Source of the DNA: a virus
Direction: 5' to 3' (one strand)
DNA: 35,115 bases
IMG/VR virus record: IMGVR_UViG_3300045440_000102
Coordinates: 1-35,115 of that record
In this document: piece by piece, positions 1 to 35,115 of the stretch
How the letters are laid out: the number at the start of each line of letters is the position of its first letter
How positions within the stretch are numbered: position 1 is the first letter of the stretch
Translations under genes and position numbers: made by a program
Notes under the pieces: model-generated
What the model was told of the DNA's origin: nothing
Seen by the model: only the letters and a program-made list of their open reading frames with translations
Databases searched by the model: none

Positions 1-484
1 GGATTTCACTGCCCTTGTCTTTGGAGCCTTGCGAACTGCCACGGTGAAAGTTCAACACCGTCCCGCACATGGTAATTAACGAGCCAAGCGCCATGTACAC
101 CAGTTCTTTGTTGGACTCTGGCACGCCTTTTATAAACGCAAACCAAGCCAGAAAGATGGTGGCGGAGACGATGCCGATGTCCAGAATGTATGCCGTGTTC
201 TTAGCCAACCACGCGGCGCTGGGAGACTCCTGAATCTTGGCGTTCATGTCTCGTGCGCTGTTGGTGTTGGCGTTGTGCAACTCAAATTGCTTGATGTCAA
301 TCTCGGCCAACTTCTGCGCGGCTTGCGGGTCTGCCTGAATGGCGCTGGCAACAGCCTCGACCGTGTCCTCAACACCCAGCTTTTCGGCAATCGCCTTGAC
401 GGCCATCCCACCCAAAGGTCCGGCAACAATAGTCGCCAGTCCGGGAGCAAACGTTTTAAGCAGGCCTGCAAGTGCGTCGTTCAT
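1..484 (-). CDS. 3-TM holin-like membrane protein, partial (open at left edge)
   Basis: The frame starts with ATG at 484 and reads 161 codons to the window edge with no stop. The protein begins MNDALAGLLKTF and has a hydrophobic N-terminus (about residues 12-28), an amphipathic middle rich in Ala and Gln, and two clear membrane segments at about 97-118 and 128-146. It ends in a hydrophilic FHRGSSQGSKDKG tail. This three-helix layout with a GSS.GS tail is typical of the phage or gene-transfer-agent 3TM holin family (GTA_holin_3TM type). By family knowledge it would sit in the inner membrane and act in lysis. The start overlaps the upstream stop as ATGA, so translation is probably coupled. The end of the gene, and perhaps an endolysin, lie outside the window. 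The family assignment is from memory of the pattern, not a search. Confidence 0.7.
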   Translation of the reverse strand, partial: MNDALAGLLKTFAPGLATIVAGPLGGMAVKAIAEKLGVEDTVEAVASAIQADPQAAQKLAEIDIKQFELHNANTNSARDMNAKIQESPSAAWLAKNTAYILDIGIVSATIFLAWFAFIKGVPESNKELVYMALGSLITMCGTVLNFHRGSSQGSKDKGSEI

Positions 485-1092
485 TGTTTACTCCTTGAAA
501 GCATTGTTGCTGCAATCTGAAGCATGGCCCGAGCACTGTCCATGTCTTCAGGCTCTGTTGCCCATCCGACTGTGATCTGACCCACAAACCGACCCGGCTC
601 TGGGGGAACGCTGACACGACAGGTATAGGCAACCCCCTTGGCGATGTACCACAAGCCCATCTCCGACTGCGCTGATCTGTACTCACTGCACGGGATTTCA
701 TTTGCCATCAGCTTGACCACATCAGCATTGTTGGCTGCGTTCTGCGTAAACAGACCAACATCCAAGCCATCGTTTGTTTTGTCTCTGCCGTTTTTCCCAT
801 AAGCGCGGTGCAGAACCCTAGTCCCAAACATGCTGTTGACTTTGAACACCGCCACTACCAGAGCGCCAGACTGCTTGAACAAAAGCGCCGCTGCGTCCTC
901 AACCCTGTCTTCTGCAATACTTGGAATCTTTTTTGACTCCTTGTACGCGCCGATCAAAAGCTCCTGGTTTTGGTAGACAAAGTACCCTGCAAAAGTCAGG
1001 ACGGCCATCAACACCATTGCAAAGAGACGAAACGGGCTGCTGACATATGCCAACACCTTATCTACCAGACTAAGGCGCTCATCACTTGCCAT
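481..1092 (-). CDS. Single-pass membrane protein of the lysis-region cluster, unknown function
   Basis: A 203-aa protein with a short cytoplasmic N-terminus, one membrane helix (about residues 20-42, FRLFAMVLMAVLTFAGYFVY) and a long C-terminal domain that would be periplasmic. The C-terminal domain has two cysteines (in IPCSEY and YTCRV) and alternating beta-like stretches such as GALVVAVFKVN and GQITVGW. I chose ATG at 1092 because GGAGG lies 9 nt upstream. A GTG at 1110 is also open but has no comparable site. The start overlaps the previous stop by one base (TGATG) and the end overlaps the holin-like gene by four, so the three genes look like one translational unit. I do not recognise the family. 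A sensor or antiholin-like role would be a guess based only on topology and position. Confidence 0.75.
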   Translation of the reverse strand: MASDERLSLVDKVLAYVSSPFRLFAMVLMAVLTFAGYFVYQNQELLIGAYKESKKIPSIAEDRVEDAAALLFKQSGALVVAVFKVNSMFGTRVLHRAYGKNGRDKTNDGLDVGLFTQNAANNADVVKLMANEIPCSEYRSAQSEMGLWYIAKGVAYTCRVSVPPEPGRFVGQITVGWATEPEDMDSARAMLQIAATMLSRSKQ

Positions 1093-1571
1093 CAGCACTT
1101 GCCTCCGCACTGCTCAAGAATCCCAAAGACAAAGTACGTAATGGCCCCTAGCATGGCGGTAAACACCAGACCTAGCAGAGCCAACTCAATGACTTCATCA
1201 ATCTCTTTTTTGCGCCTTTCAGCGAGTTCTTTTTCGCGCCTGGCATCATGGGCCGCTTCAACATCCAGCGCTGCTGCTCTGGACTTGATCTTGTTCCAGA
1301 CGTCTATCTTGCCGGACTGCATGAACAGCAGTTGCAACTCATCTTCAAAACGCTTGGCCTGATCCAGAGCCATCTCAATTTGAATGGCAGTGCCCATTGA
1401 TGACTTGGACTTTTTGGCCTGAACAACAGCCTCGGTTGCCGTGGACTTCGCATCAAAATACTTGCCCAGAACAGGCCCAAGCGAAGATACATCATCAACA
1501 GTCTTGCTGACCTTCTTGATTAGCGCAACCGCCGCCTGTATCCCTGCTAGGGCCGTGAGCGGATCAATCAT
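1092..1571 (-). CDS. Coiled-coil protein with C-terminal membrane anchor, unknown function
   Basis: A 159-aa protein. The N-terminal third is Ala/Val-rich and helical (MIDPLTALAGIQAAVALIKK). The middle (about 60-125) is a charged helix ending in the stretch ARREKELAERRKKEIDE. A single hydrophobic segment at about 128-150 precedes a short Cys-rich tail (EQCGGKC). It is probably tail-anchored in the inner membrane with a cytoplasmic coiled coil. It is sandwiched in the lysis-type cluster, overlapping the small secreted ORF upstream (ATGA) and the single-pass protein downstream (TGATG). No enzymatic motif is visible. Proteins of this look are common beside phage lysis genes, but I cannot name a function. 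Confidence 0.75.
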   Translation of the reverse strand: MIDPLTALAGIQAAVALIKKVSKTVDDVSSLGPVLGKYFDAKSTATEAVVQAKKSKSSMGTAIQIEMALDQAKRFEDELQLLFMQSGKIDVWNKIKSRAAALDVEAAHDARREKELAERRKKEIDEVIELALLGLVFTAMLGAITYFVFGILEQCGGKC

Positions 1572-1729
1572 TTTCGTTCAACCTTTTCCCACTGTAGGCA
1601 AACAACTTTGCGGTTATAGACATCCCCGCTCCACGTCCACCGCACACAGCGGTATTCAGTTTTTCTATCTTGGCTGGCTGCTCCCGGTAGAAACACCAAA
1701 AAGAGCACCAACAGCCATCGACAACTTAT
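1568..1729 (-). CDS. Small secreted protein with signal sequence, no ATG start
   Basis: A frame of about 46-53 codons missing any ATG but with clear protein character: a hydrophobic signal-like run (LLVLFLVFLPGAAS) followed by an Arg/Trp/Cys-rich domain, QDRKTEYRCVRWTWSG then DVYNRKVVCLQWEKVERK. The two cysteines could form a disulphide in the periplasm. The stop overlaps the next start as ATGA. Possible starts are AUA at 1729, which overlaps the upstream TAA in an ATAA arrangement like the ATGA couplings nearby, or TTG at 1711 or GTG at 1708. The AUA start gives the best signal peptide because it adds an Arg before the hydrophobic core. No clear ribosome site is visible. Function unknown; possibly a lysis accessory protein. 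Confidence 0.5.
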   Translation of the reverse strand: MSCRWLLVLFLVFLPGAASQDRKTEYRCVRWTWSGDVYNRKVVCLQWEKVERK

Positions 1730-2220
1730 GGTGCAACCCAGTTAGGGTCGTTAGGCCAAACAATAGTCCAAGGGAACCCCGCCTGACCTGTGATGTCACG
1801 CAGTGCTTGGCGGTATGTAGCCCATGCAGCCTTATCCGCAGTGCTGTCGGCAATCTGTGTCCAGTCGCTGTCTTTGAGCAGTTGGGTGCGTGAGGTACGA
1901 ACAGCCTTGGCTTGCTCCGCGTCCTTCATGGCCTTGTACGCAGCTTCCTGTTCAGCAGCGGTTGTTTCGCCGTCTGTAAAGACAGGGCCAAGGATGTACT
2001 TGGTGTACCACTTGCCATCAACTTGCTCAACACCAGCGGCTTGTGAGTATTGATAGACCGTGCCGCCAGTAGCTTGTGGGCCTTCAAAGACAATATCAGC
2101 GCCCAAGGCTGTTAACACCTCAGTTGTTGTTGTGTCCCATGTAGGGCCACCATTGGCTTTTGTGTATGCACGAAACTCTGCTTCGTACATTACTTGACCG
2201 TCATTTGTTCGTATTTGCAT
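1726..2220 (-). CDS. Phage tail (fibre) assembly chaperone-like protein
   Basis: A 164-aa protein. The C-terminal 60 residues carry the pattern R..R..LL.DSDWTQ..DS.ADKAAWA.YRQALRDIT, followed by a short tail ending WPNDPNWVAP. This is the recognisable signature of the Phage_tail_APC / tail-fibre assembly group. The N-terminal part (MQIRTNDGQVMYEAEFRAYT) is the variable half that probably contacts the fibre. It is the last gene after the large 660-aa fibre gene, the usual place for a dedicated fibre chaperone. AAGGAAA lies just upstream of the ATG. The family call rests on the C-terminal motif; the fibre it serves is inferred from position. Confidence 0.75.
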   Translation of the reverse strand: MQIRTNDGQVMYEAEFRAYTKANGGPTWDTTTTEVLTALGADIVFEGPQATGGTVYQYSQAAGVEQVDGKWYTKYILGPVFTDGETTAAEQEAAYKAMKDAEQAKAVRTSRTQLLKDSDWTQIADSTADKAAWATYRQALRDITGQAGFPWTIVWPNDPNWVAP

Positions 2221-2229
2221 GATGTTTCC

Positions 2230-4212
2230 TTATGCGATTGCCAAGAAGATGTATTCTCCGCCAGCAGTATTAATGTCATCCACTGTGGTGACAATCTGGA
2301 AGCCTGTGGTGATGGCGTAGACACTGTTGGCGTTGACTTCTGCTGCTGTGCTGTTGAGTAGTAGAGATGGGTCTGTACCGCTTACCATGCCCCGGGCAGA
2401 GTCCCACACATACCACGCACCGGGATTGTCGGTGCGTTTGATGAGGACAAACCTTGCACCGCCTGTGAAGCCGCAGTTGATGGTCTGTGTTGCACCAGTG
2501 CCTGTGTAGCTGCCGACCTTGGAGACGCCAGCAAGTGTGGCAAATAGGTAGGCCACATTAGTAGATGCAGCAGTGTTTATCGCAGCAGCAGACCCTATGG
2601 TAAATACAGACGCTGTTGGAGCAGTATTATTCCAAGCTGTTGCCGAAGTAGCCTCTTTTGATACAGCGTTAAGTGTCAGAGTTTTGGTAGGCCCTAGCGC
2701 AGAAATGTATACCAGCCAAGAGTTTGCAACAGTTCTTGACTTCACAATCATTAACTCAGGCACTACCGTCAAGTTATGCGTGAATGTAGTGGCACTCCCC
2801 GTCCCCGTATAGCAAACCTCATCAAAGAAGCTGGGGGCGCGTTGGAAGTTCCAAAAAATGCCGTCCTGACTTCCAATCCCTGCTGGCATAACAAAACCTG
2901 TATTTCCCCAATTTCTTGTATAGGAACTACCTGTTTCAGCCGCTGTAGAAGAAGTAACAATAAAATTACCGCCAGCCGTGTTTGTTGTACTGACTCCACG
3001 CAGTCTGTCGTTTGTCGTAATGTTTGCAGCATCTCCAGCAAGAACGCCATACATTTGCAAATCAACGGGGAAGTTTGTTGTTAACTGAGTTCCACCAGCA
3101 GCAGCAGAGGCTATCGGACTAAACACACTCGTACCCACAGTAGGCACTTTCATCGGGCCACGGCGTATGGCTATGTAGATGTAGGTGTTGCTTGCACCCC
3201 AACCACCCCAAAGAGTATCTTCAAAACCTGTTGCCGTTGGATTAACCTGAACACCAGTTGCGGCTTCAGCGGCAGATGTGTTTGCCAAAAGAATTGGAGA
3301 AGCAGCGGCGGCTGTATTAGCCATTCCTCGCATAGTGTCCATCATGACCCAGTTTGCAGCTGAATTAGTTCTTTTAAGCATTACCCACTGTGGCTCATAC
3401 CCCAGACTTACAGGCTGGATGTAACCGCTGGCATCAGATACACAAGACCCACACGAAATCACATTGTCCGTACCAGACAAGCCAAAGCCTCCTGCGTTGT
3501 GGGCGAATAGGTAGGCTACATAGGTTGCGCCATTGATATTTGCATTGCTTGGAGTCACGCCATAGTTACTGCTAAGTGTGACTTCGTTTGGGTCAAATGT
3601 TGTGGAAGTAGCTGCCGCACCGTTTTGAGTGTTAAAGGCATTAGTGCTGTTTAGCGCAAATGGTGATGCATCAGTCCCAATGCGAAAAGTTGTGCCAGTC
3701 CAAGCCGCAACAAACCAATTGCCTGTGCTGTCTGTACGCTTGAGAACAACAAAACCGGGTTTACTTCCAAGAGCATGACTGATGTTTCTAGATGCCGATC
3801 CATCCCCCGTATAAGTCACAACATCAAAAAACTTAGGCTGCTTGCGGAATGTCCATGAGGCGTAGTTGACAGCGTTATCATTAAATAACGCATTACCTAT
3901 GGAAAAGCCTGTGGTATTAAACGCAGTCAAACTATCCGCTTGGGTTGTCTGCGAATCAGTAGCGTTAGACATTAAATATTTATTAACGCCCCTAGCTGTA
4001 TCGTATAAAAAATGATTTCCAGCGGCTCTTGATTTAGCCCAAACTAACCCGCCCTTGGTAGACAAGTCAATACCGTTGGTAATCGTCTGTGTAGTGCCGT
4101 TGCCCGTGTACAGCCAAGTTTGGAAAACTTCCTCAATATACTGAGGCACAGCAGCAACACCGCCACCAAAACCGTCATAACTTGCCGCACCAGAAGTCGC
4201 TTGTAATGGCAT
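2230..4212 (-). CDS. Large repeat-containing tail fibre or virion adhesin
   Basis: A 660-aa protein built from about five copies of a loose repeat of the form Y-T-G-x-G then a gap, then P-x-x-(V/M)-x-x-K-(R/S)-(T/R) and W-x-x-x-D-x-x-R-G. Copies start near residues 34, 133, 250, 465 and 575. Between repeats are Ser/Thr/Asn/Gly-rich beta-type stretches. Repeats of this kind (the DUF7483-like group, from memory) occur in fibres of aquatic phages. It would be at the particle surface and contact the host. It sits between a 190-aa fibre-like protein and the assembly chaperone. No autoproteolytic chaperone domain is seen. Function as receptor binding is inferred from composition, repeats and neighbours. 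Confidence 0.75.
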   Translation of the reverse strand: MPLQATSGAASYDGFGGGVAAVPQYIEEVFQTWLYTGNGTTQTITNGIDLSTKGGLVWAKSRAAGNHFLYDTARGVNKYLMSNATDSQTTQADSLTAFNTTGFSIGNALFNDNAVNYASWTFRKQPKFFDVVTYTGDGSASRNISHALGSKPGFVVLKRTDSTGNWFVAAWTGTTFRIGTDASPFALNSTNAFNTQNGAAATSTTFDPNEVTLSSNYGVTPSNANINGATYVAYLFAHNAGGFGLSGTDNVISCGSCVSDASGYIQPVSLGYEPQWVMLKRTNSAANWVMMDTMRGMANTAAAASPILLANTSAAEAATGVQVNPTATGFEDTLWGGWGASNTYIYIAIRRGPMKVPTVGTSVFSPIASAAAGGTQLTTNFPVDLQMYGVLAGDAANITTNDRLRGVSTTNTAGGNFIVTSSTAAETGSSYTRNWGNTGFVMPAGIGSQDGIFWNFQRAPSFFDEVCYTGTGSATTFTHNLTVVPELMIVKSRTVANSWLVYISALGPTKTLTLNAVSKEATSATAWNNTAPTASVFTIGSAAAINTAASTNVAYLFATLAGVSKVGSYTGTGATQTINCGFTGGARFVLIKRTDNPGAWYVWDSARGMVSGTDPSLLLNSTAAEVNANSVYAITTGFQIVTTVDDINTAGGEYIFLAIA

Positions 4213-4215
4213 GGG

Positions 4216-4788
4216 TTAAGCCTTGAATTGTGTGACTGAGGCAAGGACGGTGTAAGTTGCACTACCCGTTTTGATGATGAGGTAGCGGTAGCTATCAATA
4301 CCACTGGCATTACCCGCTGTAGGCGCACCACCAAGCCATCGAGTAGTGACACCCGATGTAGTGCCGTCAACCTGCACAGCGCTGTTGTAGTAGGCTGTAG
4401 CGCCTTGCGTTACAAGGAAGGCCACGGTCATTGACTCGCCTGTAGCCATCAGCGTGTTCAGTGATGTGCCAGACGAACCACGAAAATTAACCGTCCAGTT
4501 ACCCGAAGCGTTGCTTGTGTAGTACAGCACGGCCTGAGTGGTCACGTCGTAGTTGATTGTGCCTGTAGCCGCAGTGGCAGAGATGGTAGCCGTCTCCAAC
4601 ACATCGGCAATCTTCAAGCCTGCAATGCTGGCTGTGCCTGTAGCTGTCATCTTTTGGGCAACAGTCAAATCACCAGACGATGCCGTCAGCGCAGTCGTGC
4701 CAGCAGACTGAAGAGCCAGTACACCAGAAGCATCTGCCGTAACTATTGCACCGCCAGTGACGGTATCTGCATTAATTGTTGTTGCCAT
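4216..4788 (-). CDS. Fibre-like virion structural protein
   Basis: A 190-aa Ala/Thr/Gly-rich protein with an N-terminal section like the shaft start of phage fibres (MATTINADTVTGGAIVTADA) and a C-terminal globular section with the pattern NFRGSSGTSLNTLMATGES, then LVTQGATAYYNS, and the ending SYRYLIIKTGSATYTVLAS. I recognise this C-terminal pattern from structural proteins of marine and freshwater phages, where it is repeatedly next to fibre genes. It has a good ribosome site (GGAG, 6 nt). It follows the small coiled-coil gene at 4792-4968 with a 3-nt gap. The virion location is inferred from family resemblance. Confidence 0.65.
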   Translation of the reverse strand: MATTINADTVTGGAIVTADASGVLALQSAGTTALTASSGDLTVAQKMTATGTASIAGLKIADVLETATISATAATGTINYDVTTQAVLYYTSNASGNWTVNFRGSSGTSLNTLMATGESMTVAFLVTQGATAYYNSAVQVDGTTSGVTTRWLGGAPTAGNASGIDSYRYLIIKTGSATYTVLASVTQFKA

Positions 4789-4791
4789 GAG

Positions 4792-4968
4792 TTACTCCAA
4801 TGCTTGGATTTTTGCCGTCAAGGCAGCAAGTTCTGCCATGAGTTGTTCTTTGGTTGGTGCGGGTGGCGCGGCACGAGGCACGTATGCTTCTATTTCAGCA
4901 ATCTCTTCTGGCGTCAAATCAACGTGGCTAATTACACCTGTACTTACGTCACATACTATTTTATGCAT
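4792..4968 (-). CDS. Small protein with C-terminal coiled-coil tag shared with its paralogue
   Basis: A 58-aa gene starting MHKIVCDVSTGVISHVDLTP and ending in PTKEQLMAELAALTAKIQALE, a short Leu-heptad helix. AAGGAA is well placed upstream of the ATG. The last 24 residues closely match the end of the 79-aa protein at 5599-5838, and the DNA there is also alike. Each of the two precedes a fibre-like gene. It could be a small fibre chaperone or a trimerising cap. Neither role is shown by the sequence. Confidence 0.7.
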   Translation of the reverse strand: MHKIVCDVSTGVISHVDLTPEEIAEIEAYVPRAAPPAPTKEQLMAELAALTAKIQALE

Positions 4969-4977
4969 GACAATTCC

Positions 4978-5595
4978 TTATTCATAAGAGATGTTAATTT
5001 CGCCAGCGTCAAAGTTGTCTGGGGGCGCAGTAAAACTTATTTGTGTAAGTTCTGCGGAAAGTGATTTAATTCCTCCCGTCATAAATGTAGAACTTCCAGG
5101 CGCACACAAAACTCCCTGCACTGCCCATGTAAATGTAGCAGCATCGTAAAGGGATAAAATCACACTGCCAGAGATAGCATGACTGGCGGAATTGGAATAT
5201 ATAACAAACCCGCTAGTTGCATTTCCATTTGCTGCTGTGCCAGAAATAATGCTTGCACCAACAGACACATAACCTGATGTCTCTAAGCCGCCAGAATCTC
5301 CAATTCGGATTAGCTTATCTCCTGTGCCATCAGTTGAAACGCCTTTAAACATCATCGTAATGCGTTTTGTTCCGGCAGGAATCCCGGTAAAAGTAACTGA
5401 TGTGCCAGAAGTTGAGGCAACTGGAGTAGCAAGAGTAATACCGCCAGAAAGAGTTACCCATGTAGGAGCAGAAGCGCCATTGCTTTTTAGGTATTGACCG
5501 GTTGTACCAGCCGCCGTGTTTGCGTAGGTTGTCCCATCGCCGTACGTTATGCCGCCAGCGGTGGGTGTGTTGTTACCTGTAATGATTACTGCCAT
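4978..5595 (-). CDS. Fibre-like protein with GQYL..NG...PTW repeat
   Basis: A 205-aa protein. The N-terminal 50 residues contain TAAGTTGQYLKSNGASAPTW, the beta-repeat that also occurs in the neighbouring 270-aa and 695-aa fibre proteins. The C-terminal 150 residues are a Ser/Gly/Thr-rich beta-type domain that ends DAGEINISYE. The N-terminal module looks like an attachment or trimerisation piece and the C-terminal part like an exchangeable tip. The ribosome site is GGAG, 6 nt before the ATG. It follows the 79-aa coiled-coil protein by 3 nt. Binding specificity cannot be read from the sequence. Confidence 0.65.
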   Translation of the reverse strand: MAVIITGNNTPTAGGITYGDGTTYANTAAGTTGQYLKSNGASAPTWVTLSGGITLATPVASTSGTSVTFTGIPAGTKRITMMFKGVSTDGTGDKLIRIGDSGGLETSGYVSVGASIISGTAANGNATSGFVIYSNSASHAISGSVILSLYDAATFTWAVQGVLCAPGSSTFMTGGIKSLSAELTQISFTAPPDNFDAGEINISYE

Positions 5596-5598
5596 GAT

Positions 5599-5838
5599 TT
5601 ACTCCAATGCTTGAATTTGGGCTGACAACGCGTTGAGTTGCGCAAGCAGTTCTTCTTTGGTTGGGGCTGGTGGTGCGACAACTTCTGGTTGTGGACGGTT
5701 GTCAACAAACTGCCCGTTGACATATGACCAGCCAATACCAGTGCCCGCTGGAGCTTCAATAAGACCGGGCATAAAGTCAAGTGAATCAACTACGATGGTG
5801 TTGACTACTATGCCGTTTTTAATGATGTGTGCTTTCAT
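5599..5838 (-). CDS. Small fibre-associated protein with C-terminal coiled coil
   Basis: A 79-aa protein with a strong AAGGAG site. The N-terminal 50 residues (MKAHIIKNGIVVNTIVVDSL, later GIGWSYVNGQFVDN) resemble the beta-strand N-terminus of small phage proteins that carry a G.GW..V.G.F motif. The C-terminus is PPAPTKEELLAQLNALSAQ followed by IQALE, a short Leu-heptad helix shared with the 58-aa protein at 4792-4968. It is probably a partner of an adjacent fibre. No catalytic residues are visible. Confidence 0.7.
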   Translation of the reverse strand: MKAHIIKNGIVVNTIVVDSLDFMPGLIEAPAGTGIGWSYVNGQFVDNRPQPEVVAPPAPTKEELLAQLNALSAQIQALE

Positions 5839-5847
5839 GCCCGCTCC

Positions 5848-6660
5848 TTAATATTCAAAAATTACAATACCACCTGCACCTGCCGCACCATCTGCAAATC
5901 TACCGCCGCCGCCGCCGCCGCCATAATTACCGCCAGACGTTGCGGCACCCGCTGCACTACCACCACGACCGCCGCCACCATAAATAGAACTTCCGCCCGT
6001 ACCGCCATATATAGAAGAGCTAGAAAAGAACCCGCCAACCCCGCCTTGAATATTTAAGGTTGCGCCACTTGAAGTTCCCCCTAAGCCGCCGCCGGTATCA
6101 GTAGCCCCAGAACCAGCACCTCCATCACCGCCAACAGCAGTTACAGTTGTAATAGTTTGCGTTCCAGACTGTATTGAAGAACTTCCGCCTACACTACCAG
6201 CACTTGTTCCAGTACCAGCAGCACCAGCCGCGCCAATGGTAACTGAAATTGTATTTCCTGCTGTCAACGAAGTTAAGTAAGAGATTCCAGCAGCGCCGCC
6301 ACCGCCACCGGAAGCCACGCCACCGCTACCTCCGCCACCACCGCCACCCGCAGCAATAACTGTAACTTTTACGGTTGTCTTTCCAGATGGAATGGTAAAT
6401 GTGCCCGATGACGTAAACAATTGCATGGTAGAAAACCCACCAGCAGGAGTTGTCCAAGTTGGAGCAGAGCCTGTACCTGAAGAAGTCAATACTTGACCAT
6501 TAGTGCCGTAACCCGGAGTTGATCCAACACCCATCGCGCCGTTTGCGGCCAAAGTGACCGATGGGGTCGTGCCATTGACTTGAAGTTGTAGCGTACCGTC
6601 AGTATTGCCGGTGCTAACTAGCGCCGTGCCTGCGGATGTTCCTGCTGCAATCGTACTCAT
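5848..6660 (-). CDS. Glycine-rich adhesin, polyglycine-type fibre tip candidate
   Basis: A 270-aa protein. The first 90 residues are fibre-like and include the GQVLTSSG..SAPTWTTP repeat and the strand TMQLFTSSGTFTIPSG. From about residue 105 the protein is dominated by blocks such as GGGGGGGSGG, SGGGGGAAG, GGGGRGGSAA and GGGGGGGRF, and it ends GAAGAGGIVIFEY. Long Gly blocks between short hydrophobic segments are the hallmark of polyglycine-II adhesin tips such as Gp38 of T-even-like phages, and the GG.V.F.Y ending is typical of glycine-rich phage tail proteins. The receptor-binding role is inferred. The Gly blocks are coded by runs of GCC/CCG/CCA on the plus strand, which create false plus-strand ORFs. 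Confidence 0.7.
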   Translation of the reverse strand: MSTIAAGTSAGTALVSTGNTDGTLQLQVNGTTPSVTLAANGAMGVGSTPGYGTNGQVLTSSGTGSAPTWTTPAGGFSTMQLFTSSGTFTIPSGKTTVKVTVIAAGGGGGGGSGGVASGGGGGAAGISYLTSLTAGNTISVTIGAAGAAGTGTSAGSVGGSSSIQSGTQTITTVTAVGGDGGAGSGATDTGGGLGGTSSGATLNIQGGVGGFFSSSSIYGGTGGSSIYGGGGRGGSAAGAATSGGNYGGGGGGGRFADGAAGAGGIVIFEY

Positions 6661-6669
6661 ATAATCCCC

Positions 6670-6993
6670 TTAAATAACAGCCCAACGCTGGCCGGAAGTA
6701 ACTGTAACAGCAAAGCCACTGGAAATTGTAATTGGCCCTACTGAAAAACCGTTTGTTCCAGCTGCAATCGTATAGTTTGCGCCAATGGTTGTCTTGTTGA
6801 TTACGATTGCACCGCCAGCGCCTGCAATACTGCCAGAAATTTGTTGGACAGCACCTGCCGTATCTTTGTAAAACAAAACTCCGTCAGTCGTATTGATAGC
6901 TAGCTCACCGGCAGCTAGGTTGGCGGCCAAAGGCACAGCCGCAGCTGTAGTAGTGCGATAGAGTTGAATGGGTGTGAAGCCTGATGCCGCCAT
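6670..6993 (-). CDS. Short fibre N-terminal-type structural protein
   Basis: A 107-aa protein. The pattern GFTPIQLYRTTTAAAVPLAA then LAAGELAINTTDGVLFYKD is a common N-terminal attachment sequence of phage fibres, here almost the whole protein. The C-terminus (VTVTSGQRWAVI) is a short beta-type ending of the kind seen in fibre tips. It lies between the DUF5856-like gene and the glycine-rich adhesin, with a GAGG site upstream. It may be a stand-alone adaptor to which the following fibre-like proteins attach. That is inference. Confidence 0.65.
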   Translation of the reverse strand: MAASGFTPIQLYRTTTAAAVPLAANLAAGELAINTTDGVLFYKDTAGAVQQISGSIAGAGGAIVINKTTIGANYTIAAGTNGFSVGPITISSGFAVTVTSGQRWAVI

Positions 6994-6997
6994 AGTG

Positions 6998-7342
6998 TTA
7001 CCTCAAGTTCTCAAGTTTGTAAAGGGTCTTCATGTGCACCCCTGTGAGCTCATCGACAATGTTCTCTAAGGCTGGAACCCCTTTAGCAACTTTGCTACGG
7101 TTTTCATTCAGCCAAATTATATCATCGTGAATTGTTTTTGCAATGCTTTTCTCTTGATCCTCAACGCTGCCAATGATACCAAAAGTGCCTTGGTAAGCCT
7201 CAATCAAGTCATCAAGCTTCTCTATCACATCCTCGTAATAGTGCCCAAGAGCCTTGTGCTCAGCATAAGACTTGGTCTTCCAATGCGCAATGTGCGCTGC
7301 ATTCCTAGCGTGGAACATGCGCTCGATTAAGTCTTCAATCAT
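6998..7342 (-). CDS. DUF5856-type helical protein, possibly ferritin/Dps-like fold
   Basis: A 114-aa all-helical protein. The core HARNAAHIAHWKTKSYAEHK and then YYEDVIEKLDDLIEAYQG matches my memory of the DUF5856 family, found in many tailed phages near structural genes. The spacing of His, Trp, His, Glu and Asp residues resembles the first helices of Dps/ferritin proteins (HWN....H..FDE...D). Function is unknown. The ATG overlaps the fibre stop by one base (TGATG), so it is co-translated with the 695-aa fibre. It is unusual as a helical, non-fibre protein inside the fibre cluster. Confidence 0.65.
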   Translation of the reverse strand: MIEDLIERMFHARNAAHIAHWKTKSYAEHKALGHYYEDVIEKLDDLIEAYQGTFGIIGSVEDQEKSIAKTIHDDIIWLNENRSKVAKGVPALENIVDELTGVHMKTLYKLENLR

Positions 7343-9429
7343 CAGAATGTGCCTCCAGAAATGCCAACAAAAGCTGTTCCAGTAATAGTTGTACCCGTTA
7401 TTGCGGCGGCTGTTGAACCACCAATTACCATGTTGTTGATTGTGCCTGCTGTTGCAGGGTTAATAGTCAACGACCCTGTTCCTGTGGGCTGGATAGAAAT
7501 ACTAGCATTAGCTGGGTTCATGTTGAACGCGCCATCAAGCGTTAAATTCACGCCACCACCAGCACCCCATTGAAGAACAGGAGCTGAACTTGAAGTTCTT
7601 AAAGCGCCACCGCCAGAGCCTGAAGCATCAAAATTAGTACCAACATACTTTGTGCTTGCAGTAATTATTGTGCCTGTTACTGCCGCCGCTGTTGTAGAAC
7701 CAACAGTTGTTCCGTCAATCGCACCACCAGTCACCGCCACAGAGTTTGCGTTCTGCGTGGACATTGTCCCCAAACCAGAAATGTCTGTGTTTGGAATGGT
7801 CGAAGAGGCTGTTAGCGCTGATGTGCCTGTGCCTTTGACATAGCCTGTCAATGTGGTTGCACCAGTACCGCCATTACTCACCACAAGGGTTCCGGCTAAG
7901 GAGATTGCACCAGTGGTAGCAGATGCTGGCGTCAACCCAGTCGTTCCACCTGCAAAAGAGGTCACACCTGCCGCTGGAGCCGCCGCCCATGACGCTGTGG
8001 TTCCGTTAGATGTCAGCAGGTATCCATTAGCGCCAATACCTAAGCGAGTTGCACTATTTGTGCCATTACCTAGAATCAAGTCACCTGTTGTGGTGATAGG
8101 CGACAAAGCATTAAATGCAGCAGATGCTGTGGTCTGACCTGTGCCGCCTGAACTTATTGCAAGAGTTGTGGACAAACCTGCCGCAGTGCCTGTTGTGTTC
8201 TGGTTCCAAGTAGGAATTGCTCCGGCCAGATCCGCATAAGCAATACTGACCACGCCAGTCTGACCGTTAACTGAGCTGACCAAGTTGGTCTGGTCAATCT
8301 TTTGCCAAACTGTACCGTTGAAAATTGCCCAGTCACCAACTTGCCAGTCAGTCACACCGTTTAAGTTGGTCGAGCCGGCAACAGAAACAATGTAGTAGTA
8401 GCCGTTTACACCGGTGCTAGAGACTAACGTTGGCGTGTTGGTCGATGCATTCCAAGACCCTTGATATGACAAACCGCCAGTAAAGCTCACGGTTGTTGCG
8501 CTAGTAATCACACCTTTAGCATTGACTGTGACTACAGGTATGGCAGAAGCCGACCCATAAGTGTTTGCTGTAACGCCCGAAGCCGGAAGGTCAGCATTGA
8601 CCAAAGCTCTAAAGGCCGTAGGAGCAGCGGCGCCTGCTGCAGGTCCCGCGTAAACCACGTTTGCATTTTGATCAGAAACAATCAGCGCAGAACCCCATGT
8701 AGGAGCTCCTGCACCGCCAGACACCAACACTTGACCGGCAAGACCAACAGGGCCGATATATAGGCCGTCTGCACCAGACCAAACAATTGCTCCTGCAGCA
8801 GCAACCAAACTTCTAGCAGTACCGCCATTGCCTAAACCAAGTAGATTGTCCACTTGGTCATCGGCAGAAAGATCAACTGCAGGGTGTTTATGGTCGCTAC
8901 GAGCAAGAGTGTTTGCTGAGCCAGCAGAACCGGTCTGGAAACCGGCAGCAGGCAAAGTAGCGCTATAGCTAGCTGCGAGGGTGACGTTGCCATTAAGCGC
9001 ACCGCCGCCTGTCAGACCGTTGCCTGCGATAACTTGCGTGCTCGTAGGGACGTAGCCTGAAATGGTGGCAGGAACTGTAGTAGCTGCAGTTACTCGGCCA
9101 TTTGTATCAACCGTGAAAACAGGAATGTTCGTGGCATTGCCATAAACACCAGAAGCTACGCCGGTCGCAGTAAGTTGAGTTGGGCCTACGCCACCGTTAG
9201 CAATGCTTAAAGTCACATTGCCCGTCAACTGACCGCCGCCGGTCATACCTGTGCCTGCAATCACTTGCGTACTTGTAGGCACTCCTGCAACGCTCAAGAG
9301 ATCTCCTACACGGATCTGATAATTGTTGCCTTGATAGACAATCATCATCAAGCTGTTTTCATCAGCCACAGGCGCTACTGGCAGCTGTGTGATTCGTGTG
9401 GGTATTAGATTGCTTGGTACGTCAGACAT
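7342..9429 (-). CDS. Major tail fibre, first of the fibre cluster
   Basis: A 695-aa protein. Residues 1-50 (MSDVPSNLIPTRITQLPVAP and DENSLMMIVYQGNNYQIRVG) form a conserved virion-attachment type N-terminus. Two copies of PTSTQVIAG.G.TGGG.L.GNVTL, near residues 51 and 127, show an internal repeat. Further on come a SARSDHKHP-type segment (ARSDHKHP), a lambda-fibre-like VSSVNGQTGVVSI and several GGTG-Q/A-T shaft repeats. The C-terminus is Thr/Gly-rich and ends FVGISGGTF. It is the largest protein of the fibre cluster and the first transcribed after the tail accessory genes. It probably binds the tail at its N-terminus and carries or contacts the smaller fibre proteins downstream. Confidence 0.8.
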   Translation of the reverse strand: MSDVPSNLIPTRITQLPVAPVADENSLMMIVYQGNNYQIRVGDLLSVAGVPTSTQVIAGTGMTGGGQLTGNVTLSIANGGVGPTQLTATGVASGVYGNATNIPVFTVDTNGRVTAATTVPATISGYVPTSTQVIAGNGLTGGGALNGNVTLAASYSATLPAAGFQTGSAGSANTLARSDHKHPAVDLSADDQVDNLLGLGNGGTARSLVAAAGAIVWSGADGLYIGPVGLAGQVLVSGGAGAPTWGSALIVSDQNANVVYAGPAAGAAAPTAFRALVNADLPASGVTANTYGSASAIPVVTVNAKGVITSATTVSFTGGLSYQGSWNASTNTPTLVSSTGVNGYYYIVSVAGSTNLNGVTDWQVGDWAIFNGTVWQKIDQTNLVSSVNGQTGVVSIAYADLAGAIPTWNQNTTGTAAGLSTTLAISSGGTGQTTASAAFNALSPITTTGDLILGNGTNSATRLGIGANGYLLTSNGTTASWAAAPAAGVTSFAGGTTGLTPASATTGAISLAGTLVVSNGGTGATTLTGYVKGTGTSALTASSTIPNTDISGLGTMSTQNANSVAVTGGAIDGTTVGSTTAAAVTGTIITASTKYVGTNFDASGSGGGALRTSSSAPVLQWGAGGGVNLTLDGAFNMNPANASISIQPTGTGSLTINPATAGTINNMVIGGSTAAAITGTTITGTAFVGISGGTF

Positions 9430-9732
9430 TTAAAACTCCAGGTAGCCGTCGCCGTCTTCAGTAATGAAGAACTCATCGCCTGCTTCTTGAATTACACCGG
9501 CAGGGTGAGTATTGATCGGTGTGTCCGGGCGGTTGAATGGAAGGACAATCTGGTCAGGCCGTCGTGGTGCAAGACGGTAAGGGTCGTACTCATCTCGGTC
9601 TTCTTCACAAACCATTAGGCCAGGGTAATTTGGATCAGGAGACAACTCAGCGAGCAGCATTTTGCGCGAGCACCGGCCGCATATAGCAATGCCATACGTG
9701 GCTTGTCCGCTAGGGTCTAGGAATACACTCAT
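9430..9732 (-). CDS. Small zinc-ribbon-like virion-region protein
   Basis: A 100-aa protein. It has ICGRCSRKMLLAELSPDPNY, then PGLMVCEEDRDEYDPYRLAPR, giving Cys18, Cys21 and Cys42, with Asp/Glu close to where a fourth ligand would be, and ends in an acidic tail (ITEDGDGYLEF). I have seen this C..C...DPN.PGL.VC..D.D..DPYRL.PR pattern as a small conserved protein next to tail or neck genes of podoviruses. The function is not known. The start overlaps the upstream stop (ATGA), and the fibre ATG follows the stop directly. Metal binding is inferred. Confidence 0.7.
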   Translation of the reverse strand: MSVFLDPSGQATYGIAICGRCSRKMLLAELSPDPNYPGLMVCEEDRDEYDPYRLAPRRPDQIVLPFNRPDTPINTHPAGVIQEAGDEFFITEDGDGYLEF

Positions 9733-10709
9733 TTAGTGTAAACCCCGATGCCTGGGTTGATCTGGATGGGCGAACCATCATTGTCGCCGTCCCATGCGCG
9801 TTGCAGACTCATAGCTGCTTTTTGCTCAAGTGCTGGCAAAAGTTGTGCGTCTACCTGAGGGGTCTCAAAGGCAACTTTTGCTGACAAGTTGTCAACAATT
9901 GCATTTAGCCAACGTTGAGGCACTTCTACGTCTTGCTGAAGGTTTGCTGTGTCCATGATCTGGCGATGCCGCCACAGAATCAATTGGGCTTGTTCAGCTG
10001 CCACAAAAGGAGCTGGCCACAGATATACGACAGGTTCAGGCAAGTCGCGTTGGAAATAGTAGTTGCTAGGCCGGCCAGGAAACACTTTGTTGCTCTGGTT
10101 GACGTAGCTGTCACGGTTCAGCTGACCAAGAGGAATCTCTTGAGGCATGTTGCCTAGGCTTACTACGGCGCGGTTAAAGGTGGCTGTAGCGGTAATTCTG
10201 AAGTATTGATAAGGCAATGCTCCAGAAATATCGGTCCAAGTAATATCACCTGCAACAGCTGTACCTGTGTAAGTTCCAACAGTCACCCAAACGGTTCCGT
10301 TAGTGCTGACTTGGAAAGTCAAAGGGGTTGATGCTCCAGACCACTCTATGCCGACAGTGTCAACAACAGTCTGCGTTGTAAAGTTTACAGTGTAAGACGT
10401 AGAGGCTGATACGGTAGAGCCTGTCACAGGCTGAATGGTGCGGTAGTTCAGGTTGAGTACTTCAACCGTGCCATTAGGCAGCGTGACAATGGGCTGATTC
10501 TCATACATGGGGAGAATCATTTTTTCAATACACCAACTCGGTGTCTTGATGCTTGCCAACTCTGACAAGAACAAATAAAGAGACTCTAGAGCATACGTCT
10601 GCATCTCGGCAGATATGGCTTGAGCAGGCAGACGGCAACGCCTAAAGGCGTGGTCTACCACCTTTAGTGCGTTAAATGTCGTCGTGCTCACTGTGCCTGA
10701 GTATGCCAT
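9729..10709 (-). CDS. P22 gp4-like tail accessory (neck) protein with a beta-domain insertion
   Basis: A 326-aa protein. The outer parts are helical and resemble the P22 gp4 / packaged-DNA-stabilisation family: ALKVVDHAFRRCRLPAQAIS and LESLYLFLSELASIKTPSW at the start, and LNRDSYVNQSNKVFPGRPSN, EPVVYLWPAPF, PQRWLNAIVDNLSAKVAFE at the end. Between about residues 92 and 187 sits a beta-rich block (VGIEWSGASTPLTFQVSTNG, WVTVGTYTG, LPYQYFRITATA) that looks like a discoidin (F5/8 type C) domain. By family knowledge the helical part would attach below the portal and close the head. The insertion would be exposed on the particle. The gp4 assignment is moderate. Confidence 0.6.
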   Translation of the reverse strand: MAYSGTVSTTTFNALKVVDHAFRRCRLPAQAISAEMQTYALESLYLFLSELASIKTPSWCIEKMILPMYENQPIVTLPNGTVEVLNLNYRTIQPVTGSTVSASTSYTVNFTTQTVVDTVGIEWSGASTPLTFQVSTNGTVWVTVGTYTGTAVAGDITWTDISGALPYQYFRITATATFNRAVVSLGNMPQEIPLGQLNRDSYVNQSNKVFPGRPSNYYFQRDLPEPVVYLWPAPFVAAEQAQLILWRHRQIMDTANLQQDVEVPQRWLNAIVDNLSAKVAFETPQVDAQLLPALEQKAAMSLQRAWDGDNDGSPIQINPGIGVYTK

Positions 10710-10766
10710 ACTAACCCCGTTTTAGTAGTCAGATGGCAGCTGTCTCAGCTCGCCCAGTATTGACAA

Positions 10767-10796
10767 ATTATAATGCAAGACCCAATGGCTCAGCAA
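10767..10796 (-). promoter_or_regulatory. Sigma70-like promoter upstream of the gp4-like gene
   Basis: On the minus strand TTGCTG (10796-10791) is followed 18 bp later by a perfect TATAAT (10772-10767). It overlaps the end of the 113-aa gene and lies 58 bp before the ATG at 10709. A short hairpin (AGCTG AGA CAGCT) occurs in the leader. It would drive the neck and fibre genes separately from the capsid operon. Prediction only. Confidence 0.45.
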
Positions 10797-11131
10797 TTCT
10801 TGTTTGACTTAGCCATGCCGCCGCCCATCATGGCTTTGCCGCCTTTTTTCATCATCATCTTGTCGCCAGGCAAATTAGGCGCTGTTTTCATCCGGGTCTC
10901 GCCAGGATTCTTATTGCCCATAACGCCCAGAGTACCGCGGTTCTTGATCATCCCTTGAGGGGCTGATGGAGCTTTAACGGTTTCACGCACCATGACTTCT
11001 TTGCGCATCATGCGTGGAGAATCAGAGACTTTGCCGCCTTTGGCATAGCAGTTTGCACTACCGCCCATGGCAAGACCTTTAGTCATTTTGCCTGATTTGA
11101 AATCAAAATCTTTTACTTTTCCAACGCTCAT
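10790..11131 (-). CDS. Small basic Met/Lys/Gly-rich protein, unknown function
   Basis: A 113-aa strongly basic protein that looks disordered. It contains [27 protein letters not shown] and a C-terminal [19 protein letters not shown] stretch ending in NKNC. The short KGGK/AKGG pieces are common in small proteins of environmental phages and also occur in the tag of the 591-aa protein at 19048-20823. GGGAG is well placed before the ATG. Its position in the late operon suggests a virion or assembly component, perhaps DNA-binding given its charge. Not recognised as a named family. Confidence 0.65.
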
Positions 11132-11289
11132 GATTTGCTCCCACGTTTTGTTGAGGTTTTTGCTAATTGTTTGACCTTATCGGCCTTGACAAATTCTTTG
11201 CCAACTTTTTGGGGAACACCGCCATAACCGCCTTTTGTGTGGGCAGCAGCTTGCATCAAACGCTGTTGAGCCGGTGATTTGCTTGGCAT
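11128..11289 (-). CDS. DUF3008-like small basic protein
   Basis: A 53-aa gene beginning [20 protein letters not shown] and continuing through [19 protein letters not shown]. The opening M-P-(S/A)-K-S-x-A-Q-Q-(R/K) is the hallmark of the short DUF3008-type phage proteins. These end in K-R-x-x-K-x-x and are found in many late operons. The stop overlaps the next start (ATGA). Function is not known. High Lys content suggests contact with nucleic acid or a virion shell, which is inference. Confidence 0.65.
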
Positions 11290-11307
11290 GATGTGTTTCC
11301 TTTAAAT

Positions 11308-11553
11308 TTATTTGGATGGCAATCCGCTTGCTAGGTAAGTCAGAAAAGATCCAACAGCGCCTCCGGCACCGCCAACCAACATCAGCATCTTCCAGCCACC
11401 TTTGGCTTCTGACAATGTTTTTTCAATGGCAGTCAAAGTTACTTGCATGGTCTTCATGCTTTCTAGCATCTTGTCCATATCATCTTGCAAGTGCCGGATG
11501 TCAGAGGCATGGGTAGCTAGTTCACGGGCAGTCTTGATGGCTTCTTCAGTCAC
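11308..11553 (-). CDS. Coiled-coil protein with C-terminal membrane helix (XhlA-like topology)
   Basis: An 81-aa protein: a charged helix (about residues 1-50, with HASDIRHLQDDMDKMLESMK) followed by SEAKGGWKMLMLVGGAGGAV and one membrane segment to about residue 76. The layout is that of XhlA-type or holin-associated proteins, a cytoplasmic coiled coil plus one C-terminal TM helix. However, it sits between head genes rather than lysis genes. The start is GTG at 11553, with GAGG 7 nt upstream. Alternative: a small virion membrane-interacting protein used in DNA entry. Family not certain. Confidence 0.6.
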   Translation of the reverse strand: MTEEAIKTARELATHASDIRHLQDDMDKMLESMKTMQVTLTAIEKTLSEAKGGWKMLMLVGGAGGAVGSFLTYLASGLPSK

Positions 11554-11567
11554 TGTGTGCCTCTATC

Positions 11568-11978
11568 TCAAGCTTCAGCGTAGGTTTTTGTGCATTCAAG
11601 CACAATGCTGTACATGTCGCCTGCTGATGCGTCGGCTGTTGTAAACAACACGTCGCCTGTTTTACCAGCACCGGCATTGTTAGGAATACCACCAAAAGAC
11701 GAAAGGTCCATCAGGTAGTTTGAGTTTTGCGGAATCTGCCATGCAAACTGGTCAGTCGTTGCGTCCCAAAGGATACGGACTTCCATACCGTGAGTAGTAC
11801 CGTAAATCTTGTTTAGCTTTACACCATTGCACGCCAAGCCAAATGAATTAGGGTTCAGCGTAGACACGTCAATTTTCAAAACACCGGTTTCACCCGTGCC
11901 GTCTGAAATGTTTGTAAACTTAGCGATGAACAAGCGCTCACCGTCAAGGATTGTTTGCGAGGTTACTGCATCTGCCAT
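11568..11978 (-). CDS. Small virion structural protein
   Basis: A 136-aa beta-rich protein: MADAVTSQTILDGERLFIAK, then FTNISDGTGETGVLKIDVST, MEVRILWDATTDQFAW and a C-terminal DMYSIVLECTKTYAEA. The DG....V.KF..ISDG.GE...K.DVS and LWDAT motifs recur in head-operon structural proteins of environmental podoviruses. AGGAG precedes the ATG. It lies just after an intrinsic terminator, so its expression needs readthrough or its own promoter. A minor capsid or decoration role is inferred from position. Confidence 0.6.
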   Translation of the reverse strand: MADAVTSQTILDGERLFIAKFTNISDGTGETGVLKIDVSTLNPNSFGLACNGVKLNKIYGTTHGMEVRILWDATTDQFAWQIPQNSNYLMDLSSFGGIPNNAGAGKTGDVLFTTADASAGDMYSIVLECTKTYAEA

Positions 11979-12001
11979 GTTTATCTCCTGAGCGTTAGTT
12001 T

Positions 12002-12026
12002 AAAAATCCAGGGACAAGCCCTGGAT
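12002..12026 (-). terminator. Intrinsic terminator after the 162-aa structural gene
   Basis: Reading on the minus strand, an 8-bp perfect stem ATCCAGGG / CCCTGGAT with a 5-nt loop is followed by TTTTT. It starts 6 bp after the stop codon at 12032. It faces the late operon and would reduce transcription into the genes at lower coordinates. Confidence 0.8.
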
Positions 12027-12031
12027 GAATA

Positions 12032-12520
12032 TTAAGACGCTTGGGTAAACGTGACGCCAGCCGCAACTGCGCAGAAAGCGTAAGCAAACCACGAAGTACC
12101 GTCGCTGATCAAAACGACGCGATCGCCTGCAACTGACGAGCCATCTACAAAAGAGATCGTGTCGTCAGCAGTACCGGTGTCACCTGCAGCTCCTGAAGCA
12201 GGATAAGCTTGACCTTTGATAATGTTTGCGCTGGCGCTGGTCACAACCGTGTAGCTTGCGCCTGAAGGTGCGGCAGTCACAATGAACGTATAGTTCACAC
12301 CGGCTGCTGGCAGGGGCAGAGTTGTTGCAAATTCAGTTGCGGCGTTCAAAAAGAACGTAGTGCCTGATTGTGCAGCTGTCAAAGTTGAAGCCGCCGCCAG
12401 GGTTGTTACGGGAGTCGTGCCTGTGACGCTGCCGGTTACGTTGCCTGTTACGTTGCCGGTCAAAGCACCAATAAAGCCATTTGTGGACGTTACTGGGCCG
12501 GAGAAGGTAGTAGAAGCCAT
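12032..12520 (-). CDS. Head fibre or decoration-type structural protein
   Basis: A 162-aa Ala/Thr/Gly-rich beta protein. It begins MASTTFSGPVTSTNGFIGAL, runs through short TGNV/TGSVTG repeats that look like a thin fibre shaft, then LTAAQSGTTFFLNAATEFAT and PAAGVNYTFIVTAAP form a compact domain. This arrangement, a short shaft plus a small knob, is common in proteins coded next to the capsid gene in environmental phages and is often labelled structural or head decoration. It lies between two intrinsic terminators, so it forms its own transcription segment. Capsid binding is inferred. Confidence 0.6.
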   Translation of the reverse strand: MASTTFSGPVTSTNGFIGALTGNVTGNVTGSVTGTTPVTTLAAASTLTAAQSGTTFFLNAATEFATTLPLPAAGVNYTFIVTAAPSGASYTVVTSASANIIKGQAYPASGAAGDTGTADDTISFVDGSSVAGDRVVLISDGTSWFAYAFCAVAAGVTFTQAS

Positions 12521-12548
12521 TTTAAATTCCTCTCATGCGAGTTTGTGG

Positions 12549-12588
12549 GTATCTGTCTGCATGACGTCAGCTGGGAGCTGTCAGATAC
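12549..12588 (-). other. Compound inverted repeat upstream of the 162-aa structural gene
   Basis: GTATCTG at 12549-12555 pairs with CAGATAC at 12582-12588. Inside lie a perfect TGACGTCA palindrome (12562-12569) and a 5-bp hairpin CAGCT GGG AGCTG (12568-12580). No T-run follows, so it is not a terminator. It could be a regulatory site or a processed mRNA 5' end in the 12521-12603 gap. Confidence 0.45.
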
Positions 12589-12603
12589 GCCGGAAAATCC
12601 CAG

Positions 12604-12635
12604 AAAAAAACCCTGTCAGATTGTGTCTGACAGGG
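12604..12635 (-). terminator. Strong intrinsic terminator after the major capsid gene
   Basis: On the minus strand a perfect 10-bp stem (CCCTGTCAGA / TCTGACAGGG, loop of 5) is followed by seven T. It begins 8 bp beyond the capsid gene stop codon at 12644. It would end a high-level capsid transcript. Confidence 0.9.
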
Positions 12636-12643
12636 TATTCTAC

Positions 12644-12916
12644 TTACACGCCAGCTGTGCCGTACAAGCCACGTGGGTCAGTCCAACCCACAGTGTATCG
12701 CTCGGTAGCTTTGTAGCGCATAGAGTCAGTCTCGAAGTCACCTTCCATAGACTTTTCTAGGCCACGACGCATCAACAGTTTCAAGCCTTCTGGCGCATCA
12801 GTCTGGATCCACCATGCGGTAGACGAGGTGATACGTGACAGGTTAGCCTGACCATCAGCCAGCAAGCCCATGGACTTAACTGGGTTGATGTCGTTGTCAG
12901 CAGTGCCTGTGCGCAA
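12644..12916 (-). CDS. Major capsid protein, C-terminal part (frameshifted from 12897-13559)
   Basis: The last 90 or so residues of the capsid protein: RTGTADNDINPVKSMGLLAD, STAWWIQTDAPEGLKLLMRR, GDFETDSMRYKATERYTVGW and DPRGLYGTAGV. This matches the expected end of the same HK97-type capsid protein whose first part is at 12897-13559. There is no ATG and no ribosome site. The frame is open further back so that it reads FLLKSVLRTGTADND across the junction. Removing one T from the TTT (AAA at 12932-12934 on the plus strand) joins the two parts as AEVLLKSVLRTGTADND in one frame of about 304 aa. The intrinsic terminator follows directly. It should be read as one gene with the next entry. Confidence 0.85.
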   Translation of the reverse strand: MRTGTADNDINPVKSMGLLADGQANLSRITSSTAWWIQTDAPEGLKLLMRRGLEKSMEGDFETDSMRYKATERYTVGWTDPRGLYGTAGV

Positions 12917-13559
12917 AACGCTCTTCAGCAGAAACTTCAGCTTGGAACACGTTAGAAGGACCGGCGACGATCTTCTTAGGTGTCAAACGGATACGCTTGC
13001 CGTTGTTGTCAACAGCGTTGCGGATCTGAATGAGCAGCTGCTCAAGTGAGGTTTGTGACAAGTTAGCTGCAGTGCTCAGCTGGTTGCTGAATGTACCGCT
13101 AACGATAGGGTGCGAAGTGCTGATCAGCGACACGCCGTCACCGCCGACATAAGCACCGTTGAAAGCACGGTTCAGAATGTTAGCAGATAGGGTTTCCTTA
13201 GTCTCAATCAGTGACTGTGCCAAGTGCTTGGCATAGGTCTGACCGATACGGATGTGGTCGCCGTCCTCAACCAAGACCTTGGTCAAGCTGAATGCCAGAC
13301 CGTAGACTTTGTAGAGGTAACGCTGCAAGAACAGCACGCCGCCGGACTGGTAAGTAACAGCCATACCGTCAGGCAATTCAGGCGCAGCGCCAAAACCATA
13401 AAGAACAGGTTCTTCGTGGTAGTTGCGTGGGATGCCTTTTTGCTCACGGAAGACCATCTTCCATTCGTCAGCACGTTGGTCGTACACACCATCAAACACT
13501 TCGTTGAGGATAGGCTCAACTACGGATCTAAAGTCCGTACTACGCATTGGGGTAGCCAT
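12897..13559 (-). CDS. Major capsid protein, N-terminal part (HK97-type), frameshifted near its end
   Basis: This frame gives 220 aa starting MATPMRSTDFRSVVEPILNE, with a very strong AAGGAGGA site, as expected for a capsid gene. Recognisable stretches are FDGVYDQRADEW, PRNYHEEPVLYGFG, VYGLAFSLTKVLVEDGDHIR, HLAQSLIETKETLSANILNR and VDNNGKRIRLTPKKIVAGPS. I recognise these from HK97-fold major capsid proteins of podoviruses and related phages. After AEV the frame runs into SAEERFAHRHC and stops. The true continuation is in the next frame (12644-12916). The total, if repaired, is about 304 aa. Scaffold and decoration genes lie directly upstream. The break is probably a one-base homopolymer error, because capsid proteins need their C-terminal domain. 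Confidence 0.85.
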   Translation of the reverse strand: MATPMRSTDFRSVVEPILNEVFDGVYDQRADEWKMVFREQKGIPRNYHEEPVLYGFGAAPELPDGMAVTYQSGGVLFLQRYLYKVYGLAFSLTKVLVEDGDHIRIGQTYAKHLAQSLIETKETLSANILNRAFNGAYVGGDGVSLISTSHPIVSGTFSNQLSTAANLSQTSLEQLLIQIRNAVDNNGKRIRLTPKKIVAGPSNVFQAEVSAEERFAHRHC

Positions 13560-13572
13560 AATTTATTCCTCC

Positions 13573-14172
13573 TTAGACCGAGTTCACTGCTGCTTTGTAG
13601 TGGTGTTCGTTGATACGAACAGACACAACTACGTAGGCGTCAGTAAGAGAGTCAGTGATTTCATACCCAAAACCAGTAATCTGGAATTGGCCCGAAGTGG
13701 CTTGAATCGTGCCGATTTGAGTTGTAGACAAACCGGTTGAAGTTGAGCCGCCAGGAGAGGCTACAACCCAATCGCACTCTTCGCCAACAGCCGTTTGAAC
13801 GGTTGTGGTTCCGGGTGTACCTGGATTTGTATACTGTACATCGAACAGAGTTTCTGGATCATCATAGACCCAGGCAGTGATCTCAGTGCCAGTCGCGCCA
13901 GAAGGCCAGAATGGAGAGATCGTTGGCTTACCGCCTGCATCAAGATACTGGCAACCTGCAAAGATGCCAAGCAAAGAGATACCGTCGGTGGTGCCTGAAC
14001 GAGTACCGTCAGACGTGCCGAGTTGAATTACACCGTTGTCGGTCAACTTAACGGGGTCACCGCTAAAAATGTTGGCCGCGTAGGTGCTCGCAATAACGTA
14101 GGCTTTCGGACGCATCTGACCACTGTTGTGGTAAGACGCACGGAAGCCAAATGGTGCGCTAGTCGAAGACAT
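13573..14172 (-). CDS. Capsid-associated (decoration or stabilising) structural protein
   Basis: A 199-aa beta-rich protein starting MSSTSAPFGFRASYHNSGQM. It has GDPVKLTDNGVIQLGTSDG and GISLLGIFAGCQYLDAGGKP, followed by TEITAWVYDDPETLFDVQYT. In my experience this M-S-S-T-S-A-P-F-G-(L/F)-R-P-x-Y opening marks a protein always coded directly before the major capsid gene in many podo-like phages. It is usually assigned as a head decoration or stabilisation protein. TAGGAGC precedes the ATG and the capsid gene follows 13 bp after the stop. The exact capsid site is not known. Confidence 0.7.
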   Translation of the reverse strand: MSSTSAPFGFRASYHNSGQMRPKAYVIASTYAANIFSGDPVKLTDNGVIQLGTSDGTRSGTTDGISLLGIFAGCQYLDAGGKPTISPFWPSGATGTEITAWVYDDPETLFDVQYTNPGTPGTTTVQTAVGEECDWVVASPGGSTSTGLSTTQIGTIQATSGQFQITGFGYEITDSLTDAYVVVSVRINEHHYKAAVNSV

Positions 14173-14203
14173 AGTTTGCTCCTAAATGGATTAAAAGGTT
14201 GCG

Positions 14204-14734
14204 TCAGGAAAGATCAAATTGAGCTTCCCGTTGTTGCCCTATTTCCATATTACCGTCTCCCATGGTAATCCTCGACTTAGATGAACGCGCTTGCTGCTCA
14301 AGAAAATCTGCCGTATCGGTCAGTTTTTCTTCTTCACGTAGAGGAGCATCGTGATGAGCCTCTTTCATGTATTTCTCATAAAGAGAAATGGGCAGCTTAA
14401 AAGCCAACATCTCGTTCACCCCTATGAGCCCTGCCCAGTCACCTGTTTTAAGGGTTGCGTATTCCCAGCCAGGAACGTCTTCTGGCTTAACTGGTTCGTA
14501 GCCCAGTCGGATCCGCATCTGGATCGAGTCACGAGGGTTAGTCGTGGTCAGCCAGCAACTATGCCAGCCGGGGAGTCTTGGTAAGTCCGGTAAAGAGGAC
14601 TGAAAAAACTGCTGACGGAACATTTCAACCCGCTCGTCTTCGGTCACCTCTCGGTTTTGTGTGACTGCACGATCTAACATCGCACGACTTTCACGACCTG
14701 CTCCTGCGGATTTCTTTAAGCGTTCGTCTGTCAT
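14204..14734 (-). CDS. Conserved head-operon protein, unknown function
   Basis: A 176-aa soluble protein. ATG at 14734 is chosen because AAGGAGC lies 7 nt upstream; a longer frame to 14764 has no such site. Visible features are a charged N-terminus (MTDERLKKSAGAGRESRAML), LPGWHSCWLTTTNPRDSIQM, RIRLGYEPVKPEDVPGWEYA and NEMLAFKLPISLYEKYMKEA, then HHDAPLREEEKL. This G-W-x-x-x-W-L-T-T-x-N-x-x-D-S-I pattern recurs between scaffold and capsid genes in related phages but has no assigned function. A capsid-assembly role is inferred from position only. Confidence 0.7.
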   Translation of the reverse strand: MTDERLKKSAGAGRESRAMLDRAVTQNREVTEDERVEMFRQQFFQSSLPDLPRLPGWHSCWLTTTNPRDSIQMRIRLGYEPVKPEDVPGWEYATLKTGDWAGLIGVNEMLAFKLPISLYEKYMKEAHHDAPLREEEKLTDTADFLEQQARSSKSRITMGDGNMEIGQQREAQFDLS

Positions 14735-14792
14735 AATATTGCTCCTTTCAGCAACTGGAATCAATTATAAACTAAAAATTAAAAACGTAAAT

Positions 14793-15761
14793 TTATGCCT
14801 TGTTGGCACGATCGTACTCAGAATAGCGCTTGGCATACTTCATACGCAAGATAGGATCATCCCATACTCCGGCGTCAATCAGGGCCTGTTTACGCTCTGG
14901 GCTGAGATAAATCTCCTTGCGTGTTGTCGTAGGCGCATGCTCACGACCTGAACCCACGGCAGGACCGCCACGAGCTACACGTTCTTCCTTGACTTCACGG
15001 GTTTTTTGGTTTTTAAACTTTTCAGGCAGACGCCTGGCAGTTCGTTTGCGCAACTCATCCCAGTATTCTTCTGACTGTGGATTAAACCCGTCTTTAGCCA
15101 AAGATTGGTCAATAGCAATGACGATTGCAGAGTCTTCATCCCGGCCTTGTGAGTCATACCATGGGTTTTCAGCCATGAACTCCTTGGCGTAGTGCATGGT
15201 CATGTCATCAATCTGCTGACCTTGCGGTTGTGGGCGCTGCTGCGCTGCTTGCTGCTTGGCAAACTGCAATTGCTGAGCCTTTTGCATCGCTTGATCGCGA
15301 TAGCGCATGGCCTGAGTTACATCAGCACCATTGCCTGCTTCAACCGCTTTAGCAATGACGCGCTCTGCTAATTCAACCTCTTCGGCTGCTTTAGCAATAG
15401 CTTGGTCGTAGCCTCCAAGGTCTACTTGGTGTGAGCGTTGTTCTTGAACAGATACGCGGCGCTCAAGGTCATCATTGCGTTTGCGTAGGAAGTCAAGTTC
15501 AAGTTTGTCACGCTTGATGGCTTGGTCTCGTCTGTCTTTGCGCTCAACCTTTTCAAGTCGGCGTCGCTCTCGGATTGCTGCACGCTCATCGTCATTCCCA
15601 TCGCCTTCATCTTCATCAGTAGCAGATGATGCAGTGCGATCATCCTCTTGGTCATCTTGATCTTGATCTTCTTGCTCAGTCAGATCTTTTTTATCTTCAA
15701 CGATAACGATTTGCTCATTACCACCTTTTTCATTGTCGTCTTCTTTTAGAACTTCAGCCAT
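14793..15761 (-). CDS. Capsid scaffolding protein
   Basis: A 322-aa, highly charged protein. Residues 1-62 are very acidic (QEDQDQDDQEDD, DEDEGDGNDDE). Residues 63-110 form a basic coiled coil (RERRRLEKVERKDRRDQAI) and about 118-185 a further Ala/Gln-rich helix. Then come MTMHYAKEFMAENPWYDSQG and a C-terminal basic region with YLSPERKQALIDAGVWDDP. An acidic start, long helices and a basic C-terminal end are the pattern for phage scaffolds, which line the procapsid and leave before DNA packaging. Position between portal and capsid genes agrees. GAAAGGAG precedes the ATG. Confidence 0.8.
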   Translation of the reverse strand: MAEVLKEDDNEKGGNEQIVIVEDKKDLTEQEDQDQDDQEDDRTASSATDEDEGDGNDDERAAIRERRRLEKVERKDRRDQAIKRDKLELDFLRKRNDDLERRVSVQEQRSHQVDLGGYDQAIAKAAEEVELAERVIAKAVEAGNGADVTQAMRYRDQAMQKAQQLQFAKQQAAQQRPQPQGQQIDDMTMHYAKEFMAENPWYDSQGRDEDSAIVIAIDQSLAKDGFNPQSEEYWDELRKRTARRLPEKFKNQKTREVKEERVARGGPAVGSGREHAPTTTRKEIYLSPERKQALIDAGVWDDPILRMKYAKRYSEYDRANKA

Positions 15762-15774
15762 AACTCATCTCCTT

Positions 15775-16188
15775 TCAGATGAATGCTCGGATTGCTAACG
15801 GGTCGCCAGTGACCTGCCCGATAATATCCAAGTCGTTGAAAATAACAAACATTGCAGATTCGTCTTTGCCAGGAATCTTGACTTCCCAGCGATCACCGCC
15901 GTACTTAGCCACGCGAACGTGTTCACCGGCTTTGCACCAGTCACCCTCTGGCCACGGCTTCATGTCATTACGGTTCTTGAAAGCAAGAGGGCCCAGGGCA
16001 ATTACTTTGCCAATTTGGGTGTTCCACTTTTCTGTTTCATTAGTGCCGTGAATGTCAAGAATAATGCCACCAGCTGATTTCTTTTTAGGTGTACGGATCT
16101 GAATCAGAACACGGCTTCCGAAAGGCTGAATGCCAGCATCTACTGCTGGAAAAGCCTCCGCCATTGCGTCCTCATAGGTCATTGTCAA
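15775..16188 (-). CDS. Phage GroES-like co-chaperonin (Cpn10 family)
   Basis: A 137-aa protein whose core PFGSRVLIQIRTPKKKSAGG, IILDIHG, IGKVIALGPL, AGEHVRVAKYGGDRWEV and VIFNDLDIIGQV follows the GroES pattern (P-L-x-x-R-V-L.....K-S-A-G-G-I-x-L...G-x-V-x-A-x-G...V..YGG). The KKKSAGGIILD stretch lies where the mobile loop binds GroEL. It would replace host GroES to fold the capsid protein, as T4 gp31 does. It lies directly before scaffold and capsid genes, which fits. A longer roof-like loop (LAFKNRNDMKPWPEGDWC) separates it from host GroES. Two starts are possible: TTG at 16188 with AGGAG at 7 nt, or ATG at 16182. Confidence 0.85.
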   Translation of the reverse strand: MTMTYEDAMAEAFPAVDAGIQPFGSRVLIQIRTPKKKSAGGIILDIHGTNETEKWNTQIGKVIALGPLAFKNRNDMKPWPEGDWCKAGEHVRVAKYGGDRWEVKIPGKDESAMFVIFNDLDIIGQVTGDPLAIRAFI

Positions 16189-16369
16189 AGTTTTTCTCCT
16201 CGTCTAAAAGTTTCAATAGCACGTTGATTGACGCCTCATAACCGGCAACCATTCCAACGCGATACCCGTACTCGAAAGTATCGCGAGTCTGAGGACGCTT
16301 CAAGGCTTCAACAGCAAATGATTGCTGATCTGCCTTGAGGCGATTCAAAAGTTGTGACTCAATATTCAC
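16172..16369 (-). CDS. Small hypothetical helical protein
   Basis: A 65-aa protein starting with GTG at 16369 (MNIESQLLNRLKADQQSFAV) and containing DTFEYGYRVGMVAGYEASIN, then LLKLLDEEKNFDNDL. The GTG overlaps the preceding stop (GTGA). The end overlaps the GroES-like gene, whose AGGAG site lies inside this gene. It is probably all helical. The short TFEYGYRVG..AGYE..I piece recurs in small phage proteins of unknown role between portal and scaffold. No function can be assigned. Confidence 0.6.
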   Translation of the reverse strand: MNIESQLLNRLKADQQSFAVEALKRPQTRDTFEYGYRVGMVAGYEASINVLLKLLDEEKNFDNDL

Positions 16370-16503
16370 GCAGGAGTCTTAGGCGTTGATGGTGCAGCTG
16401 GCAGTGTCTGACCATTTAGTTTTTCGCCAGCCGCAAGGCGGTGTTTTTGTTTTACAAATGCACCTGTCATAGGAACAGTGCCTGGTGTTGGTTTGTCGCT
16501 CAT
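16366..16503 (-). CDS. Small hypothetical protein after the portal gene
   Basis: A 45-aa gene: MSDKPTPGTVPMTGAFVKQK, then HRLAAGEKLNGQTLPAAPST and a Pro/Lys tail. The ATG at 16503 has an ideal AAGGAG 7 nt upstream, so the longer frame to 16587 is rejected. It follows the portal stop by 10 bp and its TGA overlaps the next GTG. Low complexity and Pro-rich, it is probably disordered. Function unknown. Confidence 0.65.
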   Translation of the reverse strand: MSDKPTPGTVPMTGAFVKQKHRLAAGEKLNGQTLPAAPSTPKTPA

Positions 16504-16513
16504 GGTGTTCTCC

Positions 16514-19039
16514 TTAAGGGTTTGGGTTAATGCCTGTGCCGGTGCTATACGCAACCTTCTCGCCTGTTGCCATCTCTGCAGCAGCAAGAAGTTTTGCCGT
16601 ATCGTTATCAGCCGTGTTCATACGCTCTCTAGTTTGCAGCTCAGCTGCTGTGCGTTCATTCTCGGCTTGTTGTTTAAGTTGCTCAGCCTGCGTCTTCTCA
16701 AAGTTAGCTTGCTGTTGTGCAGAAAGCTTAGCCGCTTCAAGCTGTTGCTGCGATTGCATCTTCTGTTGCTCAAGCTGTTGCTGCGACTGCATTTTCTGCT
16801 GGTCAATTTGCAATTTAGCTTGATCAACCTGCATGCGTTGTTGCATAGCTTGACCTTGGACTTGTGCATTGAGCTGCGCAACTTCCATAGTCTTATCAGG
16901 CGGCATTGGCGGTTGAGGTTTGAACTGCTGAGCGGCTTGATCGATTTGCGCAAGCTCTTGAGCAAAGCTTCCAAGCTGGTTCTCAATGAACTTCTGCACT
17001 TCCAAGATAACTTTGACCTGATCTTCGGCTTCTTCAGGGATCAGTTCCTCTATCTGAGCTTTGTCAACCGCATTGTGCGCTTCAACAAGGTAGTAGTTGA
17101 GCAAGTGGTCACGCAGATGAGTAGCCATTGGATACAAAAACGTTTTTACGATGGCAGGGTTTGAGCCAAACAATGGAGACTTCAAGAACGGAATGTGCGT
17201 CATCAAATGAGCCATGTGATCTTGCGATGGCAGCACATAAAGAGGACGGCCCATTGCGGCTGCAACGTTTTCTGACACAGGGTCCATGTCTTCGCTGCCA
17301 GGCAAGGGCTGCAAAACTTCATTTGCAGGCACTTTCATGTTGCGAAGGAACATCTCCTCGACTTTACGCGCATCGTACATCTGCGGCATTGCCGAAGCAC
17401 GCTGCATGATGGCTTGAGTTTGCGCAAAACGTTGAGTTTCGCTAAAGATTGCAGGGTCGCTGACCGGAATGATGTCCATCGGGCCGTCAAAGTCCGAAGG
17501 ATCAATCTCCAAGCCTTGCGATTGAGCTTCAATGTCCTCGATTGTCAAGTAAGCACTGTTGATGCGGTGCAAAATCTTGAAGCAACGAGCCATTGATCCA
17601 TGCAGGCGGCTGTGAATCGAGCTGAATACCACCATGCCTTGCTCAATAAGAGCCATGGTTGTACCGACAGGCTGATTAGGATTCTGATCAGACAGCTTTT
17701 CAAAGGACGTTTGCACAACTCCCTTGCCTGCATCGACCAAGAAGCCTAAGAGTTGGAACAATGTAGGGCTTGGGCCGTTGAATGGCAGAGGCATGGCAAG
17801 CTTGCGCACGTCATCGATCAGTGCACCGCCTTCCATCTCAACTACTTCAGTTGGTTGAACGTTTAGAGTCTGGCCGCCAGGACCGCCTTTAAGCTTAAGC
17901 AGCGTAGGCACGTTCTGAATGTGAGCAGAGTCGAGCAATGCACGCAGAGCTCCTGTAGCTGCACCGCTTAGACCGCCAATCATGTGTGTCATACCGATAG
18001 GGTAAGCACCACGCCAAGGAATAAAAGGGAACTCTACGATCCAGTCAAGCTCAAGTTGACGGTCATCATCAGGCTCCCAGTTACGGTACAAACCTAAGCC
18101 TAGGTCAGTCGACTTGTCAATGCTTAAGATGTATGGCTCAGGCCCATTGCCAAAGTCAAGGTAGGTATAGACTTCGTAGATGGTGCGCAGACCATCTTCG
18201 TTGTAACTCAGGTCTTTACGGCCTTCGATCTTATCGTTTGCTTGGGTCGACTTGCTGAACTCAGGATCATCAGGCGTGCCCAAGTCAACGTCGATGTACA
18301 TGCCTGACTTAACGCGCCTTGTGTACTCAAACTTGGTGATGTACTGCACGTGAGTCTTGCGCTCAGCGGTGTAGAAGTTTGTTGCTGCGAATGGCAAGTA
18401 AATGTCATCGATTGCAATGAACTCAGAGTTAGGCCGGCGATGCAGCGGGTTCCACATGAATTTCATGTACTGACCGCCGCCAAGTGGCAACTGTGTGCTG
18501 AGCTGTTCTAGTTCACCACGGAACTCAACCATTTGCTCAGTCGTTTGCCAGTTCATGAACTCAGCTTTACGCTCAGCTTTCTGAATCTTGGACTTGTCAC
18601 GCTCGCCTAAGATCTTGCTCTTGACAGGGCCGTTAGGCGGGAACACTTCCTTCATGAAGCGTGCAGAGAAGTCTACGCAGGCTTCAACCAGCATCGGGTG
18701 CACAACCTTATTGGCACCTGTAAACTGAGCACCTCCTGGTGCATCATCGCCTAGGCCGGTACGGCGCAAGCCTTCTTCATACTGCTTGTCACGCTTTTCG
18801 CGTGCTTCCTTATCGTTCTCAATCTTTTCCATCAGGTCACTGATGGCAGTCTTGAGCATGTCTTGATCTACTTCGTCAACTATGTTGGCAAAGTGTGCAA
18901 GCTTTGTAGCATGGTCAACGTCATTCTTCTCACGAATGATTGCACCACCATCCTCTGTGTCTTCAACTTCGTTGTCAACGTCTTCGAGTTGTACGCTCTC
19001 GCCTTCAGGCAATTCGTCTTGTAGTCTTTTGGTTGCCAT
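16514..19039 (-). CDS. Portal protein (head-tail connector)
   Basis: An 841-aa protein. It has an acidic N-terminus (EGESVQLEDVDNEVEDTEDG), then the portal body with FTGANKVVHPMLVEACVDFS and ARFMKEVFPPNGPVKSKILG (about residues 104-145), FEYTRRVKSGMYIDV, LDWIVEFPFIPWRGAYPIGM and DQNPNQPVGTTMALIEQGM. The C-terminal part (about 715-805) is a Gln-rich coiled coil (QQQLEQQKMQSQQQLEAAKL). Large P22/HMO-2011-style portals of podoviruses have this length and these motifs. It would form the dodecameric ring at one capsid vertex, through which DNA is packaged. The Q-rich end may be a barrel-like extension into the head. Terminase upstream and scaffold downstream agree with the assignment. Confidence 0.85.
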   Translation of the reverse strand: MATKRLQDELPEGESVQLEDVDNEVEDTEDGGAIIREKNDVDHATKLAHFANIVDEVDQDMLKTAISDLMEKIENDKEAREKRDKQYEEGLRRTGLGDDAPGGAQFTGANKVVHPMLVEACVDFSARFMKEVFPPNGPVKSKILGERDKSKIQKAERKAEFMNWQTTEQMVEFRGELEQLSTQLPLGGGQYMKFMWNPLHRRPNSEFIAIDDIYLPFAATNFYTAERKTHVQYITKFEYTRRVKSGMYIDVDLGTPDDPEFSKSTQANDKIEGRKDLSYNEDGLRTIYEVYTYLDFGNGPEPYILSIDKSTDLGLGLYRNWEPDDDRQLELDWIVEFPFIPWRGAYPIGMTHMIGGLSGAATGALRALLDSAHIQNVPTLLKLKGGPGGQTLNVQPTEVVEMEGGALIDDVRKLAMPLPFNGPSPTLFQLLGFLVDAGKGVVQTSFEKLSDQNPNQPVGTTMALIEQGMVVFSSIHSRLHGSMARCFKILHRINSAYLTIEDIEAQSQGLEIDPSDFDGPMDIIPVSDPAIFSETQRFAQTQAIMQRASAMPQMYDARKVEEMFLRNMKVPANEVLQPLPGSEDMDPVSENVAAAMGRPLYVLPSQDHMAHLMTHIPFLKSPLFGSNPAIVKTFLYPMATHLRDHLLNYYLVEAHNAVDKAQIEELIPEEAEDQVKVILEVQKFIENQLGSFAQELAQIDQAAQQFKPQPPMPPDKTMEVAQLNAQVQGQAMQQRMQVDQAKLQIDQQKMQSQQQLEQQKMQSQQQLEAAKLSAQQQANFEKTQAEQLKQQAENERTAAELQTRERMNTADNDTAKLLAAAEMATGEKVAYSTGTGINPNP

Positions 19040-19047
19040 TCTTTACC

Positions 19048-20823
19048 TCACATAAATTGATTAGCGATTGCATCTACTTGGTCAGAATCATAGACTGACA
19101 CGCTGCCGCCTTTGGCATAATTTCTAGAGTCATACAAGTAGACGCTGTCAACGTCCTTAGGAGCCACAACATTAGCTCTTCTCACTTCACCGCTGCGAGG
19201 AAGTAAAACTTCAAATTCAGACTCAAATTTACCTGGCAGCAAGTATTGAGTGTTGGACGTAGGCAGTATCAGGCTTAAATCGCCTGCATCTTCAGCCACA
19301 TCTTTAAATCGTTTGGCTATGCTCATGTCCAAACTAGTAGGTATATAAAACGGATAAGGTTCAAACTCATCTGCTACGCTTTGCATTGTGCTTTTCTTAT
19401 TTGCACCTCGGTACAACTGAGTGTTTTTAGGCAATTCAGGAGCATTGCGAAACGCTTCGTCTAATGCCTCAGCTCTCGCACGGTTTGAACTTCGAAGCAA
19501 TGAATTGACTGGTTTAAGAAAGTTCTGATTAAGAGCTTCACGAACATCGGCAGGCAATGAGGCTTTGTAAGCAGCCCCTTCTTTTTCAATTTTGTTGGCT
19601 TTACCTGCAATGTCAAGAGCTGCTTCTCTAGGAGTTGCGTTTACCCATTTGTCACCTTCTTTGATGATCAATGTTTCTTTAGGTTTAATGTAGTCACCTG
19701 CGTATTTGGCCATCTTTTTAAGAGCTCCACCTTTTCCCATGTGGACTGGTCCGCCTTCGGCAAAACCTTGTGGCTCATCAATGCCATTTATGATCTCATC
19801 AATTTTGTCAGGGTCGTAGACTGACACGCTACCGCCTTCGGCAAACTTTTTAGACTTTAATAATTCCACAGCAGGACGTTCTAACTGGCGAAACAACTCT
19901 ATATCCGTTGCATCTGGGCTAGGAGCCAATTTAGCACCGCCTAATTGCAACTCGTGTCGGCCTAAGCCTTGACCTGCACGATAGCGCATTAGCGCCAACG
20001 GCGTTGCATCTTCTAACAAAGATGCAAGGTCTCCGCCATAATCAAAGTACTCACGCATCGCCGGGTCGTCTTGAATAGATTTAAAAGAACCTCTTTTGCC
20101 TGCATGTTGAAGCTCATAGCGTGCAGAGTCTAAGATATTGGGATCAAAAACTTTAGACGGGTCTTGAGTCTCAAAGAAGTTGTAAGAAGTTGTGCGCCTA
20201 GCTCCGTCCTTGGTTGGTGGAACTGCAACTAAAGTCCTAAGATCACGGCCGGCTTTTGATGGATACTCACGAGAATAAAACTCAAAGTCTTTACGGCTTG
20301 GAGCTGTTTGAAAAATAGAATATCCTTCGCTAGGATGTGTATGAAAATCAACGATTGTAGGAGAGCCTGGTGCACGCTGCGCCGTACGAAGGTCAAATGT
20401 ATTTGGCATTACAGAAGATTCTGTGCCTCTTGTGATGACCGACTCACCGCCTTCATTGGCCAAGCCAATGACTGAATGCTCTCTGCCTGTTTGCTTAGTT
20501 AGGCGTAATGCTTCACGAATTTTATTGGCTTGTTCCGGAGCTTCTCTGTTGATGAGCTCTCTAAACTTTCTAAGAGCAGACAAGCCTCCTGCTTGTGCAT
20601 CGCCTGCATCAAGTGCAATCAGTGCAGCACCGGCTTTACGTGCCACTTTGCCACCAGGTATCAGCATCAAGCCAGCATCAAAAGCACTTTGAGGAATCAG
20701 CATCTCTGCTGCAAACTGTGCTGCCTCAGCAACTGCGGCCTTGGTTTCTTTAGAGCTTGGCGTTGCCCGCTGCTTGCGATAACGAGGAGCAACAAACGTG
20801 TCTAGTGTATCTTCTTCAGCCAT
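19048..20823 (-). CDS. Putative two-module effector: JAMM-like protease plus ADP-ribosyltransferase-like domain
   Basis: A 591-aa protein with two modules. Module 1 (about 110-325) has IVDFHTHPSEG and APSRKDFEF, giving His161-x-His163-Pro164 then Ser176-x-x-Asp179. This is the JAMM/MPN metalloprotease motif, with candidate catalytic Glu residues at 124-135. Module 2 (about 380-560) has LYRG (Arg472), YIPTSLDMSIAKRF (Thr496-Ser497) and ESEFEVLLPRSGE (Glu536-x-Glu538). These are the R, STS-like and ExE signatures of arginine-type ADP-ribosyltransferases. Each module ends in the same tag, (A/K)-E/G-GGSVSVYD followed by D..D.I (about 328-346 and 570-587). Lying between terminase and portal on the late strand, it is probably carried in the virion and injected, as T4 Alt is, but this is inference. 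Residues 40-80 are hydrophobic and Ala-rich. Confidence 0.65.
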   Translation of the reverse strand: MAEEDTLDTFVAPRYRKQRATPSSKETKAAVAEAAQFAAEMLIPQSAFDAGLMLIPGGKVARKAGAALIALDAGDAQAGGLSALRKFRELINREAPEQANKIREALRLTKQTGREHSVIGLANEGGESVITRGTESSVMPNTFDLRTAQRAPGSPTIVDFHTHPSEGYSIFQTAPSRKDFEFYSREYPSKAGRDLRTLVAVPPTKDGARRTTSYNFFETQDPSKVFDPNILDSARYELQHAGKRGSFKSIQDDPAMREYFDYGGDLASLLEDATPLALMRYRAGQGLGRHELQLGGAKLAPSPDATDIELFRQLERPAVELLKSKKFAEGGSVSVYDPDKIDEIINGIDEPQGFAEGGPVHMGKGGALKKMAKYAGDYIKPKETLIIKEGDKWVNATPREAALDIAGKANKIEKEGAAYKASLPADVREALNQNFLKPVNSLLRSSNRARAEALDEAFRNAPELPKNTQLYRGANKKSTMQSVADEFEPYPFYIPTSLDMSIAKRFKDVAEDAGDLSLILPTSNTQYLLPGKFESEFEVLLPRSGEVRRANVVAPKDVDSVYLYDSRNYAKGGSVSVYDSDQVDAIANQFM

Positions 20824-20826
20824 AGA

Positions 20827-21102
20827 TCACCATTTGACTTTGTTAGCCCAGTAAGCAGCGCTGCTCGGGCCTTTAGCTATGTTGGCTGAGTGCCGTGCTT
20901 TGAATGAATCGCGCTTTGCAGTCATACGCTCTGACTCACCTTCTTTAGGTTTGCCTGCAGTGCTTGCGCCTTGTTGACCAAAACGGATAATCTTTTCCTT
21001 GCCATCTACTTTGGTCTTCACAATGTGCGACTTGGTAGGATGGCTAGGAGTGCGCTTAGGTTGATTAAGCGGCAGACTGTCCTTGTCAACTTGCTTCTTC
21101 AT
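20827..21102 (-). CDS. Small basic conserved phage protein
   Basis: A 91-aa basic protein. The C-terminal half is strongly patterned: KIIRFGQQGASTAGKPKEGE, then MTAKRDSFKARHSANIAKGP and SSAAYWANKVKW at the very end. I recognise the IRFGQ.G....SFKARH...W..KVKW signature from small proteins in many tailed phages (a DUF with no known role). The basic charge suggests contact with DNA. The ATG overlaps the 55-aa gene stop (ATGA), and the 591-aa gene starts 3 bp after its stop. It is part of the terminase-portal operon. Confidence 0.7.
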   Translation of the reverse strand: MKKQVDKDSLPLNQPKRTPSHPTKSHIVKTKVDGKEKIIRFGQQGASTAGKPKEGESERMTAKRDSFKARHSANIAKGPSSAAYWANKVKW

Positions 21103-21266
21103 TTTTTCTTTGCCGCAGCTCGTATGTTATCGACCATGTTTGGATAAGGCCGGCCTGCGGCTTTAGCCATAGCTTTAGCAGACGATTTGGCCTTGGACGA
21201 TAGAGGCTTGCTCTCACCAAGACCCTTTGGCCGTGCTTTTTCCCAGACAGGTTTTTTAGGCTGCAT
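21099..21266 (-). CDS. Small basic protein overlapping the terminase gene end
   Basis: A 55-aa gene: MQPKKPVWEKARPKGLGESK, PLSSKAKSSAKAMAKAAGRP, then YPNMVDNIRAAAKKK. The pattern K-P-V-W-E-K-x-R-P-K-x-L-G-x-x-K-x-L and A-A-G-R-P-Y-P-N-x-V-D-N is one I recognise as a small conserved phage protein found after large terminase genes. Its start lies 11 bp inside the terminase gene, and its stop overlaps the next start (ATGA). Probably DNA-binding by charge; no known function. Confidence 0.7.
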   Translation of the reverse strand: MQPKKPVWEKARPKGLGESKPLSSKAKSSAKAMAKAAGRPYPNMVDNIRAAAKKK

Positions 21267-22827
21267 AAGGATTCACTTTCGGTTTGTTAGAGATGCGAGG
21301 CTCGTCGTAATCTTTTGCTTGAGGGAGCTCAAACCATCCATCATTCTTGAGATAAATGATAGCTTGCGTAAACGTGTCAACATAGTCATCATGCTCCGCT
21401 ACTGGGAACTTGCCCAGCTGTTTAAGGAAAGCTGCTGCCCAACTGACAGGCTGTCCAGGGTTTTTACCTGACTCAGGTATCCACAGTAAGCCTAACTCCA
21501 GGGTAGGAGCTGCCTGATGTGCACGCGATACTTTGTCTGCTAGTCCTGGATTATAGCCTACAGCAGGCACCTTTGCTAAGCGCAAGTCTTGTAGCAAGGA
21601 CTGGCCGCTGGCCTTTGCCTCGACGAGTATCCGGTCAGGCCTTCTGGCACGAGAATATGGCGAGTCTTTGCTCATGCCGCCGTACTCGGTTGTCCAGTCC
21701 TTAATTGCTTTTGTGCGCAGGTCAGGATAGCTGAGGTGTTCGTCCCACGCATCGATCAGCATGGCGTTGCGCACCCCTTTGTGCGTGAATATGGCCCAGA
21801 CCGAGCAGGCTGTAGGGTCACCTGTGGTTTTCTCGGTGAATGCACAGTCATACGACTGCAGGATGTATTCGAACGGTGGCAGCCCTGAGGATGACGGCCA
21901 GAGCTCAAAAAACTCTGTCTTGAGTATACCGCCTTGGCTAGGAACAGGGTCTTGCTGCAACTGACCAGCCGTGCCGTACGAACCTAGCAGCTGCTTCAGG
22001 TTGGTGATCTCTTTCTTGCCAAACCGTTCAGGGCAGATCAGTTCGCCCTTGACTTTGCGTGGGTCGTATGGGCCAAGGCAAGTTCTTCTTTGCTTGCCAT
22101 CCCATTCAGCCGGTATGCAGATGTGTTCCCAGCCTTTGATGTCTTCTAGGATGTGGCCGCTGATGTCACGTTCGTGCAGCCGCTGCATGACGGTGACCAT
22201 GGCATCGGTCTTTGGATTGTTGAGCCGGGTTGACCACACCATGTCAAACCACTCAAGGTCTGAGCTGCGCATGACCTCAGACTGAGCAGCTTGCGCACCG
22301 TGCGGGTCGTCAAGTATCAACCTAGATCCACCTTCACCGGTTGCCGTGCCACCGACCGAGGTTGCCAAACGGTAACCAGTCTTGTCGTTCTCGAACCGTT
22401 GCTTGGCGTTCTGGTCGCCTGATAACTCGAACATGTGCTTCCATCTGTCTTGATACCAGTTCGATTGCAGCAACCGCCGAGTCTTCAGGTTGTCTCGTGT
22501 ACTGAGGTTGCCTGAATACGAAGCGCACAGAAACTTCTGCTGCGGGTTGACAATCCATTCCCAAGCAGGCCACATGACCGAGACAATGGTTGACTTGGAA
22601 TGGCGAGGCGGGATGTTGATCAGCAACCGCTTGATGTCGCCAAATGTAATGGCTTCAAGGTGTTCACAGATCTCTTCAATGTGCCAGCTCTGTATGAATG
22701 GGATGCTTGGCTCGACAACATGCCAGCTTTGCTTGACAAATTCGTATAGGTTGCTCTCAGCTTTTCGTCTCAGTTGCTCTTTGGCGATCATCTCGCTCAG
22801 AGCTTTGTGATCCAAAGGAGAGTTCAT
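21256..22827 (-). CDS. terL: Terminase large subunit
   Basis: A 523-aa packaging motor. The ATPase domain shows Walker A NIPPRHSKST (about 71-80), Walker B LILDD (170-174) and the coupling segment TVMQRLHERDISGHIL (212-227). The nuclease domain shows QSYDCAF (Asp327), RILVEAKASGQSLL (Glu403) and EHDDYVDTFTQAI (Asp480/481/484), which are the expected acidic metal ligands. It drives DNA into the procapsid through the portal and cuts concatemers. The ATG overlaps the small subunit stop. The length and motif order are complete, so it should be active. The closest style is TerL proteins of podoviruses with large portals. Confidence 0.92.
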   Translation of the reverse strand: MNSPLDHKALSEMIAKEQLRRKAESNLYEFVKQSWHVVEPSIPFIQSWHIEEICEHLEAITFGDIKRLLINIPPRHSKSTIVSVMWPAWEWIVNPQQKFLCASYSGNLSTRDNLKTRRLLQSNWYQDRWKHMFELSGDQNAKQRFENDKTGYRLATSVGGTATGEGGSRLILDDPHGAQAAQSEVMRSSDLEWFDMVWSTRLNNPKTDAMVTVMQRLHERDISGHILEDIKGWEHICIPAEWDGKQRRTCLGPYDPRKVKGELICPERFGKKEITNLKQLLGSYGTAGQLQQDPVPSQGGILKTEFFELWPSSSGLPPFEYILQSYDCAFTEKTTGDPTACSVWAIFTHKGVRNAMLIDAWDEHLSYPDLRTKAIKDWTTEYGGMSKDSPYSRARRPDRILVEAKASGQSLLQDLRLAKVPAVGYNPGLADKVSRAHQAAPTLELGLLWIPESGKNPGQPVSWAAAFLKQLGKFPVAEHDDYVDTFTQAIIYLKNDGWFELPQAKDYDEPRISNKPKVNPYAA

Positions 22828-23303
22828 TCAGGTTTTGCAGCTTTGCCAAGCAAGGTCTGCATCTGCACCAGCTCAGTGTCACTTAGTCCTTTAAGGTCAA
22901 CAACCGCAGTCTCGATTGCTCCGCCGTTAGGCCCGCTGATCTCACTGCGTGCAAGCTTCGGCACGTGATACTCGACAACGGACTGAAACAGGTTGAATGC
23001 CTTCTCAGGGTTTGGCCTGATCTCATAGACCACGTTGCCTTGACCGTCATAGACTTGCTTGCCGTCTTTGTCCAGCAAAGGCCTGCCGTTTGCCACTTGA
23101 TCAAGCCAGCCGGCTAAACGGTGCGCATTTCCGTCGACAAACTCTGCAATCGCAGCCTTTGCCGTGAGCGTGATCTTGTTCTGCGTGCCTGCAGCACGGC
23201 CTGAGCCAGCAGGCTTAGTGGCACCAGGCTTAGCACCGCCGCCATTGTTTGAGCCGGGTAATGCTCCGACTTTTCGCTTTGGAGCAGGTGTACGTAATTG
23301 CAT
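22824..23303 (-). CDS. terS: Terminase small subunit-like protein
   Basis: A 159-aa protein. ATG at 23303 is preferred (AAAGGG, 6 nt); an upstream TTG at 23309 is possible. The N-terminus is basic and Gly-rich (RKVGALPGSNNGGGAKPGAT), then GTQNKITLTAKAAIAEFVDG and a helical part with NPEKAFNLFQSVVEYHVPKL, ARSEISGPNGGAIET. The G-T-x-N-K-x-T-x-x-x-K start and P-K-L-A-R-x-E-x-x-G-x-x-G are typical of small terminase subunits and DUF5681-like proteins. It overlaps the large subunit by 4 nt. It would recognise the packaging site and load TerL. Confidence 0.75.
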   Translation of the reverse strand: MQLRTPAPKRKVGALPGSNNGGGAKPGATKPAGSGRAAGTQNKITLTAKAAIAEFVDGNAHRLAGWLDQVANGRPLLDKDGKQVYDGQGNVVYEIRPNPEKAFNLFQSVVEYHVPKLARSEISGPNGGAIETAVVDLKGLSDTELVQMQTLLGKAAKPE

Positions 23304-23370
23304 AATCAACCCTTTCGGTCAGATTGTCTGTTTTAGATTGTACCTTATTCACAACCACGCATGTTGGCAC

Positions 23371-23811
23371 CTACGTCTTGCCACGAACCACCACAAAGCG
23401 CTTGAGCCACTCAGGAGGCTGATCACCATAGACATAGGTCAGCAGCATGCCGTAAGCCTCGTCAGCTCCCTCGCACACAAAAGCTTCGTAGCCTTTTGCA
23501 CGCAGCTTATTGATCACCTCATTTTGATTGCTGCTCGTCTTGCCGCCGATCTTTTTCATCTCAATGAACAAGCCGTGCTTATCTTGCCGTGGCTCTGCAA
23601 GAAACAGGTCAGGAGCTCCTGCCAAAACCCCTTCCCTCTTCATCTGCGCAGCTACGCGAATCTCCCTCTTGCCGCCGTTCGGGATGCTCATAAAAACCAG
23701 GTCAGGATGGAAATTGCGCACTCTGGCAACAAGCAAGGTCTGTTCACTTGACTCAGATTTTGTAGGCTTTTTTCCTTCACTTGACCCAGATTTTTTAGGC
23801 TTGCTTTTCAT
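23371..23811 (-). CDS. VRR-NUC domain nuclease
   Basis: A 146-aa protein starting at ATG 23811. The longer frame to 23862 only translates the TTCGAGG repeats and is rejected. After a Lys/Ser-rich leader with an 11-residue tandem repeat (KPKKSGSSEGK, KPTKSESSEQT), the domain shows MSIPNGGKREIRVAAQMKRE, GAPDLFLAEP (Asp), GLFIEMKKIGG (Glu-x-Lys) and NKLRAKGYEAFVCEGADEAY. These are the D...E-x-K motifs of VRR-NUC (PD-(D/E)xK) nucleases, common in phages as single-domain junction or flap endonucleases. It sits between the terminase genes and the candidate origin, so it may resolve branched DNA before packaging. Confidence 0.85.
   Translation of the reverse strand: MKSKPKKSGSSEGKKPTKSESSEQTLLVARVRNFHPDLVFMSIPNGGKREIRVAAQMKREGVLAGAPDLFLAEPRQDKHGLFIEMKKIGGKTSSNQNEVINKLRAKGYEAFVCEGADEAYGMLLTYVYGDQPPEWLKRFVVVRGKT
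23743..23802. repeat. Two 27-bp direct repeats, 33 bp apart, inside the VRR-NUC gene
   Basis: The sequences at 23743-23769 and 23776-23802 differ at only a few bases. The 33-bp period equals 11 codons, so the duplication kept the frame and lengthened the charged N-terminal leader of the nuclease. Confidence 0.75.
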
Positions 23812-23818
23812 ACGTCTA

Positions 23819-24034
23819 GGTTCGAGGTTCGAGGTTCGAGGTTCTTTGGGTTCCACCACCACCGGAAATATATATACAACATATTCCTATATTTTATATA
23901 TTCCTGCTGGCTGTCAACTTTATACTATTATTTCGAACTTCGAACCTTTTAAGTAAAATATATATAAAAATCAACAACTTAAGCTAGTTCGAGGGGAGGT
24001 TCGAAGCTAGGTTCGAGGTTGCTAAAGTTCGAAA
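23819..24034. repeat. TTCGA repeat cluster in AT-rich DNA, candidate replication origin
   Basis: Three tandem 7-bp units (GGTTCGA) run from 23819. An inverted pair TTCGAACTTCGAACC lies at 23932-23946, and four more units lie at 23986-24034 (AGTTCGAGG, GGTTCGAAG, AGGTTCGAGG, AGTTCGAAA). Between them (about 23866-23975) the DNA is very AT-rich with several TATATA runs. The region separates the primase-helicase gene from the nuclease gene. Iteron-like repeats around a meltable segment beside a primase gene are typical of replication origins. No coding potential is seen. Confidence 0.55.
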
Positions 24035-24037
24035 TGT

Positions 24038-26425
24038 TCAGCTCAAAGGATCTTCATTTTTTGTTTTTTCCAATAAATTTCGAATTTCGTCATTTATTTC
24101 AGATTTTTCCAATCCATTAAAAGCCTTCAGTCTCGAACCTTTTAGCCAAATCGTGCAAGCCTTGCCTTCCCACTTGACGGAGTGTCCAAGCGTAGAATAG
24201 CCAAGTTTCATGAGCATTTTGTTCAATAAAATTGTCTTCGGCACTTCTATGTCTTCAACAAAACTTAAGGCTGTTGTGAAGTGTCTGCTTGACAAAATTT
24301 GGTCATTAAAGCCGTATCCACCCTCTAACAATAGGTCTTTTACAACCGTAAAGTCATCGCTTACGTTCAAACTGACCATTTGATTTTTTGCTATTGATGC
24401 CGGAGCTTGGCCTTTAGGGTTGAAAAATGGGCTTAGTTTGTACTCAAGCAGCCACTTTCTCAGGCCCGGTGCATGGTCACGAATGGCACTAAACAGAGTG
24501 CTGAAGTAGTTGCTGTCAGCCACTTTTGCCAGGTCTTCTTGGCTATTGAACGGGGTAAATTGAACCCACCAACGGCGGTCCGTGTCTTCCAAGGGCAGAG
24601 CATCGTGGTGGTTGGTAAAGGCAATGTAGTTGACCGTGTTTGGTGCTACATACTCATCAAAGCCCTTTGGGTGTATGGTGACCTGATCGTTGGTGATGTA
24701 TGGCTTGATGGTATTGAGCACATCATGTCGGTTGTGACCAACCATCCTGATCTCTTCTAAAACATTGACGCACCGGCCTGAAGCCCATTTGGTAAACCCG
24801 GTTTGAAGGACTGAGGGCGATACGATCCCGACGTTGACCATTCCCATGACGCCCATCATCAGGTTGCCAAGTACAGACTTGCCATCGCCTTCAATTCCTT
24901 TTATCAATGGTGACCAACGGATTTTGACCCCCGGGTTTTGTGCATTGAAGGCCATCCAACTAACCATGATGTCTACTGAGTTTTCCTCTACCAAGATCAT
25001 ATTCAAGTGGTTTAGAACGGTTTCTACTGCCTCTAAATCTGCCTGGCTCAGGTTCACAGGCACATCCGGGGCGCTGTTTCTGTTGTATTCATTGACACAA
25101 GGCACTCCGTCCAGTTCAAACATGTCATCTGCCATGGGCAAATAGATGATTTTGTCTGGCGTTGGTATTCTGAAAAGGTCTAAAGCTAGAGTGGCAGCAG
25201 AGTCATCTCCAGTGAACCGGTTATACATAGCTGCAAAACCCTGCTGACTGACCCTTCTTTTGGTGGTCACGTTAAAAAACCTGTCAATGCTTGTTACATA
25301 AACCCAGTCACCTAACCATTCAGGCACACCTTCATGGATTTTTGGCTTGATCAAGCCTTTGGCATCTGAAATGGAAATTGGGAAGCCCAGGTCCTTGAAC
25401 TTGGTTTTAAGTACTCCTGCCAGCACATTGCGGCTCAGGTGATCAAGGCCTAACTCAGCCTTGATCTGGTCGATCACAAAGGTTTTAAGCCGTTCAAGGT
25501 CTGTCTCATCAACAATGAGCTGCTTGCATTTGTCAAAGGTCTTTTGTTGCTCAGCCTTCTTGACCTCGCCAACCCGTTTGATAATTGAGGCCAGGGTGAT
25601 GGCACCGCCTCCTGTGCTGCGCTGCTCACTAAAGGAATCCCATTTAGCTTCTAACTCACGCCGGTCGTAAGAGCCGGTCTCACGACTGGCGTGGTCCCAA
25701 AGCTCCATCCATTCTTCAGTTCCAAGACCCTGATGATGCAAAGCCATGCCAAGTTGAAGCCATTGGTCATATTGTTCAATGTCACCTATGTATGGCAGCA
25801 GCTCAATCTCAACTCGTTCAAGATCCCAGTCAGAGATTGGAGCCTTATAGGCTTCAAGGCCTAATTGCTCATTGGCACCAAAATGCTCTTCAACAAACCA
25901 ACCCACATCTTGTGTGACTAAAGGCAAAGACCCATGGCCGTTGAGCTTATGGCCTGTCACGGTAAAGTAGCGGCTTTCCTTATAGACCTCAACATTGCCT
26001 TTCTTGCCATTTATGGCCAAGTTAGACTTTGTGAACAACTTGATGCCTGTGCCTGAAGGACTAGTCTCTGCATAGCCATCAACCCGGTCTAACAAATTTT
26101 GAGCCAATCCATTCAGCTGCCCATCCTCAACGCATTCATCTAGATCAATGCCGTGGATGCCGTCAGAGCCATCAAAAGCTATACCAATTCCTTCATAGCC
26201 TTCCATCAAGTATGCATCGAATGCATCTTCATAGGTTGACCAATGTTTTGGGTTGGTTACTTGAGCTAAACGGCCATTGACCTGGTGGGGTACTTTTTTC
26301 CAAACTTCTTCGCCGTTCTTTTTTGTATGGCGTTCAAGTCTCCATACAACCCATCGACAAATCGACTTTAATTCTTGTGGGATAGACTCAGGTTTGACAG
26401 GTAGGACTTGTGGTTTAGATAACAT
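24038..26425 (-). CDS. Primase-helicase with N-terminal AEP-like and C-terminal AAA+/SF3-like domains
   Basis: A 795-aa replication protein. ATG at 26425 is chosen (AAGGGG upstream). A TTG at 26446 extends the frame by 7 residues; the numbers here use that longer count. The primase part shows GIHGIDLDE (acidic pair Asp101/Asp103), SPSGTGIKLF (about 129-138) and EVYKESRYFTVTGH (153-166), as in phage prim-pol domains. YDQWLQLGMALHHQ (226-239) to SIIKRV is a PriCT-2-like linker. The helicase shows Walker A GIEGDGKS (517-524), Walker B CVNVLEEI (559-566) and NYIAFTNHHDALPLEDTDRR (sensor region). It would unwind and prime DNA at the origin repeats next door. No DNA polymerase gene is in the window. 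It is on the late strand but nearest the divergent junction. Confidence 0.85.
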   Translation of the reverse strand: MLSKPQVLPVKPESIPQELKSICRWVVWRLERHTKKNGEEVWKKVPHQVNGRLAQVTNPKHWSTYEDAFDAYLMEGYEGIGIAFDGSDGIHGIDLDECVEDGQLNGLAQNLLDRVDGYAETSPSGTGIKLFTKSNLAINGKKGNVEVYKESRYFTVTGHKLNGHGSLPLVTQDVGWFVEEHFGANEQLGLEAYKAPISDWDLERVEIELLPYIGDIEQYDQWLQLGMALHHQGLGTEEWMELWDHASRETGSYDRRELEAKWDSFSEQRSTGGGAITLASIIKRVGEVKKAEQQKTFDKCKQLIVDETDLERLKTFVIDQIKAELGLDHLSRNVLAGVLKTKFKDLGFPISISDAKGLIKPKIHEGVPEWLGDWVYVTSIDRFFNVTTKRRVSQQGFAAMYNRFTGDDSAATLALDLFRIPTPDKIIYLPMADDMFELDGVPCVNEYNRNSAPDVPVNLSQADLEAVETVLNHLNMILVEENSVDIMVSWMAFNAQNPGVKIRWSPLIKGIEGDGKSVLGNLMMGVMGMVNVGIVSPSVLQTGFTKWASGRCVNVLEEIRMVGHNRHDVLNTIKPYITNDQVTIHPKGFDEYVAPNTVNYIAFTNHHDALPLEDTDRRWWVQFTPFNSQEDLAKVADSNYFSTLFSAIRDHAPGLRKWLLEYKLSPFFNPKGQAPASIAKNQMVSLNVSDDFTVVKDLLLEGGYGFNDQILSSRHFTTALSFVEDIEVPKTILLNKMLMKLGYSTLGHSVKWEGKACTIWLKGSRLKAFNGLEKSEINDEIRNLLEKTKNEDPLS

Positions 26426-26642
26426 TATTGCCCCTTGAAGATTCAATTCTTAAGGCAATGGAGTCTCTGTAGTCAGAGGCAGCAACTTCCATAAAAGCAA
26501 CAATGATCGCAGTTCTGTTCATTCCCTTGGGAAGATTGGAAGTGGCGTTTAGGGCTTCTTTCATGTAGATTTTTGCCGTTTCACACGAGTCAAAAACCAA
26601 TCTCTCCAAAGACGGAGACGAGTCGTTAGTCTGGATAGACAT
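26415..26642 (-). CDS. Small hypothetical protein, first gene of the leftward arm
   Basis: A 75-aa protein: MSIQTNDSSPSLERLVFDSC, ETAKIYMKEALNATSNLPKG, then NRTAIIVAFMEVAASDYRDS. It looks helical and soluble. It overlaps the primase start by 11 bp, so the two are probably co-translated. The upstream ribosome site (GAAAGAAAAG) is weak. It is the first gene transcribed leftward from the divergent junction. No family recognised. Confidence 0.6.
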   Translation of the reverse strand: MSIQTNDSSPSLERLVFDSCETAKIYMKEALNATSNLPKGMNRTAIIVAFMEVAASDYRDSIALRIESSRGNNVI

Positions 26643-26780
26643 GCTTTTCTTTCATTAAACCCATTCACAAAAGTGGTCGGGCAGATGCTGTGAAAGGGGA
26701 AAGCATCCTTGTCGGTCGAATAGCTAATTCGCCCCAAGCCCACAAACATCATACACTAAAAAAACAATGTACAATACACC
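26643..26780. promoter_or_regulatory. Divergent regulatory region between the two arms
   Basis: 138 bp without a gene. AATGTACAAT (26766-26775), a near copy of the TTGTACAA palindrome of the early promoters, ends 5 bp before the regulator ATG and contains a TACAAT -10 hexamer, so the rightward transcript could start at or next to the ATG. On the minus strand TTGTAC, 15 bp, TATGAT is a weak leftward promoter that shares the same palindrome. The rest shows nothing I can name. Confidence 0.5.
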
Positions 26781-27038
26781 ATGACTCAAAAAAAAATTAA
26801 ACCTTTTAAAGCCGAGTGTCGAAAGGCTCTTGACATGCTGCTTGCTCACTTTGGCACAAAAGCCGAGATGGCAAGGCAGGCCAAGATGAGCCGGAACACT
26901 GTTTCTTACTGGTTTACACGTGGCCAGGTAGGCCGTGTGGCAGCCAAAAAGTTCGGCTCAATGAAGACCTTGCCATTCACAAAAGAGCAGCTCAGGCCTG
27001 ACATAGGCAACTGGCTGCCGGTGGCCAAACGCAAATAA
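26781..27038 (+). CDS. Cro/YdaS-like HTH transcription regulator
   Basis: An 85-aa basic protein. A helix-turn-helix is visible in AHFGTKAEMARQAKMSRNTV (about 27-46), followed by SYWFTRGQVGRVAAKKFGSM and the ending LPFTKEQLRPDIGNW. The F-G-x-x-x-x-M-A-x-x-x-x-(M/V)-S...V-S-x-W-F-x-x-G and L-R-P-D-I endings are typical of Cro-like and YdaS-like phage regulators. It has no dimerisation domain of the CI kind. It is the first early gene and has no ribosome site before its ATG, which suits a leaderless mRNA. It probably binds the TTGTACAA palindromes overlapping its own and the other early promoters. A YdaS-type toxin partner is not present. Confidence 0.75.
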   Translation: MTQKKIKPFKAECRKALDMLLAHFGTKAEMARQAKMSRNTVSYWFTRGQVGRVAAKKFGSMKTLPFTKEQLRPDIGNWLPVAKRK

Positions 27039-27052
27039 ATTAAAAAAAACGC

Positions 27053-27128
27053 AAAATAGTTGTGTACGACTCAAAAAGTGTTGTACAATGCAATCACGGC
27101 AATGACGCCGTCTCAATGTTGTAAAGGA
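27053..27128 (+). promoter_or_regulatory. Early promoter P1 with operator palindrome and 5'-end hairpin leader
   Basis: TTGTGT (27060-27065), 18 bp, TACAAT (27084-27089). The -10 lies in the palindrome TTGTACAA (27081-27088). Seven bases after the -10 begins a hairpin ACGGC AATGAC GCCGT (27096-27111), so it would sit at the mRNA 5' end. CTCAATGTTG and the ribosome site GTAAAGGA (27121-27128) follow. Near-identical modules occur at 27712 and 30721. Confidence 0.75.
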
Positions 27129-27135
27129 AAAAATC

Positions 27136-27309
27136 ATGAATCAATTGACCAGAGACATCATGGCTTGGCTTAAGGTTGACGCAGACACGGCAATCAAAGT
27201 TCAAGAAGTAATGATGGAATACGCAGACGTAACATTTAGCAACAGCTCAACGGCTGTGTTGAAGCGTTTGGCCAAAGAATGTTTCCTCACACTCTGCAAC
27301 CGATCATGA
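27136..27309 (+). CDS. Small early protein, unknown function
   Basis: A 57-aa gene: MNQLTRDIMAWLKVDADTAI, KVQEVMMEYADVTFSNSSTA, VLKRLAKECFLTLCNRS. It follows promoter P1 and its ribosome site AAAGGA by 7 nt. It is probably a small helical protein. Its TGA overlaps the next ATG (ATGA). As a first gene behind an early promoter, it could be a host-takeover factor. No family is recognised. Confidence 0.65.
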   Translation: MNQLTRDIMAWLKVDADTAIKVQEVMMEYADVTFSNSSTAVLKRLAKECFLTLCNRS

Positions 27310-27704
27310 ACTACAAACACAATGACGGCGGTCGCAAGGCTGCAGGCTATAAAGGCGTAGCAGGTGATTGCGGTGCAAGAGCAATGGCAATAGCTCTGCA
27401 GCTTGACTACAAAGCCGTTTACAAAGAACTTTCTAAAGCCAACGCAGACAATGGCCGTTCAAGATCAGCGCGCAACGGCATCATGAAAGACACCTACACA
27501 GAGGTGCTCAAACGTCATGGTTGGATCTGGATGAAAGCGCCTACATTCGAAGGCCGTAAGGCTCGCTGCAGCGACATGCCTCCAGGCCATGTGATTGCCA
27601 AACAAGCCAGACACTTTGTTGCTGTGATCGATGGTGTGGCTCATGACAGCTGGAACTCATCGACTCGTATGGTCTATGGCTATTGGGCCAAAAAACAAAA
27701 GTAA
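27306..27704 (+). CDS. Putative papain-like fold (cysteine peptidase-like) early protein
   Basis: A 132-aa protein. ATG at 27306 is chosen because it overlaps the upstream stop; the in-frame ATG at 27279 has no better site. The order AGDCGARAMAIALQLDYKAV, GHVIAKQARHFVAVIDGVAH, then DSWNSS places Cys (in GDCGARA), His (in RHFVAVIDG) and Asp/Asn (in HDSWNS) as in C39/papain-like enzymes. The pattern D-C-x-x-R-A-x-A-I-A, H-x-x-A-V-x-x-G, D-x-W-(N/D) is familiar from phage proteins annotated as peptidase-like. It could cleave or modify a host protein early. Activity is inferred. Confidence 0.55.
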   Translation: MNYKHNDGGRKAAGYKGVAGDCGARAMAIALQLDYKAVYKELSKANADNGRSRSARNGIMKDTYTEVLKRHGWIWMKAPTFEGRKARCSDMPPGHVIAKQARHFVAVIDGVAHDSWNSSTRMVYGYWAKKQK

Positions 27705-27711
27705 AAAATAA

Positions 27712-27780
27712 TTGTGCAGCACTTAAAAAGTGTTGTACAATTAACCTACAGCAATCCGCTGTCTCAATGTTGTAAAGGAT
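27712..27780 (+). promoter_or_regulatory. Early promoter P2 with operator palindrome and covarying 5'-end hairpin
   Basis: TTGTGC (27712-27717), 18 bp, TACAAT (27736-27741) within TTGTACAA. Six bases later the hairpin ACAGC AATCC GCTGT (27748-27762) begins; compared with P1 and P3 one G-C pair has become A-T on both sides. CTCAATGTTGTAAAGGA follows, ending just before the gene at 27786. Confidence 0.75.
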
Positions 27781-27785
27781 CTACC

Positions 27786-27989
27786 ATGACTACTCTCACT
27801 GCAAACAACCCTTTGATGGTCACAATCAAAAACGTCTATGGCACGGAGATGATCTATCCTGCCAATTCAGTTGCACAAATTTTTGCTGACATTGCACGCC
27901 AAAAAACTCTTAGCCGCGAGACGCTTAAGCAAGCAAAAGCTCTCGGCTATGAGATTCAAGTTATGCAACCAAAATTAGAGCTTGCATGA
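27786..27989 (+). CDS. Small early protein, unknown function
   Basis: A 67-aa protein starting MTTLTANNPLMVTIKNVYGT. It continues EMIYPANSVAQIFADIARQK and TLSRETLKQAKALGYEIQVM. ATG at 27786 follows AAAGGA; the longer frame back to 27714 covers the promoter and is rejected. The middle is a helical pair, and L-S-R-E-T-L-K-x-A-K-x-L-G-Y-E-I-x-V is a common ending in small early proteins of environmental phages. The stop overlaps the next start. Confidence 0.65.
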   Translation: MTTLTANNPLMVTIKNVYGTEMIYPANSVAQIFADIARQKTLSRETLKQAKALGYEIQVMQPKLELA

Positions 27990-28096
27990 AAGTCTATCTT
28001 GCTCTTGCTGCCATCGGGATGCTAGTGCCTTTCTACTTGATTGGCTTAGCAGCCAACATGCTCATCATTCGCGTATGGTCATGGGCAACAGAGTGA
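27986..28096 (+). CDS. Single-helix membrane microprotein
   Basis: A 36-aa ORF: MKVYLALAAIGMLVPFYLIG, then LAANMLIIRVWSWATE. Nearly all of it is one hydrophobic helix. Its ATG overlaps the upstream TGA and its end overlaps the helicase start, so it is probably coupled on both sides. It could be a small inner-membrane protein acting in superinfection exclusion or host interference. This is speculative; coding is supported only by the overlaps and the TM-like composition. Confidence 0.45.
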   Translation: MKVYLALAAIGMLVPFYLIGLAANMLIIRVWSWATE

Positions 28097-28338
28097 AGCT
28101 ATACCCACATCAAGTGCAAGCGGTGCAATGGCTAGGTCAGCGACCTAAGGCCATTCTTGCTCTGGACATGGGTTTAGGCAAGACTTGTGTGTCTGCATTA
28201 GATTTAGTAAAGCCTGCGCTGGTGGTGTGCCCAGCCTCGTTGAAACTCAACTGGCAAAGAGAGCTGAAGATGTGCGTCCTGACCTTAGCGTACAAGTCAT
28301 CAAGTCACCTAAAGACCAGCCAAACAAATCTGACGTGA
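28081..28338 (+). CDS. SNF2-type helicase, N-terminal part (frameshifted from 28267-29630)
   Basis: The start of the helicase: MGNRVKLYPHQVQAVQWLGQ (Q-motif region), ILALDMGLGKTCVSAL with Walker A MGLGKT, then LVVCPASLKLNWQREL (motif Ia). After NWQREL the frame goes astray (KMCVLTLAYKSSS) and ends at 28338. The next frame continues with DVRPDLSVQVIKSPKDQ from 28267. One base seems to be missing between 28266 and 28267, for example a second G in CTG(G)AAG. The ATG lies inside the microprotein gene with no ribosome site, so translation is probably coupled. The gene is otherwise about 516 aa. Residues after 28266 in this frame are not part of the protein. Confidence 0.8.
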   Translation: MGNRVKLYPHQVQAVQWLGQRPKAILALDMGLGKTCVSALDLVKPALVVCPASLKLNWQRELKMCVLTLAYKSSSHLKTSQTNLT

Positions 28339-29630
28339 CCATCATCAACTACGACATTTTGCAGAAAGTAGAGCTGCCATCAGTCTCAACGTTGATTGTT
28401 GACGAAGCTCACTACGCAAAGAACTACAAAGCCAAACGCACAAAGGTTTTGATGCAGCTGATCAAGGCAACGCCTAACGTCAGTCTGCTTACAGGCACGC
28501 CGATCGTCAACCGGCCAATTGAGCTGTGGACTTTGCTCTACTCTATTGGCGCAACTAAGCTTGGCTACTTTGAGTTTGGCATGAGGTATTGCGCTGGTTG
28601 GAAAACACCATGGGATACCTACGACTTCACAGGTTCAAGCCGCTCTGCTGAGTTGGCAGCCCTGCTCAAACCATTCATGCTGCGGATGACAAAGACTGAG
28701 TGCTTAAAAGATCTGCCATCAAAGACTTACAGAGTCATTGAGCTTGACTTGCCAGTTGACAAGCGTGAGAAAGCTTTTGACCAAAAACAAATTGACAAGC
28801 CAGACTCAATACCTTTTGAAGCCATCAGCGACATCTTAAAGCTTAACGCTGAGCGCAAGCTGCCTGATGCAATCACATACATCAAAGACTGTCTTGAACA
28901 GACAGACAAGGTCGTGGTCTTTGCGCACCATATACACATCATTGATGGCTTGATGGAAGGGCTCAAAGAGTTCAACCCAGTTAAAGTAACTGGCTCAGTC
29001 AAGAACGAAGACCGTCAAACAGCTGTTGACACATTTCAAGCAGACAGCAAATGCAGGGTCTTTGTAGGCAACATCAAGGCTGCAGGAGTAGGTCTGACTC
29101 TGACTGCTGCAAGCCACGTAGTTTTTGTTGAAGCAAGCTGGTCGCCAGCAGACATACAACAAGCAGCAGACCGCTGCCATAGAATTGGACAGAAGGACAA
29201 TGTTACGGTCGACCTTCTGACCATATCCGAGTCCATCGACTCTTTAGTGCTGCATTCAGTGCTGACGAAGATGGACGTTATAGACCGCATCATCAAGGAG
29301 TCCACCATGGATCAATCTCTCATTGCACAAAAACTTCGTGAACTAGCCGATTTGTTTGACTCATTTGACAAGCAAGTAGAAGCAGCAGCCCCAAAGGCAG
29401 TCAAGCCAAAACCTGCTCCAACAGAACCTGTTAGCAAAATTGAAATAGCAGCCGATAACGACGTAGTTGCCACGCTAGACGACTTGCGTCAAGGCATGGC
29501 AGAATTGATTGGTTCAGGCAAGCGTGACAAAGTGGTTGCTATTCTGGCAAAACTTAACGTTAAAAAGGTTAGTGAAATTGATGAAGACAAGTTTGCAGAA
29601 GCAATGGGCCTAATCAATGGCGCACGCTAA
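28267..29630 (+). CDS. SNF2/HARP-like DNA helicase, main part
   Basis: This continues the helicase. The open frame reaches back to 28185 but is meaningful only from 28267. Motifs in order: TLIVDEAHYAKN (DEAH box), VSLLTGTPIVNRP (motif III), YRVIELDLPVD, VVVFAHHIHIIDGL (motif IV), VGNIKAAGVGLTLTAASHVV (motif V) and PADIQQAADRCHRIGQ (motif VI), which is the SWI2/SNF2 pattern. Phage members are short SMARCAL1/HARP-like enzymes that anneal or remodel DNA forks. The C-terminal 105 residues are a separate helical domain (MDQSLIAQKLRELADLFDSF ... LDDLRQGMAELIGSGKRDKV) with its own internal ribosome site. The end overlaps the nuclease start by 14 bp. Expression comes from promoter P2. Confidence 0.85.
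29307..29630 (+). CDS. Possible internal in-frame start giving the helicase C-terminal domain alone
   Basis: ATG at 29307 has a perfect AAGGAG 6 nt upstream, inside the helicase gene and in frame. It would give a 107-aa protein: MDQSLIAQKLRELADLFDSF, a Lys/Pro/Ala linker, then DLRQGMAELIGSGKRDKVVA and KVSEIDEDKFAEAMG. The last part resembles the helical domain at the end of several phage recombination and ssDNA-associated proteins (D-(V/L)-R...L....G...V..IL..L.V.KVSE...). It may be made as well as the full helicase, or it may be an independent gene later fused to it. The feature is predicted only from the ribosome site and domain boundary. Confidence 0.45.
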   Translation: MDQSLIAQKLRELADLFDSFDKQVEAAAPKAVKPKPAPTEPVSKIEIAADNDVVATLDDLRQGMAELIGSGKRDKVVAILAKLNVKKVSEIDEDKFAEAMGLINGAR

Positions 29631-30720
29631 GCTATCGCCCTCAGCAAGTGCAAGGTGGATGACCTGCCCAGGCAGCGTCCACTTAGAGCCTGACTTTAAA
29701 GGCGGCGACTCAAGCATCTATGCTGAAAAAGGCACAGCCATGCACACGGTCTCTGAAGACTGTTTGACCAAAGGCCTTGAGCCTAAGTCATTCATCGGCA
29801 AGACGGTCAACAAGCACATCATCACTCAAGAGATGGTCGACATTGTCCAAGTGTATGTCAACTACATTCAGTCTCTAAAAGGCCAGAAGTTTTACGAAGA
29901 AAAGGTCACACTGGCTGAAGTGATCAATGACTGCTGGGGCACGGCTGATGGCATTGTCATCGAAGGCTCATTGATGCGGGTCATTGACCTTAAAACAGGC
30001 GGTGGCATTCGAGTAGAGTCTGAAGGCAATACGCAGCTGCTTTGCTATGCACTAGGTGCCTACTTAAAGTATGCGCCTGCCTATGACATCACAACAATGA
30101 CCTTGACGATCGTGCAACCGCCAATGGGCAACATTGACTCATGGACCATCAGCGTCGAAGAGCTGCTTGCTTTTGCAGAAGCTCTTAAACTGTCTTATGC
30201 TGCAATTCAAAATGAGCCTAACAAGTTCGTAGCCAGTGACAAGGCTTGCAAATGGTGTCATGCCAAAGCGCAATGCCCTGAGATGAAGCGGCTAGCCAAT
30301 GAAGCTGCTGCAGTAGACTTTAACAGCATGAGCTTAGGCACTGTTGAAGAGTGGCTGCCAAAACTTAAGATGCTTAGCCTGTTCATTGAAGCCGTAGAAG
30401 CTAAAGCAAAAGACACGCTGCTTGGAGGAGGTTCAATTGAAGGCTGGAAAGTTGTTGAGGGTCGTAAAACCAGAAGCTGGACAGACCCTGCTCAAACTGA
30501 GTTGTGGTTAAAGCAGCAAGGCTATGACCAGATCTATACAAAGCCTGTTCTACTTAGTGTGGCACAAATGGAAGCCGCCCTTAAAGGTGAAAGCCTAGAC
30601 CTGGACGGTTTGGTAACCATTGGCTATGGGCAGCCAACCATAGCTCCTGAGAAGGACAAAAGGCCATCTGTGGACAAAAACCAGTCAGCCAAAAAAGATT
30701 TTGAGAACAATGCAAAATAG
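29617..30720 (+). CDS. RecB/Cas4-like PD-(D/E)xK nuclease with Fe-S cysteines (DUF2800)
   Basis: A 367-aa protein. SASARWMTCPGSVHLEP at the start (Cys17), GTAMHTVSED (about 39-48), then GTADGIVI (Asp111) and MRVIDLKTGGG (Asp124-x-Lys126), and TQLLCYALGAYL (Gln140..Tyr144) form the nuclease core. CKWCHAKAQCPEM holds Cys211, Cys214 and Cys220. Together with Cys17 this is the C...C-x2-C-x5-C iron-sulphur set of Cas4/AddB nucleases. By family knowledge (DUF2800) it is a phage exonuclease for recombination or host DNA breakdown. It follows the helicase with a 14-bp overlap. The next gene's promoter P3 begins inside its last codons. All catalytic residues appear present. Confidence 0.85.
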   Translation: MAHAKLSPSASARWMTCPGSVHLEPDFKGGDSSIYAEKGTAMHTVSEDCLTKGLEPKSFIGKTVNKHIITQEMVDIVQVYVNYIQSLKGQKFYEEKVTLAEVINDCWGTADGIVIEGSLMRVIDLKTGGGIRVESEGNTQLLCYALGAYLKYAPAYDITTMTLTIVQPPMGNIDSWTISVEELLAFAEALKLSYAAIQNEPNKFVASDKACKWCHAKAQCPEMKRLANEAAAVDFNSMSLGTVEEWLPKLKMLSLFIEAVEAKAKDTLLGGGSIEGWKVVEGRKTRSWTDPAQTELWLKQQGYDQIYTKPVLLSVAQMEAALKGESLDLDGLVTIGYGQPTIAPEKDKRPSVDKNQSAKKDFENNAK

Positions 30721-30790
30721 TTGTGTACAGCCCAAAAAGTGTTGTACAATGCTATCACGGCAACGTCGCCGTCTCAATGTTGAAAGATTA
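30712..30790 (+). promoter_or_regulatory. Early promoter P3 with operator palindrome and 5'-end hairpin leader
   Basis: GCAAAATAG (30712-30720, including the nuclease stop codon) matches the start of P1. TTGTGT (30721-30726), 18 bp, TACAAT (30745-30750) within TTGTACAA, then hairpin ACGGC AACGTC GCCGT (30757-30772) and CTCAATGTTGAAAGA. It drives the DUF932 and later genes. Confidence 0.75.
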
Positions 30791-30792
30791 TC

Positions 30793-31761
30793 ATGTCACA
30801 CGAATTAGACTTCTCAAACGCACAAGCTAACTTTGCTCAAGTAGGTGAAAAAGCATGGCACGGTCTTGGCCAGCAGTTAGAAGCAGGACAGCCTCTTGAA
30901 GTATGGGCTAAAGCTGCAGGCTTGTCACACACAGTCGAACGCTCAATGGTTCAGTACGCTGCAGGCGATATTTTGCTGCCACACACAACACGCGATGTGC
31001 TGTATCGCTCAGACACAAATGCACCTCTTGGCGTTGTTGGCAAAGACTACAAAGTTGTGCAGCCCGCAGACGTCTTAGACTTCTTTGCTAAATTAGCTGA
31101 GAACAACAACTTCGAACTTGAAACAGCAGGTTCATTGTCCAACGGCAAGCGTATTTGGGCAATGGCTAAAGTCAATGACGGTGCAACAGTAGTTGGTCAA
31201 GACGTAGTCAAGCCGTATGTTCTGCTTGCAACATCGTATGACGGCACATTGGCTACAACGGCACGTTTTACCAGCGTGCGTGTTGTTTGCTCAAACACTC
31301 TTGGCTTTGCTGCTTCAGAAGCTGGCGACACAATCCGCATCAACCACTCTAAAGAATTCAGTGCTAAAGACACAGCTCTTGACTTAGGCATTGCATTCAA
31401 CTCATTCGATAAGTTCTTGATCGACTCACGGCGCTTGGCTGCAAAAGAAGTGAACAGCACTTTTGCAGTTGAATTCCTTAAGTTGCTTTTGCCAGAATCT
31501 GTGCGCACTACTACAGTCAATGGCATCAAAACCAAAGAGTCTGTGCCAGTAGAAAACACAAAGGCTTTCCAGTCAATCATGGCTTTGTTTAACGGCCAAG
31601 CTTTTGGCTCTGATTTGCCAGAAGCTAGCGGCTCTGCATGGGCATTACTCAATGCAGTCACAGAACACGTTGATCACGGTCTTAACCAGAATGCAGCATG
31701 GTTTGGCTATGGCAACACTTTAAAGAACAAAGCACGTGACTTGCTGATGGATGTGGTCTAA
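30793..31761 (+). CDS. DUF932 phage/plasmid-like protein
   Basis: A 322-aa protein starting MSHELDFSNAQANFAQVGEK and AWHGLGQQLEAG. It contains VLYRSDTNAPLGVVGKDYKV, NGKRIWAMAKV, PYVLLATSYDGT, FTSVRVVCSNTLGFA and ALLNAVTEHVDHG. The A-W-H-G-L-G, L-G-V-V-(G/S)-x-x-Y and V-x-x-(S/Y)-x-D-G-x-x-x motifs are diagnostic for DUF932 (TIGR03299-type). The family is widespread in phages and plasmids near recombination and replication genes, and its function is unknown; single-strand DNA roles have been suggested. It is the first gene behind P3. Full length by family standards. Confidence 0.85.
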   Translation: MSHELDFSNAQANFAQVGEKAWHGLGQQLEAGQPLEVWAKAAGLSHTVERSMVQYAAGDILLPHTTRDVLYRSDTNAPLGVVGKDYKVVQPADVLDFFAKLAENNNFELETAGSLSNGKRIWAMAKVNDGATVVGQDVVKPYVLLATSYDGTLATTARFTSVRVVCSNTLGFAASEAGDTIRINHSKEFSAKDTALDLGIAFNSFDKFLIDSRRLAAKEVNSTFAVEFLKLLLPESVRTTTVNGIKTKESVPVENTKAFQSIMALFNGQAFGSDLPEASGSAWALLNAVTEHVDHGLNQNAAWFGYGNTLKNKARDLLMDVV

Positions 31762-31804
31762 CGACCAAATGACAGTTTGCATGCGCTGCCTCGTGTGTAT
31801 GGCA

Positions 31805-31820
31805 GGCCGGAAAGACGGCC
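31805..31820 (+). other. GC-rich hairpin in the leader of the ssDNA-binding protein gene
   Basis: GGCCG GAAAGA CGGCC is a perfect 5-bp stem with a 6-nt purine loop. It lies 30 bp before the ATG at 31851 and is not followed by a T-run. It may protect or regulate the SSB mRNA, like the hairpins at P1-P3, but no promoter of that type is visible here. Confidence 0.4.
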
Positions 31821-31850
31821 AATTTACTTCAACGTTTTTAAGGAAAATCA

Positions 31851-32375
31851 ATGTCAAAAATCATCACCCCTGAGTTCCGCGGTTCTTTTGTTCACCTGCT
31901 TGAGCCTCATGCAATCAAAGGCGTAGAAGGCGCAAAGGCACGGTATCAAATTACCATACCTCTTCCTAAAAAGGATGCATTCTGGAATGAACTGAATGCT
32001 CTGATTGAGGAAACAGCTAAAGGCAAATGGGGCAAGATTCCTCCTAAGATGAAGTCACCAGTTAAAAACGGTGACGAGGAAGATCGGCCTGAATTTGCTG
32101 GCTGCTACAGCGTGCAAGCCACGTCAAACAACAAGCCTGGAATTGTTGGCACAAACCTTAAACCAATCATGTCAGCCGATGAGATCTATAGCGGTGCTTA
32201 CTACCGCGCATCGATTCGTGCCTATGCTTGGGAGCATCCAACAGGCGGCAAAGGTGTATCAATTGCACTTGACAACATCATGAAGGTCAAAGACGGCGAA
32301 GCATTTAGTGGTCGCACTGAAGCTAGCTCTGACTTTGCTGACTTTGCCAAAGAAGATTCAGACTTGCTGGCTTAA
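31851..32375 (+). CDS. Single-stranded DNA-binding protein (DUF2815, gp2.5-like)
   Basis: A 174-aa protein: MSKIITPEFRGSFVHLLEPH, YQITIPLPKKDAFWNELNAL, later FAGCYSVQATSNNKPGIVGT, SADEIYSGAYYRASIRAYAW and KGVSIALDNIMKVKDGEAFS. The acidic C-terminus (SSDFADFAKEDSDLLA) is the hallmark of SSBs that contact replication partners. The order G-x-(F/Y), IPLP-K, YSGxY-x-R-x-x-x-A and G-V-x-x-x-L-x-x-(I/V) fits the DUF2815 OB-fold phage SSB group, similar in plan to T7 gp2.5. It is expressed from P3 with its own AAGGAAA site. It should coat single strands made by the helicase, primase and nuclease. Confidence 0.85.
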   Translation: MSKIITPEFRGSFVHLLEPHAIKGVEGAKARYQITIPLPKKDAFWNELNALIEETAKGKWGKIPPKMKSPVKNGDEEDRPEFAGCYSVQATSNNKPGIVGTNLKPIMSADEIYSGAYYRASIRAYAWEHPTGGKGVSIALDNIMKVKDGEAFSGRTEASSDFADFAKEDSDLLA

Positions 32376-32452
32376 AGCAATGGCTAGCACGGCTTAGAGT
32401 GCCTATCAGGAGCGTGGCCTGTCCAAACAATCAATACGAATAGGAGTTAGTT

Positions 32453-33211
32453 ATGGAATCAAAGTTGATGGATCTTGTGAAGGCCATGCATGAAAAGTTT
32501 GGCTTAGAAAACACAAAAGGCGTTCTTCACCTTACCAAAGAAGAAAAAGAATTTAGGTCTGCTGCCATGCTCGAAGAGCTTAACGAGTACATCGCAGCAG
32601 ACACACTGGTCGATCAATACGATGCTTTGCTTGACTTGATTGTCTTTGCAGTAGGCACGTTAGAGCGTCATGGCTTCCCGCTGCTGGCAGGCTTTGAGAA
32701 AGTCATGGAAGCAAACATGGCCAAAGAGCTTGGTCAAAATGGTGAGAAGCGTGGAGGCTTTAAACGTGACCTTGTCAAACCAGAAGGTTGGGTTCCTCCA
32801 GAAGCAAAGCTGCAGTTGATCTTAGACCGCAATTCAAACACTCAGATTGAATTTAGCTTTGCACCTAGTTCAGATGGGAAGATTGTGGCTGGCTTTGCAC
32901 CAAAGTTTGATGCAACAAAAGTGCGCGTCGATCTGCTGCCAATTGACCCTATGATGCAAATTGCCACGGTCTTTGGCTTTGGCGCTAAAAAGTATTTTGC
33001 AAACTCTTATAGACAAGGCGAGACCGTTGTTTGGTCACGTACCTACGGATCGATCATGCGGCACATGATGGCCTTCTGGTCAGGCGAAGACAAAGACCCT
33101 GAGTCTGGTTTGCCACACCTTGCACATGCAGGCACACAACTGTTTATCTTGATGGAACATGCTGCACACAACCAAAACAAAGATGATCGCTTTGTGAGGA
33201 GTCAAGCATGA
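32453..33211 (+). CDS. Fusion: MazG-like NTP pyrophosphatase plus dATP/dGTP diphosphohydrolase-like domain
   Basis: A 252-aa protein with two parts. Residues 1-110 have AAMLEELNEYI (Glu41, Glu42, Glu45), DQYDALLDLIVFAVGTLERH (Asp57, Asp61) and FEKVMEANMAKE, the E-E-x-x-E ... D-x-x-x-D arrangement of all-alpha MazG/PRA-PH pyrophosphatases. Residues 150-240 have KFDATKVRVDLLPIDPMMQI, FGFGAKKYFANSY, YGSIMRHMMAFWSGED and GLPHLAHAGTQLFILMEH, the pattern of the phage dATP/dGTP diphosphohydrolase-type (DUF5664-like) domain. It would hydrolyse dNTPs selectively. Two genes downstream is a dCMP hydroxymethylase, so the N-terminal part may remove dCTP as T4 gp56 does. Substrates are inferred. AGGAG precedes the ATG. 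Confidence 0.75.
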   Translation: MESKLMDLVKAMHEKFGLENTKGVLHLTKEEKEFRSAAMLEELNEYIAADTLVDQYDALLDLIVFAVGTLERHGFPLLAGFEKVMEANMAKELGQNGEKRGGFKRDLVKPEGWVPPEAKLQLILDRNSNTQIEFSFAPSSDGKIVAGFAPKFDATKVRVDLLPIDPMMQIATVFGFGAKKYFANSYRQGETVVWSRTYGSIMRHMMAFWSGEDKDPESGLPHLAHAGTQLFILMEHAAHNQNKDDRFVRSQA

Positions 33212-33474
33212 AAATAAGCAACAGCACAGGAAAGAGCAAGGACTTCTACAACAAGGGTAAGGAGATGTTTGACCGAATACAGCCGTTGCCAATGAGAAAA
33301 ACAGTGACCGAAGAAGACGATGACACACTGGTGTACAAGAAACCGTGGGTAAACCTGACAATTGAAGAGATTGAAACAATTGCCAAACCTTATATAGAAA
33401 AAGACAGAAGCATTCAATCATGGGGTCTTTACGCAGTTGCCATTGAAGCTAAGCTTAAGGAGAAGAACGCATGA
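33208..33474 (+). CDS. Small hypothetical early protein
   Basis: An 88-aa charged protein: MKISNSTGKSKDFYNKGKEM, VTEEDDDTLVYKKPWVNLTI and EEIETIAKPYIEKDRSIQSW ending EAKLKEKNA. W-V-x-L-T-x-x-E-I-x-x-I-(A/S) near the end is a recurring motif of small phage proteins (often with a C-terminal A-R/K-I/A-E-A-K-L-K-E-K-N). ATGA overlaps occur at both ends, with the fusion enzyme and the next gene. No function is known. Confidence 0.7.
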   Translation: MKISNSTGKSKDFYNKGKEMFDRIQPLPMRKTVTEEDDDTLVYKKPWVNLTIEEIETIAKPYIEKDRSIQSWGLYAVAIEAKLKEKNA

Positions 33475-33647
33475 ACGAAAATCAAACTTACCTTGGCGAC
33501 GGCGTTTACGCCAGCTTTGATGGCTACCAGATTTGGTTAGCTGTAAACCATCACGAGAACACAGTTGTGGCCATTGAGCCAAAAGTTATGGATCAATTGC
33601 TGGCGTATGCTAATCGTGTTTGGAAAATAAGGGAGAAGAACACATGA
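33471..33647 (+). CDS. Small conserved early protein (LGDGVYA family)
   Basis: A 58-aa gene: MNENQTYLGDGVYASFDGYQ, IWLAVNHHENTVVAIEPKVM, DQLLAYANRVWKIREKNT. The Y-L-G-D-G-V-Y-A-x-F-D-G-Y-x-I-W-L opening is a pattern I recognise in many small phage early proteins of unknown role. AAGGAGAA lies before the ATG and the start overlaps the previous stop (ATGA). It ends with another ATGA at the dCMP hydroxymethylase gene, so these genes form a tight translational chain. Confidence 0.75.
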   Translation: MNENQTYLGDGVYASFDGYQIWLAVNHHENTVVAIEPKVMDQLLAYANRVWKIREKNT

Positions 33648-34294
33648 ATGTGCAATCAATCCGTCAGATCTTGATCGACAAACTGGCAATGTTAGATTTT
33701 GCAGATGATGGCAACATTGAGATTGTCAATGCGTCATTTGTTGCAGACAAGCCTTTTATTTTTGGTGAAATCAATGACACATGGAACGCCAGGGAGTTGC
33801 GCTGGTACATGAGCCAATCGCTTAACGTCAATGACATTGCGCCTCCTGTTCCTGCCATATGGAAGCAAGTAGCCAGTTCAAAAGGCCTGATCAACAGCAA
33901 CTACGGCTGGTGCATCTTTAGTGCTAGGAACGGTTACCAATTCCACAAGGCCGTTGATGCATTGGTTAAGAACAAAAACAGCCGTCAAGCCGTGATGATC
34001 TACATCCGGCCATCGATGCATGAAGACTCTGTGGTTGATGGCATGCGAGACTTCATGTGTACGTACAGCACTCAGCTCTTGATTCGTGATGGCAAGTTGC
34101 ATCACATAGTCAACATGCGAAGCAACGACGTTGTTTATGGCTACAAAGGCGATAGGTTTTGGCAAGATACGGTTCTTGACTTGGCACTTGCCAGATTGAC
34201 TGTAACTTACCCTGATCTAGTTAAAGGCAACTTGTACTGGAATGCCGGTTCGTTGCATGTCTACCCTAAACACTTTCATTTGGTGCGGCCATGA
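33644..34294 (+). CDS. dCMP hydroxymethylase (T4 gp42-like)
   Basis: A 216-aa thymidylate synthase-fold enzyme. ATG 33644 overlaps the previous stop; an upstream start at 33620 is not needed. Stretches IEIVNASFVADKPFIFGEIN, IWKQVASSKGLINSNYGWCI, GMRDFMCTYSTQLLIRDGKL, VNMRSNDVVYGYKGDRFWQ and AGSLHVYPKHFHLV closely follow T4 gp42 as I remember it. Glu51, Cys139 and Asp170 correspond to T4 Glu60, Cys148 and Asp179, a constant offset of nine. Asp in place of the Asn of thymidylate synthases is the residue that selects dCMP over dUMP. The product would be 5-hydroxymethyl-dCMP from dCMP and methylene-tetrahydrofolate. The C-terminus is about 30 residues shorter than in T4. A dCMP kinase and a glucosyltransferase are not seen in the window. 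Confidence 0.85.
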   Translation: MNVQSIRQILIDKLAMLDFADDGNIEIVNASFVADKPFIFGEINDTWNARELRWYMSQSLNVNDIAPPVPAIWKQVASSKGLINSNYGWCIFSARNGYQFHKAVDALVKNKNSRQAVMIYIRPSMHEDSVVDGMRDFMCTYSTQLLIRDGKLHHIVNMRSNDVVYGYKGDRFWQDTVLDLALARLTVTYPDLVKGNLYWNAGSLHVYPKHFHLVRP

Positions 34295-35115
34295 TCTTCA
34301 ATCCTTTTGCTTCAATCCCTGTCAATGAGAAGTCACACGTTCGTGGCTGGGCCATGCATTGGGCAGAATGCATGAACACGACAATTGCAGCTAAAGATAC
34401 AGACCTAAGTTCATGCAACGAATTGTTTTGGGAGCATGGCGTAAACTTTGGAGGCGGGCTCAATCTTTTTGGCGGTGTGACTGATGAGATCGTTGACAAG
34501 ATCGAGCAGCTAGTCAACTTCAATGGAGACCTGTATAGCTTAGACTTGCCAATGCCTAACTACGCTGAGCAGCTAACCAAACGCATAGGTCAATCGACTT
34601 GTTCGACTCGGCTCACTGAAAGCCTTCTTGATGCTTTTAAGAAGAAACTGGCCACCAGTCAAACGCTTTTACAAAGCCAGCTAGGTTTTACAAAGGTAGC
34701 CATAGGCGATAGCCACGCAACTGCTTTTGCTGCATCTAGAAGCATGGTGCTGCGTACAAACGGTTTGACTCTGCACGGAGCTTTAACCAAAGGCGAGTTT
34801 GTGAAACAGATACTTGCTTGCAAGAAAATGCCGGCTAAAGTGACCTTGGTTGCAGGCTCGATTGACATACGGCATCACATTGGCCGTCAGCCTGACTCAG
34901 GCAAAGCCATAGAAGACTTGTGCGAACGGTACGGTGAGGTGATTGAGTACATCAAAAACGAATTGGCATTAGCGGTAGAAGTGGCAGCACCGGTTCCAGT
35001 AGAGTATGAGGCGCGTAGGCTGCCACAGACTGGTTACTACAAAGACAAGCCTTTTTGCGGTTCAATGGCTTCTAGGCGAGACTGGACAGACTATTTCATA
35101 GACCTTATGTATTGT
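34291..35115 (+). CDS. SGNH-hydrolase-like protein, partial (open at right edge)
   Basis: 275 codons to the window end with no stop. ATG 34291 overlaps the hydroxymethylase stop (ATGA). The N-terminal 100 residues contain SSCNELFWEHGVNFGGGLNL, FGGVTDEIVDKIEQLVNF and LYSLDLPMPNYAEQLTKRIG. The central part has KVAIGDSHATAFAASRSMVL (GDSH, 139-142), TNGLTLHGALTKG and VTLVAGSIDIRHHIGR (Asp192, His195, His196). The last part has RRLPQTGYYKDKPFCGS. GDS-x near a strand end, a later Gly and a D-x-x-H pair are the catalytic layout of SGNH esterases or acyltransferases. It is fused by overlap to the base-modifying enzyme. A role in further modifying hydroxymethyl DNA or nucleotides is speculation. I do not recognise a named family. 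Confidence 0.55.
   Translation, partial: MIFNPFASIPVNEKSHVRGWAMHWAECMNTTIAAKDTDLSSCNELFWEHGVNFGGGLNLFGGVTDEIVDKIEQLVNFNGDLYSLDLPMPNYAEQLTKRIGQSTCSTRLTESLLDAFKKKLATSQTLLQSQLGFTKVAIGDSHATAFAASRSMVLRTNGLTLHGALTKGEFVKQILACKKMPAKVTLVAGSIDIRHHIGRQPDSGKAIEDLCERYGEVIEYIKNELALAVEVAAPVPVEYEARRLPQTGYYKDKPFCGSMASRRDWTDYFIDLMYC

Follow-up and report, generated by a model that had tools for sequence, protein, structure and literature searches.

In lambda nut/boxB and HK022 put, an early phage transcript carries a small hairpin close to its 5′ end, and in the promoter used by the N4 virion RNA polymerase, a DNA hairpin upstream of +1 is the promoter itself. Stem-loops at the 5′ end are also known as protectors of single bacterial mRNAs, the E. 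coli ompA type among them, and such 5′ structure stabilizes the message by way of RppH and RNase E (PMC3997798). Two phage repeat families are close in layout. The PeSLs of T4-like phages (Arbiol 2010, Comeau 2014) are described as promoter–terminator composites (PMC4503421). The cluster K mycobacteriophages carry SAS/ESAS repeats, of which the ESAS has arms that are imperfect and 17 bp long, with a spacer that varies, and sits beside a 13-bp start-associated sequence, GGGATAGGAGCCC (PMC3203893).

The locus described here is made of parts of these known kinds: a 5′ stabilizing stem-loop, a repeated phage promoter cassette as in the PeSLs, and a start-associated repeat as in SAS/ESAS. The window, whose 35,115 bases make up a complete IMG/VR virus record, contains one cassette in three copies, all on the + strand, at 27060–27138 (P1), 27712–27788 (P2), and 30721–30795 (P3). 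Direct reading bears out the coordinates and the description of the first-pass annotation, in which one plan recurs at 27060, 27712, and 30721. In each, TTGTGT/C is followed after 18 bp by TACAAT and, at a distance of exactly 6 nt, by a hairpin of 5 bp; CTCAATGTTG, a ribosome site rich in purines, and the ATG complete the order. The sequence AAAAAGTGTTGTACAAT has three exact copies in the window, where shuffles predict 0.21 matches even with three mismatches allowed. In P1 (promoter 27060–27089), a −35 hexamer TTGTGT (27060–27065) is separated by 18 bp from the −10 hexamer TACAAT (27084–27089), which is overlapped by the palindrome TTGTACAA (27081–27088). The hairpin ACGGC-AATGAC-GCCGT occupies 27096–27111 (arms at 27096–27100 and 27107–27111, predicted +1 at A27096) and is followed by the linker CTCAATGTTG (27112–27121), a ribosome site TAAAGGA (linker and site together 27112–27128), and the ATG of a 57-aa ORF at 27136. 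In P2 (promoter 27712–27741), the corresponding features are TTGTGC (27712–27717), 18 bp, TACAAT (27736–27741), and the overlapping TTGTACAA (27733–27740); the hairpin ACAGC-AATCC-GCTGT at 27748–27762 has a 5-nt loop (arms at 27748–27752 and 27758–27762, predicted +1 at A27748), and the linker (27763–27772) with its ribosome site spans 27763–27779 ahead of the ATG of a 67-aa ORF at 27786. P3 (promoter 30721–30750) has TTGTGT (30721–30726), 18 bp, TACAAT (30745–30750), the overlapping TTGTACAA (30742–30749), and the hairpin ACGGC-AACGTC-GCCGT at 30757–30772 (arms at 30757–30761 and 30768–30772, predicted +1 at A30757), with the linker (30773–30782) and ribosome site at 30773–30787 and the ATG of a DUF932 gene at 30793. 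In all three copies, the hairpin is delimited by covariation among 63 copies, with homologous leaders as a further basis in P3, and the linker and ribosome site by column conservation.

As in the ompA-type stem-loops, the hairpin stands upstream of the ribosome site at what is here the predicted 5′ end of the mRNA, and the sense-strand pairing that marks a 5′-terminal stabilizing stem-loop is conserved (315/315 pairs). Unlike that type, one hairpin is repeated before many phage genes, at the predicted +1, and covaries across phages. The PeSLs likewise combine a repeated host-type early promoter with a stem-loop before different genes (PMC4503421), and such repetition is found here too, with three to five copies in several larger related records and more than 10 gene starts. 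Unlike the PeSLs as described, the cassette hairpin is downstream of the predicted start. It has no U-tract and received no terminator call at any of the three sites, where CTCAATG rather than a T-run follows, and it was rejected as an intrinsic terminator. The SAS/ESAS repeats share with the cassette a position at gene starts in one phage group, and some are inverted (PMC3203893); the cassette arms are 5 bp long, and the neighboring sequence differs from GGGATAGGAGCCC. In contrast to lambda nut/boxB and HK022 put, the loop is not conserved (19 sequences, 5 or 6 nt long) and no boxA is seen by eye. The N4 promoters also pair an early phage promoter with a small hairpin, but the cassette has a sigma70-type −35/−10 promoter and only then, downstream of +1, the hairpin.

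To describe variation in the hairpin, a sequence-only profile was run on 66 related sequences, which gave 65 distinct rows and 63 full elements; the copies from which the profile was made were already paired, yet the scoring gives pairing no credit. The outcome supports a genuine covarying RNA hairpin: in the 63 full copies, all 315 scored pairs are standard and none is broken. Two-sided changes fill 18 cells against a shuffled mean of 2.5, a count that overstates the independent events because the copies are related within and between genomes (some are nearly identical), and the covariation score was reached by none of 500 shuffles. When one partner is slid by 1–3 columns, pairing falls to 17–61%. 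The two-sided changes affect three of the five stem pairs, two of which also have wobble intermediates, while pairs 1 and 5 never vary. Five Watson–Crick stem versions are found (ACGGC/GCCGT in 45 copies, ACAGC/GCTGT in 10, and ACGAC/GTCGT, ATGGC/GCCAT, and ACACC/GGTGT in two each), together with two wobble forms (ATGGC/GCCGT and ACGGC/GTCGT, one each), and different versions also co-occur within one genome. The G-C to A-U change at pair 3 of P2, which had been read as compensatory from the window itself, is thus one of several. In close relatives, the series C-G, U·G, U-A can be followed: one contig (L299) has both U·G and U-A, and a relative of it (L243) has U-A at the same pair. The same stem recurs with different loops, ACAGC with AATCC, AATAAC, and ATCTTC, ACGAC with AACATC and GCTTTT, and ACACC with AATCTC and GCTCTT. 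From these loop contexts, and not from a tree, we estimate that two-sided changes arose several times, in at least six events. Template switching at a quasi-palindrome can produce a two-sided change in one step, and each single event weighs less for that possibility; it cannot account for the absence of broken stems without selection. An apparent covariation at the loop ends (A·C to G·U; 60 A/C and 3 G/T) is set aside: the three G...T loops also look like the usual loop in reverse complement, so the pattern could equally come from a loop inverted between its arms. Finally, the only two one-sided changes are both G·U on the sense strand, where the other strand would have A·C mismatches. Because the loops are 5 or 6 nt long, the stem sequence varies, and wobbles occur only on the sense strand, the comparison favors an element that acts as RNA rather than as a DNA operator.

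The position of the hairpin relative to the promoter is equally constant. In 63 of 63 full copies, the −10 hexamer and the stem are 6 nt apart, the stem opens with A, and the nucleotide ahead of it is a pyrimidine (C in 56, T in 7). Since sigma70 polymerase tends to initiate on a purine that follows a pyrimidine some 7 nt beyond the −10, the stem A is by far the likeliest +1, and the mRNA very probably starts there, with no unpaired 5′ base. The earlier remark that the hairpin begins 7 nt after the −10, where transcription should start, holds for position in every full copy, and the pattern argues for the start.

The stem arms are under selection. Pairwise differences among 20 homologous P3 leaders average 0.058 in each arm, compared with 0.255 in the loop, 0.281 in the 6 nt that precede the stem, and 0.452 at the four-fold codon sites of the gene. 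In ViennaRNA folds, the stem pairs with a probability above 0.77 in each of the 63 copies (median 0.99); the hairpin energy is modest, at −7.0 kcal/mol in P1 and P3 and −5.2 kcal/mol in P2. The folding energy of the whole leader does not differ significantly from shuffles (z of −0.34, 0.04, and 0.35); with z near 0, folding energy is not used as evidence, and the case for the hairpin is comparative.

The cassette is distributed within one group of uncultured phages. When viral contigs were scanned for the cassette ends only, TTGTACAAT and CTCAATGTTG with any sequence between, 32 stretches were returned, and all save a few unrelated matches have the hairpin in the same position. A protein-based search, independent of the motif, found the cassette in every leader read of a DUF932 homologue with at least 73% identity. 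Each of these leaders within the clade has a paired stem, where homologous leaders without pairing had been envisaged as the opposing case; in the leaders read at or below 42% identity, the cassette is absent. The same leader precedes more than 10 different gene starts with 36–42 nt between the predicted +1 and the ATG, which would befit a part that works independently of the gene. In one related record (G008), the next copy lies ~8.4 kb beyond the DUF932 leader, a distance that here would fall past the end of the window. Searches for the cassette gave no match in annotated phages and one 21-base chance match in plasmids, and the 16 stretches from a scan of GTDB genomes have no hairpin. A search for the hairpin with CTCAATG, without the promoter as a requirement, gave besides the cassettes only matches that lack a cassette promoter and look like chance ones in unrelated contigs. 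In the window, no Rfam family matches at or above its gathering threshold. The literature searched on phage 5′ hairpins contained no report of the cassette, nor of any phage lineage in which a covarying hairpin is the standard element at the predicted +1 of several promoters.

Immediately upstream of P1, an 85-aa Cro/YdaS-like HTH protein with weak Pfam and PHROGs HTH matches is encoded at 26781–27038 on the + strand. The −10 of this gene is TACAAT at 26770–26775, and its mRNA is probably leaderless. As the gene neighbors P1 and has TGTACAAT in its own promoter, its product is the likely regulator and TTGTACAA its likely operator. Related records show that the elements of the cassette can be separated. 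In G001, which retains the hairpin, the −35 rather than the −10 carries TTGTACAA, and one −10 is TATAAT, again with the hairpin. In L258, a 28-nt insertion separates the hairpin, which stays beside the promoter, from CAATGTTG, which stays beside the ribosome site. In G009, a more distant relative, TTGTACAA-like sites lie at the −35 and −10 of promoters that for the most part have no 5′ hairpin, which indicates that a promoter of this type does not need one; a single G009 promoter has a longer hairpin of unrelated sequence, GTTGCAAGTT...AATTTGCAAC, placed precisely at the predicted +1, and a 5′-terminal hairpin may thus have been adopted more than once. Together, these arrangements point to three modules: promoter/operator, hairpin, and linker. 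Two points of the first-pass annotation stand in part: the shared operator is present as TTGTACAA at all three promoters, with a putative operator role and, as G001 illustrates, separably from the hairpin, and the promoters share one plan, while their description as early rests on gene content.

Both RppH and RNase E require single-stranded 5′ termini, which accounts for the stabilizing effect of 5′ structure, and RppH of B. subtilis acts only where two or more 5′ nucleotides are unpaired (PMC3997798). From this published biochemistry, and because the hairpin is placed at the predicted +1 with no unpaired base, we infer, at an even chance, that it protects the mRNA 5′ end from 5′-end-dependent decay by RppH and RNase E. 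The ~75-bp cassette would serve as a reusable promoter–leader that drives several separate, probably early, transcription units from a sigma70-type promoter overlapped by TTGTACAA, the putative operator of the neighboring Cro/YdaS-like protein. With the start fixed at A+1, the 5-bp hairpin would be the extreme 5′ terminus of the transcript, and the short conserved linker would connect it to the ribosome site. Lacking an unpaired 5′ base, the triphosphate end would be a poor substrate for RppH, and a paired 5′ end could not seat in RNase E, so that these mRNAs would escape 5′-end-dependent decay whichever gene follows. The wider proposal of a lineage-wide "structural cap", an interchangeable +1 hairpin at regulated early promoters that yields decay-resistant mRNAs in units movable between genes, is possible and is offered tentatively. 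Several observations count against 5′-end protection: inactivation of RppH affects only ~10% of E. coli mRNAs (PMC3997798), the hairpin energy is modest and the leader energy ordinary, and the G009 promoters mostly have no hairpin. The stem is also more conserved than a mechanical clip needs, as pairs 1 and 5 are invariant, which leaves room for a binding partner.

The main rival to 5′-end protection is a binding site, in which a protein of the phage or the host, or else the RNA polymerase as in nut- or put-like antitermination, reads the hairpin and CTCAATGTTG in the nascent RNA and alters elongation or translation. The near or full invariance of CTCAATGTTG and of stem pairs 1 and 5, the almost constant company of hairpin and linker, and the position of the element at the head of several units, for which shared control may be required, are all consistent with this. 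It is nonetheless unlikely, as the loop, the part that is read in boxB, has 19 sequences of two lengths, three stem pairs change, CTCAATGTTG does not resemble boxA (by eye and from general knowledge), and the L258 insertion parts the hairpin from CAATGTTG. Alternatively, the hairpin, as the first 16 nt of the transcript, could aid promoter escape, prevent backtracking, or shield the ribosome site from structure in the variable coding sequence. The exact 6-nt gap and the constant distance from predicted +1 to ATG would suit such a role; it is rather improbable given the same-type G009 promoters that mostly lack the hairpin, and insulation alone needs no stem exactly at +1. That the inverted repeat is the DNA operator of a dimeric phage regulator, from +1 to +16, is very unlikely: a 5-6-5 inverted repeat beside a promoter has the usual shape of an operator, the stem sequence is fairly conserved, and an HTH gene adjoins P1, but the spacing is 5 or 6 bp, the stem versions leave no fixed half-site, the one-sided changes are only sense-strand G·U, and TTGTACAA is the better candidate. 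The relatedness of the copies, some nearly identical, might suggest a functionless relic copied with the promoter in recent duplication, but this is extremely unlikely with two-sided changes in several loop contexts, no broken stem, and arms far less diverged than the loops and four-fold sites.

The cassette adds to the known RNA elements a covarying motif that is absent from Rfam. It also constitutes a clean natural test of 5′-end protection, since in one genome a single hairpin, with its sequence varied and its pairing constant, stands at the predicted +1 of several promoters. According to a review of T4, what RppH does in the turnover of T4 mRNA was yet to be established (PMC3014915). If the hairpin is protective, it would provide a compact part for expression design and would represent a lineage-wide phage strategy against 5′-end-dependent decay.

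In the promoter–leader cassettes of this virus and its relatives, the hairpin at the predicted +1 and the conserved linker are separable. On the minus strand of the related contig L258 (10056–10128), the hairpin and the linker element CAATGTTG are split apart by a 28-nt insertion. The same insertion is present in L149 and L154, and in all three contigs CAATGTTG still adjoins the ribosome site. Within the linker sequence CAATGTTGTAA, directly upstream of the ribosome site, lies an ATG-TTG-TAA mini-frame (window 27116–27124 and 27767–27775). Its ATG is conserved in nearly all cassette copies and its stop in only some; this is possibly a minigene or a chance occurrence. At the loop ends of the hairpin (alignment A4, columns 18 and 23), A...C is found in 60 copies and G...T in three (from L021, L259, and L300), with no Watson–Crick pair at these columns among the 60 + 3 copies. 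The pattern may reflect either a wobble-class pair or a loop inversion. In the distant relative G009 (contig L298, reverse-complement position about 7041), a hairpin that is longer than, and unrelated to, that of the cassette begins exactly at the predicted +1 ahead of a Gp2.5-like gene; other G009 leaders are without a hairpin at this position.

The palindrome TTGTACAA, a putative operator, lies at the −35 rather than the −10 in the related genome G001, as observed in all three of its hairpin-bearing cassettes (L259 3312, 6515, and 15185).

The window's SNF2-type helicase gene (28086–29630) occupies two frames, split near 28273. This break is absent from the relatives' alignments to the gene, and the split represents either a sequencing error or a recent loss.

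Finally, TACAAT (window 26770–26781, up to the ATG) lies just 5 nt upstream of the start codon of the 85-aa Cro/YdaS-like regulator and is conserved among the relatives listed, except two with 53% identity. Based on this placement and conservation, the regulator is probably translated from an mRNA with little or no leader, like lambda cI.

Follow-up and report, generated by a model that had tools for sequence, protein, structure and literature searches.

The locus raises the question of why a phage with podovirus-like relatives should carry, in its early operon, an enzyme resembling the dCMP hydroxymethylase (gp42) of phage T4, and what would become of the modified cytosine that such an enzyme makes. 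The window, i.e. the whole stretch of DNA analyzed, is an IMG/VR record of only 35,115 bases and for this reason is probably a fragment of a genome. When contigs of the window virus that overlap this record were sought, two came up, both already-known relatives. The features considered here are listed below; the first four belong to the same early operon as the hydroxymethylase.

28185..29630, + strand, SNF2-type helicase (PF00176 and PF00271)
29617..30720, + strand, DUF2800 exonuclease-like protein (PF10926, E 8.8e-83)
30793..31761, + strand, DUF932 protein (PF06067, E 2.1e-55)
31851..32375, + strand, ssDNA-binding/annealing protein (PF10991, E 2.2e-42)
32453..33211, + strand, MazG/PRA-PH-like pyrophosphohydrolase (PF01503, E 4.4e-6) with a dATP/dGTP diphosphohydrolase-like domain (PF18909, E 2.1e-28)
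33208..33474, + strand, ORF of 88 aa that follows the pyrophosphohydrolase and precedes the hydroxymethylase, with no Pfam or PHROG match
33644..34294, + strand, predicted dCMP hydroxymethylase (gp42-like), 216 aa, with E51, S85, Y87, D136, C139 and D170
34291..35115, + strand, c2, predicted to have an SGNH hydrolase fold; of its roughly 320 aa the first 275 are included before it runs off the window end (PHROG 13881/17781)

The window virus and its relatives

The closest comparison is offered by the near relative G047 (43 kb), which is collinear with the window and shares 94.6% identity in the terminase, 94.4% in the portal, 87.0% in the hydroxymethylase and 84.4% over 275 residues of c2; the 88-aa ORF was not seen at the corresponding place in G047. 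Another relative, G051 (55 kb), possesses an SU10 adaptor (E 4e-28) and a DNA-ejection protein (E 1e-8), and has a single weak match to a tape-measure protein (E 1e-4). Among annotated portals, the closest are those of Caulobacter phage RW and its kin; after these come an uncultured phage, the Roseobacter phages CRP-901/902 and pelagiphages, HTVC023P among them. The HTVC023P-type pelagiphages are classed as Podoviridae in the available text of PMC9599517; the paper on CRP-901/902 mentions neither the tail type nor hydroxymethylation or hypermodification. An earlier note on this DNA had placed the hydroxymethylase in the early operon of a probable podovirus. The operon, on the plus strand, was recovered as described, and the podovirus assignment is plausible from the podovirus-like head and tail set of the relatives (SU10 adaptor, DNA-ejection protein) and the portal kinship with HTVC023P, which makes 'probable podovirus' a reasonable, tentative label.

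Two features of the structural region deserve mention. The major capsid protein is split in the window into two overlapping ORFs of 220 and 90 aa (12644-13559, - strand), a frameshift or sequencing error, and G047 has a single protein of 304 aa. Between the terminase and the portal lies a 591-aa protein (19048-20823, - strand) that matches an Alt-like ADP-ribosyltransferase (phrog_802, E 3.5e-5) and contains an HTHPSEG stretch resembling, by eye, a JAB metalloprotease; its counterparts at the same place are 451 aa long in G047 and 1,456 aa in G051.

Specificity of the hydroxymethylase

The hydroxymethylase ORF starts with an ATG from which its relatives also align, and translation could also begin at a TTG in the same frame, 24 bases before it. 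The protein is identical to T4 gp42 at 113 of 216 aligned positions and to E. coli ThyA at 41 of 203. Using phmmer against solved structures, we obtained the T4 dCMP hydroxymethylase as the top match (E 4e-63), followed by thymidylate synthases (E 1.8e-10) and the MilA CMP hydroxymethylase (E 4.6e-10); judged by sequence, the likeness to gp42 is far above chance level. Pfam places the protein at superfamily level only (PF00303, E 1.3e-13), and its PHROGs label is thymidylate synthase. Among 50,697 phage records, 1,087 match it at E ≤1e-3, none of them with 60% identity or more.

Both catalytic residues of the thymidylate synthase (TS) superfamily, the Glu and the Cys, are kept (E51 and C139). 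Alignment bore out the residue correspondences proposed earlier: Glu51, Cys139 and Asp170 equal E60, C148 and D179 of gp42 at a constant offset of nine, and long stretches such as SNYGWCI (SNYGWAI in T4) and MRSNDVV are common to both proteins. In gp42, Cys148 acts as the nucleophile, Asp179 recognizes cytosine, and Asp145, Ser94 and Tyr96 direct the reaction toward hydroxylation (PMC6400193, available text). The hydroxylation signature is kept in the window enzyme, with D136 three residues before the Cys and S85 and Y87 two residues apart; in E. coli ThyA, Leu and Pro stand in the columns of T4 Asp145 and Ser94. D170 lies at the column of E. coli TS Asn177, which bears on cytosine specificity. 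This column is Asn in ThyA, as the earlier note had stated for thymidylate synthases, and likewise in SPO1 gp29. The TS hallmark residues Asn177 and His147 are absent from the window enzyme, which has Asp and Thr instead. TS homologues on modified-cytosine contigs mostly carry Asp at position 177, according to the available text of PMC8670742.

The alignment and tree that had been suggested as a test group the window protein with gp42 and not inside the dUMP thymidylate synthases. In a tree of 84 rows, obtained by a quick, short search and containing several long branches, it falls within a 69-row gp42 clade (SH-aLRT 99), and the ThyA-type (TS_N) and SPO1-type (dUMP_HM_N) rows are each split off by a branch with support 100. 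The residues, signature and tree agree in identifying ORF 33644-34294 as a real T4 gp42-type dCMP hydroxymethylase. From the residues, tree and structure-based signature, the protein is thus predicted to be cytosine-specific and to convert dCMP to hm-dCMP; the enzyme itself is a further member of a known family. Two other assignments were rejected. The residue, the signature and the tree rule out an ordinary thymidylate synthase, and a dUMP hydroxymethylase is ruled out by the comparison of SPO1 gp29 and three environmental enzymes, all E-C-N-N, with the E-C-T-D of the window.

An Asp at the cytosine-specifying position was found in all 64 hydroxymethylases read, one per environmental sequence group (65 groups minus one whose protein is shorter than 150 aa). 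The description of this enzyme as best known from T4-like myoviruses is therefore too narrow, as it also occurs in these 64 groups and in a 41-kb Microbacterium phage; Asp-type enzymes of environmental phages have already been reported (PMC8670742, available text). In the Microbacterium phage, Alakazam (L255), the gp42-type E-C-T-D enzyme is encoded near glycosyltransferase, thymidylate kinase and MazG genes. The enzyme of Agathobaculum phage AB434P2 (L254, 1435-2097) is annotated as 'deoxyuridylate hydroxymethyltransferase', yet it has the cytosine-type residues E-C-T-D, and the name may be wrong.

Genes downstream of the hydroxymethylase

The start of c2 overlaps the stop codon of the hydroxymethylase. 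Among hydroxymethylase relatives (28 loci), the usual gene order is helicase-exonuclease-DUF932-annealing protein-MazG-hydroxymethylase-c2-c4-c10-dCMP deaminase-DNA polymerase. The window reaches only into c2 and the positions of c4 and c10 are past its end; we infer that both genes follow c2 in the window virus.

The distribution of this cassette was analyzed in 251 loci forming 109 sequence groups, largely chosen via c2, c4 or c10; alignment searches with c2, c10 and c4 gave 277, 382 and 103 relatives, and the best 80 of each were kept. The most frequent neighbor families are c10 (88 groups), c2 (85) and c4 (82), all three above 80 of the 109 groups, which were largely selected through them; the hydroxymethylase (65), MazG (56), dCMP deaminase (53) and F6 (42) follow. 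The hydroxymethylase occurs together with all three cassette genes in 54 of the 109 groups. The fetched DNA includes a hydroxymethylase in 46 of the 83 groups reached only via c2, c4 or c10, leaving 37 without, and in 42 of the 60 groups with c2, c4 and c10, leaving 18. Wherever both are present (61 groups), the hydroxymethylase and the cassette lie on one strand, with a median gap of 412 bases.

Whole records of the groups without a hydroxymethylase (51 searched) yielded a TS-family match in 12. These comprise an Asp-type enzyme in four (L053, L138, L185, L251), both gp42 and an ordinary synthase in each of the Aeromonas phages 44RR, 25 and AS4, two matches truncated by the end of their contig, and weak matches in three records. 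The weak-match enzymes read (L269, L270, L273) are SPO1-like E-C-N-N, and the ORF of the third record was judged alike by eye. For groups with all three cassette genes, the full enzyme was thereby recovered in L053 and L138 and end fragments in L066 and L111. After the whole-record search, L179 (83 kb), L091 (93 kb) and a 174-kb record were still without a hydroxymethylase.

To obtain a control selected independently of the cassette, we searched with a RecA/UvsX alignment, which gave at least 598 relatives, and retained the best 80. The comparison is confined to the 33 loci whose upstream sequence spans 5 kb or more, one of which (L324) shares sequence with the earlier loci; the other 47 of the 80 were dropped for having less than 5 kb. 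An Asp-type hydroxymethylase is present in 9 of the 9 loci that bear cassette genes versus 7 of the 24 that do not (Fisher p 3e-4). When the 5-kb cut is removed, the proportions are 9 of 15 and 9 of 65. Five of the nine control cassette loci have c2 and c10 (four of them also c4), and four have c2 alone.

In T4, the gene order is gene 42 - beta-gt - homing endonuclease - uvsX. Gene maps read by eye gave the order hydroxymethylase - (deaminase) - cassette - RecA in 21 groups. Thus, in T4-like phages the cassette occupies the place of the beta-glucosyltransferase between gene 42 and uvsX, and it looks like a new variant. The glucosyltransferase that the earlier note proposed to look for was not found: neither T4 beta-gt (PF09198) nor GT2 (PF00535) has a match in the window and eight relatives, the records of which may be fragments (the T4 control in the beta-gt search scored 1e-99).

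The models of c2 and c10 were made from the L005 homologues and not from the window virus. The c2 model (pLDDT 92.4) has the fold of an SGNH hydrolase (nine PDB matches at E ≤0.001; Z 12.8, 3.4 Å over 167 residues). GDSH, Asp192 and His306 are invariant in the family alignment, and the position three before His306 is not Asp (Ser in the L005 protein). In the window, the GDSH (S141) and GSID (D192) blocks are intact and His306 is past the end. By the fold and the conserved blocks of its homologues, c2 is predicted to belong to the SGNH hydrolase superfamily. Among 52 c2 members, one has a match to PF19040, a domain of the SGNH type that occurs in fusion with acyltransferases.

The c2 family also takes in the N-terminal part of ORF233c of Aeromonas phage 44RR (hhalign E 8e-58). 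This 795-aa protein (L030, 5992-8379) combines a c2 domain with a C-terminal part that has a weak HMUDK_hel match (E 0.0036, below the cut-off), and it is encoded in a T4-like phage with gp42, adjoining a sodium:solute symporter. The c2 homologues of 44RR and AS4 both adjoin a symporter of the sodium/glucose type, and that of Aeromonas phage 25 (L032, 3767-7038) is two genes away from a UDP-galactopyranose mutase.

The c4 protein is predicted to be a PLP fold-type-II enzyme. It has a PALP match just under the cut-off, a cysteine synthase match at E 0.005, an invariant Lys63 and an STG loop. The same family is also found on contigs that encode a hydroxymethylase of the SPO1 type (Asn) together with an HMUDK_hel protein; these include L279 (record G039) and L280-L282, all found via c4, in which the HMUDK_hel protein is encoded near or beside the hydroxymethylase. 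The fusion of c2 in the gp42-bearing phage 44RR and the presence of c4 with the Asn-type enzyme and HMUDK_hel suggest modules common to the hmC and hmU pathways.

By sequence, c10 has no match in the PDB, and 50 of its 51 members have none in Pfam, the other having one stray match. Its model (pLDDT 90.4) was compared with the PDB by VIA-align, run on Foldseek candidates; Foldseek alone gave no match under E 0.99. The first match is the PaMx11 5-PmdU glycinyltransferase (8z2n; Z 10.3, rmsd 3.9 over 208 residues), a score that helical models may reach without kinship, and the runners-up are AGOG 8-oxoguanine glycosylases (Z 8.4 and below). Against predicted viral structures, the best named match is an 'amino acid:DNA transferase' (UniProt name, E 2e-35). 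It is one of three models with E <0.001 among the seven best, the two others being unnamed. Four more follow at E 0.004 to 0.2: a second amino acid:DNA transferase, a protein of pyrophosphorylase clade 1 (E 4e-3), the SP10 5-hmdU DNA kinase (E 0.07) and a phiW-14 protein with the helical domain of that kinase. Assignment of c10 to the amino acid:DNA transferase family is therefore likely rather than proven, as a Z of 10.3 can arise between helical models. An expected link of c10 to the C-terminal half of 44RR ORF233c was not borne out, as the c10 profile does not match that ORF; the same half gave nothing credible against the PDB by sequence. The match of the c10 profile to an HMUDK_hel protein is not significant (E 0.086).

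F6, a 331-aa protein, shares 41 of its 42 groups with c10; the searches gave it no name and none was seen near the podovirus-like operons. Usually together with F6, c10 is found without any hydroxymethylase in 8 groups, one of which includes a 174-kb record. Contigs of this kind (L152, L139, L170, L174 and similar T4-like ones) have c10 and F6 with no hydroxymethylase found, and several of them also bear an HhH-GPD glycosylase-like gene. A uracil-DNA-glycosylase-superfamily gene lies in or beside the cassette in L187 (2350-2772), and its family, f15, is present in 20 groups.

Proposed pathway and alternative readings

We consider it likely that hydroxymethylcytosine in these phages is hypermodified by an amino-acid-type pathway via c2, c4 and c10, as the cytosine counterpart of thymidine hypermodification. 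What is shown directly is that the hydroxymethylase has the identity and residues of a cytosine-specific enzyme and adjoins c2, that in relatives the cassette keeps its gene order and occurs with the enzyme, and that c2 and c10 are predicted to adopt the folds described above. Thymidine hypermodification pathways are known from phages M6, ViI, PaMx11, phiW-14 and SP10, and in them a PLP enzyme accompanies the amino-acid step; such a step is proposed here because of the c10 fold and the accompanying PLP enzyme. Because c2-c4-c10 point to further decoration, the 5hmC DNA predicted by the earlier note, itself plausible for the window virus, would be the first step only and hmC probably an intermediate.

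In T4, a dCTPase acts and the hydroxymethylase follows. By analogy, the MazG-like enzyme encoded just upstream would probably lower dCTP and supply dCMP to the hydroxymethylase, which would form 5-hydroxymethyl-dCMP (hm-dCMP) with methylene-THF; these two steps would follow the T4 logic (PMC8056088, available text). Then hm-dCTP would be incorporated in the phage DNA as 5hmC, and the cassette would decorate the hydroxymethyl group after replication. Most likely, c10 would attach an amine or an amino acid at the 5-CH2. As a PLP fold-type-II enzyme, c4 would then reshape the adduct, and c2 would add or remove an acyl group as an SGNH hydrolase/acyltransferase. The hypermodified cytosine would block restriction and nuclease attack.

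The pathway would also involve activation of the hydroxyl; a phosphorylated base is the substrate of the known PaMx11 transferase. Close relatives of the window yielded no kinase for activating hmC. The phage dNMP kinase phrog_139 is absent from the window and seven of eight relatives, with a weak match in an APS-kinase-like ORF of G047 (44RR control 3e-56). HMUDK_hel, a model of a helical domain and not of a kinase, has no match in the records of L005, L011, L013 and L016, and the thymidylate kinase family gave one match only, under the cut-off, among nine relatives. In G047, a sulfotransferase adjoins the APS-kinase-like gene near the record end, after the tail-region genes (41863-43250; L285, 1863-3250).

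The reading has two gaps, namely the missing hmC kinase and the lack of a named role for c2. The kinase result weighs against it, as do the sequence searches that gave c10 no family match, the 8 groups with c10 but no hydroxymethylase, the 18 of 60 groups with all three cassette genes but no hydroxymethylase in the fetched DNA, the four of nine control loci with c2 but neither c4 nor c10, and the UDP-galactopyranose mutase near c2 in Aeromonas phage 25. More tentatively, and with somewhat less than even confidence, we propose a widespread and seemingly uncharacterized phage route in which cytosine is hypermodified with an amino-acid-derived group, replacing glucosylation in T4-like phages and occurring in podovirus-like genomes too, with kinase-free activation, perhaps acyl activation by c2.

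Simpler chemistry would suffice if undecorated 5hmC replaced cytosine and c2, c4 and c10 were unrelated to DNA, serving, for example, the surface or amino-acid metabolism. The window holds the hydroxymethylase and part of c2 only, the fold of c2 is that of an esterase and c4 is similar to enzymes of metabolism; however, this reading appears unlikely given that the Asp-type hydroxymethylase and the cassette co-occur and adjoin, that the cassette stands at the beta-gt place in T4-like phages and that c10 resembles DNA-base transferases. Decoration of hmC with a sugar or acylated sugar, c2 being an esterase/acyltransferase on the glycan, would fit the UDP-galactopyranose mutase near c2 in Aeromonas phage 25, the sodium/glucose-type symporter beside it in 44RR and AS4 and the single PF19040 match among 52 members. 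We hold it to be quite improbable, as neither a T4-type glucosyltransferase nor GT2, the two families searched, was found in the window and eight relatives.

Modification of thymine or uracil by the cassette, with a separate role for the hydroxymethylase, deserves very little credence: all 64 hydroxymethylases read are of the Asp type, and the fetched DNA of the podovirus-like relatives, searched with the c0 profile only, contains no Asn-type enzyme. This reading draws on the action of known kin of the c10 fold on 5-hydroxymethyluracil derivatives, on the occurrence of c4 with SPO1-type Asn enzymes and on the HTVC023P-type podoviruses, which pair TS with aG/PT-PPlase1 (PMC9599517, available text). 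An Asp at the specificity position by itself tells cytosine only (PMC8670742, available text) and would also suit a dCMP methylase, but this assignment is extremely improbable, since the Asp-Ser-Tyr hydroxymethylation signature is present and, in the comparison with gp42 and E. coli ThyA, 113 of 216 residues equal those of gp42. The methylase reading would give 5-methylcytosine. Xanthomonas phage XP12 has such a dCMP methylase.

Amino-acid-type hypermodification of hmC, if true, would make amino-acid-decorated cytosine a new DNA base and would account for the orphan gene ORF233c of 44RR in cultured T4-like Aeromonas phages, which would offer a testing ground. It would also bear on glycosylases, type IV enzymes and other defences that recognize modified cytosine, as well as on tools built on 5hmC chemistry. 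The hmC decorations of phages named in the available text of the cited papers are glucosyl-, arabinosyl- and carbamoyl-hmC, and the amino-acid or amine ones are named for thymine. No description of amino-acid-decorated cytosine was recognized in the literature searched, with preprints and some key papers beyond the reach of the search, and we do not claim that it is unpublished.

The pathway has parts in common with several known systems. It shares with T4 gp42 and beta-gt the fold family, the catalytic and specificity residues, the tree clade and, in T4-like kin, a modification gene between the hydroxymethylase and uvsX. In contrast to T4, the window genome is podovirus-like, a glucosyltransferase was not found and an SGNH/PLP/transferase-like cassette stands at that place. 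In thymidine hypermodification, too, a TS-family hydroxymethylase goes with a PLP enzyme and with an amino acid:DNA transferase, the fold predicted for c10, whereas here the hydroxymethylase is cytosine-specific (Asp), the PLP enzyme is of fold type II, an SGNH protein is present and HMUDK_hel has no match in the four relatives searched. The carbamoylated hmC system (MetaGPA; PMC8670742, available text) includes an Asp-type TS-family enzyme, a PRA-PH pyrophosphohydrolase and a dCMP deaminase as well, but no carbamoyltransferase was found among the proteins scanned here, which include c2, c4 and c10 instead; the main text of that paper uses none of the words 'Pyridoxal', 'PLP' and 'SGNH'. Finally, the HTVC023P-type pelagiphages share a distant portal kinship (about 30%) and a GroES-like gene near the portal, and some of their clades possess TS and aG/PT-PPlase1, which the authors, in contrast to the cytosine pathway proposed here, read as thymidine hypermodification (PMC9599517, available text).
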